Shown: one piece after another, positions 1 through 64,000 of the stretch
How the letters are laid out: each line of letters opens with the position of its first letter
Numbering within the stretch: the first letter of the stretch is position 1
Assembly (NCBI GenBank): GCA_001543005.1
Contig: LFLB01000010.1
Location: 1 to 64,000 of the forward strand
Direction of reading: 5' to 3'
DNA length: 64,000 nt
Source of the DNA: Candidatus Spongiihabitans thiooxidans
GTDB lineage: Bacteria > Pseudomonadota > Gammaproteobacteria > Arenicellales > Poriferihabitantaceae
Translations under genes and position numbers: made by a program
The notes under the pieces: generated by a model
The model's input: the letters and a program-made list of their open reading frames with translations, nothing else
Databases searched by the model: none
Told to the model about the DNA's origin: nothing

Positions 1-27
1 TCAGGGGAAATCCACAACAAACAAAAG

Positions 28-61
28 CGGACAATTCACGTGTTATAAATTCGGACAGTTC
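28..61. repeat. Direct repeat upstream of the leucine-degradation operon
   Basis: Two copies of CGGACARTTC start at 28 and 52, 24 bases apart, within the only non-coding DNA upstream of the first gene. They could be an operator for the operon or the end of a lost mobile element. Spacing close to two helical turns favours a protein site, but no known regulator site was recognised. The left edge of the window hides the rest of the context. Confidence 0.3.
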
Positions 62-116
62 TATTTACTTCTAACAGTAATTTATCTAATCTTTTGCTAA
101 TAACCTCTTCAGGCTT

Positions 117-1292
117 ATGAACCTGCCCGCCTTAAATTTTCACGCCTTAAATTTTCATTTGGGCCAAGAAATCGACCTGTTAGTGGATGCGGTTTCTACA
201 TTTGCCCAACAGGAAATCGCGCCCCTGGCCGCTGAAATTGACAAAACAAACGAGTTTCCCATGCCCTTGTGGCGCAAACTTGGCGATTTCGGGCTACTGG
301 GAATTACCGTATCCGAGCAATACGGCGGTAGCAACATGGGTTATCTGGCTCATATTATCGCCATGGAGGAGATCAGTCGCGCGTCCGCATCGGTGGGTTT
401 AAGTTATGGCGCTCATTCAAATTTGTGCATCAATCAAATTCAGCGCAACGGCAACCCTGCACAAAAGAAAAAATATCTTCCCAAACTGGTTAGCGGCGAG
501 CATGTCGGGGCGCTGGCCATGTCCGAACCCGATTCCGGATCCGATGTGGTCAGCATGCGTCTGAAAGCAGAAATTAACGGCGATCATTTTCTATTGAACG
601 GTACCAAAATGTGGATCACAAACGGGCCCGATGCCGACGTGGTGGTGGTTTACGCAAAAACCAAACCAGCTGCCGGGCCTAAAGGAATAACCGCCTTTAT
701 CGTTGAGCGTGAATTTGGCATAAAAACCGCGCCGAAGCTGGATAAACTGGGCATGCGCGGCTCCAACACCGGCGAGTTGATTTTCGATAATGTGGCAGTG
801 CCGAGGGAGAATATTTTGGGATCGGAAAATGCCGGGCTCGGCGTATTGATGAGCGGCCTCAACTACGAGCGCGCGGTGCTTGCCGGCGGCCCTTTGGGCA
901 TTATGCGCGCTTGCCTGGATATTGTGCTGCCGTATATTCACCAACGTAAACAATTTGGTCGGGCTATCGGGGAATTCCAACTGATGCAAGGAAAACTTGC
1001 GGATATGTATAGCACTATGAACGCCTGTCGCGCCTATGTTTATGCCGTGGGACGCGCCTGTGATCACGGCGAAACAACGCGCCAGGATGCGGCCGGCGCA
1101 ATTTTGTATAGCGCGGAAAAAGCCACCTGGATGGCACTCGAGGCAATACAGGCATTGGGCGGCAACGGTTATATTAACGATTACCCCACCGGGCGGTTGC
1201 TGCGCGATGCGAAATTATATGAAATTGGCGCAGGTACTTCGGAGATTCGGCGTATGCTAATCGGTCGGGAAATTTTTAACGCAACCACATAG
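117..1292 (+). CDS. liuA: Isovaleryl-CoA dehydrogenase
   Basis: FAD-dependent acyl-CoA dehydrogenase that oxidises isovaleryl-CoA to 3-methylcrotonyl-CoA in leucine breakdown, passing electrons to ETF. The 391 residues match the family length. The SEPDSGSDV loop lies near 136-144. The catalytic glutamate of isovaleryl-CoA dehydrogenases falls in LNYERAV at about residue 251, the helix position that separates this enzyme from straight-chain dehydrogenases. QRKQFGR near 276 and GGNGY plus GTSEIRR near the C-terminus are family signatures. The N-terminus carries a duplicated ALNFH stretch from a 15-base repeat. The ribosome site is weak, so the start could be slightly downstream. It is the first gene of a five-gene operon; thiolase begins 8 bases after its stop. 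Confidence 0.93.
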
Positions 1293-1300
1293 GTATTTAG

Positions 1301-2536
1301 ATGTCGAACCAACAATCCCAAAGCCGTGCCCAAAACCGCGCCCAAAACCGTGCCAATGACCCTGTAGTCATCGTCGCCGCCGCACGCACCCCCATCGGCG
1401 GTTTTCTCGGCGCGTTGCAAAGCCAAAGCGCAACCCAACTCGGCGCCGTTGCCATCGCCGATGCGCTCAGGCGTTGCGATGTGTCCGGTGAAGACGTGGA
1501 CGAAGTGGTGATGGGTTGCGTGCTACCGGCCGGCCTCGGCAATGCCCCGGCGCGGCAGGCGGCTATGGGCGCCGGAGTGCCGATATCCGCCACCACCACT
1601 ACCATCAACAAGATGTGCGGCTCCGGGCTGAAAGCGGCGATGCTGGCGCACGACGCGATTTGCGCCGGCACCGCCACCGTGATGGTGGCTGGCGGCATGG
1701 AGAGCATGAGCAACACGCCGTATCTGATTACCGGCGCGCGTGGTGGCCTGCGCCTCGGCCACGCCCGACTCAGCGATCACATGTTTCTCGACGGCCTGGA
1801 GGACATCCACTACGACGGCCGCTTGATGGGTGACTTCGCCGAGGATTGCGCCGAAAAATATCAATTCAGCCGCGAGGCTCAAGATGCCTTCGCGCTCGAA
1901 TCACTGGCGCGCGCCAACCGCGCGATTGCCGAAGGGTGGTTCGCCGATGAGATTGCGCCGGTCGTATTCGAAGACCGCCGCGGCGTCGAACACACCGTCG
2001 CGCAAGACGAGCAGCCGGGACTGGCCAAGCCGGAAAAAATCCCGCACCTAAAACCCGCGTTCCGCAAAGACGGCACGGTCACCCCGGCCAATTCCAGTTC
2101 CATCTCGGACGGCGGTGCGGCATTGGTGTTGATGCCGTTATCCGAAGCCGAACAGCTCGGTTGCACGCCGCTGGCGCACATAGTCGGGCATGCTTCCTAT
2201 GCCCACGACCCAGCCTGGTTCACGACCGCCCCGTTAGGGGCAATCCGCAGTCTGCTGGAGCGCGTCGGCTGGAGCGTCGGCGATGTTGACCTGTATGAAA
2301 TCAACGAAGCGTTTGCTGTGGTGACCATGGCGGCGATGCAGGAATTTAACCTGCCCCATGAAAAGGTCAATATCCACGGTGGCGCTTGCGCGTTGGGTCA
2401 TCCGATCGGCGCTTCCGGTGCGCGCATTCTGGTAACATTGATTTCGGCTTTGCGACTCAATGATTTCAAGCGCGGCATAGCGGCACTGTGCATTGGCGGC
2501 GGTGAGGCGGTAGCGATGGCGGTTGAACTGGTTTGA
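1301..2536 (+). CDS. Acetyl-CoA acetyltransferase (thiolase)
   Basis: Thiolase that condenses or cleaves acetoacetyl-CoA. In this operon it probably splits the acetoacetyl-CoA derived from the acetoacetate end product of leucine breakdown. The nucleophilic cysteine is Cys106 in NKMCGSGLK. The second active-site block, GGACALGHPIGASGAR, lies near residue 375, and NEAFA is about 40 residues before it. At 411 residues it is about 20 longer than usual because of a low-complexity N-terminus with tandem AQNR units, so the true start may be later. Most liu operons carry an enoyl-CoA hydratase for the methylglutaconyl-CoA step. None is present here, and this thiolase cannot replace it. Confidence 0.9.
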   Translation: MSNQQSQSRAQNRAQNRANDPVVIVAAARTPIGGFLGALQSQSATQLGAVAIADALRRCDVSGEDVDEVVMGCVLPAGLGNAPARQAAMGAGVPISATTTTINKMCGSGLKAAMLAHDAICAGTATVMVAGGMESMSNTPYLITGARGGLRLGHARLSDHMFLDGLEDIHYDGRLMGDFAEDCAEKYQFSREAQDAFALESLARANRAIAEGWFADEIAPVVFEDRRGVEHTVAQDEQPGLAKPEKIPHLKPAFRKDGTVTPANSSSISDGGAALVLMPLSEAEQLGCTPLAHIVGHASYAHDPAWFTTAPLGAIRSLLERVGWSVGDVDLYEINEAFAVVTMAAMQEFNLPHEKVNIHGGACALGHPIGASGARILVTLISALRLNDFKRGIAALCIGGGEAVAMAVELV

Positions 2537-2635
2537 CTTAATCTGGTTTAACGGTTTCCCGGTGCAATTTCCTGTACAACTTTCCGTGCGACTTCCGGTG
2601 CAACCCGATTCCGCTCAACTCCATTCCGCTTAGGC

Positions 2636-4243
2636 ATGACAAAGATTAAAACCAAACTGGATCCTCGGTCCAGGGAGTTCACCGACAACACCCAGGCCAT
2701 GCAATCCTTGGTCGACGACCTTTACGCCAACTTGCAAACCATCGCCCAGGGCGGCAATGAAAATGCCCGCAACAAACATTTAAGCCGTAGCAAACTGCTG
2801 GTAAGAGAGCGCATCAATCAGTTGCTCGATAGCGCTTCTCCGTTTCTTGAATTTTCCCAATTCGCTGGCTGGGATATGTATGGCGGGGGTATTTCGGCGG
2901 GCGGGATTATCACCGGTATTGGTCGAATCAATGGCATCGAATGTATCATTGTTGCCAACGATGCTACGGTTAAGGGCGGCACCTATTATCCAATCACGGT
3001 TAAGAAACATTTACGCGCCCAGGAGATTGCGTTGGAAAATTGCCTGCCCTGCATTTATCTGGTTGACTCCGGCGGCGCTTTCTTGCCGCTTCAGGACGAA
3101 GTGTTTCCAGACCAGCAACACTTCGGGCGAATTTTTTATAACCAGGCCAACTTGTCCGCCGCTGGAATACCCCAAATTGCGGTGACCATGGGCAATTGCA
3201 CTGCGGGTGGCGCATATGTTCCGGCAATGTGCGACGAAAGTATTATCGTTCGTGACCAGGGCACCATTTTCCTCGGTGGGCCGCCACTGGTCAAAGCGGC
3301 TACCGGAGAAGTGGTCAGCGCACAAGATTTAGGCGGCGCGGAAGTTCATGCGAAAACCTCCGGGGTGGTAGATTATATCGCCAACGATGATTATCATGCG
3401 CTAGGGCTGGCGCGAAATATCGTTGGAAACTTGAATAGAAAAAAAGTCATCGACCTCGACTGCCGGGAGCCTGTTGACCCCAATTACCCGTCGAAACAAC
3501 TGTACGGCATCATTCCCGAAGACAAACGTAAACCCTTCGATATTCGAGAAGTCATTGCGCGGGTTGTCGATAACAGCGTGCTGGATGAGTTCAAGGAGAA
3601 TTATGGCGCTACCCTGGTTTGTGGATTCGCGCATATTCATGGCTATCCAGTGGGCATCGTTGCCAACAATGGAATTCTGTTTTCCGAATCCGCGCTAAAA
3701 GGCACCCACTTTATTGAACTGTGTGCCCAACGGCGCATCCCGTTGGTGTTTTTGCAAAACATCACCGGATTTATGGTCGGCAAAGAATACGAAGCTGGCG
3801 GCATCGCTAAAAACGGGGCGAAAATGGTTTTAGCCGTGGCCAATGCAAAAGTTCCCAAGCTGACCGTCGTCATTGGCGGCAGTTTTGGCGCTGGCAACTA
3901 CGCCATGTGCGGCCGCGCCTTTGGCGGTCGATTCCTGTGGACCTGGCCAAATGCCCGAATTTCGGTTATGGGCGGAGAACAGGCCGCCAATGTCCTGGCA
4001 CAAGTGAAATTAGATGCCATGACGGTGAAGGGAGAACGCTGGAGCCAACGACAGATGGATGCATTTAAACAACCCATACATCAACAATATGAAACTCAGG
4101 GACATCCCTACTATGCGAGCGCACGACTATGGGATGATGGCATCATTGATCCGGTGGACACGCGCAAGGTGTTAGCGTTGGGCTTATCGGCATCACTGAA
4201 CGCACCCATTGCCGAAACCCGTTTCGGCGTCTTCAGGATGTAA
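2636..4243 (+). CDS. liuB: Methylcrotonyl-CoA carboxylase, carboxyltransferase (beta) subunit
   Basis: Carboxyltransferase subunit that moves CO2 from carboxybiotin to 3-methylcrotonyl-CoA, giving 3-methylglutaconyl-CoA. The 535 residues have the usual two crotonase-like halves. The N-half contains [16 protein letters not shown] and the oxyanion-forming glycine-rich [10 protein letters not shown]-type stretch. The C-half contains [16 protein letters not shown] and [16 protein letters not shown], both diagnostic of MCC-beta rather than propionyl-CoA carboxylase. The biotin subunit starts two bases after the stop. The roughly 100 bases before this gene contain short CGGTGCAA-like repeats but no clear promoter. 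Confidence 0.94.
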
Positions 4244-4245
4244 GG

Positions 4246-6384
4246 ATGCCCGCTAAATTTCCCCCTAAATTGCTCATTGCCAACCGCGGAGAAATTGCCT
4301 GCCGAGTTGCGCGCACTGCAAAGCGAATGGGACTCAGCAGCGTAGCGGTTTATTCCGATGTCGACTGCGCTGCGCTACATGTTAAACAATGTGATGAATC
4401 TATTGCCTTAGGCGGCGTTACCGCGGGTGAAAGCTATCTGGATAGCGATAAAATATTACTGGCCGCAAAGCAATGCGGCGCGCAAATGATTCATCCCGGA
4501 TACGGTTTTCTTTCTGAAAATGCCGATTTTGCCGAACAGTGCAGCCAGGCCGACATCACCTTTATAGGTCCTTCTGCGGATTCAATCCGAATCATGGGCT
4601 CCAAGAGTGCAGCGAGACGCGCTGTGGCATGCGTAAATGTTCCAGTATTGCCGGGATACGATGATGAGCAGCAGGACGATGAATATTTACAGCAGCAAGC
4701 CAATGCCATCGGCTATCCGTTGTTAATAAAAGCGGTGGCCGGCGGCGGCGGCAAGGGCTTGCGGAGGGTCGAAGCAAGCGCCGATTTATTGCCGGCACTG
4801 GAATCAGTCAGACGAGAAAGCCGCTCCGCTTTCGCCGATGATCGGGTCATGCTTGAAAAATTCCTGCCCGTGGCACGGCATATTGAAGTCCAGGTTTTTG
4901 CGGATCAGCACGGCAATATTGTCCATCTGTACGAGCGCGATTGCTCCATGCAACGCCGCCACCAAAAGATAATCGAAGAATCACCGGCGGTCGGGATGAC
5001 CGATGATTTGCGCGAGCAGATGACCCATGCGGCGGTGGAATGTGCGCGAGCGGTCGACTATATGGGGTCCGGCACGGTGGAATTTTTGTTGGCGCCCGAC
5101 AATGCGTTCTATTTCATGGAAATGAACACTCGACTGCAAGTCGAACATCCGGTCACCGAAATGGTCACCGGCCAAGACCTGGTGGAATGGCAAATTCGAG
5201 TTGCCAGAGGTGAATCCCTGCCCTGCTCGCAATCACAGTTGTCGTTATCCGGCCATGCCATTGAAGCACGTATCTACGCTGAAAATCCCGCACAACAGTT
5301 TCTGCCGGCAACCGGCACAGTGCACTTTATTCATCATCCTGATAATCAGGCCGATGATCGAGTCGGCGATCAGGCTGGCGATCAGGCTGGCATTCGGGTT
5401 GACACGGGAATTAAAGCTGGCGATGTTATCGGCCATCATTACGATCCAATGATCTCTAAACTAATCGTTTGCGGCAAGTCGCGGCAGGAGGCGCTGCATA
5501 AAATGGCTGTGGCGCTTGCCGATTATCAAATTCTCGGCGTGCCTAACAATATTTCGTTTTTAGGCAACTTGATCAATCACCGTTTATTCCAGAATGGCGA
5601 GACCGAAACCCGGTTTGTGGAGAAACACTATCGTGAGTTAATTGACCATGATTTAATTGAAAGGGCCGTTATCGACTTTGACCCTGTGCTGGCTTTAGCC
5701 TGTTGTTATGAACTCAATATCAATCGCGACCGGCAAATAACTGCTTGCCGGATAAATGGGCAAGGCCAACAGTCCGACCGATGGTCGCCCTGGAGTCTTG
5801 CCGATGGCTGGCAAAACAACCTGACTCGAACACTATCGTTGCACTTTGATTACCAAGGCGACCGCCAAGGCGATCACGAGGACACTCATTTAGTGGCAGA
5901 CATTGAATTTACAGGCGCTGAATTCAACCGTGAACACCTTAATCTTGATTTACTGAGGCTTAATTTACTGAGGCTTAATTTGCCCGGCGGTGTTTACGCC
6001 ACTCAATACCAAATGTCCAGCGCCAACCATATTCAACTGAAAATGAATGGGCGCTCTGTTAGCGGCGTGGTTGCAAAATCCGGCGACCAGATCATGCTGC
6101 ATTATCAGGGGCGCAACCACCATTTAAAACTTGTCGATCGCCGTTTTCAGGAACCAGCCGGTGATCGGCATAGCGGAGCAGTGCGCGCGCCGATGCCCGG
6201 ATTAGTCATTTCCGTAACCGTCGAAGCCGGCCAAAAGGTTAGCGCCGACACACCTCTACTGATCGTCGAAGCCATGAAAATGGAACACCAGATAATCGCC
6301 CCGAAAGCCGGCGTCGTTAAACAACTGAACTACGCCGTCGGCGATCAGGTAACGGACGACGACGTTTTATTGGTGATCGAATAA
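4246..6384 (+). CDS. liuD: Methylcrotonyl-CoA carboxylase, biotin (alpha) subunit
   Basis: Biotin carboxylase and biotin carrier fused in one chain; it uses ATP and bicarbonate to carboxylate its own biotin for the beta subunit encoded just upstream. The N-terminal domain opens with LLIANRGEIACRV. The ATP-grasp glycine loop GGGGKGLRRV is near residue 165, and EMNTRLQVEHPVTE is near 290. The biotinylated lysine is Lys678 in EAMKMEH, 34 residues from the end. Two spots differ from the family: a DQAGDQAG-type repeat insertion near residue 370, and duplicated LLRLNL units near 567, both coded by short tandem DNA repeats in surface loops. The stop overlaps the next start by one base. Confidence 0.95.
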   Translation: MPAKFPPKLLIANRGEIACRVARTAKRMGLSSVAVYSDVDCAALHVKQCDESIALGGVTAGESYLDSDKILLAAKQCGAQMIHPGYGFLSENADFAEQCSQADITFIGPSADSIRIMGSKSAARRAVACVNVPVLPGYDDEQQDDEYLQQQANAIGYPLLIKAVAGGGGKGLRRVEASADLLPALESVRRESRSAFADDRVMLEKFLPVARHIEVQVFADQHGNIVHLYERDCSMQRRHQKIIEESPAVGMTDDLREQMTHAAVECARAVDYMGSGTVEFLLAPDNAFYFMEMNTRLQVEHPVTEMVTGQDLVEWQIRVARGESLPCSQSQLSLSGHAIEARIYAENPAQQFLPATGTVHFIHHPDNQADDRVGDQAGDQAGIRVDTGIKAGDVIGHHYDPMISKLIVCGKSRQEALHKMAVALADYQILGVPNNISFLGNLINHRLFQNGETETRFVEKHYRELIDHDLIERAVIDFDPVLALACCYELNINRDRQITACRINGQGQQSDRWSPWSLADGWQNNLTRTLSLHFDYQGDRQGDHEDTHLVADIEFTGAEFNREHLNLDLLRLNLLRLNLPGGVYATQYQMSSANHIQLKMNGRSVSGVVAKSGDQIMLHYQGRNHHLKLVDRRFQEPAGDRHSGAVRAPMPGLVISVTVEAGQKVSADTPLLIVEAMKMEHQIIAPKAGVVKQLNYAVGDQVTDDDVLLVIE

Positions 6385-7277
6385 TGACAATGCCAAGCCA
6401 TGTTCGCCTGGTTGAAGTCGGTCCCCGGGACGGATTACAAAACGAATCGACCACGCTATCAAAAGATGTTCGGGTTGAATTGATACGGCGACTGATGGAT
6501 TGCGGACTCACCCACATTGAAGCCGGCAGTTTTGTACATCCACAGTGGGTGCCGCAAATGGCTGGCACCGACGCAGTGCTTGCCGAGTTGCCGCTGGACG
6601 GCGATACACACTTTCCCGTGTTAGTGCCCAATCAGAACGGATTGGAAAAAGCGCTGGCCGCCGGCGTAAAAGAGATCGCAATCTTCGCCGCCGCATCGGA
6701 AACGTTCAGTCAAAAGAATATCAACTGCTCTATCGCCGAAAGTATCCGGCGCTTTATGCCGGTCGTTGAGCAAGCGCATCGACACGGATTAAAAGTCCGC
6801 GGTTACGTTTCTTGTGTCATGGGCTGCCCCTATGAAGGCGCCATTGCAATTACTGCGGTGGTCAACGTGGTGCGCCAGCTCGTTGACCTGGGTTGTTATG
6901 AAATATCCCTGGGCGATACTATTGGCACGGGGTCACCTCTGATGACCCAGCGCATAATCGAATCGCTGGCAAATGACCTCGAAATAAATCGGTTGGCAGT
7001 TCATTTTCACGACACCTATGGGCAGGCACTGGCGAATATCTATGCTGCACTGCAACTGGGGGTCAGCGTTATCGATAGTTCCGTGGCCGGTCTCGGCGGC
7101 TGTCCTTATGCTCATGGCGCCGGCGGCAATGTCGCCAGCGAGGATGTGGTGCATCTGCTCAATGGCTTAGGCATCGCCCACGGTGTGAATCTGGATAAAC
7201 TGGTCGATACGGGTCGTTATATTTGCGCGCAACTGGATCGGCCGGTTATGTCGCGGGTAAATCTGGCGATGGCGTAA
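6384..7277 (+). CDS. mvaB: Hydroxymethylglutaryl-CoA lyase
   Basis: Cleaves 3-hydroxy-3-methylglutaryl-CoA to acetyl-CoA and acetoacetate, the last step of the leucine pathway encoded here. It is a TIM-barrel enzyme of 297 residues. The metal/active-site start VEVGPRDGLQNE is at 9-20. The mobile catalytic-cysteine loop GLGGCPYAHGAGGNV is near 238-252, and HFHDTYG supplies metal-binding histidines. The ATG overlaps the preceding stop codon as TAATG, which implies translational coupling. It is the last gene of the operon. Confidence 0.94.
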   Translation: MTMPSHVRLVEVGPRDGLQNESTTLSKDVRVELIRRLMDCGLTHIEAGSFVHPQWVPQMAGTDAVLAELPLDGDTHFPVLVPNQNGLEKALAAGVKEIAIFAAASETFSQKNINCSIAESIRRFMPVVEQAHRHGLKVRGYVSCVMGCPYEGAIAITAVVNVVRQLVDLGCYEISLGDTIGTGSPLMTQRIIESLANDLEINRLAVHFHDTYGQALANIYAALQLGVSVIDSSVAGLGGCPYAHGAGGNVASEDVVHLLNGLGIAHGVNLDKLVDTGRYICAQLDRPVMSRVNLAMA

Positions 7278-7287
7278 CACGATTGGA

Positions 7288-7304
7288 TTAGGGCATACCC
7301 CTAA
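7288..7304 (+). terminator. Weak hairpin after the leucine operon
   Basis: TTAGGG and CCCTAA form a six-base stem with a five-base loop, followed by an A/T-rich stretch. The position, 10 bases after the HMG-CoA lyase stop, fits a terminator. The stem is short and the T run is imperfect. It could also end transcription coming from the cassette genes on the other strand. Confidence 0.3.
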
Positions 7305-7380
7305 ATTTATTTGCAAACGCTGAGTTGTCTTTGATGAGATCAGAGGTTAGAGGTTTCGATATAGAAATAACCTTTCTATT

Positions 7381-8412
7381 TTATACCGACTTTGATTCAA
7401 GTAACTCTCTTATCTGAGAGGGTAATACACTACGAACATGTTCTGTTATTTTGGCTTCATTCTTTTGCCAGAGAACGCCAAGATAAATTATTAATAGACC
7501 GATTGCTGTTAGTGCAATTGGAAATAGCCAGCTATCCTCAAATACACTAGATGCCAGGTAACCTAGATAACCGCATGCACCTAGTGCTCCAAGAACGACA
7601 AAGACACGTCGTATTAGTAACACGCCAATCCCAATCATAAAGACATTAATAGTAAAGTATATGAATTTAGATAATTCACTATCTGAGGTTTGTGATGACA
7701 AGCCACACCAAAATGCCATGACGCCAAATATATATAGCCAAAAGGCATAATCTACAGTTTTTCTTGCTCTTACATCAACCCAGAATGCTAGACCGATAAT
7801 TAGAATACCGCTATACATTGAGACTAATTTTCGGAGCTCCCATGTGATGTCGCCTCCAGATATCATTGCTGTCAAATCCATAGACATATACAAAAGAGTT
7901 ACAGAAATTGGCATGATTAGAAATGGATACCTATATCTCCAGGCAATAGCAGTACCTACTGCTAGCGTACCTAGCTCCATATATATCCAGTACCACTTAA
8001 TGTACTTGTGATACTCATTGTATGTGGTTTCGTCTGGCCAAAAACCAAAAGCTTGTTGCAAACCATACATAGCCAGGGGTGTTAACGCAACAACAAAGGT
8101 TGCGCATATACCGGCAGGTATTGCGTAGCCTTTATTTTGAAAATGATTAGTGAGTTTTAGCCCAACGCCCGCATAAATAAGTGAAATGAAAAATATTCCC
8201 CAGCCGCCAAAGGACTCCCACCCAATGTTCATGAATAGTGTCATTGCGCCAATAGCAATTAAGCCGCCAAAATAATAGAGCACATGTGTAAAATCAAAAA
8301 CAGGACCAATATTGGGCTGAGATTTTAAAAATATAATTAGTTCATCTGCTTGCGATGAGGTGAGGATATTATTTTTAACAGCGTTGCTAAGATTATCTTT
8401 AGTTATTTTCAT
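7381..8412 (-). CDS. Cassette 3: multi-spanning membrane protein, DUF2157-like
   Basis: A 343-residue membrane protein with about 50 soluble residues at the N-terminus, then roughly ten hydrophobic segments, and a charged C-terminal tail. The N-terminal helix-turn region (DNLSNAVKNNILTSSQADELI) followed by many membrane spans resembles DUF2157-type proteins, whose function is unknown. An AAGGAAG ribosome site lies 7-8 bases before the ATG. The gene begins 42 bases after the cassette 2/3 junction. It is markedly more AT-rich than the flanking operons, as expected for a cassette. No enzyme motif was seen, and the attC that should follow it could not be found. Confidence 0.75.
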   Translation of the reverse strand: MKITKDNLSNAVKNNILTSSQADELIIFLKSQPNIGPVFDFTHVLYYFGGLIAIGAMTLFMNIGWESFGGWGIFFISLIYAGVGLKLTNHFQNKGYAIPAGICATFVVALTPLAMYGLQQAFGFWPDETTYNEYHKYIKWYWIYMELGTLAVGTAIAWRYRYPFLIMPISVTLLYMSMDLTAMISGGDITWELRKLVSMYSGILIIGLAFWVDVRARKTVDYAFWLYIFGVMAFWCGLSSQTSDSELSKFIYFTINVFMIGIGVLLIRRVFVVLGALGACGYLGYLASSVFEDSWLFPIALTAIGLLIIYLGVLWQKNEAKITEHVRSVLPSQIRELLESKSV

Positions 8413-8447
8413 CGCACTACTTCCTTATTGTGAATATGTTTTTATAG

Positions 8448-8507
8448 CACCTAACCGCTTGAATTCAGCCGACGCGTTAGCGGTCAGGTGGAATGATTTG
8501 TTAGCAC
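8448..8507 (-). other. attC recombination site of cassette 2
   Basis: Read on the minus strand the site starts with R'' GTGCTAAC (8507-8500) and ends with R' GTTAGGTG (8455-8448). The 60-base span contains inner complementary stretches (TTCCACCTGAC against GTCGGCTGAA) able to form the folded single-stranded site that integrases recognise. R'' is the exact complement of the first bases of its own cassette, GTTAGCAC, at the 9267 junction. It lies 2 bases after the cassette 2 stop codon. Confidence 0.82.
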
Positions 8508-8509
8508 TT

Positions 8510-9244
8510 TTAGTTTTGGTTGCATAGTTCATAATAATTTTGAAAATTTTTCTGGTGTTCGTTTGCTGATAAGCGAGCATTAGGCTGTGCAATAATTGTG
8601 TATTTTGTACCCATTTCCTTTAGATTTTTTTCTATGGAGTTTGCTACACCTTTCCCTATGATAATTATATTATATGGACTTGCATCAATAATAGATTTTT
8701 TAGTGTAACTCTCCCAAGATTTTGCAATAATTTCTGGCATATTTCTAGGCTTTTTACCATTGTTATACAGTGCCACAATGCTCGTATCAACAAGCCATAT
8801 CCCTAAATCTTTCATTTTTTTTAGTAATTCAATTTTGTTTTTAATTCTATCATTGGGGCTGGTTGAGGATTGTATAGGTTGAAAACATTTATTATCTTCA
8901 ATCCTATTGACGCAACTGTAAAAGATTTTCCAAAACTGAGGCGTTCCATCTCTTTTTGGATGTAAATTGTTATCAGTAAGAATTTTCTCTCCATATGCCA
9001 AACAATATACAAATTTTGAATATTGTTTAGGATAACCTTCCAACTCATTTATTTCTTTAAGTTCGATTTTCATTTCTTCTAGGCTTGTAAATACATGTGA
9101 TTCAGCAAGTAGAATAGTTTTTATTTTTTGTGGTTTCCAAAATTTCCTGTATTTCTCTACCAACTTAACAGATTCAAACGGTTCAACTTGTTCAAATATA
9201 GATTTTATCTTTTTGTAGGTGGTTTCTAATGCTAAATTATTCAA
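8510..9244 (-). CDS. Cassette 2: unknown protein, possible uracil-DNA-glycosylase-like fold
   Basis: A 244-residue soluble protein that I do not firmly recognise. Its pattern hints at the uracil-DNA glycosylase superfamily: a hydrophobic strand leading to AESHVF, a mid-protein GTPQFWKIFY segment, a second strand IIIIGKGVA, and QPNARLSANEH near the C-terminus where those enzymes carry a histidine loop. This is inference from spacing only; no diagnostic motif is complete. It is lysine-, asparagine- and isoleucine-rich and by far the most AT-rich gene in the window, pointing to a foreign origin. It is bounded exactly by attC junctions at 9267 and 8455, so the cassette is 812 bases. Confidence 0.7.
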   Translation of the reverse strand: MNNLALETTYKKIKSIFEQVEPFESVKLVEKYRKFWKPQKIKTILLAESHVFTSLEEMKIELKEINELEGYPKQYSKFVYCLAYGEKILTDNNLHPKRDGTPQFWKIFYSCVNRIEDNKCFQPIQSSTSPNDRIKNKIELLKKMKDLGIWLVDTSIVALYNNGKKPRNMPEIIAKSWESYTKKSIIDASPYNIIIIGKGVANSIEKNLKEMGTKYTIIAQPNARLSANEHQKNFQNYYELCNQN

Positions 9245-9260
9245 TTTGTGCCTTTAGTAG

Positions 9261-9337
9261 TGCTAACGCCTCAATAACCGGCGCAGCTTTGCTGCGTCCG
9301 GCGCCGTAGGCGCGAAGTTGATTGACTTGTTAAGCGC
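9261..9337 (-). other. attC recombination site of cassette 1
   Basis: On the minus strand R'' is GCGCTTAAC (9337-9329) and R' is GTTAGCA (9267-9261), 77 bases in all. A strong internal hairpin (CGCAGC / GCTGCG around AAA, extended by CCGG arms) and flanking CAATCAA / TTATTG stretches fill the centre, as in folded attC sites. The stop codon of the cassette 1 gene lies within R''. The complement of R'' (GTTAAGCGC) recurs at the attI junction at 10164-10156, proving cassette-like boundaries. Confidence 0.87.
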
Positions 9338-10134
9338 CTGCCTGCATTTCAGCCATTTTATTAGTAACATTTTCCACTTCCTTTGTTATTTCCGCGGCTC
9401 TTTTTGCATTTTCTTTATCTACCTCATGTCCATCCTGGATATTCTTTAACTCCATCAGTAGCAGTTGCTCAATTTCATCAAGTAAGTAGTGATGCGCTGA
9501 ATATCCGTACTTATCAATATATTCTGCTTTTAAGGGAAGAACTGTTTTTAAAAGGTTGTTTGAGTGCTCAGAATTTAGATACTTTTCTGGGTTGTCCACG
9601 CCTATTTTGAGTACCTGCATTCTAGCTACAGCCGACATTATCACTGATGAAAACGCTGAATAATACGCCCAGCCTAATGGAGTGATGAATGGTCTAGCCA
9701 AAGCCGCACCAGAAAGATTTAGGCTAGTAGAATCAAAGTTTCCTCCAATAGTTTCTATGAAGGATCGAAATTGAGGATTCCGTGCCAACTCTTTTGCACA
9801 TTCTTCAAATTTCAACGTCGCTAAGGTAACCGATATGTACTTTGCCTTTTCCAGCTCCTTCACAGCACCCCATATCTGATCTATCGCTTCTAGTTTTCTT
9901 TGGTATAAAGCCCCTTGCCTTGTAATTAGCCCAGACATTGCGCCAGCACGAAGCGACTCAATTTGTGCTTCTTTAGACTTAAGTTCAGAACGAAGAGTTT
10001 CCAGTTTGGAATCAAATTCGTTCTTTACACTATTTGTCAGTCGAGTCGATATTTAATGACCTAGCTAACCACACAATTCCACCAAAAAGCATGGTTGTTG
10101 TTAGTGCAGGTATCCAATCAAATATTTGATCCAC
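9330..10134 (-). pseudogene. Cassette 1: membrane-anchored coiled-coil protein, frameshifted
   Basis: The long open part (9330 to about 10052) codes for a helical soluble protein with a predicted coiled coil (KNEFDSKLETLRSELKSKE and onward) and no recognised domain. Its first ATG at 9938 is internal. Upstream, a GTG at 10134 preceded by GAGGGA begins a short N-terminus, VDQIFDWIPALTTTMLFGG, with one membrane helix, which runs out of frame near 10055. Removing one A from the AAA at about 10055-10057 joins both parts into a protein of about 267 residues reading RSLISTRLTNS across the joint. It is therefore either a real single-base mutation or a sequencing error. The function is unknown. Its start and attC define cassette 1 of the integron. 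Confidence 0.78.
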
Positions 10135-10319
10135 AAATTTCCCTCAGATTCGATTGCGCTTAACTATTAGTATAAGGAAAGTTTCTCTCATACGCGATAT
10201 TAAAATATAAATCCTGTGAAAAAAGCCTATTTTTTGCCTTTCAATCTAAAATACAGTTTTACCTGATATTTAGATATTAAAGTGGAAAATAGGATAATGA
10301 CAAAATTTAATCCGATATC
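10135..10319. other. attI-type region with first cassette junction
   Basis: This non-coding DNA separates the divergent integrase and cassette 1. The plus-strand GCGCTTAAC at 10156-10164 reads GTTAAGCGC on the minus strand and marks the G/TT crossover point where cassette 1 was inserted. The stretch from 10165 to 10319 is AT-rich and should hold attI, the cassette promoter (reading left) and the integrase promoter (reading right). No single promoter could be assigned with confidence. Confidence 0.65.
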
Positions 10320-10793
10320 ATGGTAACAGATAAAAAACCAACTTTGGCGCAAATGCGAGAGTTAATGCGGCGAATGGGCTATGCCTACGGCACTGAAAAT
10401 ACTTATTGTGATTGGGTAACCAGATTTATCAAGTTTCATCGGTTACAAAACAGGCAGGCGTTGCTAGATTCTGTTGAGCAAAAGGTTGCACCCAACACTC
10501 AAAACCAGGCATTTAATGCATTGGTGTTTTTATACAATAAGGTTTTGCAACAACCGCGTATTCCTGTGACGTTTACCAAAGAAGAGGTGAGACAAGTATT
10601 GATCTTGATTGATGGTACGGTTGGTATTATTGTCAAACTTTTGTATGCGGGTGGTTTGCGTATTTCTGAGGCTGTACGTTTGCGGGTGCAAGATATTGAT
10701 TTTGGCTTTAAGCAAATTACCATTCGTGATGGTAAAGGCAAGAAAGGTAGGGCAACTCTTCTTGCGAATAATTTTTTTATAAGTGGAGATTGA
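10320..10793 (+). pseudogene. Truncated integron integrase (tyrosine recombinase)
   Basis: The N-terminal SAM-like domain is recognisable (MRELMRRMGYAYGTENTYCDWVTRFI in part), followed by the start of the catalytic domain with the box I arginine in LLYAGGLRISEAVRLRVQDID and the beta-strand ITIRDGKGKKGRA. The reading frame ends about ten residues later, so the box II histidine/arginine motif, the integrin-type IntI patch and the tyrosine nucleophile are absent. About 15-20 residues also appear to be missing between KVLQQP and RIPVTFTKEEV. The frame is interrupted just before the HAD gene, so the 3' end was deleted. The protein should be catalytically dead. An alternative start near 10297 runs into a stop. 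Confidence 0.85.
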
Positions 10794-10796
10794 TCC

Positions 10797-11492
10797 TTGA
10801 GCATAACCCTTGGTTTTGACGTTTACGGAACTTTGATTGACACCCACGGCGTCATCGGCGAACTCGAAAAAATAATCGGCGACGATGCCGCGCGTTTCTC
10901 ACAGATTTGGCGCGAGAAGCAACTTGAATATGCCTTTCGACGCGGATTGATGAGGCAGTATAAAAATTTTAGCGTTTGTACCCGAGACGCACTGGACTAC
11001 ACTGCGGCCTTTCTCAATCACAACTTTAGTGATCAACAAAAGCAAACTTTGAATAGCGCATACTCGACGCTACCTGCATTCGGTGACGTGATTGCCGGGT
11101 TGGCCGCAGCCAAAGATGCCGGGTTCAATCTCTATGCTTTTTCCAACGGTCAGGCCGAAGCCGTGCATACGGTATTATCCAACGCCGGGATACGAGAATA
11201 TTTTGCCGATGTTGTCAGTGTCGATGAGGTGGGCACGTTTAAACCTGACCCCGAGGTGTACCACCATTTTGTCAGGGCTACCAAAGCGCAACTTGAAAAC
11301 GCCTGGCTGATATCGAGCAATGGATTCGACGTGATTGGCGCGCTTGCCGCTGGCATGAAAGCGGTCTGGGTTCAGCGTTCAAACGCAGTCGTGTTTGATC
11401 CCTGGGAGTATCAACCTACTCTGATAGTTGATTCAATCAGAGACTTGCACAGGAAAATTGACCGATGGCAAATCGGAGAGACGAAATCATGA
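10797..11492 (+). CDS. HAD-family (S)-2-haloacid dehalogenase-like hydrolase
   Basis: A 231-residue HAD hydrolase of the L-2-haloacid dehalogenase type, which hydrolyses carbon-halogen bonds through an aspartyl ester. The nucleophile is Asp8 in GFDVYGTLIDT, where YGT replaces the DxD of phosphatases and supports a dehalogenase assignment. Motif II is FSNG near 112, the lysine is in FKPDPEVY near 146, and the acidic motif is SSNGFDVIGALAAGM. The TTG start is supported by GGAG about 8 bases upstream. The gene starts 4 bases after the broken integrase frame, so the integron deletion ends right at its promoter. A thioesterase gene follows with overlap. Confidence 0.85.
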   Translation: MSITLGFDVYGTLIDTHGVIGELEKIIGDDAARFSQIWREKQLEYAFRRGLMRQYKNFSVCTRDALDYTAAFLNHNFSDQQKQTLNSAYSTLPAFGDVIAGLAAAKDAGFNLYAFSNGQAEAVHTVLSNAGIREYFADVVSVDEVGTFKPDPEVYHHFVRATKAQLENAWLISSNGFDVIGALAAGMKAVWVQRSNAVVFDPWEYQPTLIVDSIRDLHRKIDRWQIGETKS

Positions 11493-11917
11493 CCCGCAAT
11501 CATAATCGTGATTCAGCATTTTTTAACTACGCAGATCGACATTGTTTGCCCGGTTCACTGGGTATTCGGTCGATTGAACTGAATAGCGAGAAATCAGTGC
11601 TGGAAATGGAAATTACCGATAACCTGCTGAATTTCAATGGTTTTGTTCATGGCGGCAGTATCGTCACTTTGGCGGATACGGCAGCAGGATATGGCTGTTT
11701 TTCCAATCTACCGGAAGGCGCAACCAGCTTTACTACCCTGGAACTAAAGTGCAATTTCATTGGCACTGCCCGCAGTAAAACAATACGCTGCGCCGCAACT
11801 TGCATACATCAAGGCAAGACCACCCAGGTGTGGGACGCCACCGTATTCGACGGAAATGCAGACAAAGTCATTGCAGAATTCCGTTGTACCCAGTTAATAC
11901 TCTATCCAAAAACATGA
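11489..11917 (+). CDS. PaaI-type hotdog thioesterase
   Basis: Small acyl-CoA thioesterase of the PaaI/YigI hotdog family, about 142 residues, expected to form tetramers in the cytoplasm. The central helix signature FVHGGSIVTLADTAAGYGC carries the HGG motif of the family. The ATG at 11489 overlaps the previous stop as ATGA and has GGAGAG 8 bases upstream, so I prefer it to the in-frame ATG at 11465 that would overlap the dehalogenase by 28 bases. The substrate cannot be told from sequence. Coupling to the HAD gene suggests co-expression. Confidence 0.85.
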   Translation: MTRNHNRDSAFFNYADRHCLPGSLGIRSIELNSEKSVLEMEITDNLLNFNGFVHGGSIVTLADTAAGYGCFSNLPEGATSFTTLELKCNFIGTARSKTIRCAATCIHQGKTTQVWDATVFDGNADKVIAEFRCTQLILYPKT

Positions 11918-12052
11918 ATAAACATATAGAATATACCAAGGGCCAACCCACATCCAGTGACTAGAAATAAACTGCATACCCGAAATATCCAGTGCGAAGG
12001 TTTCCAGCGTTCCGATGGATTATGGGACAGTGAGTATGCCTTACTTGCAGTG

Positions 12053-15000
12053 TCAGAAGTTGAGTTGCTCCAAAACCGTTTTCCGGGTCTGCCTATACAA
12101 ATCAATGTTGCTGGTTTTAATATGCCCAAATCCTTTTATCTTCATTGGCGCAGCGGCGAATTGGATACACAGTTGATAATGTTTTTCAGAGAGTTGTTTT
12201 TGAGAAAAATGACTGGCGACCGCTCTGATGTCTGCTGAAAACTGATCGATCAACTGACGTTCAATTTTGCGCTCCCGGGTTTTCCCAAATGGATCGAAGA
12301 CACCGCCTCTTAAAACTTTTAGTTTTGCGATGAGTGGAAATATTTTAATCAGGAATCCCGGCAAACGACGCTTTATGAGGTGCCCGGTCAGTGCATCCTT
12401 TTTAGAAATTATTGGCGGCGCCATATAGAAGTTTAATTTCCAGTTGCCCTCGAATTGGTGGTTCAGACCATCCCAAAATTCCTTGCCCGAATAAAGACGA
12501 GCAATTTCGTATTCGTCTTTATATGCCATTAACTTAAACAGGCTTTTTGCTGCATTTTTTGTAAACTCAAGCTCGGTGGTTTCGTTTGGCAAATTGCCTG
12601 AATCCTTGCTCGAATCCTTGCTTGAATCCTTAAGCGCGCTTTCCATATTTTTGATTTCGGCAATCAGGCCAAGATATCGTTTTGAATATTCGATATCCTG
12701 ATAATCAGTCAAGTAGTCAGCCCGCCAGCGAATAATCTCGTCCAAGTGCTGCAGGGGCGCGACCACCGGATCAAGAGCGGAAACCAGGCTTTCGATGGAT
12801 TCATAATGTACCGCCGCCCGGCGCCCTAAAAGAAACGCCTGTTCGTTCAGCCCCACCGCTACGTTATTTAGTCTGATGGCCGCTAAAATGCTGGTCGATT
12901 GCACCGGTATCAATCCATTTTGATAGGCAAAACCGAGTAACAGCATATTGCTGGCGATTGAATCGCCGATCATGTTTCTGGCGATTTTGGTGGCATCGAT
13001 AAATTTAGTTTTATCAACGCCGGTTTCGGCGCCAATGAGTTGTTGCATTTCCCTGGTCGGGAACGTGTAGTTTTTATCATGTATGAAATCGGCGGTGGGA
13101 TTTTGGTAACTATTGACAATCGAATAGCTGCGCTTGATATTCAATCGCGCGATGGCTTCCGGCATGGCTGAAACTACCAGATCACAGCCCAGCAAAAGAT
13201 CCGCATCGCCCTCTGAAATTCGAACTGTATTGATTTGTTGTTGATGTTGTGCGACACGAACATGGCTGACTACCGCACCAAACTTTTGTGCCAGGCCGGT
13301 TTGGTTTAAGGTTGAACAGCCCTTGCCTTCAATGTGCGCCGCCATCGCCAGGATTGATCCAATGGTCAGTACACCGGTGCCGCCAATCCCTGTGACCAGT
13401 ACATTCCAGGGTCTTTCCAGCGTGGGTAGTTTTGGCTCGGGTAACGGCTCATCCCATTGTTGCTTGCCGGAAAATTGATGTTTCTTTAGTGATGCTCCGG
13501 TGACGGTGACAAAACTCGGACAAAACCCGTCCACACAGCTCAAGTCCTGATTGCACGAATGTTGATCGATTTGGCGCTTGACATCGGCTTCGGTTACTTT
13601 CGGTAGCACCGATAGACAATTTGACTGGGTGCTGCAATCGCCACACCCTTCGCATACCCGCTCATTGATATACACACGAACCTTGCTTTCCGGCATCAGC
13701 CCACGTTTTCGCCGCCGCCGCTTTTCCGCGGCGCATACCTGGTCATAGACGATGACTGTGGTGCCCTTTATTTTTCGAAAATCACGTTGCAATTTTTCAT
13801 AATGCTTTCTTGAATGTATGGTTACATCCGAAAAATTCCTGAGCGATTTTTTTGCCTGGTCAAGGTGCTCCGATACCACCGAAAGTTTTTTAACCCCTTC
13901 TACCCGAATCTGGGATACCAGATCGAATAAGGAAAGCGAGCCCTCAACGGGTTGCCCGCCGGTCATTGCCACAGCATCGTTAAACAACACTTTGTAGGTA
14001 ATGTTGACCCCGGCGGCAACGGTAGCGCGGATGGCTAGAATACCGGAATGAAAATAGGTGCCATCCCCCATATTTTGAAATACATGTTCAGTTTCAGAGA
14101 AAGCGGATTGCCCAATCCAGGCAGCGCCCTCTCCGCCCATGTGGGTAAACAGTTCGGTGTTGCGATCCATCCACTTGACCATATAATGGCAACCAATTCC
14201 CGCCATTGCCGTACTGCCTTCAGGAATTTTGGTGGAAATATTATGCGGGCAACCGGAACAGAAATAAGGTGTTCTGGTTAAATTCACGGGATTGGTTTCG
14301 ATTCTATCCTGTTTAGCCTGAATAAATTCGAGCCGCTGGTTGATTGACTCGCTCTCATAAAACCGATTAATTCTGCTGGCAATGGCTGTGGCAATAACAG
14401 CAGGCGTTAATTCACCGAGATTAGTAATCAGACCATGCCCATTTTCATCATATTCTCCCACCACCAGGGGACGATCTTTTACCGGCCAATTGTAAAGCTG
14501 GCTGGTCAGTTGGTTTTCAACGATGCTGCGCTTTTCTTCCACAACCAGTATTTCTGATAGCCCTCTGGCAAACTGGTGGATTGCAACGGGCTCCAAAGGC
14601 CAACTCATGCCCACTTTTAATATACGAACGCCAATTTCAGATGCCAGTTGCGGGGAAATTCCCAAATCATTCATTGCCTCCATAACATCAAGATACGTTT
14701 TCCCGGAGGTAACGATCCCCAACCTGGGGCTCTCGGAGTCCAGCATGACCTTATTTAAATTGTTTGAAAGCGCAAACGCGCGTGCTGCGTAAATCCGGTG
14801 CTGGTGCAACAGCGCTTCCTGCTCCAATGGCGTGGTCGGCCACTGTGCATTTAAACCGCCCGGCGGCAGGTCGATATCTTCAGGTAGAACGATTTGTACA
14901 CGTTCATCGCGTAAATCAACCGACATCGCAGAGTCCATGTTTTCGGTAATCGCTTTTAAGCCGACCCAGCAACCACTGAATCGTGACAAGGCCCAGCCAT

Positions 15001-15550
15001 ACAAGCCGAAATCGAGAACCTCCTGCACATTTGCGGGATTAAGCACCGGCACCGTTGCACCAACAAACATGTGCTCGCTTTGATGGGGTACGGTAGAGGA
15101 TTTGCATGCATGGTCATCACCGGCAACGGCCAGAACGCCGCCATATTTCGTGGTGCCGAATGCATTGGCGTGCTTGATCACATCCATGCTTCGATCGACT
15201 CCGGGTCCTTTGCCATACCACATCGCAAATATGCCGTCATATTTTGGCTTGGGAATCAGATGAACCTGTTGAGAGCCCCAAACCGCGGTAGCCGCAAGGT
15301 CTTCGTTCACACCCGGCTGGAACTGAATATTATGTTGCTCAAAGTATGCCTCGGCTTTCCAGATCGACTGGTCCAAGGTGCCGACCGGAGAGCCCCTGTA
15401 ACCGGATACGAAGCCTGCCGTATTAAGCCCGGCAGCAATATCCCTTTGGTGTTGCACCAGCGGCAACCGAACCAGCGCTTCTATGCCGGTCATATAGGCC
15501 CGATCGACTGCAAACGAATATTTATCGTTCAGAGATACTTTTTGTGCCAT
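12053..15550 (-). CDS. Indolepyruvate ferredoxin oxidoreductase, fused alpha-beta-gamma
   Basis: A 1165-residue TPP- and iron-sulfur enzyme that oxidatively decarboxylates aryl pyruvates or branched 2-oxoacids to acyl-CoA with ferredoxin as acceptor. The TPP-binding halves lie in the first 600 residues, with FCSGCPHN and GIGCHYMVKW. A 4Fe-4S region follows near 640-690 (RVCEGCGDCSTQSNCLS and CVDGFCPSF). The gamma domain then starts with GIGGTGVLTIGS near 725. The single-chain architecture is the usual proteobacterial form. A DSSKDSSKDSG repeat near residue 985, coded by a 12-base tandem repeat, sits in a linker. It is monocistronic and convergent with the thioesterase. A link to degradation of amino acids other than leucine is likely but inferred. 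Confidence 0.93.
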   Translation of the reverse strand: MAQKVSLNDKYSFAVDRAYMTGIEALVRLPLVQHQRDIAAGLNTAGFVSGYRGSPVGTLDQSIWKAEAYFEQHNIQFQPGVNEDLAATAVWGSQQVHLIPKPKYDGIFAMWYGKGPGVDRSMDVIKHANAFGTTKYGGVLAVAGDDHACKSSTVPHQSEHMFVGATVPVLNPANVQEVLDFGLYGWALSRFSGCWVGLKAITENMDSAMSVDLRDERVQIVLPEDIDLPPGGLNAQWPTTPLEQEALLHQHRIYAARAFALSNNLNKVMLDSESPRLGIVTSGKTYLDVMEAMNDLGISPQLASEIGVRILKVGMSWPLEPVAIHQFARGLSEILVVEEKRSIVENQLTSQLYNWPVKDRPLVVGEYDENGHGLITNLGELTPAVIATAIASRINRFYESESINQRLEFIQAKQDRIETNPVNLTRTPYFCSGCPHNISTKIPEGSTAMAGIGCHYMVKWMDRNTELFTHMGGEGAAWIGQSAFSETEHVFQNMGDGTYFHSGILAIRATVAAGVNITYKVLFNDAVAMTGGQPVEGSLSLFDLVSQIRVEGVKKLSVVSEHLDQAKKSLRNFSDVTIHSRKHYEKLQRDFRKIKGTTVIVYDQVCAAEKRRRRKRGLMPESKVRVYINERVCEGCGDCSTQSNCLSVLPKVTEADVKRQIDQHSCNQDLSCVDGFCPSFVTVTGASLKKHQFSGKQQWDEPLPEPKLPTLERPWNVLVTGIGGTGVLTIGSILAMAAHIEGKGCSTLNQTGLAQKFGAVVSHVRVAQHQQQINTVRISEGDADLLLGCDLVVSAMPEAIARLNIKRSYSIVNSYQNPTADFIHDKNYTFPTREMQQLIGAETGVDKTKFIDATKIARNMIGDSIASNMLLLGFAYQNGLIPVQSTSILAAIRLNNVAVGLNEQAFLLGRRAAVHYESIESLVSALDPVVAPLQHLDEIIRWRADYLTDYQDIEYSKRYLGLIAEIKNMESALKDSSKDSSKDSGNLPNETTELEFTKNAAKSLFKLMAYKDEYEIARLYSGKEFWDGLNHQFEGNWKLNFYMAPPIISKKDALTGHLIKRRLPGFLIKIFPLIAKLKVLRGGVFDPFGKTRERKIERQLIDQFSADIRAVASHFSQKQLSEKHYQLCIQFAAAPMKIKGFGHIKTSNIDLYRQTRKTVLEQLNF

Positions 15551-16012
15551 CGGATAATCATACGCGGTGTCGGTTCAAAATTACTGTTAAATGTATTGTT
15601 GAATATGGCGTTGTAATTTTTGACCACTAATAGGTAGCATTGTTTAAATTTTAGTTAATTCTTCGAATATTCGCTGGAAATTTGCCCGCGTTTATTCTAG
15701 TACATTTGAGCACGAGAGATGACCCGGACAACGTTTCACCGAGGCTAAAACGGATGTGATGTGAGGAAGTGTATGGAGTTCGCCATGCTATCGACTGACG
15801 CAATGAGGCCGTGGCAGTTCTGGGGGGTGTGATGTGGTTGAGACAATACGAATCCAGCCCCCAAGGGAACGATCCGTCATGCCGAGAGCCAATGTTGGTC
15901 TTTGTGGCGCGGCGGGATGACATTGATTTCGGGTTACAACGCGCCCCGACAGGTTATCACAACACGGATGCGTCGCATCTGCATGTCCGAGTTCACTGCA
16001 TATGAGACAAAA
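15551..16012. other. Non-coding stretch without recognised gene
   Basis: No open frame here shows a family motif or a convincing ribosome site. A 90-codon minus-strand frame (15651-15923) has an arginine- and serine-rich composition typical of spurious frames. The first 100 bases should carry the promoter of the oxidoreductase gene. The rest may be decayed mobile DNA, as a transposase relic follows directly. Confidence 0.5.
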
Positions 16013-16222
16013 TCAGGCAGCCAGGGTGAGTTGCCGATAATACGCCATCGGCGTCATCAATCCAAACTATCGTGTGGTCGGCAATGGTTATAGGGCTGCT
16101 GGTAATGGACCAGTTCCTGGTTGATCGCGGCTGCCGTCAACGGCCCTTCATACCGCGGGCAGCACTCATAACGACTGCATTGCGCGCTCGACGCAACCGT
16201 TCCATTCAAGCTTTTTAGGCGG
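16013..16222 (-). pseudogene. Relic of an integrase-core transposase (C-terminal end)
   Basis: Read on the minus strand in shifting frames, this short region gives KKLEWNGCVERAM, then RYECCPRYEGPLTAAAINQE, then LVHYQQPYNHCRPHDSLD, and finally TPMAYYRQLTLAA before a stop. Together they match the last 70 or so residues of rve-domain transposases (IS481/IS3-like), where NGxVERxxR and YNxxRPHxSL precede TPxxY. At least two frameshifts separate the pieces, and the N-terminal catalytic region is missing. It is a dead remnant, and no terminal repeats were identified. Confidence 0.72.
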
Positions 16223-16239
16223 CAGCACAAACAGCGGCA

Positions 16240-16325
16240 GGACTAAAGTCCCGCGTCCGACCGGAAGTGAGGCTTCAGCCTCGCCAAGCCATTGCCGAGA
16301 TGGCGGACTAAAGTCCCGCGTCCGA
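16240..16325. repeat. REP-like repeat cluster with hairpins
   Basis: Two identical 21-base units, GGACTAAAGTCCCGCGTCCGA, lie at 16240-16260 and 16305-16325. Each begins with a GGACT-AA-AGTCC inverted repeat. Between them is GAGGCTTCAGCCTC, a six-base-arm hairpin. The arrangement of paired hairpins in intergenic DNA matches REP/BIME-type elements that are mobilised by a RAYT transposase elsewhere in a genome. Confidence 0.7.
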
Positions 16326-16426
16326 TCCTGTAATTTAAGTGAAAAGATTTCACCTCAGACCGCCCGATTTTCATCCTCCATATAGTCTTATCTCCATATA
16401 GTCTTATATGTGTCTAAGCCTGGACA

Positions 16427-17356
16427 TCAATTTATCAGCCGAGCAAGTATTGTGCCGCCGGCACTGCCGAGAGAATCGATTAACGCCTGTGTATTTGCCT
16501 CACTGACAGGCAGCAATGGCGGCCGTACATTACGCCATCTGCGATCGCCGCGTTGCCTGGCCAGCAAGCCTTTCATCGCCGGGAGCGGATCGTAATCTTC
16601 CATCTGTTTGCGGAAGGCGACCATTTCATCGGCAACCCGATCAAGATCGCCTTGTTTCGCAGCGGTTGCGACATCAAAAACGTGACGTATCCCCGCCGGA
16701 TTCACATTGCAGGTCGCCGAAATGCAGCCAGCAGCGCCATACTCAAGACCCGACCGTAAAAATGTTTCCGAACCCGGAAACACCGCGAGATTCGGCGCCG
16801 CGGCGATGACTGCTTGGGTGTTTTCAAAATCCCCCGAGCTGTCCTTGTAGGCCACCATCGTGTCAGGAAAATTCCGCGCTAATCGGTGCGCCAAATCAGG
16901 GGTAAAACCGATGCCGGCCAAGGGCGGGATATGATACATGCAAATTTTAAGCTCGGCATTGTTGACCGCCTCGATCAAGCGGACGAAATAGGCGTACACC
17001 CCGTCATCGCTGGCATCTTTATAAAAAAATGGTGGCAACGTCATCACCGCTGCGCAGCCGCGCCGCACTGCGTGGCGACACAGGGCGACAGTGTCATCGA
17101 GATTGCACAGGCCCGCGCCCGGCATCAATACCCCTGGATCAATGCCGCCCTCAATCAACGCATCCACTGCGGCAATCCGCTCACTGACCGACATGCTGAG
17201 TGCCTCACCGGTAGTGCCGAAGGGCGAGATATAGTGAATGCCTTGTTGCAACAGCCAATGTGCATGGCTGACATACAGCTCTCGCGCAAAACTCAAGTCA
17301 TCGTTAAACGGGGTCAGGATTGGCGTAATCACGCCAGTCATTTTTGTCGTCATCAC
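16427..17356 (-). CDS. DapA/NAL-family class I aldolase
   Basis: A dihydrodipicolinate synthase / N-acetylneuraminate lyase superfamily enzyme of 309 residues. The Schiff-base lysine is Lys171 in VAYKDSSGD, and the catalytic tyrosine is Tyr141 in MYHIPP. The pyruvate-carboxylate motif FGTTGEA is at 46-52. True DapA normally has GTTGESATL followed by different flanks and is shorter, so this is more likely a catabolic 2-keto acid aldolase or dehydratase of unknown substrate. It stands alone, with no pathway neighbour to name the substrate. The first ATG and the one five codons later are both possible starts. Confidence 0.85.
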   Translation of the reverse strand: MMTTKMTGVITPILTPFNDDLSFARELYVSHAHWLLQQGIHYISPFGTTGEALSMSVSERIAAVDALIEGGIDPGVLMPGAGLCNLDDTVALCRHAVRRGCAAVMTLPPFFYKDASDDGVYAYFVRLIEAVNNAELKICMYHIPPLAGIGFTPDLAHRLARNFPDTMVAYKDSSGDFENTQAVIAAAPNLAVFPGSETFLRSGLEYGAAGCISATCNVNPAGIRHVFDVATAAKQGDLDRVADEMVAFRKQMEDYDPLPAMKGLLARQRGDRRWRNVRPPLLPVSEANTQALIDSLGSAGGTILARLIN

Positions 17357-17811
17357 AAACTATTTCATGGTTATTTAATGGCTGGTCTCTGACCATACCG
17401 AGGCTATATTTTTGGATCTGCGCCGATGAGTGTGGGTAAATTCTGAGCCAATCGAAGTATAACACGTTGAAAACGAGTGGCATTCTGGTATTTCGTGTTG
17501 ATTGAAAGCAGTTTCATTATTTAGTTAGGCTACATGAATAATCCTGAAAGGAACTGGCGCACCTTGTCCAGTGTATCTGTTTGTGTGTCATTCATGCAGC
17601 CTTCATCCCCCATTATGAACATCCCTCATTTCAGTATCATTTCATAATTGGAGGAAAATTATATGGTTATTTAATCAGGTTTGGAATACATTCGCGATTA
17701 AGCGGCCTGCCAAAATATTCCGACCCGCCACCCGATCGGTCTGACCTGCCGGGGAATGTGAGGTTATTGCATACCGCCAACTGTTGAATATCAACCTGCC
17801 GGCATATCGAT
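17357..17811. other. Long intergenic region between divergent genes
   Basis: The aldolase and MFS genes diverge from this region, which should therefore hold both promoters. No gene was seen. A strong GGAGGA at about 17651 precedes only a three-codon frame. The sequence ATGGTTATTTAAT occurs both near 17373 and near 17662. No operator or riboswitch was recognised. Confidence 0.5.
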
Positions 17812-18999
17812 ATGTTCCATCGCCGTCCTCATGGCCTGAATACGCTTATTGGTGAAGCGGGCACCTCCTTGGCCAAACTCAATGCCCTGGATGGATTTTC
17901 TCGTTCCGTATTGGTGGGAGTCGTGCCGTTGCTTGCGCTTGAGGTGCTCGGCTCCAAACAAGCGGTCATCCTGACTTATCTGCTTGGCTCGGTCATGACA
18001 TTGATGATCACACTCAACTTCGCCACGCTGGAACGTCTATTACAGCGTCGATGGGTGCTCACGTTAAGCGGCAGTTTTTTAATCGTCGCCGCGTTCATTC
18101 TATACCTTGGAAACGGATTGGCATTCGCCATCGGCATTGGATTGCGCTCGGCCGCCGCTTCCTTGTTTTCGGTTTGCTTGTCGTTATACATCATGGATTA
18201 TATCGGCAAAAAAGCGCTGACCCGAATTGAATCAAGGCGCATGGTATACAATGGCGCTGCCTGGTTGATTGGACCCTCGCTGGGTATATGGTTATGGAAC
18301 AACAGTGAGCCCTGGACGCCGTTTTTAACGGCCGCACTGGGTACTTGCGCTATGCTTGCCTTGTTCTGGCATCTTCGCCTCGGCCCCAATAAAATAGTCT
18401 GCAAAGCAAACCGACTGTCGGTTAATCCCCTGAAAGTCATACCGCGGTATTTCAAGCAACCGGCCCTGCGTATTGCCTATCTGATCACCCTGAGTCGATC
18501 GATGTTTTGGGTATCGCTATTTGTCTATGGCCCGATTTACGTGGTTGAGGCCGGCCTGCCCAACTGGGTTGCTGGCGGATTATTGTCATTCGCAAGCGGG
18601 TTGCTGTTTTTCAGCCCGTTATGTCGAAATCTGGCGGATAAATTTGGCTGCCGGGCAATTATTATCGCCGGTCAGCTGATTGCAGGACTGAATCTTTCGA
18701 TACTGTTTTTGATCGGTGAAGCACAACCCATCGGATTGGTATTTTGGATTGCCGCTGCGGTCGGCGCGGTGATGCTGGATGTGCTTGGCAATATCCCCTT
18801 TATGCGCCTGGTCAAAGCCCGCGAGCGCACCGAGATGACAATGATATTTTCAACCTGGCGCGAGGGCTCCGAATTAATAACTCCGCTGGTGGCAGCGGTA
18901 ATTTTGATGGTCGCGCCATTTCATGTGTTCTACCTGTTTCTAGGGGGTTTGCTGGTAGTCGCAGCCTTTGTATCCACTTACCTGCCGCGCCGGTTGTAG
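17812..18999 (+). CDS. Major facilitator superfamily transporter
   Basis: A 395-residue inner-membrane carrier with about twelve hydrophobic segments in two six-helix halves. The N-half runs from FSRSVLVGVVPLLALEV, and the C-half starts after a central loop near 200-215 that is rich in lysine and arginine. An LADKFGCRA stretch near 280 corresponds to the loop 8-9 repeat of the MFS signature. Substrate is unknown; the sequence resembles drug-efflux-type members more than sugar carriers. It is monocistronic and its stop lies 15 bases from the convergent tesA stop. Confidence 0.82.
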   Translation: MFHRRPHGLNTLIGEAGTSLAKLNALDGFSRSVLVGVVPLLALEVLGSKQAVILTYLLGSVMTLMITLNFATLERLLQRRWVLTLSGSFLIVAAFILYLGNGLAFAIGIGLRSAAASLFSVCLSLYIMDYIGKKALTRIESRRMVYNGAAWLIGPSLGIWLWNNSEPWTPFLTAALGTCAMLALFWHLRLGPNKIVCKANRLSVNPLKVIPRYFKQPALRIAYLITLSRSMFWVSLFVYGPIYVVEAGLPNWVAGGLLSFASGLLFFSPLCRNLADKFGCRAIIIAGQLIAGLNLSILFLIGEAQPIGLVFWIAAAVGAVMLDVLGNIPFMRLVKARERTEMTMIFSTWREGSELITPLVAAVILMVAPFHVFYLFLGGLLVVAAFVSTYLPRRL

Positions 19000-19014
19000 C
19001 GCAGCATAAAATCG

Positions 19015-19683
19015 TTAATTCGGCAGTAGTGCAGATAACACCGGCCAAACATGATCTAAAATTTCAGCCTGGGCGGCCGCGGTGGGATGAAACCCGTCAT
19101 GCTGCATAAAGTCATGGTTTAGCACCACCGGTTCCAGAAAAAAAGGAACCAGGGCAATGTGGTATTGCGCGGCCAGATCCAGGTAGATAGCATGGAATGA
19201 ATCGGCATAGGTGCGGCCGTAGTTTGGGGGGATTTTCATGCCCAACAACAACACTTCGGCATCATTGTCATGCGCCAATTGAATTATTGTGGCAAGATTT
19301 TGTCTCATTAGACCGAGGTCCAGTCCGCGCAACCCGTCGTTGGCGCCCAGTTCGAGTATCAGAAGATCGGGATTGATGTCCGCTAGACTTTGCGGCATAC
19401 GTGCGTTGCCGTTATATGTCGTTTCACCACTGATACTCCGATTTACGACCTGGATATTGCGGCCCGCAAGGCGCTCGCCAAGAAGGGCTACCCAGCCCTG
19501 TTCCGCGGGAATGCCGTAAGCTGCGCTCAGGCTGTCACCCCATACCAAAATCGTATAGGCTTGGGCCTTTGCCGATACGGTCAGCAAACACAGAGCGAAC
19601 GAAAAAATCAGGGCTTTGCACCTGATACATGAATATTTTTGCAGAAGCGACACGAGCCTGATTTTAAGTACATCGTTTTGCAA
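19015..19683 (-). CDS. tesA: Arylesterase / lysophospholipase L1 (TesA), SGNH hydrolase
   Basis: Periplasmic esterase, thioesterase and lysophospholipase of the SGNH family. A signal peptide with a hydrophobic core (ALIFSFALCLLTVSAKA) ends near residue 40. Block I is VWGDSLSAAYG with nucleophile Ser51, block II contains the Ser/Thr-Gly turn, block III is GANDGLRG, and block V is DGFHPTAAAQ with the catalytic Asp/His pair. It is divergent from the ABC/permease pair at 19738, the same arrangement as tesA-ybbA-ybbP in enterobacteria, which supports the call. Confidence 0.93.
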   Translation of the reverse strand: MQNDVLKIRLVSLLQKYSCIRCKALIFSFALCLLTVSAKAQAYTILVWGDSLSAAYGIPAEQGWVALLGERLAGRNIQVVNRSISGETTYNGNARMPQSLADINPDLLILELGANDGLRGLDLGLMRQNLATIIQLAHDNDAEVLLLGMKIPPNYGRTYADSFHAIYLDLAAQYHIALVPFFLEPVVLNHDFMQHDGFHPTAAAQAEILDHVWPVLSALLPN

Positions 19684-19737
19684 AAGCTATACTCGGCACC
19701 CTATCCAGGAATATTATGAAAAAAAGTAATCAAATTT

Positions 19738-20448
19738 TTGTTACCCCTGCAATTTATGAAACCTCTAAAAACTAATTCAGACCATATTGTGGCACAAGCC
19801 GTTGGTGTCGGTAAGACGGTTCAGTTGGCTTCAGACACGCTTGATATTCTACAGGACATCTCACTAAAAATAACCGCCGGTCGAACGGTAGCGATATCGG
19901 GAGCGTCTGGCTCCGGCAAGACCACTTTGTTGGGCTTGCTGGCAGGGCTTGATCAACCCACTAGCGGGTCATTGACATTAATGGGACAAACCTTGAATAA
20001 CCTGGACGAAGACCAGCGAGCCAAACTTCGTCGCGGACGAGTCGGGTTTGTGTTTCAGTCGTTTCATTTGCTGCCCAATCTTACGGCAGTTGAAAATGTT
20101 GCTCTCGCGCTTGAGGTAATCCCTGAGAGCACAGCGATTGTCGAGAATAGTCGGCAGGCTTTATCCCGTGTCGGTTTATCGGAGCGTTGCGGTCATTTGC
20201 CATCCCAGATGAGTGGCGGCGAACAACAGCGGGTCGCATTGGCTCGGTCTATGGTAGTTGCGCCAGAGATTCTGTTTGCCGACGAGCCCACCGGAAATCT
20301 GGATCATGGCACTAGTTCCCAGATAGCAGATCTGATGTTTTCACTCTGCAAGGACAATGGCTCTACTCTGGTTTTGGTGACGCATAACCGCGAGCTTGCG
20401 GCACGTTGCGACGATCAATACCATATTGAAGCCGGCCGATTGGTGTAA
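19738..20448 (+). CDS. ABC transporter ATPase, YbbA/LolD type
   Basis: ATPase partner of the following FtsX-like permease, probably a tripartite-like exporter or lipid/lipoprotein handling system in the inner membrane. Walker A is [10 protein letters not shown] near 50-60. The Q-loop falls in [23 protein letters not shown], the signature is [14 protein letters not shown] and Walker B is [12 protein letters not shown]. All catalytic elements are intact. The ATG at 19756 (MKPLKTNS) is an alternative start, six codons later. Its divergence from tesA makes YbbA the best family name. Confidence 0.92.
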
Positions 20449-20482
20449 TGGAATTATTTTAAGTATCCCTATGGGAAACGGT

Positions 20483-22984
20483 ATGCTAAAGGATCTTATA
20501 CGTCACACTCGTTTGGCCGAATTCAATCTGCTTTTCCTTGGATTGTTGCTGGTGGGTATGGCACTTGCTGCCGTTGGCCTATTCACTGATCGTGTTGAAC
20601 AGAGTATGCAGGCGCGCACAAGCGCCCTGCTTGGCGCTGACGGCATGATCGATTCGACTCGTCCGCTGGATGATGCATATGCAACTCTGGCCGGGCAATT
20701 TGGATTGCAAGTGGCGCGTAGCGTGAGCTTCATGAGTATGGCGATTACCGCGACCGGCAGTCGCCTGGCGGGTGTGCGGGCAGTTTCTTCCAATTATCCG
20801 CTGCGTGGCGAGGTGCTGCTGGCGGCGGTTGATGGTGATGAACCAGAATCTGTTTCGGTAGCGCCGGCCCAGGGCACAGTGTGGAGCGCAACGCAATTGG
20901 TCATAGATTTGAATCTCGAATCATCTCCCGAGCTCCAGCTTGGCGACAGTTTTTTGCGCTTCGAACGCGAAATTCTGCTTGAGCCTGAAAGCGGCACGGG
21001 TATGTTGCGACTGGCGCCACGGCTGTTGATGAATATCGACGATCTCGATCAAACCGGCTTGGTAACATCGGCCAGTCGCGCCCGCTTTCGATTATTGGTG
21101 GCCGGGTCAAAAGAGTCGCTGACGGCCTTTGGACAAGCCATTGAGCCGATCCTTAAACCTTACCAATCCTGGCATGTCGCCGACCTGCGGCGCGATGAGG
21201 TACGCAATACTATCGGCCGGGTAGTCTCCTACTTACGGGTTACCGTATTGCTTGCTGTGGTGTTGGCTATCGTGGCGATGGCGTTGGCAGCGCAAGGACT
21301 ATGGGGTCGACAGATCCACGAAATAGCGTTGCTGCGTTGTCTTGGTCAAACTCATTCGCAAACACTCAAGTCTCTCGCCCGAGTCTATATGCTCGCAGTC
21401 ATACCGGTATCGTTGTTGGGTATTGGTATTGGATATTTGTTACAACACTTTGCCGCGGTAATCATTCAAGACGCAACCGCTATTCCATTGCCGCCACCCA
21501 CATGGCTGCCGGTATGGCTATCGCTGTTGATGTGCATCGTTGTGGTGGTAGCGGTTATGATGCCGATTTTGCTTGCCGTCAAAAGGGTGCCAACCATGAC
21601 ATTGCTGCGGGCTGAACAGATTGACGGCATCCGGCGCAACCGCAGCGCAAGCCTCAGTGTTTTGGCGCTGGTAATTGTTGTGACCTTCTTTTTAGCTCGA
21701 AATCTGTGGTTGGCGTTCGCGGTATTGACCGGGCTTGTTTTTGCGGCTGCCCTTCTTTGGTTTACCGTGCGTAGCCTGATCGGTGTTGCCAAGCGACTGG
21801 TCGCACCACGTCCGACAGCCTGGTACGCAGCATTGAAAGCGCTCCTGTCAAATAGTGGACGCAGCACCTGGCTGGCAAGTGCTTTTGCTGCCATTATATT
21901 TGCTTTGGTGCTGCTCGGGGCGGTGCGTGAGGATTTATTTGAGGAGTGGCAAAACAGTATTCTGCCAGATGCGCCAAATCTGTTTTTGCTAAATATTCAG
22001 GCTCACGAAACCGCAGCGTTTGCTTCGCTACTAAATACCAAAGGCATCACCGAGGTGAAATTGTATCCGATTATACGGGGGCGCATTACCGCGATTAACA
22101 ACCAGAAAATTTCCGATCGGACCTTCGAAGACGACGATGCGCTGCATCGGATAAATCACGATTTTAATCTCACCATACTTGCTGAATTGCCGGTTGACAA
22201 CAAGATACGTGCTGGAAACTGGTTCAAGGCTGGTGAAAAAGGGTTTTCAGTCGAGCAAGATACCGCGAAAATTCTTGGTCTTGCTCTGGGCGACCGACTG
22301 ACTATGGATATTGCCGGAGTACTCATCGAGGCGCCTGTCAGTAGCTTGCGTGAAGTCAAGTGGGACAATATGCGACCGAACTTTTACATAATTGCAGCGC
22401 CTGGTTTGCTCGATGATGCGCCACGAAATTACATTACCAGTATCTACGTTGAGCAGCAACGAAACGAGTTAGTGCGCCAGATTAGCCAATCCTACCCGCA
22501 TATTACCGCTCTCGATCTTGGCATGCTGCTTGCGAGAATTCGCACTCTCTCGGCTCAAGGCGGCAATGCCGTGAGTGTGGTGTTTGTATTTACTCTGGTC
22601 ACTGCCTTGCTGGTGTTGTTTGGCGTGCTGCAGGGCCAGCGAAGTGCGCGTGAACTGGAGATTGCATTATTGAAAACGCTTGGCGCAGGTCGAGAATTTG
22701 TGCGTCGTGCCATTGTTTTGGAGTTTGCATTTCTTGGCGCCCTGGCTGGATTTATCGGTGGTGGAATGGCGCTTTTAAGTGGCTGGCTATTGGCAAAATA
22801 TGTGTTTGAATTTGCTTATAGCATTCCGTGGCAATGGCTGGTATTTAGCATGACAGGCGCGGTAATTGTAGTAGCCGTTATCGGTTATACCAGTGTTCGA
22901 AGTCTTTTAGGCGTCCTCCCGGTAAGGCTTTTGGCGCAGATGGCGATGCCGACTTCCCAAATACACCCATCGGGTGGTCGATGA
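20483..22984 (+). CDS. FtsX-like ABC permease, YbbP type
   Basis: Large permease with two FtsX repeats, acting with the ATPase encoded just upstream. One helix near the N-terminus precedes a periplasmic domain of roughly 210 residues. Next come several helices (LRVTVLLAVVLAIVAMALAAQG onward), a second periplasmic domain and a final FtsX domain near the end. I prefer the ATG at 20483, which has GGGAA 5 bases upstream, over earlier in-frame codons that would overlap the ATPase gene by more than 50 bases; 20471 is also possible. The length (about 833) fits the YbbP family. Confidence 0.9.
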   Translation: MLKDLIRHTRLAEFNLLFLGLLLVGMALAAVGLFTDRVEQSMQARTSALLGADGMIDSTRPLDDAYATLAGQFGLQVARSVSFMSMAITATGSRLAGVRAVSSNYPLRGEVLLAAVDGDEPESVSVAPAQGTVWSATQLVIDLNLESSPELQLGDSFLRFEREILLEPESGTGMLRLAPRLLMNIDDLDQTGLVTSASRARFRLLVAGSKESLTAFGQAIEPILKPYQSWHVADLRRDEVRNTIGRVVSYLRVTVLLAVVLAIVAMALAAQGLWGRQIHEIALLRCLGQTHSQTLKSLARVYMLAVIPVSLLGIGIGYLLQHFAAVIIQDATAIPLPPPTWLPVWLSLLMCIVVVVAVMMPILLAVKRVPTMTLLRAEQIDGIRRNRSASLSVLALVIVVTFFLARNLWLAFAVLTGLVFAAALLWFTVRSLIGVAKRLVAPRPTAWYAALKALLSNSGRSTWLASAFAAIIFALVLLGAVREDLFEEWQNSILPDAPNLFLLNIQAHETAAFASLLNTKGITEVKLYPIIRGRITAINNQKISDRTFEDDDALHRINHDFNLTILAELPVDNKIRAGNWFKAGEKGFSVEQDTAKILGLALGDRLTMDIAGVLIEAPVSSLREVKWDNMRPNFYIIAAPGLLDDAPRNYITSIYVEQQRNELVRQISQSYPHITALDLGMLLARIRTLSAQGGNAVSVVFVFTLVTALLVLFGVLQGQRSARELEIALLKTLGAGREFVRRAIVLEFAFLGALAGFIGGGMALLSGWLLAKYVFEFAYSIPWQWLVFSMTGAVIVVAVIGYTSVRSLLGVLPVRLLAQMAMPTSQIHPSGGR

Positions 22985-23148
22985 AAACCGCATTGGCCCA
23001 GGCTATTTGATTAGTGCCCGTATCAGAACGAATAAGGGTATCCATATAGGCGTATACTCCATTTGAGTGCTTGGCTGGGATTTACCTCAGTAGCATAAGT
23101 ATTGGCCAACCAAATACCGATTTTGACCCCCGCTCGCAATTTGAAACC

Positions 23149-24645
23149 ATGAACAGTTTACAGATAAATGACAAAACCAGGCTATTGAAAAAACTGCGCC
23201 AAACCACGGTGGGCATCGACCTCGAATACAGGCTTGCAACCGGGGAGAAAAGTCGTCGAATCTACCTGGACAGTACCGCCAGTACTTTGCAATTGGGTTT
23301 GGTCAGCGATGTCATTTCCAAGTATATGCCTTTTTATTCAAACACCCATACCAGCGCACATTTTGGCGCCAAGTTGTCTACCGTGGAGTTTGACTGGGCG
23401 CATAACAAGGTGCTGTCGTTCGTTAACGCCGACCCGGAAACCTATACTGCGTTTTTTGTCGGTAGCGGCACTACTGGTGGCATAAACAGGATCGCCAGAA
23501 CGTTACGAGAAAAACGCCCGCAGCGCAGAGTGGTGATTACCTCGATAATGGAGCATCATTCCAACGACCTGCCCCACCGACGACATTTCGACCAAGTGGT
23601 GCATGTGCCGACACAAGTTAGTGGCAGCGATCTCGGTTGTATAGACCTCGGACGAATCGAAAAAGCGTTGCAAGAACACGGTGATAATGTCAACTACATC
23701 TCCGTAACCGGCGTGTCCAATGTAACCGGCATCAAAAATCCCGTTTATGATATTGCCGACCTGGCCCACAGATACAACACATTGATATTGGTCGATGCCG
23801 CGCAAATGGCCGCCCACGTACCGATAAAAATGAGTGGCCACGAAAACCCGGCGAGAAATATCGACATGCTGGCTTTGTCCGGGCACAAAATGTATGCGCC
23901 GTCGTCGCCCGGCGTCGTGATTACGCGCAAAGACTTATTCGCTGGGATAGAGCCGGTGGAAGTTGGCGGCGGAATGGTTGAAGATGTTCACATAAATCGC
24001 TACCTGCCCATCGACAATTTCCCTGATCGAGAAGAAGCGGGTACGCCAAATATAGTCGGGGCTATCGCATTGGCTACGGTAATGCATGCGCTGCAAACTC
24101 TCGGCATGGATTTTATAGACCAGGAAGAATCCCGTATTATTCGCCAAGCCATTGACAAGCTTGAGCGCATAGATGACGTCATTGTGTACGGCAATACCGA
24201 CCCAAATACCGACTCCGGCAAAAGCAAACGAATCGGGGCATTGTCGTTTAATATCAAAGGCATGGATCATGCCTTAACGGCGGCGATTCTAAACGATTAT
24301 TTCAATATCTCGGTACGCAACGCCTGTTTTTGCGCGCAACCGTACGTGCGCGAGATGATTACCGACGAGCTTGGCGAAATCGCCGACCACCTGACTAATG
24401 AAGAATTGGAAGCGTTTGCCGAACTGCATCGCGGCATGGTTCGAGCCAGCTTCGGCATTTACAACGATAGCACCGATGTACAGGCGTTGGCGGATGCGGT
24501 ACAAACCATTTGTAATAATCAGGAATTTTACCAACAACAATACGAAAAAATACCCGATGGCGATTATCGCCATAAAACCTTTAATTTCGACTGTACGCCG
24601 CTATTTTCCGCCGCCGCCGAAGTGGACCGTTGGTTGGCGAGCTAG
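23149..24645 (+). CDS. Class V aminotransferase, cysteine-desulfurase-like
   Basis: PLP enzyme of the NifS/SufS/CsdA fold, 498 residues from the ATG at 23149; a TTG at 23071 is less likely. The PLP-stacking histidine is in EHHSNDLPHR, the PLP aspartate is in LVDAAQMAAH, and the Schiff-base lysine is in LSGHKMYAPSSPG. A cysteine-bearing loop VRNACFCAQPYVR lies where desulfurases have their mobile cysteine. It is about 90 residues longer than SufS. No sufBCD genes are next to it, so it may be a sulfur-mobilising enzyme for a special use or an unrelated lyase. The nearby dsr/tusA sulfur genes make a sulfur role plausible but unproven. Confidence 0.82.
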   Translation: MNSLQINDKTRLLKKLRQTTVGIDLEYRLATGEKSRRIYLDSTASTLQLGLVSDVISKYMPFYSNTHTSAHFGAKLSTVEFDWAHNKVLSFVNADPETYTAFFVGSGTTGGINRIARTLREKRPQRRVVITSIMEHHSNDLPHRRHFDQVVHVPTQVSGSDLGCIDLGRIEKALQEHGDNVNYISVTGVSNVTGIKNPVYDIADLAHRYNTLILVDAAQMAAHVPIKMSGHENPARNIDMLALSGHKMYAPSSPGVVITRKDLFAGIEPVEVGGGMVEDVHINRYLPIDNFPDREEAGTPNIVGAIALATVMHALQTLGMDFIDQEESRIIRQAIDKLERIDDVIVYGNTDPNTDSGKSKRIGALSFNIKGMDHALTAAILNDYFNISVRNACFCAQPYVREMITDELGEIADHLTNEELEAFAELHRGMVRASFGIYNDSTDVQALADAVQTICNNQEFYQQQYEKIPDGDYRHKTFNFDCTPLFSAAAEVDRWLAS

Positions 24646-24760
24646 ACGCAGGAAATTGAGGATGCACGGGAAGTTTATATCATAGCAGTTCACTTCATAA
24701 TATATGAATTGAGGTGAATCTGATTATGGACTATATCGTCTTTTTCATAAAGGATGCGAA

Positions 24761-26323
24761 ATGAAGATATTTTGCTGCACACCTGGGGTAACCGTGGAGT
24801 TTCTAAACCACTTCCATAACGTATTCACGCTATATCATATCGCGTTACTTGTTGGCGGTACACTGGCAGGATTGATTTTAGGCGCATTACCTGGCCTCAG
24901 CCCGACTATGGCAGTTGCGTTAATGATTCCCTTTACGTTTCATATGCAACCAACTGCCGGCTTGATACTGCTTGGCGCAATTTACACCGCGACCGTTGCG
25001 GGCGGCGCGATCAGTGCAATTTTAGTCAATGTGCCTGGTGCCCCTGCCAATATCGCTACCGCGCTGGACGGTCACCAACTGGCAAAAAAAGGCCGCGCTG
25101 CCGAAGCCTTGCACTACTGTTTTATGAGCTCATTTATTGGCGGCGTTATCGGAATATTTGTCCTCATATTTTTCACCCCGCCGCTGGCAGATCTGGCGTT
25201 GAAGTTTGGCCCCACCGAGCTGTTCTGGATCGCAATACTCGGCATAACTATCATCAGCACCATCGGTAGCGAATCCGTGGTCAGGGGACTTTTTGCTGGA
25301 TTATTCGGGCTTGCGCTCTCCACCATCGGCGACAATCCCATGCTCGGCGAAGACCGTTTCGTCTTTAGTGAGCACCTGGAAAGCGGCATCCACATTGTCA
25401 CTGCGTTGATTGGGCTATTTGCAGTGCCGCAGGTGTTCAGCCTGCTGGAGCAATCAATGCAGCATAATAATTCCACGAATGATGCCATGCTGCATGCTCT
25501 GGGAGAGTCACGGTTAATGCAATCATTGAAGTACAACCTGACCAGGGTACGGGCACTCGGCATTGGATCGTTGGTTGGCGTCATCGTCGGGGTTATTCCC
25601 GGTGCTGGAGGTCAAATCGCCGGGCTGGTCGCCTATGACCAGGTCAAGAAAACCAGCGGTAATGCCAGCAAATTCGGCAGCGGCGAGCCCGATGGCATTA
25701 TCGCGGCGGAATCCGCCAACAATGCCATGGTCGGCCCATCATTGGTGCCGCTGTTAACGCTAAGCATACCGGGCAGCCCAACAGCGGCGGTTTTGCTGGG
25801 CGGTCTTTTGATTCATGGTCTTTTCCCCGGACCGGATCTGTTCACGATTCATGGCGATGTTACCTGGACCTTTATCAATTCTCTGCTGGTTGCCCAGGTA
25901 TTGATGCTGATAATCGGGTTGATTTTAAGCCAACACAGTGGCTGGATAATGAAGGTTCCGGGGCGCTATATGGCGGCGATTATTCTGGTGCTTGCCGTCT
26001 ATGGAACATATAGTATTCAGTCAAGCTACTCCGACGTGCTGATTATGTTTGTCCTTGGCTTGATTATGTTTTTCGGAGGCAAATTGGGTTTCGGTCCGGC
26101 GCCTCTGGTGTTAGGCATTATTCTTGGCCCCATCGCTGAAGATAATTTTTTACAGGGCCAATTGATCGGGCAAAGCAGCGGCAGCGCATTTGCTTACTTT
26201 ACCTCCGGTGCCATCAATCTCACGTTGATTTCAATTTGTATTGGCTCCATCATTTACAGCGTTTATTCCGGCGCCAAGTCGAAGCGGCAACAGCGGGAAA
26301 TCCCAGGCGGAGATGCGGCATGA
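24761..26323 (+). CDS. Tripartite tricarboxylate transporter large permease (TctA family)
   Basis: Large membrane subunit of a TTT carrier, 520 residues with about eleven hydrophobic segments. The family signature LGALPGLSPTMAVALMIPFTF lies near 43-63, and its second copy GVIPGAGGQIAGLVAYD lies near 275. TctA needs a small TctB and a periplasmic TctC. No tctB is present, and only a C-terminal stub of tctC survives downstream (26947-27216). Unless partners are encoded elsewhere, the carrier is incomplete. Being next to SauS/SauT-like genes, it may once have imported a C2 sulfonate or similar acid. Confidence 0.9.
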   Translation: MKIFCCTPGVTVEFLNHFHNVFTLYHIALLVGGTLAGLILGALPGLSPTMAVALMIPFTFHMQPTAGLILLGAIYTATVAGGAISAILVNVPGAPANIATALDGHQLAKKGRAAEALHYCFMSSFIGGVIGIFVLIFFTPPLADLALKFGPTELFWIAILGITIISTIGSESVVRGLFAGLFGLALSTIGDNPMLGEDRFVFSEHLESGIHIVTALIGLFAVPQVFSLLEQSMQHNNSTNDAMLHALGESRLMQSLKYNLTRVRALGIGSLVGVIVGVIPGAGGQIAGLVAYDQVKKTSGNASKFGSGEPDGIIAAESANNAMVGPSLVPLLTLSIPGSPTAAVLLGGLLIHGLFPGPDLFTIHGDVTWTFINSLLVAQVLMLIIGLILSQHSGWIMKVPGRYMAAIILVLAVYGTYSIQSSYSDVLIMFVLGLIMFFGGKLGFGPAPLVLGIILGPIAEDNFLQGQLIGQSSGSAFAYFTSGAINLTLISICIGSIIYSVYSGAKSKRQQREIPGGDAA

Positions 26324-26368
26324 TGATTCGGTCTGCTCCTGCTACTCGGGTGGTCGGGATTTTACCCT

Positions 26369-26394
26369 CGTTCCCACGCTCCAGCGTGGGAACG
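26369..26394. repeat. 12-base perfect inverted repeat (GTTCCCACGCT type)
   Basis: CGTTCCCACGCT, a 2-base loop, and AGCGTGGGAACG form a perfect 12-base stem. This palindrome belongs to a dispersed intergenic repeat type I know from many Gammaproteobacteria, often mis-annotated as tiny proteins. It lies 45 bases after the tctA stop and could also work as a transcription terminator in either direction, though no T run follows. Confidence 0.75.
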
Positions 26395-26421
26395 GGAAAA
26401 CAACCAATGTCGATATGGTTT

Positions 26422-26889
26422 TTATTCAGCATTAATTTTTCGTAAAACATAAGCAATGAATACACTGGCAGTCCTACCCAATTTTAGAATTGTTGTTGGT
26501 CCCATAGTAGCTAGCAGATAAACAGTTTCTACAACATCTTGGCCGCTGTCAATTATCCCATTGACAAGCGTCTCACATGCCTGCAACTCGTTTCTTGAAC
26601 CGTCTTCGCCAAAAATTCCGCGATGAATTAACTGACACATCCAGGGAATTGTTTCTAGATGATTAAGAGGTCTCTCGTCCTCTACTTCTAGATTACGATC
26701 AACGTATTCTATTGGACACTGGATATAAAACACCTCATAAGTGCCATCATCTCTCTGTAATTGGGCTGATTGTAATGTTACTTCTCCAGTGTCCTGCGCC
26801 AACGCAGAGGTTGCCGTGCTACCGAGCAAGGCGATAGGAAGCGTGGCAGGGATGGTTTTAAGAAAATCTCGTTTGCTGATTTGCTTCAT
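26422..26889 (-). CDS. Exported protein of unknown function
   Basis: A 155-residue protein starting at the ATG at 26889, supported by GAGGAA 7 bases upstream. It has a signal peptide with a Tat-like start (MKQISKRDFLKTIPAT) but only a KR pair, and likely cleavage after ATSALA near residue 32. The mature part is acidic, has three or four cysteines, and ends in a hydrophobic helix (TTILKLGRTASVFIAYVLRK). I do not recognise the family. It sits between tctA and the tctC stub, on the other strand and with lower GC, so it is probably part of the DNA that replaced tctB and most of tctC. Confidence 0.65.
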   Translation of the reverse strand: MKQISKRDFLKTIPATLPIALLGSTATSALAQDTGEVTLQSAQLQRDDGTYEVFYIQCPIEYVDRNLEVEDERPLNHLETIPWMCQLIHRGIFGEDGSRNELQACETLVNGIIDSGQDVVETVYLLATMGPTTILKLGRTASVFIAYVLRKINAE

Positions 26890-26946
26890 GATTAATTCCT
26901 CGTATTGAAAAAATATAAGTGCTGACCATAATAACACAACACCAAC

Positions 26947-27216
26947 GACGTACCGACATTGAAAGAGCTGGGAATTGACGTTGATGACTCAAGCGTTAAC
27001 TTCCGTGGGTTAATGGTGCCCAAAGGAACAGATTCGACCATCATTGATTATCTCGCAGAAAGAGTACCCTTGATGTTCAATGAAAAGAAAACCCTTGGCA
27101 AGATGCAACAAACCAACTCTCCGGTACGGGTCATGAATCGTGATGAAGTAATAGCGATGTGGCAGGAACGACAGATTGCGCTGACCGATTTGCTGGCTGA
27201 ATTGAAAGAAGAATAG
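26947..27216 (+). pseudogene. C-terminal stub of TctC-family substrate-binding protein
   Basis: Only about 90 residues remain of a periplasmic TTT receptor normally about 320 long. The stub reads DVPTLKELGIDV, FRGLMVPKGT, YLAERVPLMF and EVIAMWQERQ, all typical of the TctC C-terminus. The frame is open upstream only to a stop near 26932, so the N-terminal three quarters and the signal peptide are gone. No ribosome site precedes the TTG at 26959. It is evidence that a complete tctABC-like locus existed here. Confidence 0.82.
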
Positions 27217-27306
27217 CACTTCCTCTGTTGGCAGCACTTGTGCATCGTCAAGTAGCATCGTCGGGCCGACCTGGCCTGGCGATGCATTTTCGTTACCGGT
27301 TTATAT

Positions 27307-28780
27307 ATGTCCGATTCGGAAACTAATCAAGAAATAAGCCAGGACTCGGACCCGGGCCTGGCAACGGAGATTAACGCCGTAGTCGCGCGCGCGCGCCGCA
27401 CAGGCGATTTATGAGGCCTACGACCAGACTGCTGTTGATGAGGTGGTCACGGCCGCAGGGTGGGCAATTGTTCATCCGCATAACAATCAAGAACTGGCCG
27501 AATTGGCGGTGACGGATACCGGTCTCGGTAAGGCAGCCGATAAATTCCTAAAGAATCGTAGAAAAACCATTGGTTTGCTGCGCGACTTACGGGAAGCAAA
27601 GTCGGTAGGCGTTATCGCCGAATATCCAGAAAAAGGAATCATAGAAATTGCCCGACCGGTCGGCGTGGTGGGCGCCATTGTACCTTCAACCAACCCTGTG
27701 GCCACACCCATTAATAAAGTGATCAACGCGCTTAAAGGACGCAATGCCATTATTCTGGCGCCCTCTCCCAAAGGCGATCGAACCTGTCAGCGACTGATTG
27801 AATTAGTCCATGCAGAACTGAACCGTATCGACGCGCCCACCGATCTGGTTCAAAAATTGCCCTCTCCGGTAAGCAAAGCAGCGACCCAACACTTGATGCA
27901 GAGCGTGGATTTAATCGTTGCCACGGGATCGCAAAATAATGTCCGCAGCGCCTATACCAGCGGAACCCCGGCGGTGGGCGTCGGTATCGGGAATGTTATC
28001 TCGATTATTGATGAGACCGCGAACGTAGCACAAGCTGCGCGAAAAATCGTGATTTCCAAATCCTTTGATAACGCCACCAGTTGCTCTTCTGAAAATAATC
28101 TGATCGTAGTCAATGCGCAGTATGATGCGGCTGTGTCAGCATTGATCCAGGAAGGCGCAGTATTACTCGACCAGGCGAACCGAACCAGGCTGCAACAACA
28201 ACTCTGGCAACAAGGACGCCTCAATCAGAACTTAATCGCCCGCGAGGCGGTAGAAATTGTAGCGCTGGCGAAGCTGAGCACTGAAACCGACGATGCCACC
28301 CGAATCTTGTTGGTTGAAGAAAACGGCGTAGGCAAACAACACCCCCCGCTTCTATCTATCTGGGCAGGCGAGAAGCTTTGCCCGGTTTTGACGCTATATC
28401 GAACAGCGGATTTCGAGTCAGCAAAGCAGTTAGCGCGGGATATACTCGATTATCAGGGAAAAGGTCATTCGTTATCCTTGCATAGCAATGACCCATCCCG
28501 CGCTTTGGACCTGGGTCTCAACATGCCTGTATGCCGGGTCATCGTTAATCAGATTCACTGCTATGCGACTGGTGGCAACTTTGACAACGGATTACCATTT
28601 TCGCTGTCTATGGGCTGCGGCAGTTGGGGCAAAAACAGTATTTCCGACAACATGAACTACCGACATTACTTAAACACTACGCGCATCGCTTATCGCATCG
28701 AAGCCAACGAGCCAACCGAGCAGGCGCTTTTTGGTAGCTACTGGAAACGGTACGGCATCACCCCTGCAACGAAGGCCTAA
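27307..28780 (+). pseudogene. CoA-acylating aldehyde dehydrogenase, SauS-like, frameshifted near the N-terminus
   Basis: The body (27443-28780) is an acylating aldehyde dehydrogenase with nucleophile cysteine in FDNATSCSSENNLIV. A coenzyme/substrate region reads ARPVGVVGAIVPSTNP and LKGRNAIILAPSPKG. The subgroup resembles sulfoacetaldehyde dehydrogenase SauS more than EutE or MhpF. The natural start is the ATG at 27307. From there the frame reads through INAVVARARR and shifts inside a (CG)6C run at 27384-27396. In the other frame it continues AAQAIYEAYDQTAV and joins the body. A shift of one base restores about 491 residues. The next gene begins at its end, so the pair would make or use an acyl-CoA. 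Confidence 0.8.
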
Positions 28781-30329
28781 AACCTTGGCGCATGTGACGG
28801 TTCGCAGTCTGATTGACCAGCGCGCCCAGGCTTATGCCAATACAAATTTCTTGCTTTCAGCCGAAAGCGATTTGTGCATTAACTTTGGCGAATTGCAACA
28901 CCATTCCCGGCAAATCGAAAAATACCTTGATCATCGCGGCATTGAACGCGGTCAAACCGCTGCATTGATGATGGGCAATGGTTGTTGGACTGCGACTCTA
29001 ATGCTGGGGATTATGTATTCGGGTCGAGTAGTTCTGCCTTTGAATGTTGTCGCAGGCGCGGAGCAAATCGAATACGTGATCGAACATTCCGATCTAAAAA
29101 TAATTTTCTGCTCGAGCCATTACCAACAGTTGCTTGTCGAGATTTTTGAAAAAATTGAATCCGTGGTCGATATTGTCCAATGCAATGAAGATACCGGTCC
29201 AGTTGATCTGGCATCCGCATCCCTAACCGCCGAGAAAAACAATTCACCCATGGAGAGCAACCAAACGGCACTGATGGTTTATACCTCTGGCACCACCGGT
29301 CGACCAAAAGGCGTTCTTTTATCCCATAAAAACGTAATTGCAGGCGGCGATAACACCGTTCAGGCACACCAACTTACCGCACAAGATCGAAGTCTTTGTG
29401 TCTTACCGCTTTATCATATCAACGCTGAAATGGTTTCGATCATGGCGCCGCTGGTGAGCGGTGGTAGCGTCGTCATTAGTCACCGACTCAGCATTTCCAA
29501 ATTTTGGAACTGGATTCTTGACCATCAGTGTACCTGGTACAGTGCGGTACCCACCATATTCTCCTATCTGATTGAACATCAACAAAGCAACCCCGAACTC
29601 GGCCCGGATAAAACGCTATTGAACAAACAGTTGCGTTTTGCCCGTTCCGCCTCGGCCGCCCTGCCCCCGGCAACCCGTGAAACCTTTGAATCGTTATTCG
29701 GCGTTCCCATTATTGAAACCATGGGCATTAGCGAATGTGCAGCCCATATTTTGTCAAACCCGATAAATCGCAGCGAATGCAAAGTGGGTTCTTCCGGTAT
29801 TGCCTTTGGCAACGAGGTTCGCATTGTCGATTCCAGCCGACGCGAAATTCCAGCTCATGCTCAGGGCGAAATAGCCGTGCGCGGAGATAACATTATGCAA
29901 GGCTACTACAAAAATCCCGAGGCCACCCAACAGGCTATAGACGATGATGGGTGGTTTTACACAGGCGACATCGGTTTCTGTGATAATCAGGGTTTCGTTT
30001 TTGTCACTGGCCGGATTAAGGAATTGATCATTAAAGGCGGTGAAAACATCGCGCCAAGAGAGATCGACGACGTTCTTTACAAACATCCCAGTGTGCTGGA
30101 GGCCACGGCGTTCGGCGTGCCAGACAAAAACTACGGCCAGGAAATAATGGCCGCGGTATCTTTGAAACCCAATACAACATGTAACGAATCCACACTGCTT
30201 GAGCACTGTGAAAAACGGCTGGGCAAAGTAAAATCACCGAAGCGTATTCACATTCTGAACGAACTGCCCAAAGGGCCTTCGGGGAAGATACAACGACTTA
30301 ATCTGCAACAAACATTGACAAGCACTTAG
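28731..30329 (+). CDS. Acyl-CoA synthetase (AMP-forming), SauT-like
   Basis: ANL-superfamily ligase that activates a carboxylic acid with ATP and CoA. The P-loop TSGTTGRPKGVLLSH, the acidic A8-type YTGDIGF, and the C-terminal lysine in PKGPSGKIQRL are intact. It follows a SauS-like dehydrogenase, the gene pair that in Cupriavidus turns sulfoacetate into sulfoacetyl-CoA and then sulfoacetaldehyde. That function is inferred from the pairing; malonate- or other short-acid ligases are alternatives. The listed start overlaps the dehydrogenase by 50 bases. A TTG at 28783 after its stop (LAHVTVRSL) is the more natural start, since the homology appears to begin there. Confidence 0.85.
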   Translation: MVATGNGTASPLQRRPKTLAHVTVRSLIDQRAQAYANTNFLLSAESDLCINFGELQHHSRQIEKYLDHRGIERGQTAALMMGNGCWTATLMLGIMYSGRVVLPLNVVAGAEQIEYVIEHSDLKIIFCSSHYQQLLVEIFEKIESVVDIVQCNEDTGPVDLASASLTAEKNNSPMESNQTALMVYTSGTTGRPKGVLLSHKNVIAGGDNTVQAHQLTAQDRSLCVLPLYHINAEMVSIMAPLVSGGSVVISHRLSISKFWNWILDHQCTWYSAVPTIFSYLIEHQQSNPELGPDKTLLNKQLRFARSASAALPPATRETFESLFGVPIIETMGISECAAHILSNPINRSECKVGSSGIAFGNEVRIVDSSRREIPAHAQGEIAVRGDNIMQGYYKNPEATQQAIDDDGWFYTGDIGFCDNQGFVFVTGRIKELIIKGGENIAPREIDDVLYKHPSVLEATAFGVPDKNYGQEIMAAVSLKPNTTCNESTLLEHCEKRLGKVKSPKRIHILNELPKGPSGKIQRLNLQQTLTST

Positions 30330-30463
30330 GTCAGATTGCACAATGCGACTTATTCTGACGTTTTCATAATTCTTTCAATTAGTTATAGCTGATTCGTAAC
30401 ACAGATTCTGGGCTCGCTGCCTGCTTTCAGATAATGCGGTCACAGCCATTATCCTGCTTCGGA

Positions 30464-31600
30464 TTAACCTGCTTGAAAGCGCGCCAGTGCGTCCCCGCTT
30501 GCGATTGCATTTCCAGCCCGCTCCGCGCCATCCGCTAACCTTGCCGCCAGCCCAACATGCGCAAGCCCAATCGCCGCACCATAAACCAAACTGTCATACA
30601 TTGCTCCCGGCTTATTTGCCAAAGCATCGAGACCCTGCTCCAGGTTATGCGCTACTACAGCATTGAGTATCTGTGTGTTCCGAAAACCGGTTTGTTTCAT
30701 TGCCTCTGCAAACTGACTCGGAATGGCAACCATACGCGCTTCTTGCTCAATCCCCAGTTCCCTAGGCACCAGCCGATGTAATTTTATGGGCGCCAGCCGA
30801 TGTAATTCCAGGGCTTGATCACCCCGATACGCGAAATATCGTGATAACTGACTCAGCGAAGGGATACACCCGCCTTCAACACCGCGAATAATCATGGCTG
30901 AATCGAATCCGCAATGCTTTGCCAGCATCGCATAAACCGGCGGATACGCCTTATGCACAAATCCAGTGAGCAGATGGGTCGTGCGTGCGCCAAACAACGG
31001 TTTCAACACGACTTCAAGTGTTGACAAGCAACTTCGCTTGACCATCGTGTCGCGTAATTCAACCAAATCGTGCAGACTGGGGATGTAGTGTTTCTGATCA
31101 AGATAGGTCCAGCCGACTTCGGTATTATCCAGACAGGCGACGCCATCGGCCAGGTTTTTGTCCACATTTTTTCCAGCAGCTTCGAGAACCATGCGTGTCG
31201 TAATGCCGTATTTTGGACCGACTGATTGGAGCCCGTGGGTATAAGTTGGCAGGCCACATGCCGCAAACACCGCGGGTAGAAAAGGCGTTGCGATCAAGCC
31301 GCGCAGGCAACCATTGAATGGATCGGCCACGGCCAGAATTTCGGGGGATGCTGTTTGTTGCGTCCGTGTTTCCTTAATCAAGGCATTTAAAATACCTATA
31401 TGCTCTGTGTCACTCTCGCGTTTCATTCGTAACGCAATGAGAAATATGCCGGCCCGAACCGGATCAATTTCGCCATTGAGAATCATCAACATGCCGTCTT
31501 CAGCCTGGGCCTGGTTAAGTGATTTGCTTAATTCCGGTCCGGTCGCAACAAGTTGTAGATACGCCCGCATCCGCGACTGTGGATTGGCCATATCATTCAT
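30464..31600 (-). CDS. Anthranilate phosphoribosyltransferase-like protein (TrpD2 family)
   Basis: A 378-residue member of the nucleoside phosphorylase / TrpD fold. The helical N-terminal domain (QAEDGMLMILNGEIDPVRAGIFL) matches TrpD, while the PRPP-binding loop of true TrpD (GTGGD) is replaced by ADPFNGCLRG. That makes it TrpD2/YbiB-like, a group reported to bind nucleic acid rather than make tryptophan. A homologous protein often accompanies sulfur-oxidation genes in Gammaproteobacteria, and here it lies beside tusA and dsr genes on the same strand. The ADPFNGCLRG loop keeps only the general position of the site. The role is unknown. Confidence 0.8.
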   Translation of the reverse strand: MNDMANPQSRMRAYLQLVATGPELSKSLNQAQAEDGMLMILNGEIDPVRAGIFLIALRMKRESDTEHIGILNALIKETRTQQTASPEILAVADPFNGCLRGLIATPFLPAVFAACGLPTYTHGLQSVGPKYGITTRMVLEAAGKNVDKNLADGVACLDNTEVGWTYLDQKHYIPSLHDLVELRDTMVKRSCLSTLEVVLKPLFGARTTHLLTGFVHKAYPPVYAMLAKHCGFDSAMIIRGVEGGCIPSLSQLSRYFAYRGDQALELHRLAPIKLHRLVPRELGIEQEARMVAIPSQFAEAMKQTGFRNTQILNAVVAHNLEQGLDALANKPGAMYDSLVYGAAIGLAHVGLAARLADGAERAGNAIASGDALARFQAG

Positions 31601-31672
31601 CGCTTGTAATCGCTTGCAATGATAGGGAGGTCAAGTATAAAGAACAAAATCGCTAACCGCGTAGCCAACGCT

Positions 31673-31909
31673 TCAATATGTTATTTTTTTCAATAAAAAT
31701 TGAAATTCGTTTTCTGATTGAGAAGATTCTAGCAGCTCGTTGCCCGTTTGATTTGCAAAGGCTTCAAAATCTTTTACCGATCCTGGATCGGTTGCCAAAA
31801 TCCGCAGCGTCTGGCCAGGCTCAAGTCCCCTCAGAGCCTTTTTTGCCTTCAAAATGGGTAACGGGCAGTTGAGCCCACGAGCATCAAGTTCTTGATCAAA
31901 ATCAGTCAT
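31673..31909 (-). CDS. tusA: TusA family sulfurtransferase
   Basis: Small sulfur carrier of 78 residues. The active cysteine is Cys15 in LDARGLNCPLPILKAK, which is diagnostic. TusA passes persulfide sulfur to DsrE in sulfur oxidisers, and the dsrEFH trimer and dsrC partner are encoded upstream in the same direction. A GGAGG ribosome site lies about 10 bases before the ATG. An inverted repeat at 31933-31950 sits just upstream, so the gene may have its own regulated promoter. Confidence 0.93.
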   Translation of the reverse strand: MTDFDQELDARGLNCPLPILKAKKALRGLEPGQTLRILATDPGSVKDFEAFANQTGNELLESSQSENEFQFLLKKITY

Positions 31910-31932
31910 GAATAATAACCTCCATATCCAGT

Positions 31933-31950
31933 CATTGTAAAATTACAATG
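31933..31950. promoter_or_regulatory. Candidate operator upstream of tusA
   Basis: CATTGTAA-AA-TTACAATG is an inverted repeat with perfect 8-base arms, 24-41 bases upstream of the tusA start. The TTGTAA-N-TTACAA form resembles binding sites of MarR-type regulators, including thiol-sensing OhrR-like proteins. No regulator gene is in the neighbourhood. Confidence 0.5.
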
Positions 31951-32120
31951 CGTTATATTCATTTTAGCACCGTTAAGTTGTCTTGAAACATTATTAAATA
32001 TGGCCGTTCTGAATAATGCCATCCTGGTGTTATCAGAGCAAGAACAGCCAAAATGGCCCTTTGGATTTGTGGGTGGATTTTTTTGAAAAAATGCGAATGG
32101 TGAACCAACAAAATTCGGTT

Positions 32121-32151
32121 CAGTCGTAAAATCAGCCAGTCGTAAAATCAG
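32121..32151. repeat. Short tandem repeat at the end of the Sel1 gene
   Basis: CAGTCGTAAAATCAG occurs twice with a one-base spacer, at 32121-32135 and 32137-32151. The second copy covers the stop codon of the Sel1-repeat gene. It lies between the tusA upstream region and that gene. No function is apparent. Confidence 0.6.
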
Positions 32152-32594
32152 ATTGTGTTGGCTTTATCAGTGAAGCCAGCGCGCCGATACCATTGTTTGG
32201 CTTTTTCCCGATCGACAGGAACCCCACGCCCCTCTTCATACATCATGGCCAATGTAGATTGTGACCCCACTAGCCCCTGCTCGGCTGATCGGGTAAACCA
32301 CTCAACCGCTTTTATCGCGTCTTTGCCAATACATTCACCTTCCAAATACATAAATCCCAAGCCATGTTGTGCGAGCCTCAGATCCTGTTTCGCAGCGGAT
32401 ACCATACATTTAAACGCCAGGAGTTCGTTGGCCACGACCCCCAGACCATGTTGATACATTATCGCCATTCGGTATTGTGCTTCGGCATTGCCAGCCTCGC
32501 TGAGCGGTGACAAAAGTTTCATTGCCATGGTAAAATTTTTGGTCGAAAATGCAGTGATGCCGCTTTTTAAACTCATTTGTTCGCTGTCCATCAT
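32148..32594 (-). CDS. Sel1-repeat protein
   Basis: A 148-residue protein made of three to four Sel1-like (TPR-type) repeats such as AEAQYRMAIMYQHGLGV, GLGFMYLEGECIGKDAIKAV and STLAMMYEEGRGVPVDREKA. These solenoids mediate protein-protein contacts. There is no signal peptide, so it should be cytoplasmic. It lies 40 bases downstream of dsrP on the same strand and may be co-transcribed with the dsr genes. A role in assembling the sulfur-oxidation complexes is speculation. Confidence 0.85.
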   Translation of the reverse strand: MMDSEQMSLKSGITAFSTKNFTMAMKLLSPLSEAGNAEAQYRMAIMYQHGLGVVANELLAFKCMVSAAKQDLRLAQHGLGFMYLEGECIGKDAIKAVEWFTRSAEQGLVGSQSTLAMMYEEGRGVPVDREKAKQWYRRAGFTDKANTI

Positions 32595-32634
32595 ACCTGT
32601 CTCGCTTCCAGAGATTGGGAAAACAGCGTCAAGG

Positions 32635-33891
32635 TCAGGTTTGCTTGCCAGAAAGTTGATCTTCCTGCGGCAAAAACGGCAATACTCTCAACACAAGAAT
32701 AGTGATCAGCAACGCTAACGCAATACCGCCAAACCCTAACGCGAATTCATGGAAACTGGGCGTGTAACTCGCAATCTCACCATCAAAAAAACTGCTGGAC
32801 ACCTCCATACCGGGGAAAAGCGCCAACGGATAGGCCTGGCCGCCGATGATGATGACATATAGTTGAGCAAATCCACCTGCGATTACCATTCCACTCGCGA
32901 TCACCAATCGCCGAATTGAAATTTCCATTGAAATATTCCCCGAAATTTTCGAGCGCCAAAACAATAGTAGCAAGGGCACAACGCTACCGATCAGCACCTG
33001 TCCGAACCAGAACATCGCGGGGTAAATGCCGCCGTCCATCAATATGAATCTTTCAAAATCATGAAGTCCAGCCGCATACAATTTCGCTAAATGATCGATC
33101 ACGGTAATAAATAAAACCGCGATAATAAAATTTCCGAGCAGCATTCTTAATCGTGTCAACAACTCAACTTTTTGTTTAGTGTGGACGTGTTGATGCAACG
33201 AGGCCAATATCAAAACAAAAAATGCGCTGCCAAAACTCAGCGACATGGCAATAAACAAAGGCACCATCATTGCCATATCGTAGGCCTGCCGCGCCACCAA
33301 AAACCCAAAAATGGCGCCGGTGCCGGTGGTCAGCAAAATGCGCCAGGCGAACGCCGCGATACCTGCCGAGCGCACAAAGCGATTCATACGCTGCTCAAAC
33401 ATCATCCACAGATACACCACTACAATCAACACGAAACCAGTGTACAAAAAGACATTCCAGGCAAAAATTGATTTGAAATTGTAGTGGGTCATGGCCACGA
33501 TAAGACGATCCGGACGACCGAGGTCCAGCACTAAAATCAATAATCCACCTAGCAACAATGTGATTGCCAATAGACCTGATAATCGTGCCCATGCTGTGTA
33601 AGCCTCGCTCTTGTAAACATCGCGCTCAAACACCGATGATATTGAAGCAATATTGAGCACACCGGACGCGGTAACGATTAGAAAAATGGCGAAAACATGC
33701 GCAACACCCCAAACCACCTGATTGCTCATGCCGGTAACCCAGTGACCCGCTTGATCCATTTGTCGCGCAGACAACAAGCCATTAACAACCAACGCCCCCA
33801 GAGCCACCAACAGCACCCGGTAACCGCGGCTGTTGCCTGAGAACGTGGTATGTCTGAGCCTGGCCATGTCAAATACCGTAATACCGAACAC
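32635..33891 (-). CDS. dsrP: DsrP, NrfD-family membrane subunit
   Basis: Integral membrane quinone-interacting subunit of the DsrMKJOP complex. The 418 residues form about ten hydrophobic segments in the NrfD/PsrC pattern (for example LSGLLAITLLLGGLLILVLD). It exchanges electrons between the quinone pool and the periplasmic DsrJ/DsrO. The start overlaps the dsrO stop by 23 bases. Gene order dsrJ-O-P is preserved, so this is an intact submodule. Confidence 0.92.
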   Translation of the reverse strand: MFGITVFDMARLRHTTFSGNSRGYRVLLVALGALVVNGLLSARQMDQAGHWVTGMSNQVVWGVAHVFAIFLIVTASGVLNIASISSVFERDVYKSEAYTAWARLSGLLAITLLLGGLLILVLDLGRPDRLIVAMTHYNFKSIFAWNVFLYTGFVLIVVVYLWMMFEQRMNRFVRSAGIAAFAWRILLTTGTGAIFGFLVARQAYDMAMMVPLFIAMSLSFGSAFFVLILASLHQHVHTKQKVELLTRLRMLLGNFIIAVLFITVIDHLAKLYAAGLHDFERFILMDGGIYPAMFWFGQVLIGSVVPLLLLFWRSKISGNISMEISIRRLVIASGMVIAGGFAQLYVIIIGGQAYPLALFPGMEVSSSFFDGEIASYTPSFHEFALGFGGIALALLITILVLRVLPFLPQEDQLSGKQT

Positions 33892-34630
33892 CGGTATTTA
33901 AATTCAGATCATCTCTGACCTGAGTGGTTGATTTTTCCCGCAGTTGCCGGGAGAGTTCACTGTCAGGATCGTTCATATCACCAAACAACAACGCTTGATG
34001 GCCGAGTTTTCCGCACGCTTCAACACAGGCCGGCTGTTCACCTCGATCGACTCGATGCACACAAAAGTTACAGGATTCCACAGTGCCTTTTCCTCTAGGC
34101 GTGGTCGGCACCTGGTCGGTCAGATTTTCGTGGACGAAAGAGCGCGCTTTATAAGGGCAAGCCAGCATGCAATATCGGCAGCCAATACAGGTATGCTTAT
34201 CGACTAACACGATGCCGTCTTCGCGCCGAAATGATGCTCCGGTAGGACACACATCAACGCAGGGCGCGGTTTCGCAATGCTGGCACATCATCGGCAATGA
34301 ATACTGTTTACCGGTTGTTTTGTCCTTGATATCGAGTACGCGAATGTATTGGGCGTCGGTTTCGGGTCGGCTGTTGTGATTGTTTTGGCCACGTAATCCG
34401 TGTTCATCGTTACAGGCGTCAACACAATCTGTACAACCGTCGGCACATTTATTGACATCCACCAGCATCCCCCAACGCACTAAATTATCGGTTGCTTCAT
34501 CTTTGGATGCATTGGCGGTTTTGGAGGCGGCGACTGCGAGGTCAACCAGTTTTACCCCCGGTGCGAGGGTCAGTAATGCAGCGCCCGCGGCAGTCAGGAC
34601 TTCGCGTCGGGATAGTTTTTTGCCAATCAT
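33869..34630 (-). CDS. dsrO: DsrO, periplasmic iron-sulfur protein
   Basis: Ferredoxin-like subunit exported by Tat: the N-terminus has KKLSRREVLTAAGAALL with twin arginines. Four cysteine groups follow: CADGCTDCVDAC, CQHCETAPCVDVC, CIGCRYCMLACP and CNFCVHR, enough for four 4Fe-4S clusters as in DmsB/PhsB relatives. It transfers electrons between DsrJ haem and DsrP. The length of 253 is typical. It overlaps dsrP, and dsrJ lies 8 bases upstream. Confidence 0.94.
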   Translation of the reverse strand: MIGKKLSRREVLTAAGAALLTLAPGVKLVDLAVAASKTANASKDEATDNLVRWGMLVDVNKCADGCTDCVDACNDEHGLRGQNNHNSRPETDAQYIRVLDIKDKTTGKQYSLPMMCQHCETAPCVDVCPTGASFRREDGIVLVDKHTCIGCRYCMLACPYKARSFVHENLTDQVPTTPRGKGTVESCNFCVHRVDRGEQPACVEACGKLGHQALLFGDMNDPDSELSRQLREKSTTQVRDDLNLNTGVRYYGI

Positions 34631-34638
34631 ATTAAAAT

Positions 34639-35067
34639 CTAGTTCTGTTCATCGACGGCAGTACGTTTGAACACAGCACGTTGGCGTGGCATTGTAGCAT
34701 GACATTCAAAACAATCTATTTTCACGCTGACAAACGAGTGACAGGACTGACAAAACTGGCCGGGCGCGTTAATTGGAATATAAGCGCCCTGAGTATCCCT
34801 TTGGGTATGGCAGGACAGGCATCCGCTAAGACTATATTTCGTGGCGCGTTCGCCAAAATACACCGTTCGATCACGCTGATGGAATAACAGCATCATATGA
34901 TTTCGCCGCATCACTTCCACCGGCGCAACGCACTGCTCCCCTTTAACCGCAGCTGGAAAATCGGGCCTAAAATCGGCAACAAACCCGTCGCTATAATCAG
35001 CCGCCATTGATATTCCAGCCAGACACAAACCCAACAGTGCCGCCACTTGTTTGGAGAGAGAATACAT
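34639..35067 (-). CDS. dsrJ: DsrJ, triheme cytochrome c
   Basis: Periplasmic cytochrome with three CXXCH haem sites: CLSCH, CQSCH and CFECH. I place the start at the ATG at 35067, with AGGAGG 10 bases upstream and a signal peptide beginning MYSLSKQVAALLGLCLAG. An upstream ATG at 35073, four bases after the same ribosome site, is the alternative. The frame continues to 35157 and would overlap dsrK, which is unlikely. The size (about 142 residues) agrees with DsrJ of purple sulfur bacteria. Confidence 0.93.
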   Translation of the reverse strand: MYSLSKQVAALLGLCLAGISMAADYSDGFVADFRPDFPAAVKGEQCVAPVEVMRRNHMMLLFHQRDRTVYFGERATKYSLSGCLSCHTQRDTQGAYIPINAPGQFCQSCHSFVSVKIDCFECHATMPRQRAVFKRTAVDEQN

Positions 35068-35146
35068 AAGCATTTCACCTCCTAACGTTGACTGGTCTCT
35101 GAATTTTAGAAACGTCAGTTTTTTGTCGTCGGCGGGCATGGTCATC

Positions 35147-36640
35147 TTAATGCTCACTCTCCATAATCAGCGCATCGCCGACCAACTGATGAACGCTAAT
35201 CACCATATCCATGCCCATGCCATACATCGGCAAAACTTTTGCAAACTGGCTTTTACAGATCGCGCAGATGGCCGCCATGTGGGTGACCCCATAGTCTTCA
35301 ATCACCTGCTGCAACGCCTGGGCACGTGGCATGGCACCTTTGACTCTGAGCTCCAGCAAATCATCGGTCAGCAATCCACCGCCGCCGCCGCAACAAAACG
35401 TGTTTTCGCGGATTGTGTCCGCAGCCATGTCCACGAAGTTGTTGCTGCAAGCCTTAATAATCTCCCTCGGAATTGTGAATTGACCGCCGGGGGTGTCGCC
35501 CATCCGCGAACCGCGTGACACGTTACAGGAATCGTGGAAAGTGATGACTTTATCGTGGTGCACTTCGGGGTCGAATTTCAATGCGCCCTGCTGAATCAAA
35601 TCGTAAGTGAGTTCGCAAATATGCTGAGGCACCGGATAGTTGGGGTCGAGAAAATCAAACGGCCCGATCAGGCTGTTCCAAAAACTATAGGCGACGCGCC
35701 AAGCGTGGCCGCACTCGCCAACGACAATCCGTTGTACGCCGAGCGCCAGCGCCGCGGTTCGAATCCGCATTGCCACTTTTTTCATATGCTCGTATGAACC
35801 GGTGAAAACGCCAAAGTTTGCGGCTTCGGATGCGTAGGAACTCAAGGTCCAGTCAATGCCGGCACGATGAAACACCTTGGCATATCCGATTAACCCATCA
35901 ATATGTGGCTCTGTAAAAAAATCCGCGCTTGGGGTGACCAGCAACACTTGCGCGCCTTTTTGATCAATCGGCAGTTTCACGGCAACGCCGATTTGGTCTT
36001 GTATATCTTCTTCCAACCCTGCCAGAGTATCTAAAAGCGCCGCTTTCGGCAGTCCAAGATTGTTCCCAATTTTATGCACTTTGCCAATTATTTCGTTGCT
36101 GTACTTTTGGCCGATGCCGATGTGATCCAGGATTTCGCGTGCGGCCATGGTGATTTCAGCGGTATCAATACCAATTGGGCAATAACCCGAGCAGCGACGA
36201 CACTCTGAACACTGATAAAAATATCGATACCAGTCGGCAATCACTTCCTCGGTCAGATCTACGGCGCCAACCAGCTTTGGGAAATACTTGCCGGCAAAGG
36301 TAAAATAGCGGCGATATACAGCGCGTAGTAAATCTTGTCGCGCCACCGGCATATTTTTTGGGTCCGCGGTGCCCAGATAGTAATGACACTTGTCGGTGCA
36401 GGCACCGCATTTAATGCAGGTATCCATAAAAACCCTAAGCGAGCGAAACTTGCCGAGCAACTCGCGCATTTTCTCGATGGCTTTATCGTGCCAGTCCTCG
36501 ACCAGCTCCCCGGGATAACCCAGTTGCGTCTGATATTCCGGTTTGGCGACAAACGGCTGGCAGTGCGCCATCGCATTATTGATAATCACCGGAATTTCCG
36601 GGAATTTTGTCAATGCGGGAACTTCAAACTCGACTTTCAT
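35147..36640 (-). CDS. dsrK: DsrK, heterodisulfide-reductase-like catalytic subunit
   Basis: Cytoplasmic iron-sulfur subunit thought to oxidise or reduce the DsrC trisulfide/disulfide. Two 4Fe-4S motifs occur near residues 75 and 150 (TCIKCGACTDKC and CSECRRCSGYC). The catalytic CCG-type cysteines are in the C-half: GECGHAWR, FHDSCNVSRG and FCCGGGGGLL, the last binding the noncubane cluster. At 497 residues it is slightly shorter than the longest DsrK forms. It should pair with DsrM, which is encoded upstream after an unusual 260-base gap. Confidence 0.94.
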   Translation of the reverse strand: MKVEFEVPALTKFPEIPVIINNAMAHCQPFVAKPEYQTQLGYPGELVEDWHDKAIEKMRELLGKFRSLRVFMDTCIKCGACTDKCHYYLGTADPKNMPVARQDLLRAVYRRYFTFAGKYFPKLVGAVDLTEEVIADWYRYFYQCSECRRCSGYCPIGIDTAEITMAAREILDHIGIGQKYSNEIIGKVHKIGNNLGLPKAALLDTLAGLEEDIQDQIGVAVKLPIDQKGAQVLLVTPSADFFTEPHIDGLIGYAKVFHRAGIDWTLSSYASEAANFGVFTGSYEHMKKVAMRIRTAALALGVQRIVVGECGHAWRVAYSFWNSLIGPFDFLDPNYPVPQHICELTYDLIQQGALKFDPEVHHDKVITFHDSCNVSRGSRMGDTPGGQFTIPREIIKACSNNFVDMAADTIRENTFCCGGGGGLLTDDLLELRVKGAMPRAQALQQVIEDYGVTHMAAICAICKSQFAKVLPMYGMGMDMVISVHQLVGDALIMESEH

Positions 36641-36901
36641 GGTGGCCGTTGCCTTCCGATAATTGTGGCGATAATTGTGGCGATAATTGAGCCGCTCACT
36701 CGTTTTGAAATTCTTGGAACGAGTGCCGAGTCTGGAAAATATAAAAAGTCCGGGTTTTCATATCTGCTCGCGCCCGAATCATTCACCTCGTTTAATTATT
36801 TTTTGGAACGGGCGCCGAGTATAGGCTTTGTTTAAGTTTGGTGTTGAATTCAAGCTCGCACTCGTTCCTCAAAAATAGTAGGGGTGCGATAGTGTAAAAT
36901 A
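36641..36901. repeat. 260-base non-coding gap between dsrM and dsrK with repeats
   Basis: In most dsr clusters dsrM and dsrK almost touch. Here the gap has a 12-base tandem repeat, CGATAATTGTGG, nearly three copies at 36657-36689. It also has an imperfect 18-base direct repeat (TTGGAACGRGYGCCGAGT at 36714-36731 and 36803-36820). No ORF with a start is present. It may be an insertion scar or an internal promoter/attenuation site. Confidence 0.6.
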
Positions 36902-37687
36902 TTAGTCCGAAGGCGAATTGGATGGGGTATCCGCCCAGGGTGTAACGTGGCGATGTTCCCTCGGGTTGTCCACCTGGTTTAGGGTCGGGCTGAAGACGAT
37001 GCCGGGCGCATGCAGCAATTTACTGATCGGAAAAATCAGCATCAGCACAATGACCAGAGATAGATGAATGAGTAACATCGGGTCAGAGGGAAGTGGTTGC
37101 CAGTTGAACTTGATCAATCCCAGCATAAATGCCTTGAGCTGAACGATGTCGCTATGGAATACATGCTTGATTAACAATCCGCTGACGCCGATAGCGATGA
37201 TCAGGAACAACATCAAAAAATCAGACGGCGCGGAGATATAACGAATTCGATCCACTAAATACCGCCGGGCTAATAATCCCAGCAATCCAATGACCATGAC
37301 CCAGCCCATATAAACACCGACGTCATTGACCACAGCCACGAGCCACCACACCGGCTCGGTAAAATAGCGCAGATGACGAATCAGCACGATTAACAACCCG
37401 AAGTGAAATAACCATCCGAACAACCAGGTCCATTTACTGCCCTTGAATAAACTTTCGAACAAAACGATTTCACGGATTAGCCGGGCGACTACACCGGCTT
37501 TGGTGATTGGCGCCGGCGTTGTTGGGATTTTAAGCGGCGCCGGAGTACGCGCATATTGAATGATTTTGCGCGTTACCCCGATCACCAATACAGCGGTGGC
37601 AACGTAAAACATTATCGCGAATGTGATTGTAATGGTAGTGATTGTCGACATCAAAACAATTCCAAAACCACCATAATCAATTGGCAA
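36902..37687 (-). CDS. dsrM: DsrM, nitrate-reductase-gamma-like cytochrome b
   Basis: Membrane cytochrome b subunit of DsrMKJOP, 261 residues with five or six hydrophobic helices and histidines (HFGLLIVLIRHLR and LIHLSLVIVL) able to ligate haem b. It links the quinone pool to DsrK. The start could be the ATG at 37651 (MSTITTITI) rather than 37687, since the first 12 residues are not hydrophobic and no good ribosome site distinguishes them. DsrC lies upstream on the same strand. Confidence 0.92.
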   Translation of the reverse strand: MPIDYGGFGIVLMSTITTITITFAIMFYVATAVLVIGVTRKIIQYARTPAPLKIPTTPAPITKAGVVARLIREIVLFESLFKGSKWTWLFGWLFHFGLLIVLIRHLRYFTEPVWWLVAVVNDVGVYMGWVMVIGLLGLLARRYLVDRIRYISAPSDFLMLFLIIAIGVSGLLIKHVFHSDIVQLKAFMLGLIKFNWQPLPSDPMLLIHLSLVIVLMLIFPISKLLHAPGIVFSPTLNQVDNPREHRHVTPWADTPSNSPSD

Positions 37688-37714
37688 CTTCTGTTCGTAG
37701 CCTGTGGGCGCCGA

Positions 37715-38053
37715 TTACACACAGCCAGTCGGCTTGGGCAATCCAGCATATTTACACGCCTGTTTAGCCGGACCATACGGAAACAATTGATAAAGATACT
37801 TGCTGTTGCCCTTGTCCTTGCCCAGTTTTTTACCGATAGCTTTTGTCAATACACGCACCGCCGGCGCGATTTGATATTTCTGGTAATACGCACGCAGAAA
37901 ATTAATCACCTCCCAGTGAGCGTCGCCCAAATCGCAATCATCCAGCTTGGCCATATAATCAGCGATCTCAGGACTCCAATCGGACAGGTTAGCGAGATAA
38001 CCCTCTTCATCGGTGTCGTAAGTGCGACCGTTAAATTCGACAAACGCTGTCAT
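37715..38053 (-). CDS. dsrC: DsrC, sulfur carrier with C-terminal cysteine arm
   Basis: A 112-residue DsrC/TusE protein with both arm cysteines intact: CysB in KQACKYAGLPK and CysA as the penultimate residue in PTGCV. The two cysteines and the spacing of about ten residues between them distinguish functional DsrC from TusE. It receives persulfide from DsrEFH and delivers it to DsrAB, which are not encoded here. The ATG is followed directly by TAFVEFNGRTYDTDEEGYL, a typical start. Confidence 0.95.
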   Translation of the reverse strand: MTAFVEFNGRTYDTDEEGYLANLSDWSPEIADYMAKLDDCDLGDAHWEVINFLRAYYQKYQIAPAVRVLTKAIGKKLGKDKGNSKYLYQLFPYGPAKQACKYAGLPKPTGCV

Positions 38054-38107
38054 TGTGCTTGTATCCTGTCAGAAAAAATTAAGCGATAAATAAATGATTG
38101 GCGGCAA

Positions 38108-38410
38108 TTATAACCAGGATTGGACTTTGTCATTTTTTACTGCGAGCTCGACAAACCCTTCGTATCCCACAATTTGAATACCTTTAATGAGGCGCGCCGG
38201 CTGCAGTCCTCTTGCCATCAGATCTGGTTCGAGAACGTATATACTGTGTGTTGTCACCGCTTGTTTGACGGTTTTTGCTATCGCCGAATCTTTCAATGCC
38301 GCATAGACCGCGTCCTCAATCAGCAAAATATCGCTGCCCTTCCTGGACAGCCGCAAACTGGTATCGAAACTATTCTTTTGAAACGGTGATTTGTTCACGG
38401 TATGTAACAT
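38108..38410 (-). CDS. dsrH: DsrH
   Basis: Third member of the DsrEFH trimer, 100 residues (DsrH/TusB fold), including GSDILLIEDAVYAAL. It lacks an active cysteine in the position of DsrE, which is common for this subunit. The gene follows dsrF by 9 bases, and gene order E-F-H-C is conserved. Confidence 0.9.
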   Translation of the reverse strand: MLHTVNKSPFQKNSFDTSLRLSRKGSDILLIEDAVYAALKDSAIAKTVKQAVTTHSIYVLEPDLMARGLQPARLIKGIQIVGYEGFVELAVKNDKVQSWL

Positions 38411-38419
38411 TTGACCACT

Positions 38420-38827
38420 CTAATAGTTAAGCAGGACATCCTGTTCGGCGATGATATCCGCGAGTTGTTCACTATCAACCACACGAATGGATGGTTTTTC
38501 CTGGTAGTCATCATCCTGGTCTTCGTAGGTTAACGGCATGAGATCCTCAACGGTCAAGCCACGCGCCTGTAAAGACTCTTTTTCCACATACAACTTGGTA
38601 ATGTCGTAGTCGCCCAAGGCACTGTATGCCAATGAGAAATTCTTCATGCCGGACTTTGACGTATCTTGTCCTTTTTTTAGTTGAAACACGCCATCGTCGA
38701 CGAACGCCATGGACACGTCCTGGTCGAATGCGGCCCCAATCAAGGCAACCTCCAGCCCCTCTAACGAATAGATAGAGCCATATGGCGCGGTGCGGTTTAT
38801 GTACATAAATTTCTTTATTGCGCCCAT
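38420..38827 (-). CDS. dsrF: DsrF
   Basis: DsrF/TusC-like subunit of the DsrEFH heterohexamer, 135 residues. The core FMYINRTAPYGSIYSLEGLE and the strand VALIGAAFDQDVSMAFV fit. The start may be the ATG at 38827 or the one at 38806 (MYINRTAP). It lies between dsrE and dsrH on the same strand and acts with DsrE in persulfide relay to DsrC. Confidence 0.9.
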   Translation of the reverse strand: MGAIKKFMYINRTAPYGSIYSLEGLEVALIGAAFDQDVSMAFVDDGVFQLKKGQDTSKSGMKNFSLAYSALGDYDITKLYVEKESLQARGLTVEDLMPLTYEDQDDDYQEKPSIRVVDSEQLADIIAEQDVLLNY

Positions 38828-38867
38828 CTTAACTTACCTGCTCGTTGAACTTGTCGGCTGGCTATTT

Positions 38868-39260
38868 TTAGTCACCAAATACCATCAAACGATCGGCTTC
38901 AATCCCAGTCTCAATCAATTGTCCCAAGCCCGATATTCGAAATCCGTCGGCAAGATTTTCGGCATGTTTGCCGCTTCGCTTGGCTTGGTCGGCATCAACA
39001 ATTCCGCGGCGTTGAGCAGCCGCCACACAAACCACAAGATCAAGATTGTGCTCCTTTGACAACGCCGACCAACGCTTGACAATATCGCGATCATCCTGTG
39101 GCGGAGTCGCTAAGTTGTTGCCGTTGTTGACACCGTCATGGTAATAAAAAACACGCACTATCGTATGACCGGCCGCCAGCGCCGCCTTAGTAAAATGGTA
39201 CGCCGTATCAGATGACTGATGCTGGTATGGCCCCTCGTTGATTACTATGCCGAATTTCAT
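38868..39260 (-). CDS. dsrE: DsrE
   Basis: DsrE/TusD-like active subunit, 130 residues, with the persulfide cysteine in LDLVVCVAAAQRRGI near residue 78. It accepts sulfur from TusA. In complete dsr clusters dsrAB precede this gene. Here only a frameshifted small ORF (39291-39489) lies upstream, followed by the divergent agmatinase gene. This is the first recognisable dsr gene. Confidence 0.93.
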   Translation of the reverse strand: MKFGIVINEGPYQHQSSDTAYHFTKAALAAGHTIVRVFYYHDGVNNGNNLATPPQDDRDIVKRWSALSKEHNLDLVVCVAAAQRRGIVDADQAKRSGKHAENLADGFRISGLGQLIETGIEADRLMVFGD

Positions 39261-39290
39261 CTCAATTGAGAATAGAATGGAATCTGTTGG

Positions 39291-39489
39291 TTATTTTGCC
39301 GGAAATTGTCCGGCACCGGCAATTTCTTTGGTTTGTCCATCTTCGTATCTCGCTTCATAAGCCTTGGTCAGGCGTTGTTGTTCACGTTTGGGAGTACCCG
39401 GATAACCGCCGACCCAGCCCCGAATATATTCACGCCCACGCCCATTTTTCAAGTTTATCGACAGTTTCGTAGTACCTGTTGCTCATCAT
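39291..39489 (-). pseudogene. Small conserved-looking ORF upstream of dsrE, frameshifted
   Basis: From ATGATG at 39489 the frame reads SNRYYETVDKLEKWAWA and stops. Deleting one A in the A5 run at about 39433-39437 joins it to NGRGREYIRGWVGGY, then PGTPKREQQRLTKAYEAR, ending at 39291, about 66 codons in all. The joined protein is hydrophilic and has the balanced look of a real gene. I cannot name it. It ends 30 bases before the dsrE start on the same strand. It is either an inactivated gene or a homopolymer error. Confidence 0.6.
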
Positions 39490-39675
39490 GGTTAATTGTG
39501 CCGTAAAAATGGTGCTGGCGGGATTAAATATCAGGCAGTATTGATAATGCTATACTGCCCGTCACAGAACCGCAGTGAAAAAGGCGCCGTGGATTTTACT
39601 CTCTCCAATGCCTTTACGAAATTGGAATGCGGACAACGACTTGGCTGTTTCCATGACCAACAGTGAGAACCTGAC

Positions 39676-40632
39676 ATGAGCGATAAAAAAACACCCCCTA
39701 TTGAGCCGGTTAGCGGAACGGCAATTCCCCGCTATGCCGGGCCATCTACATTTTGCCGATTGCCTGAATTGAGAGATGTGCCGTATTGCGATGTCGCCAT
39801 TTTGGGCATTCCATTCGACTCCGGCACCAGTTATCGCCCCGGTGCGCGCTTTGGGCCACAGGCAATTCGTCAAGCCTCCCGGCATTTGCGTACTAATTTT
39901 CATCCGGCCTACGATACCGAACCTTTTAAAACGCTTCAAGTCGCGGACGCCGGGGATGTTGGATGCAATCCATTTAATATTGATGAAGCTATTCAGCAAA
40001 TCGAAACTGCAGCCACCGAATTATTCACAAAGGCCCCTGCCATTGTCAGTTTAGGCGGCGATCACACGATCGCATTGCCGTTATTGCGCGCTGTAAATAA
40101 ACAGGTCGGTCCGGTGGCGTTGGTGCATTTCGATGCGCATCTTGACACCTGGGATACTTATTTTGGCGCACCTTATACCCACGGCACGCCATTCCGACGA
40201 GCCTCGGAAGAAGGATTGTTTAATGATGATGCCTCCATACATGTGGGAATTCGTGGCCCTTTATATAGTCGGGAAGATTTGCAGAACGATCGAGAACTTG
40301 GGTTTAAGGTCGTGCATTGCGACGAATTGGAATCCCACGGCGTCGATCATGTGGTTAAACGTATTCGGGAGCGGGTGGGCAACCATCCATTATATTTATC
40401 CATCGATATTGACGTGCTTGATCCAGCCCATGCACCCGGCACTGGCACACCAGAAATTGGCGGGCTGTCCAGCCGTGAACTGATCAATATTATTCGCGGA
40501 TTGAAAGGCCTGAATTTGATTGCGGCAGATATTGTCGAAGTCGCACCCGCTTATGATCATGCTGAGATTACGGCATTGGCGGCAGCAACAATTACATTTG
40601 AGATGATAAATTTAATGGCGTGTCGTCCTTAA
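39676..40632 (+). CDS. Ureohydrolase (agmatinase/guanidinobutyrase family)
   Basis: Manganese-dependent ureohydrolase of 318 residues that hydrolyses a guanidino compound to urea and an amine. Metal motifs are intact: GGDHTIALPL, HFDAHLDTWD and SIDIDVLDPAHAPGTGTPE. The substrate cannot be fixed: agmatine, 4-guanidinobutyrate or guanidine derivatives are all possible in this family. The gene diverges from the dsr cluster and is not obviously part of it. Confidence 0.9.
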   Translation: MSDKKTPPIEPVSGTAIPRYAGPSTFCRLPELRDVPYCDVAILGIPFDSGTSYRPGARFGPQAIRQASRHLRTNFHPAYDTEPFKTLQVADAGDVGCNPFNIDEAIQQIETAATELFTKAPAIVSLGGDHTIALPLLRAVNKQVGPVALVHFDAHLDTWDTYFGAPYTHGTPFRRASEEGLFNDDASIHVGIRGPLYSREDLQNDRELGFKVVHCDELESHGVDHVVKRIRERVGNHPLYLSIDIDVLDPAHAPGTGTPEIGGLSSRELINIIRGLKGLNLIAADIVEVAPAYDHAEITALAAATITFEMINLMACRP

Positions 40633-40723
40633 ATGTTGGTGAAAAATTGTGATTGTTTGTAATTTTCTGACGAAAATTACTGGATTTATTCCTGCGCGGG
40701 ACGGAGCGGGCGGGACTTGTTGA

Positions 40724-41224
40724 ATGGTTTTTAATATTCGTGCCGCGATGGTTGATGATGCCGAGGCGATTAATCAGATCGGGAATTGGTATATTGAGAA
40801 TTCCGCGGTAAATTTTGATATGGAAAAATGGAGTTTAGCGAAGCGTATTGAATGGGTTGAGACATTTAATCTGCCCGACTCGCCTTACAATCTGTTGGTT
40901 GGGCAGGATAGTGGCAAAATTATCGGGTTTGCCGGTAATACCCGATTCAAGCCTAAGGACGCATATAATACTTCTACCGAAACCACGGTTTATATTGCCC
41001 ATGATGTCAAATCTGCGGGCCGGGGAGAAAAGCTATATCGTGCTTTAATGAATTTAATTGCAGAGCAAGATATTCACCGGGCTTATGGGTTTATTACGTT
41101 ACCCAATCAGGCATCTATCGATTTGCATCACCGGTTAGGGTTTAAGTTGGTCGGAAAATTTGATGAAGTTGGGAGAAAGTTTGGGAAATATCACAGCGTT
41201 GCTTTGTATCAGAAGAAGTTTTAG
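40724..41224 (+). CDS. GNAT N-acetyltransferase, phosphinothricin acetyltransferase-like
   Basis: A 166-residue acetyltransferase that transfers acetyl from acetyl-CoA to an amine. The N-terminus IRAAMVDDAEAINQIGNWYI and mid-protein VYIAHDVKSAGRGEKLYRAL (acetyl-CoA loop) are typical of PAT/YncA-like members. Its last third lies inside the 702-bp direct repeat; the right-hand copy (47563-47819) is decayed. The original locus would be this gene followed by rph. The substrate is unknown. Confidence 0.85.
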   Translation: MVFNIRAAMVDDAEAINQIGNWYIENSAVNFDMEKWSLAKRIEWVETFNLPDSPYNLLVGQDSGKIIGFAGNTRFKPKDAYNTSTETTVYIAHDVKSAGRGEKLYRALMNLIAEQDIHRAYGFITLPNQASIDLHHRLGFKLVGKFDEVGRKFGKYHSVALYQKKF

Positions 41225-41670
41225 GGCGCGCAATTCAAACTGTTATTCGAACCCCGGATAACAAGTTGGGTAATGTATAATCCGCTCCCATGCACTACAA
41301 GAATCGTCTACAAAAAAATTGACAGCATGACCCGCCCGAGCAATCGCCCAAGCAATCGCATGGCGGACGAGATGCGTCCGGTCAGCATTATCCGCCATTA
41401 CACCAAGCATGCCGAAGGTTCGATTTTGATTTGTTTTGGTGATACCAAGGTGCTTTGCAACGCCAGCATAGAAGATCGGGTTCCGCATTTTTTACGAAAC
41501 TCCAAGCAGGGATGGGTCACTGCCGAGTACAGTATGTTGCCGCGTTCAACCAATGAGCGCATGACCAGAGAAGCGACGCGCGGCCGGCAATCCGGGCGGA
41601 CGCTTGAGATTCAGCGCTTAATCGGCCGATCTCTGCGTGCCGCGATTGATGCCAAACTGTTGGGTGAGCG
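40969..41670. repeat. Left copy of the 702-bp direct repeat (GNAT 3' end + rph 5' end)
   Basis: The sequence from TACTTCTACCG at 40969 to GAGCG at 41670 recurs at 47563-48264. The part inside rph (41327-41670) is nearly identical, with two mismatches seen. The GNAT part differs at roughly one base in eight, with a one-base length change. The repeats flank the restriction-modification island. Different divergence in the two halves shows that the repeat is a junction of two related but distinct copies, not a recent tandem duplication. Confidence 0.9.
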
Positions 41671-41737
41671 AATGGGTCCTTGGGTTATGCCAGAGCGAGC
41701 CGCGGTTTCTGCTTCATCTTATCGATCAATCGCCTGA
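41327..41737 (+). pseudogene. Truncated rph (RNase PH, first 115 codons)
   Basis: N-terminal half of RNase PH from [19 protein letters not shown] to AKLLGER, followed by 22 foreign codons ([12 protein letters not shown] and so on) up to a stop. The break is at 41670. The C-terminal half, which holds much of the active site, is absent, so it should be inactive. The full gene lies at 47921. This is the left product of the island insertion. Confidence 0.92.
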
Positions 41738-42557
41738 CTATGTGCATTTTGTTTGCTTGGTTCGGTTGGCATTATTAAAATATTCGGCGGATGATGAGAG
41801 TTTGAAATACGCGACTTGGATGCTGACCCAAAACAAAAAGAGCATCCTGCAAAGCCTGTATCCATCCCATCCCGATGGCCTGCTTGGGATGCTTGCGAAG
41901 TTGCCGGACAAGCCGTTGTCTCAGGATGATTATCATCGGCTTGTTCGCTTGTTGGCGGATGAGAATCTGCGAAAAATGCTTTGTCATAAAAAACGCGTGC
42001 GGCTATTTGATCTTCGGTTGTTCGAGATGCTCGAGGATATTCCACAAGAATTTCAATGCGGCGGCGTTATGGAATGCGTTAAAACACATGAGAACTATGA
42101 AAGCCTTCAACTGCTCATCCGCGCCGCGCGGCATCTGAACCTTGCGCTAAACAAAAGTGAAATAAGCGCCGCCACCAGACAACTGGGGTGCTTGCTCAAT
42201 TTGTCGGCATGGTTCATGGAGAAATTTAAAAGCGCGCCATTCCCGCCGCCGCCATGGACCGGAAATGATTGGATAAAACCGGTCTGTTGCCAAAGCGAAC
42301 TCGAGGCAGTCGGGGAAAAATTCAAAAACTGCATCCGGTCTGGAGGTCATGACGGCGAATATTTTGCCAAAGTGGCGCTTGGCTATGGTTATTTCGATGT
42401 TTGCAACCGCATGCCGGCCGTGATAGAAATGAACAAGGATGCCATTTTAGGTTGGGGCATCGTCCAAATGAATGAGGCTGCCAATAGAGAACTTTCTGTT
42501 GTGCAAAAACGCGAAATCATCCGCGCCTTCTGCGATGCCGGAAAAGCCGATTTTTGA
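41671..42557 (+). pseudogene. 5'-truncated PcfJ-like protein
   Basis: The open frame starts inside the rph-derived repeat in a different frame, and the island-specific part begins at 41671, so the native start was lost at the junction. The roughly 295 residues are largely helical, with a cysteine- and aromatic-bearing C-terminal part (ELEAVGEKFKNCIRSGGHDGEYF) recalling the KxxxHC/NC-type region of PcfJ proteins found on conjugative plasmids. That similarity is weak. A later ATG at 41818 could in principle restart translation. The stop overlaps the next frame. The original function is unknown. Confidence 0.45.
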
Positions 42558-42815
42558 AGCGACCTTCGCGCACCAAGCAAATCATCAAGGAACTTGAGGC
42601 CGACGGCATACACGATATTCGCGACATACTGCCCGGATGCCTGCGAAACAAGACCCTCGAATGGATACGAAAAGCAACCATAAACGGCAAGGCGGAGCGC
42701 AAGCCGGCGGCGGAAAAAATAATAAATGCGTATCCCTATCCGCGTTATTTTCTTGACTTTGAAACTATCGGCTTGGCACGATTTGGAAAAATACCCGTCC
42801 CTACCAAGCGGGACG
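42554..42815 (+). pseudogene. Fragment of a DUF2779-family protein
   Basis: The piece reads KQIIKELEADGIHDIRDIL, then YPYPRYFLDFETIGLA, then (after a one-base shift near 42776) TIWKNTRPYQ. LDFET and WKxTRPYQ are hallmark motifs of DUF2779, where the acidic motif is thought to belong to a DnaQ/RNase H-like nuclease fold. N- and C-terminal parts are missing. At TRPYQAGRAR the sequence switches abruptly to the RM remnant on the other strand. DUF2779 genes often occur in defence islands, in line with the RM gene here. Confidence 0.68.
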
Positions 42816-42990
42816 CGCCCGTTTGATGTATTGCGCGGTCAGCACGGCGATGATTTTCGGCAGTGGATGATGTCGTAATGGTTCAAGGCGCGGCCTTTGC
42901 GGTCTTTGAGCCATTTTTGCGCGGGTTGGTAGCCGCCGATGAAGAAATGCCAGGCGATTTCGGGGACATCCTTTGCCCGACGGATGCCAT
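42816..42990 (-). pseudogene. C-terminal relic of a second type IIG-like RM enzyme
   Basis: On the minus strand the frame contains VPEIAWHFFIGGYQPAQKWL and KDRKGRALNHYDIIHC, close to the C-terminus of the 1060-residue RM protein (VPETAWNFHIGGYQPAQKWL). It ends with a frameshifted IIAVLTAQYIKRA. Only about 55 residues remain. The DNA is similar but not identical to 44290-44465, so it came from a related gene rather than a recent copy. The left end abuts the DUF2779 fragment, and the right end abuts queG-derived DNA. Confidence 0.78.
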
Positions 42991-43000
42991 CGTCGCGCCC

Positions 43001-43247
43001 TGGCAACTCGACGCCACCCCCCTGGTAACTGTTCGCCTGGGATGAGCGAGACTTCGCACACTTCACCGAAGGCTCCGCAATCCGCCGTATCGGACATACC
43101 CGTTGACTGCGAAACCTCGCCGTCGCCCTCGGCAACGCACCTTCAAACGAAGCGGTCATCTCGGCTCTGCGCAACCGGTCAAGCCACCCTTCCGAGTTGG
43201 TACGAGAGCATGTGGATTGGGCGCTGGGGGCGCATTTTAGGAGATGA
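43001..43247 (+). pseudogene. queG: C-terminal relic of queG (epoxyqueuosine reductase)
   Basis: The plus strand encodes LDATPLV, then after a one-base shift LFAWDERDFAHFTEGSAIRR, IGHTR, an in-frame TGA in the place of the family tryptophan, LRNLAVALGNAPSNEA, and LVREHVDWAL before a stop. This is the HEAT-like tail of QueG, which reduces epoxyqueuosine in tRNA. The iron-sulfur and cobalamin-binding parts are missing. It is out of place in a defence island and shows that DNA from unrelated loci was captured. Confidence 0.78.
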
Positions 43248-43290
43248 AAAATAGTAGAAAAATCAAATGGTTGATATAGATTTTCAAGCG

Positions 43291-43319
43291 GCACAAAAAA
43301 TTTCACTTTTTGGTATACT
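43291..43319 (+). promoter_or_regulatory. Candidate extended -10 promoter of the small-protein/membrane-protein pair
   Basis: TGGTATACT at 43311-43319 is a good extended -10 element; the -35 region near 43291 is poor. A start about 7 bases downstream would give a short leader to the ATG at 43355, which has AGAGGAGA 6 bases before it. Confidence 0.45.
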
Positions 43320-43354
43320 TACCCTACCAACCACACCACACAGAGGAGACAATC

Positions 43355-43564
43355 ATGAAAACCACCCACAAAACAAAACCCCTTACAATTCACATAGGGA
43401 AAACAGGCGGCGTTCAAGTCGATGCGGATGAGTTTTTCGCGCAACCCGAAGTGCAAAAACGGCAGCAAGTGATGCGAGAACTGAACATCGCAGGAAAAAG
43501 ACTGAATGGCAACAAACTTGAGCCATCGAATACACCCTCCGAGAAAACACCAAACAATTCTTAA
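43355..43564 (+). CDS. Small hydrophilic protein of unknown function
   Basis: A 69-residue lysine- and asparagine-rich protein starting at ATG 43355, with a strong AGAGGAGA ribosome site. It has a short strand pattern (PLTIHIGKTGGVQVDADEF) followed by a charged helix (EVQKRQQVMRELNIAGK) and a disordered tail. I do not recognise the family. The next gene starts 3 bases after the stop, so the two form a coupled pair. The strong promoter and ribosome site suggest an antitoxin- or regulator-like role, but nothing in the sequence proves that. Confidence 0.7.
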   Translation: MKTTHKTKPLTIHIGKTGGVQVDADEFFAQPEVQKRQQVMRELNIAGKRLNGNKLEPSNTPSEKTPNNS

Positions 43565-43567
43565 TCA

Positions 43568-44227
43568 ATGTCTTCACTAACAAATGGATTTGTATTAGGA
43601 ACTCTCTCCATATTGGCATGCGGCTACATTATTTACGATGCGCCGATTTGCCGGTTGTGGTGGTTCAGGTCTGCCGGCTATGTTCTGTATTTTCGCATTA
43701 TCGTCACCGGCCTTTCTCTGGTGCTCGCCCTGACCGTATTGTTATACGCGCCGGCTTTCCGCGGTCTTACCTTATTTGATGTTGAGATCGTCCCAGAACA
43801 TGCGCCGGTACTGGCATTTACCATTGCGCTTGCCTTCCGATCGTTCTTTGCCATAGGAACTCGACTTTGTGGGGAACGCAGGTGTAAATATAAACTGGGC
43901 TTGAAAAATCTTAATGAAAACGGGCTGGCTCAAATCGTTTATGAAAGGATCCATGCAAGAAAAATGATTATGGTCACATTGGAGAATAATAAAGTCTATG
44001 CAGGTTGGCCACTTGAGGCGCCCAACAATGAAGAGCGTAAATGGTTGCGTCTCGTCCCGGAATGGAGCGGTTATCGAGATAAGCAAGCGAGAATTAACGT
44101 TGAAACAGACTATTCATCGGTCTTTAATATGTCACCATCCGAGCGGGATCATATGCTGATTTCCGCGGACAAAATTGTCACCGTGCAGCCTTTTGATGTG
44201 GAAGTTTTTCAGAGATTTAATCCGTAA
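43568..44227 (+). CDS. Membrane protein of unknown function with C-terminal soluble domain
   Basis: A 219-residue protein. Three hydrophobic segments in the first 105 residues (GFVLGTLSILACGYII, FRIIVTGLSLVLALTVLLYA and VLAFTIALAFRSFFAIG) are followed by a basic soluble domain with a beta-rich KMIMVTLENNKVYAGWPLEA stretch and an acidic NVETDYSSVF region. The C-domain has the look of a small barrel (SH3/Sm-like), as in some families of unknown function such as DUF6338. It is coupled to the 69-residue gene upstream and convergent with the RM gene. It could be an effector of an unrecognised two-gene system. Confidence 0.75.
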   Translation: MSSLTNGFVLGTLSILACGYIIYDAPICRLWWFRSAGYVLYFRIIVTGLSLVLALTVLLYAPAFRGLTLFDVEIVPEHAPVLAFTIALAFRSFFAIGTRLCGERRCKYKLGLKNLNENGLAQIVYERIHARKMIMVTLENNKVYAGWPLEAPNNEERKWLRLVPEWSGYRDKQARINVETDYSSVFNMSPSERDHMLISADKIVTVQPFDVEVFQRFNP

Positions 44228-44267
44228 TCTACGCCCTCGGTCGCGCCTAATACAGCCTCCGGTGCCA

Positions 44268-47200
44268 TCAACCGCAAATATTCCCGCACTTCTCTATTTC
44301 CCCCATCAAGCGTTCGGTCTCAAGCAAGGCGATGATGATTTTTTGGTAGTGGATGATGTCGTGGTGGTTCAAGGCGCTGCCTTTGCGGTCTTTGAGCCAT
44401 TTCTGGGCCGGTTGGTAGCCGCCGATGTGGAAGTTCCAGGCGGTTTCGGGGACATCTTTGAAGTATTGTTTTTTGTTGATATTGACTTGGCCGAGGCGGT
44501 TTTTGGGGTCGGTGATTTGGTATTCGGGTTTGAGGACTTTGTTGTCGCCGGTTTCGGGGTAACCGGTGATGAGGATGTCCAGGGTCGGGCTTTCCATGAG
44601 GTGCAGGACACGCAACTGGCCGCCAAGTTTGACCAGTTTCCAAAACAATGCCTTGTCGGTGGGGTACGGCACGCGGGGGAAGTCTATTTTCAGGAACTCC
44701 TTGTAACGCTGCCGATAGGCGGGCGAGTGCAGGACGGCGTAGAGGTAGTCCAGCAGGTCAATGGGGGCGAAGGTTTTGGCATCCTCTTCTTTTTCCGGAG
44801 TGAAGCGCAGGCCGAGTCCGGCGGCGATGGTGTTGACCATTTCAGGATTGAGATTTGGCTCACGGCTCGACTTCCCGTCCAGACTTTGTTGTTCGGTGTC
44901 GGGGTAGAGGTAAAGAGGTGCTTGATAGCTTGTCGTTTTACTTGAAGTAACTCCGTGTTCCGTCATGCATCGGCTAACAAGTATGTGCGCGAAGCCTCCC
45001 TTGATCTCTTCCCTTTTGTGAAAGATCAACCCCACATTCTCGCCCGCAAGAAAGTGCCGCATGACTCCCTTGCGCGGCATACAGTGAAATCCTTTTGAGT
45101 TTCCGGTGTAATAGGTGTAACGCATATCAAACGGGCGATAACCTATTGGCACTGCCACATCGTCGTTGTTGCCGAAGACATTCTCTTCCAGATCTTTTCT
45201 TGCCAGCCGTACTTTCCAATCCCTGACATCCCGTCCAAGCGAAAACTTTGTACGGGCCGTTTCGTCATCCAGTGCGCGAAACTCGGCGATGGCGGTTTTC
45301 AATTCCTGTGGCGTGTGATGAATAGTGAAACGATCGCGCGCCGTGACAATGCCAACCGAGTTTGTCGGCAACAAATCGCTGACGGAAAACCCTTTGTCAT
45401 ACTCGCCTTGCAACTCATAATCCTTTTGCACAAAGAAATAATGCGGCGCCTGAGGCTTCAGTTCCTGGAAGCCAACTTGTTCAAGATTGTTGTTCCACAA
45501 AAATTGATATTTGCTTTCGCGCTCCCCGAACAAGTCATGATGAAACACGCGCGCCGGCGCGTCGTCATTTTTCTTTCCGGTTTTTATGAACAAGTTGATG
45601 GAAACGCCTTGCTGAATGTCAAACACGTTTTTGTCGGGCGAGCCGTCCGGCGCGGTTTCCTTTTTCTTGCTGTTGCCGTGCAAGTCCAAAATATAAATCG
45701 CATCGAAACTTTGCAGCAGACTCCAGCGCATGCCGCGAAAGGTCGGATTGTCGAGAAAGCTATGGTTGTTGATGTAAGCGAGCACGCCTTCGCCGGTGCG
45801 ATCAATGTAGTGCTGACCGTAGCGGATGAACTTCACATAATCATCGTTAAGCCACTTGGAATTTTTCTCCTGCAATCTTCCGCCGCCCGGCTCTTGTTTG
45901 TAAGGCCACAGCAAGTTGGTAATCCACTCGCCCTTGTTGGCGGATTCACCGCTATACGGCGGATTGCCAATCACCACCATCACCGGCGTGTCGCGCTTGA
46001 TGAAATTCGCTTGATCCGCCTCGGCGGAAAGCCACTGCGCGAACAGCGTGCCGGTGTCGGGGTGGTATTCCTCCAGCGAGTTGGTCAGGAAGATACGCAA
46101 GCGGCGGTTATCCAGTTGGCAGCCGCTGTCGCGCAGCACCATTTCCAGCTTGGTGTGCGCCATGGCGTAGGACGCCATCAATACTTCAAAGCCGTTCAAT
46201 CGTGGAATCAAGTCGTTGCGGACATAGTCGGGCCAGATGCCTTTTTGATTGGCAAAAGGCCCGTGATAAATCTGTTGCACGATGGCGGCGAGGAAAGTGC
46301 CGGTGCCGGCGGCCGGGTCGAGGATTTGCACCTTGTGCACTTCCTGCTTGCGCCCGTCGATTCCAATGGTGATTTTGCCAGTGTGCGCTAGACCTTCGCT
46401 CAAGCCGAATTCTTTTTGCAGGATGTCATCCACCGCCCGCACGATGAAGTCCACCACCGGTTTTGGGGTGTAATAAACGCCGCGGCTTTTACGCAGTTTT
46501 GGGTCGTATTCGCCGAGGAAGGTCTCGTAAAAATGAATGAACGGGTCGTTGCGCTGGGTGGCTTTGCCGTAGCCCTTCATCAGCTCGCCGACATCGGCGG
46601 CGCGGAAGATGTCGGCGAGGTCGTCGACGATCCAGCGAATGCGCTGGTCGAGGTCGTAGCCGGCGATGTGCTGAAAAAATCGGCGCAGGAACGGGTTGTT
46701 GGCGGGAATCAGCTCGGCGGCTTCGCGGCGGGTGAAGGTGGCCGGGGTCGGGTCGTGCAAACGCGCCGCGAACATGCCGTAGGCGACGGTCTGGGCGTAG
46801 ATGTCGGCAAAGGCGTCGGCTTCAATATCGTGTATCAAATGCCTGCGGAACGCTTGCATTTGCCCCTGCAACGCGCTCTGCATTTCAGCAACCTCAAGTC
46901 CGCCACCTTCGCCTTCGTCCCGTTTAAGGGCCTCGGCAATCACGCCGGCCAGCATCCGCGCTTTCATCGCCATGCGCCCGGCAAGGTCGGCGGCGGTGGT
47001 AATGGTCTGGCCTTCGTAACCAGCAAAGGTGTTAAGAAAATCGGCAAAGGCGCGGAAGGCGTCCGGCTTGGGTTTGATATGGCCGCCGCTAATCCCGGCG
47101 ATGTCCACCGTGGCCACGCGCTCGCCGCCCCGGAACAGGCGGAACTCCCGGTAGTTGGTGAAAATCAGGTTGTCGAGGGATTCGGCGTAGCGGCGCAGCT

Positions 47201-47450
47201 GTTCTTTATGGATTGGGGCGTCCAGGTTTTTGTCAATGTCCTTGGCCTCGATATAGCCGAGCGGGATATGGTTGCGAGTCAGCACGAAGTCGGGGGCGCC
47301 GCAGTCAATCTGCTTGGGCTCGTTGGTAACCATGGCATCAGGGATCACCGATTCCAGCAGGGCTTTGAGGGCCGGGCGGTAGGTGTGCTCGGTGGCGTGG
47401 CCTGTGGTGTAGTGCCGCTCGAGTTGCTTGATGTATGGTTGGATGTTCAT
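44268..47450 (-). CDS. Single-chain restriction-modification enzyme (type IIG/ISP-like, no helicase)
   Basis: A 1060-residue fusion expected to cut unmodified DNA and methylate adenine. The N-terminal nuclease has a PD-(D/E)XK pattern: PDFVLTRN near residue 52 and YIEAKDIDKN near 65. An N6-adenine methylase domain follows, with motif I DPAAGTGTFLAAIV near 375 and motif IV GNPPYSGES near 500. The C-terminal 500 residues carry the target-recognition region and the WLKDRKGSALNHHDIIHY tail. Type ISP enzymes add a helicase of several hundred residues between nuclease and methylase; it is absent here. There are no separate specificity genes nearby. Confidence 0.88.
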   Translation of the reverse strand: MNIQPYIKQLERHYTTGHATEHTYRPALKALLESVIPDAMVTNEPKQIDCGAPDFVLTRNHIPLGYIEAKDIDKNLDAPIHKEQLRRYAESLDNLIFTNYREFRLFRGGERVATVDIAGISGGHIKPKPDAFRAFADFLNTFAGYEGQTITTAADLAGRMAMKARMLAGVIAEALKRDEGEGGGLEVAEMQSALQGQMQAFRRHLIHDIEADAFADIYAQTVAYGMFAARLHDPTPATFTRREAAELIPANNPFLRRFFQHIAGYDLDQRIRWIVDDLADIFRAADVGELMKGYGKATQRNDPFIHFYETFLGEYDPKLRKSRGVYYTPKPVVDFIVRAVDDILQKEFGLSEGLAHTGKITIGIDGRKQEVHKVQILDPAAGTGTFLAAIVQQIYHGPFANQKGIWPDYVRNDLIPRLNGFEVLMASYAMAHTKLEMVLRDSGCQLDNRRLRIFLTNSLEEYHPDTGTLFAQWLSAEADQANFIKRDTPVMVVIGNPPYSGESANKGEWITNLLWPYKQEPGGGRLQEKNSKWLNDDYVKFIRYGQHYIDRTGEGVLAYINNHSFLDNPTFRGMRWSLLQSFDAIYILDLHGNSKKKETAPDGSPDKNVFDIQQGVSINLFIKTGKKNDDAPARVFHHDLFGERESKYQFLWNNNLEQVGFQELKPQAPHYFFVQKDYELQGEYDKGFSVSDLLPTNSVGIVTARDRFTIHHTPQELKTAIAEFRALDDETARTKFSLGRDVRDWKVRLARKDLEENVFGNNDDVAVPIGYRPFDMRYTYYTGNSKGFHCMPRKGVMRHFLAGENVGLIFHKREEIKGGFAHILVSRCMTEHGVTSSKTTSYQAPLYLYPDTEQQSLDGKSSREPNLNPEMVNTIAAGLGLRFTPEKEEDAKTFAPIDLLDYLYAVLHSPAYRQRYKEFLKIDFPRVPYPTDKALFWKLVKLGGQLRVLHLMESPTLDILITGYPETGDNKVLKPEYQITDPKNRLGQVNINKKQYFKDVPETAWNFHIGGYQPAQKWLKDRKGSALNHHDIIHYQKIIIALLETERLMGEIEKCGNICG

Positions 47451-47562
47451 TGTTTGTCCGCGGTCGGGTTGAGTACAGCGGCGGCGGTTTTTTCCGCCAT
47501 GCCGAATAATACGCTTGCATACGCGGTGTATTTTAGTGGGTATTTCCGCTGGGATAATACCC

Positions 47563-47819
47563 TACTTCTACCGCAACCACGGTTTATATTGCCCATGATG
47601 TCAAATCTGTGGGCCGAGGAATAAAACTATATAGCGCTTTAATGGATTTAATTGCTGAGCAAGATATTCACCGAGCTTATGGGTTTATTACGTTGCCCAA
47701 TCTGGCATCTATTGATTTGCATCAACGGTTAGGGTTTAGGTTGGTCGGAAAGTTTGATGAGGTTGGGAAAAAGTTTGGGAAATATCATAAGTATTGCTTT
47801 GTATCAGAAGAAATTTTAG
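47563..47819 (+). pseudogene. Decayed 3' part of a GNAT acetyltransferase (right repeat copy)
   Basis: Corresponds to the last third of the gene at 40724: VGRGIKLYSALMDLIAEQD and ASIDLHQRLGFRLVGKFDEV. A one-base length difference near 47800 puts the tail out of frame, and the N-terminal two thirds are missing. It was left by the insertion that also truncated rph on the left. Confidence 0.85.
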
Positions 47820-48264
47820 GGTTCACAATTCAAACTGTTATTCGAACCGCGGATAACAGGTCGGGTAATGTATAATCCGCTCCCCTGCACTAAAAAAATC
47901 GCCTGAAAAAAATTGACAGCATGACCCGACCGAGCAATCGCCCAAGCAATCGCATGGCGGACGAGATGCGTCCGGTCAGCATTATCCGCCATTACACCAA
48001 GCATGCCGAAGGTTCGATTTTGATTTGTTTTGGTGATACCAAGGTGCTTTGCAACGCCAGCATAGAAGATCGGGTTCCGCATTTTTTACGAAACTCCAAG
48101 CAGGGATGGGTCACTGCCGAGTACAGTATGTTGCCGCGTTCAACCAATGAGCGCATGACCAGAGAAGCGACGCGCGGCCGGCAATCCGGGCGGACGCTTG
48201 AGATTCAGCGCTTAATCGGCCGATCTCTGCGTGCCGCGATTGATGCCAAACTGTTGGGGGAGCG
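47563..48264. repeat. Right copy of the 702-bp direct repeat
   Basis: Matches 40969-41670. It spans the decayed GNAT tail and the first 115 codons of the intact rph gene. Continuation into a full rph on this side and into foreign DNA on the left side shows which copy is the functional one. Confidence 0.9.
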
Positions 48265-48655
48265 CACGATAACCATCGACTGTGATGTGCTGCAGGCTGA
48301 CGGCGGCACCCGCACGGCATCAATAACCGGCGCTTATGTGGCCTTAGTTGATGCCGTGAATAAGTTGCTTGCTGACGGCAAGATGAAACAAAATCCGATT
48401 CATCGCGCGATTTCATCAGTATCCATCGGCGTTTATAAAGGTCAAGTGGTGACGGATCTGGATTATCTTGAAGATAGTCATGCCGAGACCGACATGAATG
48501 TGGTGATGGATGACGCTGGTCGATATGTCGAAATCCAGGGCACAGCGGAACGGGTGCCCTTCTCCCGAGAGGTTATGAATGAAATGCTAGATCATGCCCA
48601 GCAAGCGTGCCTGTCTTTGTTTGAAATACAACGCTCAAGTTTGGAGAACGCTTAA
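47921..48655 (+). CDS. rph: RNase PH
   Basis: Phosphorolytic 3'-5' exoribonuclease that trims tRNA precursors, 244 residues, the usual length. N-terminal R-rich [39 protein letters not shown] and the catalytic acidic [16 protein letters not shown]-type segment ([19 protein letters not shown]) are all present. Its first 344 bases are repeated at 41327-41670. It is followed 15 bases later by rdgB, the common rph-rdgB pair. Confidence 0.95.
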
Positions 48656-48669
48656 ATTCTTGTTTGATA

Positions 48670-49266
48670 ATGAAAATTGTTCTCGCCACGGGTAATCCAG
48701 GCAAAATCAAGGAACTCCAAACACTGTTGAGCGATTCGGATCACGAAATAACCGCACAGCTCGATTACGGCGTGGGCGATGCGGATGAAAGTGGCATTAG
48801 TTTCGTCGAAAACGCATTGATTAAAGCGCGGCACGCGAGTCTGCACACCGGCCTGGCGGCAATCGCCGACGATTCAGGGCTTGAGGTCGATTATTTAGGC
48901 GGGAAACCGGGTATCCATTCGGCGCGTTATGCCGGCGAAAACGCCACCGATCAGGAAAATATCGATAAATTATTGGCTGCGCTTGATGGCGTGCCGCTGG
49001 AAAACAGAAATGCCCGATTTCACTGTGTCATCGCCTTGGTCAAGTGTGCCGACGACCCCAATCCTGCAATTTTCCATGGCTGCTGGGAAGGGCGAATTGC
49101 CGATGCACCGGCCGGTAGTAATGGATTTGGATATGATTCGGTTTTTTACATTCCCGATTTAGGGTGCGCCTCAGCGGAGCTTTCAGCATCGGTTAAAAAC
49201 AAAAATAGTCATCGTGGGAAAGCGCTTCGGCAGTTGCGTCGACAGTTGCGGCGACAATTGATATAA
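48670..49266 (+). CDS. rdgB: Non-canonical purine NTP pyrophosphatase (RdgB/HAM1)
   Basis: Hydrolyses dITP/XTP to monophosphates to clean the nucleotide pool. The ATG at 48670 gives MKIVLATGNPGKIKEL, the typical N-terminus. The metal and base site EDSG-type ADDSGLEVDYLGGKPGIHSARYAG and GFGYDSVF-like SNGFGYDSVFYIP are present, and SHRGKAL is at the C-terminus. About 199 residues, with a short repetitive arginine-rich tail (RQLRRQLRRQLI) coded by a near-tandem repeat. It is probably co-transcribed with rph. Confidence 0.94.
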   Translation: MKIVLATGNPGKIKELQTLLSDSDHEITAQLDYGVGDADESGISFVENALIKARHASLHTGLAAIADDSGLEVDYLGGKPGIHSARYAGENATDQENIDKLLAALDGVPLENRNARFHCVIALVKCADDPNPAIFHGCWEGRIADAPAGSNGFGYDSVFYIPDLGCASAELSASVKNKNSHRGKALRQLRRQLRRQLI

Positions 49267-49300
49267 TTTAATGAAAATTTTTCTGAAATAAATAATCCTG

Positions 49301-51481
49301 ATGAATTTGGAAAAACTGGTTACGTTCAAGGGACGAAAGGGCGCATTGCTGCTTGTGGTTGCCGATGGCGTGGGTCTGGCTGAGCCAGGGCCCGCCAATG
49401 CGCTTTCCCTGGCCAACACCCCGGTTATCGATGCGTTATTGAAATCCAGGTTCAGCACCCAATTACATGCTCATGGCACCTATGTTGGCTTGCCGACGGA
49501 TTCTGATATGGGTAATAGCGAGGTCGGCCACAATACGCTGGGTGGCGGTCGTATTTTTGATCAGGGCGCTAAGCTGGTTAACGCGGCATTTGCAAGCGGC
49601 GGCATTTATGAAAGCGAGTGCTGGCAGGAAATCGAAGCGCGTGGAAAACAGGGCAAAACCATCCACTTTCTCGGGCTGCTGTCTGACGGCAATGTGCATT
49701 CCCACATAGACCATTTATTGCAGTTGGTGAAACGTTGTCAACAATCGACAATTGCATTGGTGTGCGTACACGCCTTGCTGGATGGTCGTGATGTCGATCC
49801 AAGATCGGCGCCAAAATATCTCAGCCAACTCCAGGAGGCCCTGGACCAGGTAAATAGTTCTGGAGATTTTAACTATCGAATTGCCTCCGGTGGCGGTCGC
49901 ATGGCCATCACCATGGATCGATATCAAGCGGATTGGGGCATGGTGAAGCGGGGATTTGATACCCATGTTTTAGCCAAGGTCGCGGGAATCGGCCGCGAAG
50001 TCACCAGTGCATTGGATGAAGTGAGCCGGCAATACCAAGCCAATCCGAAACTGTCCGATCAATATCTTGCCCCCTTCGTGGTGGTCAACGATCAGGGTGC
50101 AGTCGGGAAAATGGCCTCAGGCGATGGCGTGGTTTTGTTCAATTTTCGTGGCGATCGAGGCATTGAAATTTCCCAGGCATTGGAGCACTCTGATTCTTCC
50201 CGGCCTGATTTTTCCAAGTTTGATCGCGGAGATTACCCGCAAGTCTATTTTTGCGGGATGCTGCAATACGACGGCGATCTCAAAGTGCCTAAAAACTATT
50301 TGGTCAATCCGCCGCTCATTGAACGCACCATGGTGGAATTCATGTGCGCCGAAGGCATGCGCACTTTTGCCGTGAGCGAGACGCAAAAATTCGGGCACGT
50401 CACCTATTTCTGGAATGGAAATAAATCCGGTTATATCGACCAATCCCTTGAAACCTATATCGAGATTCCATCGGATAATTGCGAGTTCAACCAGGCGCCG
50501 GCAATGAAAGCGGTGGAAATCACCGATGCCACTATTAAATTGATTGAATCAGGAGAATTTGACTTTGGCAGAATAAATTTCGCCAACGGCGACATGGTGG
50601 GACACACTGGGGATATTCCGGCTACGGTTCAGTCTCTGGAATGCGTCGATACTTGTCTTGGGCGTTTGCTCGATTGCATTAAAAAGCATAACGGCATTTT
50701 GATATTCACTGCGGATCACGGCAACGCCGATGAAATGTTCGTCGAAAAAGGCGGTAAACGAATCGTAAGAACATCTCATTCGCTAAACCCCGTGCCCTTT
50801 GTAATTGTTGATAGTGCAGTTGATAGCGTGGGCGATGACGCCTATCAACTAAATGACAACATTGAAGGCGGTCTCGCCAATGTGGCCGCTACCGTTTTCA
50901 ACTTACTCGGTTATCGCGCACCAGAAGATTATCAGCCTTCATTAATCGCTTTCGCCAACGAACCTAATCGACGATCGATTTATCGAGGCAACGTGATCGA
51001 TCTTGGACTTGAGACATCAAAATCACCCAATGATGAAATCATGGCAATCGAAGTTGTTCGACACCCCGGCGGTGCGGTGGTTGTGGCGATGGATGACAAA
51101 AACAACCTTTGCATAATCAAACAGTTTCGCCATGTCGTGAATGATTGGATTTGGGAGTTTCCTGCCGGCATCATCGAAATTCATGAACCCGCAGAACAAA
51201 CAGCGCGACGGGAGATCAAGGAAGAAACCGGATTCAGCGCAGGACAATGGCGTTCTTTGGGCTCAATCTTAACCACGCCCGGCTTTTGCGACGAACGGCT
51301 ACATATATTCCTCGCTACCGACCTCACCAAAGGTGAAACCGCCCATCAGGCACACGAATTTATAGAAATACATTGGCTGTCCATACACAAAATCAAGGCA
51401 ATGGTTAATGCCGGTGAAATGGATGACGCAAAGAGTATCGTCGCGTTTTACAAAGTACAGGAATATTTATCTCTTATTTAA
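49301..51481 (+). CDS. Fusion of cofactor-independent phosphoglycerate mutase (GpmI) and NUDIX hydrolase
   Basis: Residues 1-548 are GpmI, which interconverts 3- and 2-phosphoglycerate with manganese: the phosphoserine loop is MGNSEVGHNTLGGGR and a metal motif is FTADHGNADEMF. After YQPSLIAFAN a short linker leads into a NUDIX hydrolase from about residue 560, with RGNVIDLGLETSK at its start. The NUDIX box GIIEIHEPAEQTARRE...EETGF near 623-645 is complete (G-x5-E-x7-REUxEE). The NUDIX part is closest to ADP-ribose/nudix pyrophosphatases. The frame is open throughout, with no internal start or ribosome site needed. The stop is followed by an inverted repeat. Confidence 0.9.
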   Translation: MNLEKLVTFKGRKGALLLVVADGVGLAEPGPANALSLANTPVIDALLKSRFSTQLHAHGTYVGLPTDSDMGNSEVGHNTLGGGRIFDQGAKLVNAAFASGGIYESECWQEIEARGKQGKTIHFLGLLSDGNVHSHIDHLLQLVKRCQQSTIALVCVHALLDGRDVDPRSAPKYLSQLQEALDQVNSSGDFNYRIASGGGRMAITMDRYQADWGMVKRGFDTHVLAKVAGIGREVTSALDEVSRQYQANPKLSDQYLAPFVVVNDQGAVGKMASGDGVVLFNFRGDRGIEISQALEHSDSSRPDFSKFDRGDYPQVYFCGMLQYDGDLKVPKNYLVNPPLIERTMVEFMCAEGMRTFAVSETQKFGHVTYFWNGNKSGYIDQSLETYIEIPSDNCEFNQAPAMKAVEITDATIKLIESGEFDFGRINFANGDMVGHTGDIPATVQSLECVDTCLGRLLDCIKKHNGILIFTADHGNADEMFVEKGGKRIVRTSHSLNPVPFVIVDSAVDSVGDDAYQLNDNIEGGLANVAATVFNLLGYRAPEDYQPSLIAFANEPNRRSIYRGNVIDLGLETSKSPNDEIMAIEVVRHPGGAVVVAMDDKNNLCIIKQFRHVVNDWIWEFPAGIIEIHEPAEQTARREIKEETGFSAGQWRSLGSILTTPGFCDERLHIFLATDLTKGETAHQAHEFIEIHWLSIHKIKAMVNAGEMDDAKSIVAFYKVQEYLSLI

Positions 51482-51497
51482 GCGGTGCTGAATGTGC

Positions 51498-51512
51498 CAG
51501 TTGCGACAACTG
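51498..51512. terminator. Hairpin between convergent gpmI-NUDIX and yqeY genes
   Basis: CAGTTG-CGA-CAACTG makes a six-base stem, nested in a larger imperfect inverted repeat (ATTTAAGC around 51477 and GCTTAAAT around 51535). Position between convergent genes suggests a bidirectional terminator, but there is no long T run. Confidence 0.4.
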
Positions 51513-51569
51513 AATGGCGGCGCGCTTAAATTTAACCGCCTCGGGGATAATCATTGAGGCAGGAAAAAC

Positions 51570-52037
51570 TCAGGAAAGCAAGGATTTTATCCTTGCACTG
51601 ACCGCCCCCATTTCCACGCGACCCTGAGCTTCTGCCTGGGCTTTTGCCTGGACTTTTAATTGAACCAGGCCTATCACTTTGCCCATGTCTTGCATGGTCG
51701 TAGCGCCAGATTGTTGAATCGCCTCCTGAATCAAGCTGTCGATTTCGGGAGCAGATAACGGCTCGGGCAAGTAAGTTTCCAATATGGCAATATTGGCTCT
51801 TTCCTTGTCCACGAGGTCTTCCCGGTTGCCTTTTGTAAATTGCTCGGCGGCATCAGTACACTGCTTGACCATTTTTTGGATTATTTGCAGTACGTCCTGG
51901 TCATCAAGCTGAATTTGCTCATCCACCTCTTTGCGTTGGATAGCCGCTCGCAACAATCTGATGGTTTCGAGCCTGACCACCTGCCGGTCTCGCATCGCTG
52001 CTTTCATATCAACAATCAAGCTTTCTTTCAAACTCAT
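51570..52037 (-). CDS. yqeY: GatB/YqeY domain protein
   Basis: A 155-residue helical protein resembling the tail domain of GatB; the role of stand-alone YqeY is not settled, though it is linked to tRNA. The start MSLKESLIVDMKAAMRDRQVVRLETIRLLRAAI and the RKEVDEQIQLDDQ segment are typical. It lies downstream of rpsU, as in many Gammaproteobacteria (rpsU-yqeY-dnaG), but dnaG does not follow. A KAQAEAQGR stretch of short repeats is near the end. Confidence 0.92.
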   Translation of the reverse strand: MSLKESLIVDMKAAMRDRQVVRLETIRLLRAAIQRKEVDEQIQLDDQDVLQIIQKMVKQCTDAAEQFTKGNREDLVDKERANIAILETYLPEPLSAPEIDSLIQEAIQQSGATTMQDMGKVIGLVQLKVQAKAQAEAQGRVEMGAVSARIKSLLS

Positions 52038-52128
52038 CAGAGATTTAGGCTAATTGGGATATTCAGGATCAGGGTAAGCATAACCAACACAGATAAACCC
52101 GGCAAGGTTGCGCTACGGTGAGACGCCC

Positions 52129-52344
52129 CTAATAAAGACGTTTGTACCTGGCTCGTTGACGAGATACTCGTTTCATTTCCCGTCGAACCGCGGCCTCACC
52201 ATCTCTTTTGCGGATGGTAGTCGGCTTTTCGTAGCACTGGCGACGGCGGGATTCGGTAAAAATTCCGGCACGTTCGCAGGCCCGGCGAAATCGCCTTAAA
52301 ATGATATCAAAGGGCTCGTTTTGTCGAACTTGTACAGATGGCAT
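52129..52344 (-). CDS. rpsU: Ribosomal protein bS21
   Basis: Small arginine-rich 30S protein of 71 residues, from [19 protein letters not shown] to [14 protein letters not shown], a very close fit to bS21. It helps base-pairing between mRNA and 16S rRNA. It is placed upstream of yqeY on the same strand, 91 bases away. Flanking DNA towards 52476 has no gene and should contain its promoter. Confidence 0.96.
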
Positions 52345-52614
52345 ATGTGTTTAATTCCTGGCGGTTCCAAAAGGGGCATGATTATACTGCATTTTTCAGT
52401 CAGTTTCATAAGGATTTTCGGGAATTCCAGATTTTTTGGACATGCCTGCCCCCCTAACCCCCGTGCAACGTAACATGTGTGGCTCAAACGACTCTTCCTC
52501 ATCAGCCCATCTTACGGTAGTTTTAGTTATCCAGGACAGCCCCTAAATAACAAACCCGATTGTAATATACAGAAAAATCCATTTAACTATCTCATTCAAT
52601 TTGATAAACAACAA

Positions 52615-53814
52615 ATGCCCAAAATAACTTGTAGCCAACCATTCCAGGCGACGCCATTCCAGGCATTTATGCCAACATTATTTTTACAGCTACTGATCAT
52701 TTTCGGGGGCGCAACCTTGCTCGCTTCTTGTACCCTTCTCAAACCTCGAGAAGCCGGGTTCGGAAAGGCGATTGAATGGGAATCAATACGCGGTTGGGAA
52801 CAGGATAACCATGCCGAAGCCTGGCCAGCCTTGCAAAATAATTGTAAGGTGCTGGCGAAAAATCCATTGTGGGCTGAAATTTGCAACGCAGTCGCTGCTG
52901 TCGATGCGCTTGGGCAGCCTGACAATACCGAGGCTAAAAACTTTTTTGAAACCTGGTTTGTTCCGCGCCCACTGTATGCTGATGGGGGTAAACAGCACGG
53001 TTTGATTACCGGTTATTACGAGCCTCTGTTGTTCGGTAGCAAGGTTGCGGATACCCGCTTTCGCTACCCCATATATCAGCAACCTGAGTCGCTGCTTACC
53101 ATCAATCTCGGTAGCTTGTATCCAGCGTTGAAAAACAAACGGGTGCGGGGTCGAAAGGTTGGTAATACAATTGTTCCATTTTATTCTCGTGAGGAAATCG
53201 AAGCCAATCGGGATTTATTGTCAGGTCAAGAATTGTTTTGGCTGGATGACCGCGATGCGGTATTTTTTCTACACATCCAGGGTTCCGGGCGTGTTCAGTT
53301 GCCCGATGGTAAAACAGTTGGCGTTGGCTATAGCAATCAAAACGGACATCCCTATGTGGCGATTGGTCGTATTTTGCTTGAGCAAGGCGAACTTGGCCAA
53401 GAGGAAATTTCATTATTTACTATTCGTCAATGGCTACAGGACTACCCGGAAAAAGCAGTGAACTTACTCAATGAAAACCCCAGCTACGTGTTTTTTGTTC
53501 TGCGGGAAGCCACCGAGAATGGCCCCATCGGATCTTTGAACACACCTTTAACTGCTGAACGCAGTCTTGCTATCGATCCCAAACTGGTAAAACTGGGCAC
53601 GCCCATTTGGCTGGCGACAAACTATCCGGGGCAGCCTGACCGGGACTACCTGCGATTAGTCTTTGCTCAGGATACTGGCGGTGCCATAAAAGGCACGTTG
53701 CGTGCAGACTTATTTTGGGGCCACGGCGAGTATGCGGAGCGTTCTGCGGGAAGCATGAAAGAACAAGGCAGTTTGATTGTGTTGCTGCCAAAATCGCATA
53801 AACCGGAAGATTAA
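52615..53814 (+). CDS. mltA: Membrane-bound lytic murein transglycosylase A
   Basis: Lipoprotein that cleaves peptidoglycan glycan strands between NAM and NAG. The likely start is 52615 (MPKITCSQPFQ) or 52669 (MPTLFLQLL); the frame is open further back to 52477. A lipobox LLASC at about residue 40 from 52615 gives the lipidated cysteine. The MltA domain follows with GLITGYYEPLL and YPIYQQPESL, and the 3D domain near the end carries the catalytic aspartates (FAQDTGGAIKGTLRADLFWG). The 3D signature and lipobox make the call firm. Confidence 0.93.
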   Translation: MPKITCSQPFQATPFQAFMPTLFLQLLIIFGGATLLASCTLLKPREAGFGKAIEWESIRGWEQDNHAEAWPALQNNCKVLAKNPLWAEICNAVAAVDALGQPDNTEAKNFFETWFVPRPLYADGGKQHGLITGYYEPLLFGSKVADTRFRYPIYQQPESLLTINLGSLYPALKNKRVRGRKVGNTIVPFYSREEIEANRDLLSGQELFWLDDRDAVFFLHIQGSGRVQLPDGKTVGVGYSNQNGHPYVAIGRILLEQGELGQEEISLFTIRQWLQDYPEKAVNLLNENPSYVFFVLREATENGPIGSLNTPLTAERSLAIDPKLVKLGTPIWLATNYPGQPDRDYLRLVFAQDTGGAIKGTLRADLFWGHGEYAERSAGSMKEQGSLIVLLPKSHKPED

Positions 53815-53918
53815 AATCTGGAAACCGGAGAAGCCCTCCTCCCCTTGTTCATGTAGGAGCCATGCAGGAGCCGCCAGGAGGACCGCACCTCATTATTGGC
53901 GCCCTTGAGATTGAACAA

Positions 53919-55034
53919 TCAGGTAAATTCAGCCAATATCTGCTTCCCAATAAATTCATAGCGCCACCCTTCCAGCAATGGAATATTTGTTTTTCCGGCA
54001 ATCAATGCTTCGATATCATTTCGGTTGGCCAGTATTGACTCACTTATATTGACTTGCCCAGCAATGCTTTTTAGTTTATTCATAATTGCCTTAACCCGCT
54101 CTCTTTGCTGTTTGTCCAACGGCGCATTTTTTTTCCAAATCGGATTGACGCCATCATTCGTGCACGTATTAGATTTTGGCGCATTAGATTTGAGGACACC
54201 CAGAATCGCTGCCCCGGAATTCCTGACCACCCCGGCATTAACCGATTCAATCCCGGAAAGTATCGCCAGGCTGGCGGGTTGGCGGATACATATATCCGTC
54301 AATGCACGAGTAGATAAAATCCATTCTCGTGGTCGATTTCTTTGCTGGGCTTTGCGCTCACGCCAAATCGATAGTGCCTTTGCACTTTGTTGATACCGGA
54401 TTGGAATTTTCGCCCCGCCCTTTAAACGCTTCCACGCATCTTCTGGGTTAATTAGATAATTCTTTAATTTCAAGACCCTCCCGCATTCATCGTGGTGCCA
54501 AGCCTGGCACCCGGATTCAGATAACTGACGGCCAAGAAACTCTTGTAGTCGATCGAGATAATTCACATCATCAATTGCATATTGCAGTTGTGCAGGCGAC
54601 AACGGTCGTGCCGACCAATCGGTGCGCGTATGCGACTTCTCCAACCTTACCTGGCAAATCGATTCCACCAACGCCGCATAACTGACTTGCTCACCATATC
54701 CGCAAAATGCTGCCGCGATTTGGGTATCATACAAATTGCAAATCGGATCATCGAGCCGCTGGTCCAATGCCTCCAGATCCTGACGGCAGGAGTGGATAAT
54801 TTTGATAATATTTTTATCGGCGAATACTTCTTGTAACGGAATTAGATCTTCGATGGCTAACACGTCAATACAAAATCCTTCTGATTCTGTCCGCATCTGA
54901 ATTAGACACAGCAAAGGATAATAGGTTTTTTCTCTAAGAAACTCGGTGTCCACTCCGATCCACTTTGATTTTTTCGCAGCGCAAATACATTCATCCAGCG
55001 CATGGCGATTCGAGATTAGTTTAATTTTTGTCAT
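53919..55034 (-). CDS. rnd: Ribonuclease D
   Basis: 3'-5' exoribonuclease of the DEDD type that matures tRNA 3' ends. The exonuclease domain has GVDTEFLREKTYYPLLCLIQ (first D and E), a mid-domain HSCRQDLEAL, and YAIDDVNYL (last D with the tyrosine). Two HRDC-like helical regions follow. I take the ATG at 55034 (MTKIKLISN), since the earlier ATG at 55055 has no ribosome site. About 371 residues, typical for RNase D. Confidence 0.93.
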   Translation of the reverse strand: MTKIKLISNRHALDECICAAKKSKWIGVDTEFLREKTYYPLLCLIQMRTESEGFCIDVLAIEDLIPLQEVFADKNIIKIIHSCRQDLEALDQRLDDPICNLYDTQIAAAFCGYGEQVSYAALVESICQVRLEKSHTRTDWSARPLSPAQLQYAIDDVNYLDRLQEFLGRQLSESGCQAWHHDECGRVLKLKNYLINPEDAWKRLKGGAKIPIRYQQSAKALSIWRERKAQQRNRPREWILSTRALTDICIRQPASLAILSGIESVNAGVVRNSGAAILGVLKSNAPKSNTCTNDGVNPIWKKNAPLDKQQRERVKAIMNKLKSIAGQVNISESILANRNDIEALIAGKTNIPLLEGWRYEFIGKQILAEFT

Positions 55035-55078
55035 GCAACTAATGGTATCATCCAAACAAAAAATTAACTGCCTTATTG

Positions 55079-55594
55079 ATGCCTAAAACAGTCCAAACAT
55101 TAATTCAAATCTGCCTGTTCAAGGCAAAGCCTCAGGATCTCGAGGCTTCTGTAAATCTGTTGATTTTGGCAGTTGCCGCAACTCTTGGATTATTTATTAT
55201 CAGGAATAATCACCTTATAGAGGATGACATTCTCTTTATTTCTTTGGTCCAGGTGGGATTGCCGGGTCTTGGATTAAAGCTTCTGCTTGTTCTGTTTTCA
55301 AAACCCGAGCGTTGGCTACAATCCGCTACCGCATTGTACGGTTGCTCTGCTTTGCTGTTGCTTATCATTATTCCATTTATCATGATGTCCGATGGTAGCG
55401 AGTTATCACAAAGCAATCTCTCTTTGACGAAAATTCCAATCATTGTATCCAGTCTCTGGCACTTCATGGTTATAATTTTCATTTTCCGCGAAACACTGGA
55501 AATAGGTCTAGTACGGGCATTTTTCATTGCATTGGTTCTTGAGCTATCTTTTGCAACCATATTATTGAAACTATTCGGAGATCAACTTCTGTGA
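55079..55594 (+). CDS. Membrane protein of unknown function
   Basis: About 171 residues with five predicted hydrophobic segments (LLILAVAATLGLFII, VGLPGLGLKLLLVLF, CSALLLLIIIPFIMM, SSLWHFMVIIFIF and AFFIALVLELSFATILL). No catalytic motif is present. It resembles short Yip1-like membrane proteins in layout but I cannot name the family. The stop overlaps the GTG start of mpl, so it is probably translationally coupled to it. This suggests a role related to the cell envelope. Confidence 0.75.
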   Translation: MPKTVQTLIQICLFKAKPQDLEASVNLLILAVAATLGLFIIRNNHLIEDDILFISLVQVGLPGLGLKLLLVLFSKPERWLQSATALYGCSALLLLIIIPFIMMSDGSELSQSNLSLTKIPIIVSSLWHFMVIIFIFRETLEIGLVRAFFIALVLELSFATILLKLFGDQLL

Positions 55595-57051
55595 AAGTTT
55601 TTATCGCCGGGATTTGCGGGACATTTATGGCGGGCATTGCTCAGTTAGCTAAAGCCAGCGGCCATGAAGTGACCGGCTGTGACAGTAACGTGTATCCGCC
55701 CATGTCCACGCTATTGGAGTCCGAGCAGATTGAAATTTATGAAGGTTATGACCCAAAGCATTTAAAACACGCTGAAATAAATAGACATTGCGATCAGGTT
55801 GTCATCGGCAATGCCCTTTCAAGGGGAAATCCAATGGTGGAAGCCGTTTTGGATCACAACTATTCCTATCAATCCGGCCCACAATGGTTGCACGACAATC
55901 TGCTACGCAATCGCAAGGTAATCGCTGTGGCCGGCACCCACGGAAAAACGACAACCTCGGCGATGCTCTCCTGGATAATGCATGTATGTGGCAAAAATCC
56001 TGGGTATTTAATCGGTGGCAAATCGGGGAATTTTTCAAAATCCGCAGAACTCGGGCGAAGCGAATGGTTTGTTATTGAAGCCGACGAATACGATACTGCT
56101 TTTTTCGATAAACGCTCGAAGTTTGTTCATTACAATCCCGGCATCGTGGTATTGAGTAATCTGGAATTTGATCACGCCGATATTTTTGACGATCTCAATC
56201 AAATCAAGACCCAGTTCCAGCACTTGATAAGAATTATTCCGTCCGTTGGTTCGGTTATCGCCAATGCCGACGATCACAACATTGCCGATGTTCTGGACCT
56301 GGGTTGTTGGAGCAAAATTGTTCCCTTTTCAATTCACAATCGAAACTGTCTTTGGTTCGCTGACCAGCTAACTCAGGATTTCTCCAGTTTTGAAATTTAT
56401 CATCAGAACCAATCCGGGCGCAAACCCAGCGGACGGGTAGAATGGTCCTGCATTGGTCAACACAATATGCAAAATGCGTTGGCAGCTATCGCCGCAGCCT
56501 GCTCAGCGGGTATTGAAGTCAGCCATGCATGCGAAGCATTATCAACTTTTAAGGCCACAGAGCGTCGACTTCAGTTGCTATTTAACAAAAAAAACGTATT
56601 GCTATACGACGATTTCGCCCACCACCCCACCGCCATTGCGCTAACTATTGATGCCATCAAATCGAAATACCCTAAACATAAAATTATTGCTGTGGTTGAG
56701 CTACGCTCCAATACCATGAAAAAGGGTTGTCACGGCGATGTATTAGGCCAATCCTTCAATAACGCGGACACCACCTTCATCTATCAACCTGGCGCACTGG
56801 ACTGGCAACCGCAGACACTAAATACCAGAACAAGTTTACGGATTTGTGAAAACAAAGAAGATTTAATCAGTAACATTGCCAGGGAACTTGATTTGAGGAT
56901 AACCAAAAATAGCGTTATTATTTGTATGAGTAACGGCGGGTTTGATGGCATACCCAAGGCCTTGCGGGAACACTTGCAAGCGAAATTTGTCCAACCCGAA
57001 CAATTTAATTGCCACGCCCTGAAATTGACACCCGAAATTAACTTACCATAA
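55591..57051 (+). CDS. mpl: UDP-N-acetylmuramate:L-alanyl-gamma-D-glutamyl-meso-diaminopimelate ligase
   Basis: Peptidoglycan-recycling Mur ligase that attaches the tripeptide to UDP-MurNAc. The 486 residues begin with a Rossmann start (KVFIAGICGTFMAGIA). The ATP P-loop GTHGKTTTSAMLSW is near residue 113, and DDFAHHPTAI and NGGFDGIPKAL are typical of Mpl rather than MurC. It uses a GTG start overlapping the previous stop. The length is slightly above that of MurC, as expected for Mpl. Confidence 0.93.
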   Translation: MKVFIAGICGTFMAGIAQLAKASGHEVTGCDSNVYPPMSTLLESEQIEIYEGYDPKHLKHAEINRHCDQVVIGNALSRGNPMVEAVLDHNYSYQSGPQWLHDNLLRNRKVIAVAGTHGKTTTSAMLSWIMHVCGKNPGYLIGGKSGNFSKSAELGRSEWFVIEADEYDTAFFDKRSKFVHYNPGIVVLSNLEFDHADIFDDLNQIKTQFQHLIRIIPSVGSVIANADDHNIADVLDLGCWSKIVPFSIHNRNCLWFADQLTQDFSSFEIYHQNQSGRKPSGRVEWSCIGQHNMQNALAAIAAACSAGIEVSHACEALSTFKATERRLQLLFNKKNVLLYDDFAHHPTAIALTIDAIKSKYPKHKIIAVVELRSNTMKKGCHGDVLGQSFNNADTTFIYQPGALDWQPQTLNTRTSLRICENKEDLISNIARELDLRITKNSVIICMSNGGFDGIPKALREHLQAKFVQPEQFNCHALKLTPEINLP

Positions 57052-57062
57052 AAAATTTAGAC

Positions 57063-57767
57063 ATGAATATCCAAAGCAAACCTGGTTCACTGTTTGTAAC
57101 CCCAGCCGCACTGCGCACTATACTGCTCACTATATTGTTAGGCTTATTGCTAACGTTGAGTATCGCAAAGGTGCGCGCACAGGCGGAACCGTTTATCGAG
57201 GGCGGGCACTATGAACTGCTTGACCAAGTTCAGCCGGTGCAAACGGGAGACAAAATAGAGGTCGTGGAAATGTTCTGGTATCGATGCCCGCATTGCTTTC
57301 GGCTTGAGCCATACATCGTTGAGTGGCGAAAAAATATGCCCGAAAATGCGCAATACGTGCCGATCCCTGCTTTATTGGGCCCACAATGGAAATTCCATGC
57401 CAGAGTGTATTATACGTTTGAAGTCCTTGGTGTCGTGGAGCAACTGCATGGCAAATTATTCTCATCAATTCATGTGCAGAAACTAAAGATTGATTCGGTA
57501 GATAAACTTGCTGATTGGGCTGCGGAAAATGGGGTGGATCGCCAGTCTGTTATTGACGCCTTTAGCTCTTTCGCAGTGGAAAATAAACTTAACTTCGCAA
57601 ATGTGATGACTAGAAAGTATGGCATTTCCGGAGTGCCGTCGATCATTGTGGATGGTCGTTATAGAACCAATGTCACCTACGCGGGTAGTTATGAAAAATT
57701 GATGGAAGTGATCGATTTTCTTATCGAAAAAGCCGCTCAGGCCAGAGCGAATAACCCGGCAAATTAA
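57063..57767 (+). CDS. dsbA: Thiol:disulfide interchange protein DsbA
   Basis: Periplasmic oxidase that puts disulfides into secreted proteins. A signal peptide (LRTILLTILLGLLLTLSIAKVRAQA) is followed by a thioredoxin fold with an inserted helical domain. The active site is CPHC in FWYRCPHCFRLEPYIVEW, and the cis-proline loop is GVPSIIVDG. It would be needed for maturation of exported haem and cysteine proteins such as DsrJ. It lies 11 bases after mpl, so it is probably co-transcribed. Confidence 0.94.
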   Translation: MNIQSKPGSLFVTPAALRTILLTILLGLLLTLSIAKVRAQAEPFIEGGHYELLDQVQPVQTGDKIEVVEMFWYRCPHCFRLEPYIVEWRKNMPENAQYVPIPALLGPQWKFHARVYYTFEVLGVVEQLHGKLFSSIHVQKLKIDSVDKLADWAAENGVDRQSVIDAFSSFAVENKLNFANVMTRKYGISGVPSIIVDGRYRTNVTYAGSYEKLMEVIDFLIEKAAQARANNPAN

Positions 57768-57811
57768 ACCGGTGCGTAGAGGTTGTTGAAACACGCAACC
57801 CGTGTCGCCCA

Positions 57812-58615
57812 ATGACTACGCAGAATAAGCCAGCGATACATGGCCATCGCGGCGGTGCCGGCAAACTGCGACCGGAAAATACCCTGTCGGCGATTGCATA
57901 CGGATTGCAACATGGCGCCGATGGTATCGAGGTGGATTTATGCGTGACCGCAGACCATGTCGTCGTGTTGCGCCACGACCTATGGATAGAAATCAAGGGC
58001 CAGGGCAACACCCCTATTTATAGCCCGATTTACAGTTTGTCGCTGGAAAAGCTGGGGCAAGTCGATGAGCGAATACCGACCCTGGATGAATGTGTCGAGC
58101 TGATTTTCCAACACAACAACGCTATCCTCAATCTGGAAATGAAGAGCAAGCCTGGCAAACCAGGCTGGACTCCTGAATCCGAGCGCTATGTTTCTCTGGT
58201 CTTAAAAAAACTTGAAAGTCTAGCGTTCCCTTTGGAGCGCGTTTTTTTGCAAAGTTTTGATTGGCGATTGATGCAACTGGCAAAACAACAACGTCCAAAC
58301 TTGAAAATTGGATTGTTGACAAAGAAAAAATTAAAAGGATATTCCTGGATTCACCAGAACGGCAACAAGCGGCGAACCTCAATCAGAACTGCCACCTTGC
58401 CGAAGAGGGTTAAGAAAAATGGCGGCGATGTATGGGCGTGCGACCATCGTGAATTAACCGAACCGTTGCTGCAGGAAACCCATGATCTCTGCTTGGAGGT
58501 TTATGCGTGGACGGTCAACGAAGAACGGGATATCGAGAGAATGGCCAGGTTAGGCGTGGATACCATCATCACTGATTATCCTGAACGGTGCCGAGCGGTG
58601 CTTGGCGATGAGTAA
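57812..58615 (+). CDS. Glycerophosphodiester phosphodiesterase
   Basis: Cleaves glycerophosphodiesters such as glycerophosphocholine to glycerol-3-phosphate. The family start GHRGGAGKLRPENTLSAI carries the catalytic HRG and E residues, followed by GADGIEVDLCVTADHVVVLRHD with the metal site. The C-terminus has YAWTVNEERDIERM and GVDTIITDYPE. No signal peptide is seen, so it should be cytoplasmic (UgpQ-like). The 267 residues are slightly longer than UgpQ. It starts 44 bases after dsbA. Confidence 0.93.
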   Translation: MTTQNKPAIHGHRGGAGKLRPENTLSAIAYGLQHGADGIEVDLCVTADHVVVLRHDLWIEIKGQGNTPIYSPIYSLSLEKLGQVDERIPTLDECVELIFQHNNAILNLEMKSKPGKPGWTPESERYVSLVLKKLESLAFPLERVFLQSFDWRLMQLAKQQRPNLKIGLLTKKKLKGYSWIHQNGNKRRTSIRTATLPKRVKKNGGDVWACDHRELTEPLLQETHDLCLEVYAWTVNEERDIERMARLGVDTIITDYPERCRAVLGDE

Positions 58616-58692
58616 CGGTATCAGCGAACGGCAACGCTATCCGCTGGAGTATTGGTTCCTGAGCAGTTTGCATAAAGGCAACCAGCGTTAAT

Positions 58693-59721
58693 CTAGGATC
58701 GCTTTCTTAAGTTATGCTGCTCGATTTCCAAAACAGCCTCGACCAGTTTATGGACCTCGTGCGGGTTCGGTTCTTTGACTTGTGCATGAAACATTTTGTT
58801 GCGGATGCCGTACAAGTAGCCTAACCACAACTTCACAGGCTCCAGAGATGAAGTCTTCCCTCCCTGCGACAAGGCTTCAGCGAAATCGCGCAAAGACGGT
58901 TTCGGATGTTTCTTCTCCGGTGCGCCCTCCTCCGCCAAGCGCACGGCTTCCCCTTCCACGCCCTCGGACCGCGCCCATTCTTTCACATTCTCTTCCAGCG
59001 CATAACATCCAACCAGCGCTGCCAGATGGTTGTTAACACCGTAAAGAGCGCTGGCCAACCGTGCCGAAGAGAGACGGCGTAGCGGTGCCACCAGGTTTTT
59101 GGCACGCAATTGAAGCATAAATTCATCGCTCTCAAACGCTTGCTTGATCTCCGGGTTATCCGTTTCGCCCGTGCCGCACATATACTCTAAAACCCACAAG
59201 GCCATGTCGGCCTCGGCCGCGGTAGAAAACTGATAGTGATCACGGATAGATCGAAGATTGCATAAATAATTCAGATATGTTTCCACGGCATCTCGTCCAC
59301 TGTGCAGGTCAAGTATAAACGCAACCGGTGGGGTCAACATTCCAAATGAATCGGGGCGGATGAATCTCAGCATGATGGATACCAATTCAATTTGCCGAAA
59401 CACCTTGAGCAGGTCCTGGATCGCAGCCTCTTCTTTTGGCGTGCCTTCGTTGCCCTTCGACAATTGATGCAAGTTAAAAGAAACCTCTTTCTCTTCCATG
59501 GCCAAGTCGTTAACCGAAGGGAACAGCCAATATGTGCGAAACCAACTTTCTTGGTCGGCACATTTTTTGAAATGTCGGATAAGCTGCCCAACGCTTACTT
59601 TCTGCGTTCGCAGAGGTTCGGCCTCGTGTTCAATGGCGTGCAAGTCGGGGGCACACCCAAACTGCTGCACGCTGACCTTGGGAAACTGCGCCAAACAATC
59701 ATGCAGGTAGGTCTTGGTCAT
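58693..59721 (-). CDS. Unknown protein with possible HEPN-type C-terminal motif
   Basis: A 342-residue helix-rich soluble protein with no domain that I recognise. Near the C-terminus, YLYGIRNKMFHAQ contains an R-x4-H arrangement (RNKMFH), the pattern of HEPN RNases and of related helical proteins in toxin, CRISPR and abortive-infection systems. It also contains a proline/lysine-rich linker (APEKKHPKPSLRDF). Only one motif supports the HEPN idea, so this may equally be an ordinary helical bundle. It is monocistronic, between the glycerophosphodiesterase and the mmsA genes. Confidence 0.7.
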   Translation of the reverse strand: MTKTYLHDCLAQFPKVSVQQFGCAPDLHAIEHEAEPLRTQKVSVGQLIRHFKKCADQESWFRTYWLFPSVNDLAMEEKEVSFNLHQLSKGNEGTPKEEAAIQDLLKVFRQIELVSIMLRFIRPDSFGMLTPPVAFILDLHSGRDAVETYLNYLCNLRSIRDHYQFSTAAEADMALWVLEYMCGTGETDNPEIKQAFESDEFMLQLRAKNLVAPLRRLSSARLASALYGVNNHLAALVGCYALEENVKEWARSEGVEGEAVRLAEEGAPEKKHPKPSLRDFAEALSQGGKTSSLEPVKLWLGYLYGIRNKMFHAQVKEPNPHEVHKLVEAVLEIEQHNLRKRS

Positions 59722-59799
59722 GTTCTTTCGCCTCCTCTTTCAGCCTATACTGCGCGCATTGGATAGGGCTATTTTAGATTGAGTCGCGGATGTCGCCGC

Positions 59800-61338
59800 T
59801 CAATGCTCCCCCCCAGCCTTGAAATTAAACACCGCGCCGGAGCGGATGCCGGAGGGCCAGCGTGAGGTGATGGTTTTGAGGCGGGTGTAGAAGCGCACGC
59901 CTTCGGGGCCGTGAATCGCATGATCACCGAACAACGAGCGTTTCCAGCCGCCGAAACTATGGAACGCCATCGGTACTGGAATCGGCACGTTGATGCCGAC
60001 CATGCCGACTTGGATGCGGTTGGCAAAGTCGCGCGCGGCGTCGCCATCGCGGGTGAAAATCGCCACACCATTTCCATACTCGTGCTGGTTAATCATCTTC
60101 ACCGCTTGGTCGTAACTGTCGGCGCGCACGATACTCAGCACTGGCCCAAAAATTTCATCGGTATAGATGCTCATGTTGGTTTTAACATTATCAAAAATAG
60201 TGGCACCGACGAAGCAACCTTTTTCCGACCCCGCAACCACCGTCCCGCGGCCATCGCGCACCAGCGTTGCGCCTTCTTCCAAACCCTTTTCGATATAACC
60301 CTCAATACGCACTTTGGCCTCCGGATTTATCACCGGCCCCATTTCAGAATCGGCCTGGGTATAAGGGCCGATTTTGAGCGCGTCCAATTTCGGCAGCAAT
60401 TTTTCAATCAACGCATCGGCAGGCGCATCGCCCACAGACACCACCACGGAGATCGCCATGCAGCGTTCGCCGGCGGAGCCATAGGCCGCGCCCATCACCG
60501 CATCGGCAGCCTGGTCCATATCTGCATCGGGCATCACCACCATGTGGTTTTTCGCGCCGCACAAGGCTTGCACGCGTTTGTTATGAGCGGTGCCGGTGTG
60601 ATAGATGTATTCGCCGACGGCGGTCGAGCCGACAAAACTTAGCGCCTGCACACGCTCATCCGTCAGCAATGTATCAACCGCTTCCTTGTCGCCATTGACC
60701 ACATTAAGCACGCCATCAGGCAGTCCCGCTTGTTTCATTAACTCACCCAAAAGCAAGGAACAGGACGGATCGCGCTCCGAAGGCTTGAGCACAAACGTAT
60801 TACCGCAAGCAATAGCCACGGGGAACATCCACATCGGCACCATCGCTGGAAAATTAAACGGCGTAATACCGGCGCAAACACCCAACGGCTGACGCACACT
60901 CCAGCAATCCACGCCGCGGGCCACGCTGCCGGAATGTTCCCCCTTGAGCATCTGGGAAATTCCACAGGCGAATTCAACCACCTCCAACCCGCGGGTAATC
61001 GAGCCTTTGGCATCGTCCAGGGTTTTCCCATGTTCAGAAGAAACCGCTTCGGCGAGTTCGTCCATATGTGATTTAATTAGCTCCCGAAACGAAAACATAA
61101 CCTGAGCGCGGCGCCCGGCTGGCGTGGCCGCCCACTCGGGGAAAGCATCCTGTGCAATACCAATTGCCTGCTTGACCTCGGCGCTGCTGGCTAAGGGAAC
61201 TTGTTTAACAACAACCCCGAGAGCAGGGTTGTATATGTCGCCAAATCGTCCGTTTTGACCCGGAGTTTTTTGTCCATTTACAAAATGGTGCAGTTTTTCA
61301 TAATGTCGTTTTTCGATTTCAATTGACTCTTGTTTCAT
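59800..61338 (-). CDS. mmsA: Methylmalonate-semialdehyde dehydrogenase (CoA-acylating)
   Basis: Acylating aldehyde dehydrogenase of valine/inositol catabolism that makes propionyl-CoA or acetyl-CoA from (methyl)malonate semialdehyde. The start at 61338 (MKQESIEIEKRHYEKLHHFV) gives 512 residues; an in-frame extension to 61488 has no homology to the family. The catalytic cysteine is in YGSAGERCMAISVVV, the family-typical AGERCMA. The FVGSTAVGEYIY and ITPFNFPAMVPMWMFP segments are NAD-binding. It sits next to methyltransferase-type genes at 61379 and 62902. Confidence 0.93.
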   Translation of the reverse strand: MKQESIEIEKRHYEKLHHFVNGQKTPGQNGRFGDIYNPALGVVVKQVPLASSAEVKQAIGIAQDAFPEWAATPAGRRAQVMFSFRELIKSHMDELAEAVSSEHGKTLDDAKGSITRGLEVVEFACGISQMLKGEHSGSVARGVDCWSVRQPLGVCAGITPFNFPAMVPMWMFPVAIACGNTFVLKPSERDPSCSLLLGELMKQAGLPDGVLNVVNGDKEAVDTLLTDERVQALSFVGSTAVGEYIYHTGTAHNKRVQALCGAKNHMVVMPDADMDQAADAVMGAAYGSAGERCMAISVVVSVGDAPADALIEKLLPKLDALKIGPYTQADSEMGPVINPEAKVRIEGYIEKGLEEGATLVRDGRGTVVAGSEKGCFVGATIFDNVKTNMSIYTDEIFGPVLSIVRADSYDQAVKMINQHEYGNGVAIFTRDGDAARDFANRIQVGMVGINVPIPVPMAFHSFGGWKRSLFGDHAIHGPEGVRFYTRLKTITSRWPSGIRSGAVFNFKAGGEH

Positions 61339-61378
61339 GGGGTTTTTCCTTCCGATAACTAGGTAAAATGAATGACGT

Positions 61379-62431
61379 TTATACGCTTCGGGCGGCGGCA
61401 CTAAGGTTTCGCAATTTAGCCATAGCAAGATCTCTGCCAAGCAGTCCCAAACCGCAATCCGGGGCCGCCAGCAAACGCTCGGCATCAATATGCTCCAGTG
61501 CCGCCTGTAAACGCTCTCTGATCTCTTCTACCGGCTCCACCCTGCTTTTCGCAATCGCCACCGCACCAAATATTATCGCCGTATTTGTAAAATGCTCGAG
61601 TAACGACAGGTCATTGTGTCGATGAGCATCCTCCAAAGATACAACGTCGATGGCGGAATCCTCGATCGCGTCTGCGATCTGGAAATAGGAATCAGGGTCG
61701 GCTTTCGGATAGTCAGTGCGGTCTAACTTGTCCGGATAACCGCAGCACATATGCACCGTGCGAGTCACGTGACCAGGACAACCGTGGAAGGCTTTTTCCA
61801 GATTTTCAAAACCATAGTCCAGCGCATTTTTCGGATTGCGCGCGAATACCGGCTCATCAATTTGAATGTGTCTGCATCCCGCGTCCGCCAAGGCTAAAAC
61901 TTCAAGATTTAATGCCTCGGACAAATCCGACCCTAGCTTTTTTAGGTCATTGTAATAAAGATCCGAATTGGTGTCGCTAATGGTCATCGGCCCAGGCAAG
62001 GTAATTTTTAGCGGCTTGTCGGTGTATGCCTGAGCCGTTTTCCAGTCCTTTACGATGTACGGTTGTTTCACCGAAACCGCACCGACGATGGAGGGCAACT
62101 TGGCCGAATAGGCGCCGCCACGCACTTCTTTTTCGGTCAAATTAACGAAATCGAACCCATGCAAATGTCGGCAATGGTAATGAATATAGTTTTCACGAAT
62201 AATTTCTCCGTCGGTTGGAATATCGATTCCGCATTCCACTTGCTCGGTTACCGCTTGCTTGATGCCTTTCTCAATAATCTCAGGCGCATCCGGCCCCAAT
62301 GCCGCCATTGCGTCCAGCCATTGTTTGGTTGGATCCGCGCTATCCGGACCAGCCGGGTGATTGAACCAGTCCGGTAATTTAACGTAATCCGGTTTCGGAT
62401 ACGCGCCAATACATGTCGTTAATAAACTCAT
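61379..62431 (-). CDS. Core-MetE-like methyltransferase (cobalamin-independent methionine synthase C-terminal domain)
   Basis: A 350-residue protein consisting only of the catalytic MetE barrel. The zinc-binding pattern is present: HMCCGYPDKL near 230 (His and Cys) and a C-terminal cysteine in AAPDCGLGLLGRDLA. IQIDEPVFARN corresponds to the methionine synthase IDEPA loop. Stand-alone MetE barrels transfer methyl groups to homocysteine or other thiols from folate, corrinoid or methylamine-type donors. Neighbouring mmsA and a dimethylglycine dehydrogenase-like gene hint at one-carbon or betaine metabolism. The substrate is not known. Confidence 0.82.
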   Translation of the reverse strand: MSLLTTCIGAYPKPDYVKLPDWFNHPAGPDSADPTKQWLDAMAALGPDAPEIIEKGIKQAVTEQVECGIDIPTDGEIIRENYIHYHCRHLHGFDFVNLTEKEVRGGAYSAKLPSIVGAVSVKQPYIVKDWKTAQAYTDKPLKITLPGPMTISDTNSDLYYNDLKKLGSDLSEALNLEVLALADAGCRHIQIDEPVFARNPKNALDYGFENLEKAFHGCPGHVTRTVHMCCGYPDKLDRTDYPKADPDSYFQIADAIEDSAIDVVSLEDAHRHNDLSLLEHFTNTAIIFGAVAIAKSRVEPVEEIRERLQAALEHIDAERLLAAPDCGLGLLGRDLAMAKLRNLSAAARSV

Positions 62432-62850
62432 TTTATTCTCGTGTGTTATTTTGGTTTACGAATTTTAGAGTTGAGCGCATTCCCGAATTCGGTGATGTGG
62501 TCGCAAATTTTTATACCCGTTTAGTATATCAGGATGGCTGGAGAGAACACCAAAGGTTTCAGAACTTATGTAGCTTCAGCATCAATATTTGGCAGCTCAG
62601 CGTTTTGAATTGCTTTATATGCAGAGTTTGGTTGCCTTTGCATCATTTTCGAGCAGATTCATATTCAATACCCCAACACCAAATCCGCGGGAATGACAGT
62701 ATAAAAAACAGGGAATCAGGACCAGCATTGTCACGTTGGTTGCAACAATATAAAACATCATAACTGCCCTCTCATTTGGATGCTCCCAACCCGCCAGATT
62801 ATACACACTGGCGCGATTAAACAGGTCGCAGACCGCGACTCGTCTTTTTG
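62432..62850. other. Non-coding region between two minus-strand genes
   Basis: No gene was seen. A 63-codon minus-strand frame (62615-62806) has no ribosome site or known motif and is probably chance. The stretch directly before 62431 should hold the promoter of the MetE-like gene. Confidence 0.5.
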
Positions 62851-62904
62851 CTCTTATCTTTTGCTCTTGGGCTTTTACTCTTATCTTTTACTCTTGGGCT
62901 GTTA
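62851..62904. repeat. Two-copy 27-base tandem repeat
   Basis: CTCTTATCTTTTGCTCTTGG begins a 27-base unit at 62851-62877 that recurs at 62878-62904 with two mismatches. The second copy reaches into the stop of the DMGDH-like gene. It is T-rich on the plus strand and could affect termination of that gene. Confidence 0.75.
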
Positions 62905-64000
62905 CCCCCGCATTCTTTCCGCCTTCGGGTCGTACAGTGCGGTCAGGCTGGCAGTGGCGGGGATGCGCTCGCCGCCGACATCAATTTCGATGGCGCCGCT
63001 GTCGAGAAAATCCTGGTCGACTCCGTCGTCGTGACAGACGTAGCCCATTCCAACCGAGCCGCACAGGGTATGCCCGTAGTTTCCCGAGGTTAAATGCCCG
63101 ACCATTTTACCGTCGCGCAAGATCGGTTCATGGTGGTACAGCATAATTTCAGGATCCTGCAACAGAAATTGAACCATCCTTTTTCCCTTCCAGCTTGCGC
63201 TCTCCTGTTGTTTGAGAATCGCATCTCTGCCGATAAAGGGCACTGATTTTTCAAAATCACAGACAAAACCGAGACCACATTCGAGCGGCGTGTCTTGATC
63301 GGCGACATCGTGCCCGAAGTGGACGAATTTCTTTTCGATGCGGCCGCTATCCAGTGAATGTAGCCCGGCCATTTTCAAACCATATTTTTCACCGGCCCGC
63401 CATAATGTATCGAAGCCGTGTCGCGCCATATCAGTCGGAATATACAACTCCCAACCGAGCTCGCCAACAAACGATATTCGCGCTGCGCGACCGACCACGC
63501 AACCCAGTTCAATCGGTTTTGACATGCCGAATGGAAAATTTGCAGTGCTCATATCCATCCCCAATACATCGCTGAGCAATGCTCTGCTGTCCGGTCCCAT
63601 AACCCCGAGTACGGCCCAGCTATTGGTGACATCGGTCACCGTACAAAACGCATCAGCAGGCGTATTTCTCGCTAACCAATTCAGATCTTTATTGGTTACC
63701 GCCGCGCCACTTACCACCAGGTATTGATTTTCCTCAATGCGGGTAACCGTAAGATCCGCTTCAATGCCGCCGCGCTCATTCAGCCAATGGGTATAAACCA
63801 TTTTACCCACGGGGACATCAACGTCCGCAGTCGAAATTTTTTGTAGGACGTGGCAACTATCCTTGCCCTGAATCAGATATTTTGAAAAACTGCTTTGGTC
63901 AAACAGCGCGACTTTTTCACGAAATGCCTTATGCTCATTGGCGGAATATTCAAACCAGTTCTGTTTCCCGAAACTGTATTCATATTTGGGCTGCACGCCT
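62902..64000 (-). CDS. C-terminal part of a dimethylglycine/sarcosine dehydrogenase-like FAD oxidoreductase (partial)
   Basis: The visible 366 residues are the GcvT-like folate-binding half of a flavoprotein of the dimethylglycine dehydrogenase group: FGKQNWFEYSANEHKAFREK, FDQSSFSKYLIQG, TVTRIEENQYLVVSGAA, GPDSRALLSDVLG and FVGELGWELYIPTDMARHGF. The C-terminal GIEIDVGGERIPA-type part follows. The FAD domain should lie beyond the right edge, so the true start is not visible. The apparent GTG at 63996 is internal. The enzyme would oxidise N-methyl groups, giving methylene-folate. It fits with the neighbouring MetE-like gene. Confidence 0.85.
   Translation of the reverse strand, partial: GVQPKYEYSFGKQNWFEYSANEHKAFREKVALFDQSSFSKYLIQGKDSCHVLQKISTADVDVPVGKMVYTHWLNERGGIEADLTVTRIEENQYLVVSGAAVTNKDLNWLARNTPADAFCTVTDVTNSWAVLGVMGPDSRALLSDVLGMDMSTANFPFGMSKPIELGCVVGRAARISFVGELGWELYIPTDMARHGFDTLWRAGEKYGLKMAGLHSLDSGRIEKKFVHFGHDVADQDTPLECGLGFVCDFEKSVPFIGRDAILKQQESASWKGKRMVQFLLQDPEIMLYHHEPILRDGKMVGHLTSGNYGHTLCGSVGMGYVCHDDGVDQDFLDSGAIEIDVGGERIPATASLTALYDPKAERMRG

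Follow-up and report, generated by a model that had tools for sequence, protein, structure and literature searches.

A broken integron with two demonstrable cassettes between two metabolic genes of Candidatus Spongiihabitans thiooxidans, in a genome with cassette arrays on several contigs

The stretch of the Candidatus Spongiihabitans thiooxidans genome analysed here (the window; 64,000 nucleotides of contig C22) contains a block (7278-10796) that lies between a gene for hydroxymethylglutaryl-CoA (HMG-CoA) lyase (6384-7277, plus strand; NF004283, 429.8 bits, cut-off 246) and a gene for a HAD type II hydrolase (10797-11492, plus strand; TIGR01428, 184.7 bits). On the minus strand, the block has two gene cassettes (10164-8447) and is arranged in integron order, with an attI site, a first cassette and its attC, a second cassette and its attC, and then a third gene. 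A remnant of an integrase gene, intI, is found on the plus strand (10320-10793) and is oriented away from the cassettes, as is typical of integrons. An Rfam search of the whole window at the gathering threshold gave no match, and PADLOC likewise returned none.

The attC sites were searched with a covariance model, R1, built from twelve attC sites on contigs C32 and C19 of the same genome, with the window excluded. Training sites were chosen by eye and their variable loops removed, and the model was built from joined arms because MAFFT misaligned the arms of full-length attCs. Over the 64 kb window with filters off, the best match was 8506-8449 (34.3 bits, E 2.5e-6) and the second best was 9332-9264 (15.7 bits, E 0.2), with the third reaching only 11.3 bits; the two best are the sites named in the first-pass annotation of this DNA, which had proposed such a model as a check on them. 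The first closes cassette 2 (attC 8447-8507, minus strand) and has near-identical counterparts on C32, C9, C15 and C40. The second, closing cassette 1 (attC 9260-9337, minus strand), would by itself be weak with the blind model, and its assignment is supported by its position and by its resemblance to an attC of contig C40 (85.5% identity over 76 bp). Folded singly as minus-strand DNA, both sites exceeded shuffled sequences in stability by only a moderate margin (8446-8511, z = -2.16; 9259-9341, z = -2.11).

The boundaries of these two cassettes, which the annotation had held to be provable from the sequence, are indeed fixed by complementarity between the R'' of each cassette and its own start. 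In cassette 1, R'' GCGCTTAAC (9337-9329, minus strand) is complementary to the start GTTAAGCGC (10164-10156, minus strand) at 9/9 positions, and in cassette 2, R'' GTGCTAAC plus one base (8508-8500, minus strand) is complementary to the start (9267-9259, minus strand), again at 9/9. Discounting the GTTA core common to all sites leaves five extra matches per cassette, which by our own arithmetic would jointly occur by chance with a probability of about 1e-6. The same complementarity is seen in 7/7 attC-bounded cassettes of C32, in runs of 7-10, and on C19, where it is present with decay.

Three cassettes had been proposed; two can be demonstrated, each ending in an attC, and these are the only provable cassettes at the locus. 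The third gene (7381-8412, minus strand; 343 aa, without a family match) follows the attC at 8455, and the R1 model finds no attC after it, so its status as a cassette is unproved. Three genomes of the order carry homologues of the third gene with 62-66% identity, and there is one partial homologue besides; none showed an attC in flanks of about 1.5 kb. A search of relatives for the same cassettes had also been suggested; genes 1 and 2 were found in none of the rest of the 109 genomes of the order.

The cassette-1 gene as called (9330-9938, minus strand) encodes 202 aa, and its plasmid homologues are 27-35% identical. The two annotated plasmid homologues have an N-terminus about 60 aa longer, and because the counterpart of this extension lies upstream here in a different frame, the gene looks frameshifted at its N-terminus or misassembled. 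The cassette-2 gene (8510-9244, minus strand; 244 aa) has a single homologue, 51% identical and from a distant gammaproteobacterium, among 369 genomes of the class; it has no Pfam match, and viral-contig and plasmid searches with its protein yielded nothing. Stretches resembling those of the uracil-DNA glycosylase superfamily (LLAESH, VDTSIV, GKGVA, QP..LS..EH), read by eye, are conserved in the sole homologue, and the protein may be uracil-DNA-glycosylase-like. PDB matches of this protein to designed pentatricopeptide proteins were judged likely to be compositional and were set aside. A single-sequence AlphaFold model of the protein had a pLDDT of 38.6 and was unusable.

The attI core (TTATACTAATAGTTA; 10161-10175, minus strand) lies 145 bp from the start of intI, giving the juxtaposition of attI and intI that characterises an integron. 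The 15-base core, TTATACTAATNGTTA, has four exact copies in the genome (C19, C22 in the window, C30 and C32), each heading an array; one copy with one mismatch heads the C40 array, and a decayed form is found at the head of the C7 array. With two mismatches allowed, a reversed control pattern gave more matches than the real pattern, so only exact and one-mismatch sites were used. A very similar attI is found at the same position in intact integrons of Thiomicrorhabdus, Allopseudospirillum and Ruthturnera.

The intI remnant (157 aa) covers positions 2-168 of 315 of TIGR02249 and scores 130.6 bits, well under the 265-bit cut-off. Alignment to intact relatives confirms the earlier reading that the integrase is cut after box I, with the rest gone, and adds two in-frame deletions inside the remaining part, each 13 codons long. 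The IntI-specific patch falls in the missing half. Because the catalytic residues of a functional integrase are incomplete, the integrase of the window is, on its sequence, dead. At the position of the first gap, a 39-nt deletion, two copies of the repeat CAAAAAGTTG lie 39 bp from each other in the intI relic on C32, so that this deletion may have arisen by slippage between direct repeats.

The stop of the remnant reading frame is 3 nt ahead of the start codon of the HAD gene, which is TTG here and ATG in most relatives. This proximity, together with the preservation of frame across both internal deletions, would fit a co-opted stub, its promoter region and frame kept to drive the HAD gene as a leader, a reading that is compatible with the loss of the integrase. 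We consider it rather unlikely, since promoter-like matches are no more frequent than in shuffles and two in-frame deletions are expected by chance in 1/9 of cases.

The array has counterparts elsewhere in the genome. Genome-wide, 29 attC matches were found over nine contigs (C7, C9, C15, C16, C19, C22, C30, C32 and C40), eight of them additional to that of the window and two of these eight carrying intI relics, and attI-like sites are present at six of the nine. In an attC search of 60 relatives under stricter filters, 24 matches fell in this genome against at most 10 elsewhere, a comparison biased toward this genome by the training of the model on it. One cassette is common to C32 (L006 9625-10115) and C40 (L131 2246-2736), with 93% identity over 491 bp, which implies that cassettes once moved between arrays. 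Among the other C32 cassettes, one carries a HicA-like gene and another a RidA-like gene, both named by reading. C9, C15 and C16, the last with a single attC, have no attI-like site, and for this reason their sites could be off-target insertions and not former platforms. Beside the cassette array of C15 (L134), numerous imperfect direct repeats lie inside a long open frame (6456-9051).

Three intI relics were detected in the genome (window, C32 and C19) and all are broken. The C19 relic has stops and frame changes. The C32 relic is cut off beside a transposase gene, which lies in two frames (L006, 6084-6793 and 6810-7073). In an IntI tree with several poorly supported forks, the C19 relic grouped with Ruthturnera (91/79), the window and C32 relics grouped with Thiomicrorhabdus and its allies (82/85), and the IntI of the host family itself was distant (100/99). 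Because the C19 relic and the other two group apart, the relics likely derive from at least two IntI lineages.

The array had been described as stranded, and a search for an intI that could act on it in trans returned only dead copies, with no match above the TIGR02249 cut-off anywhere in the draft genome (96.88% complete, 42 contigs). It is improbable that an intact integrase encoded in sequence missing from the draft still acts in trans on this array. The draft state of the assembly leaves room for one, as does the C30 contig, which ends about 250 bp past its attI, and the cassette common to C32 and C40 makes former exchange between arrays visible; against this, every relic found is broken, and at C40 and C7 host genes occupy the position expected for intI.

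In ten relatives of the same family, from four genera and none of the same genus, the HAD gene comes immediately after the HMG-CoA lyase gene, with a spacing of about 25-165 bp compared to 3.5 kb here, and the block at 7278-10796 is therefore absent from these genomes. Most simply, the block would be an insertion into a host operon. No clear target-site duplication was found at its edges, where the best repeat is 7 bp, and no transposon was found as a vehicle for the platform at this site. That the integron was instead ancestral at this site and was lost in the relatives is quite improbable: all relatives compared come from other genera, which would leave space for such a history, but repeated loss would be needed to bring the two host genes together in all ten, and the nearest IntI of the remnant is that of Thiomicrorhabdus and allies and not that of the family itself.

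The remnant integron of the first-pass annotation is confirmed by the blind attC model, the attI of intact integrons, the match to the IntI family and the empty site in ten relatives, and the locus is a genuine but broken integron between two metabolic genes. The first three of these, with the exact complementarity of R'' and start and the occurrence of genes 1 and 2 together in none of the genomes searched, leave a negligible chance that the three genes simply form an operon with fortuitous attC-like repeats, for which only the lack of attC near the third gene homologues would speak.

Very probably, a Thiomicrorhabdus-type integron inserted at this site, captured cassettes and lost its integrase, with the same having occurred elsewhere in the genome. 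An integron with intI, attI and cassettes would have arrived between the genes for HMG-CoA lyase and the HAD hydrolase, and at least two cassettes would have been captured during the time that the integrase was active. Short deletions, of which at least one would probably reflect slippage between direct repeats, and a further deletion of intI extending almost to the start codon of the HAD gene would then have destroyed the integrase, leaving the cassettes stranded. A parallel history elsewhere would account for what is left in the genome as a whole, namely attI-like sites at six arrays, intI relics at three and cassette sites on nine contigs.

The locus belongs to an already known kind, the pseudo-integron or CALIN. 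A 2008 survey found nearly 1/3 of intI genes to be pseudogenes and 20% of carriers to have more than one intI (PMC2426708), and intI inactivation is widespread in Xanthomonas, where the ilvD pseudo-integrons, like the array here, retain cassettes beside a truncated or frameshifted intI (PMC12444791). In Xanthomonas the platform is found at a single conserved place, downstream of ilvD, in almost every genome, whereas this single genome has six attI-like sites and every intI sought in it was either broken or gone. CALINs have been described with proposed origins in intI loss or off-target insertion (PMC9024848, PMC8618304); the locus is likewise an attC cluster with no functional integrase, but it keeps attI and half of intI, so an origin by intI loss is visible. 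Thiomicrorhabdus and Candidatus Ruthturnera have intact integrons with the nearest IntI (55-62% identity), a very similar attI and related attC sites, and their integrases, unlike that here, are full-length. Within the literature searched, only the multiplicity of arrays within a single genome stands out as unusual.

More tentatively, platforms may have been gained repeatedly from vent-type sulfur oxidisers at up to six intergenic sites, with every integrase lost, the cassettes persisting as a scattered, fixed reservoir and an active integrase being selected against; we regard this as possible, with the odds against it. How sedentary integrons come to occupy new chromosomal sites is, to our knowledge, poorly understood. 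The locus is a case of integron decay whose limits are well defined and whose empty site is known, the genome allows six platforms to be compared at differing stages of loss, and closed genomes of the lineage could reveal the insertion boundaries directly. Two further observations were made in other genomes: a complete Candidatus Ruthturnera genome (L074, 1.5 Mb) encodes a full-length IntI and has one or more attC matches, and another gammaproteobacterial MAG (L099, 1-900) contains a broken intI adjoining an alanine racemase gene.
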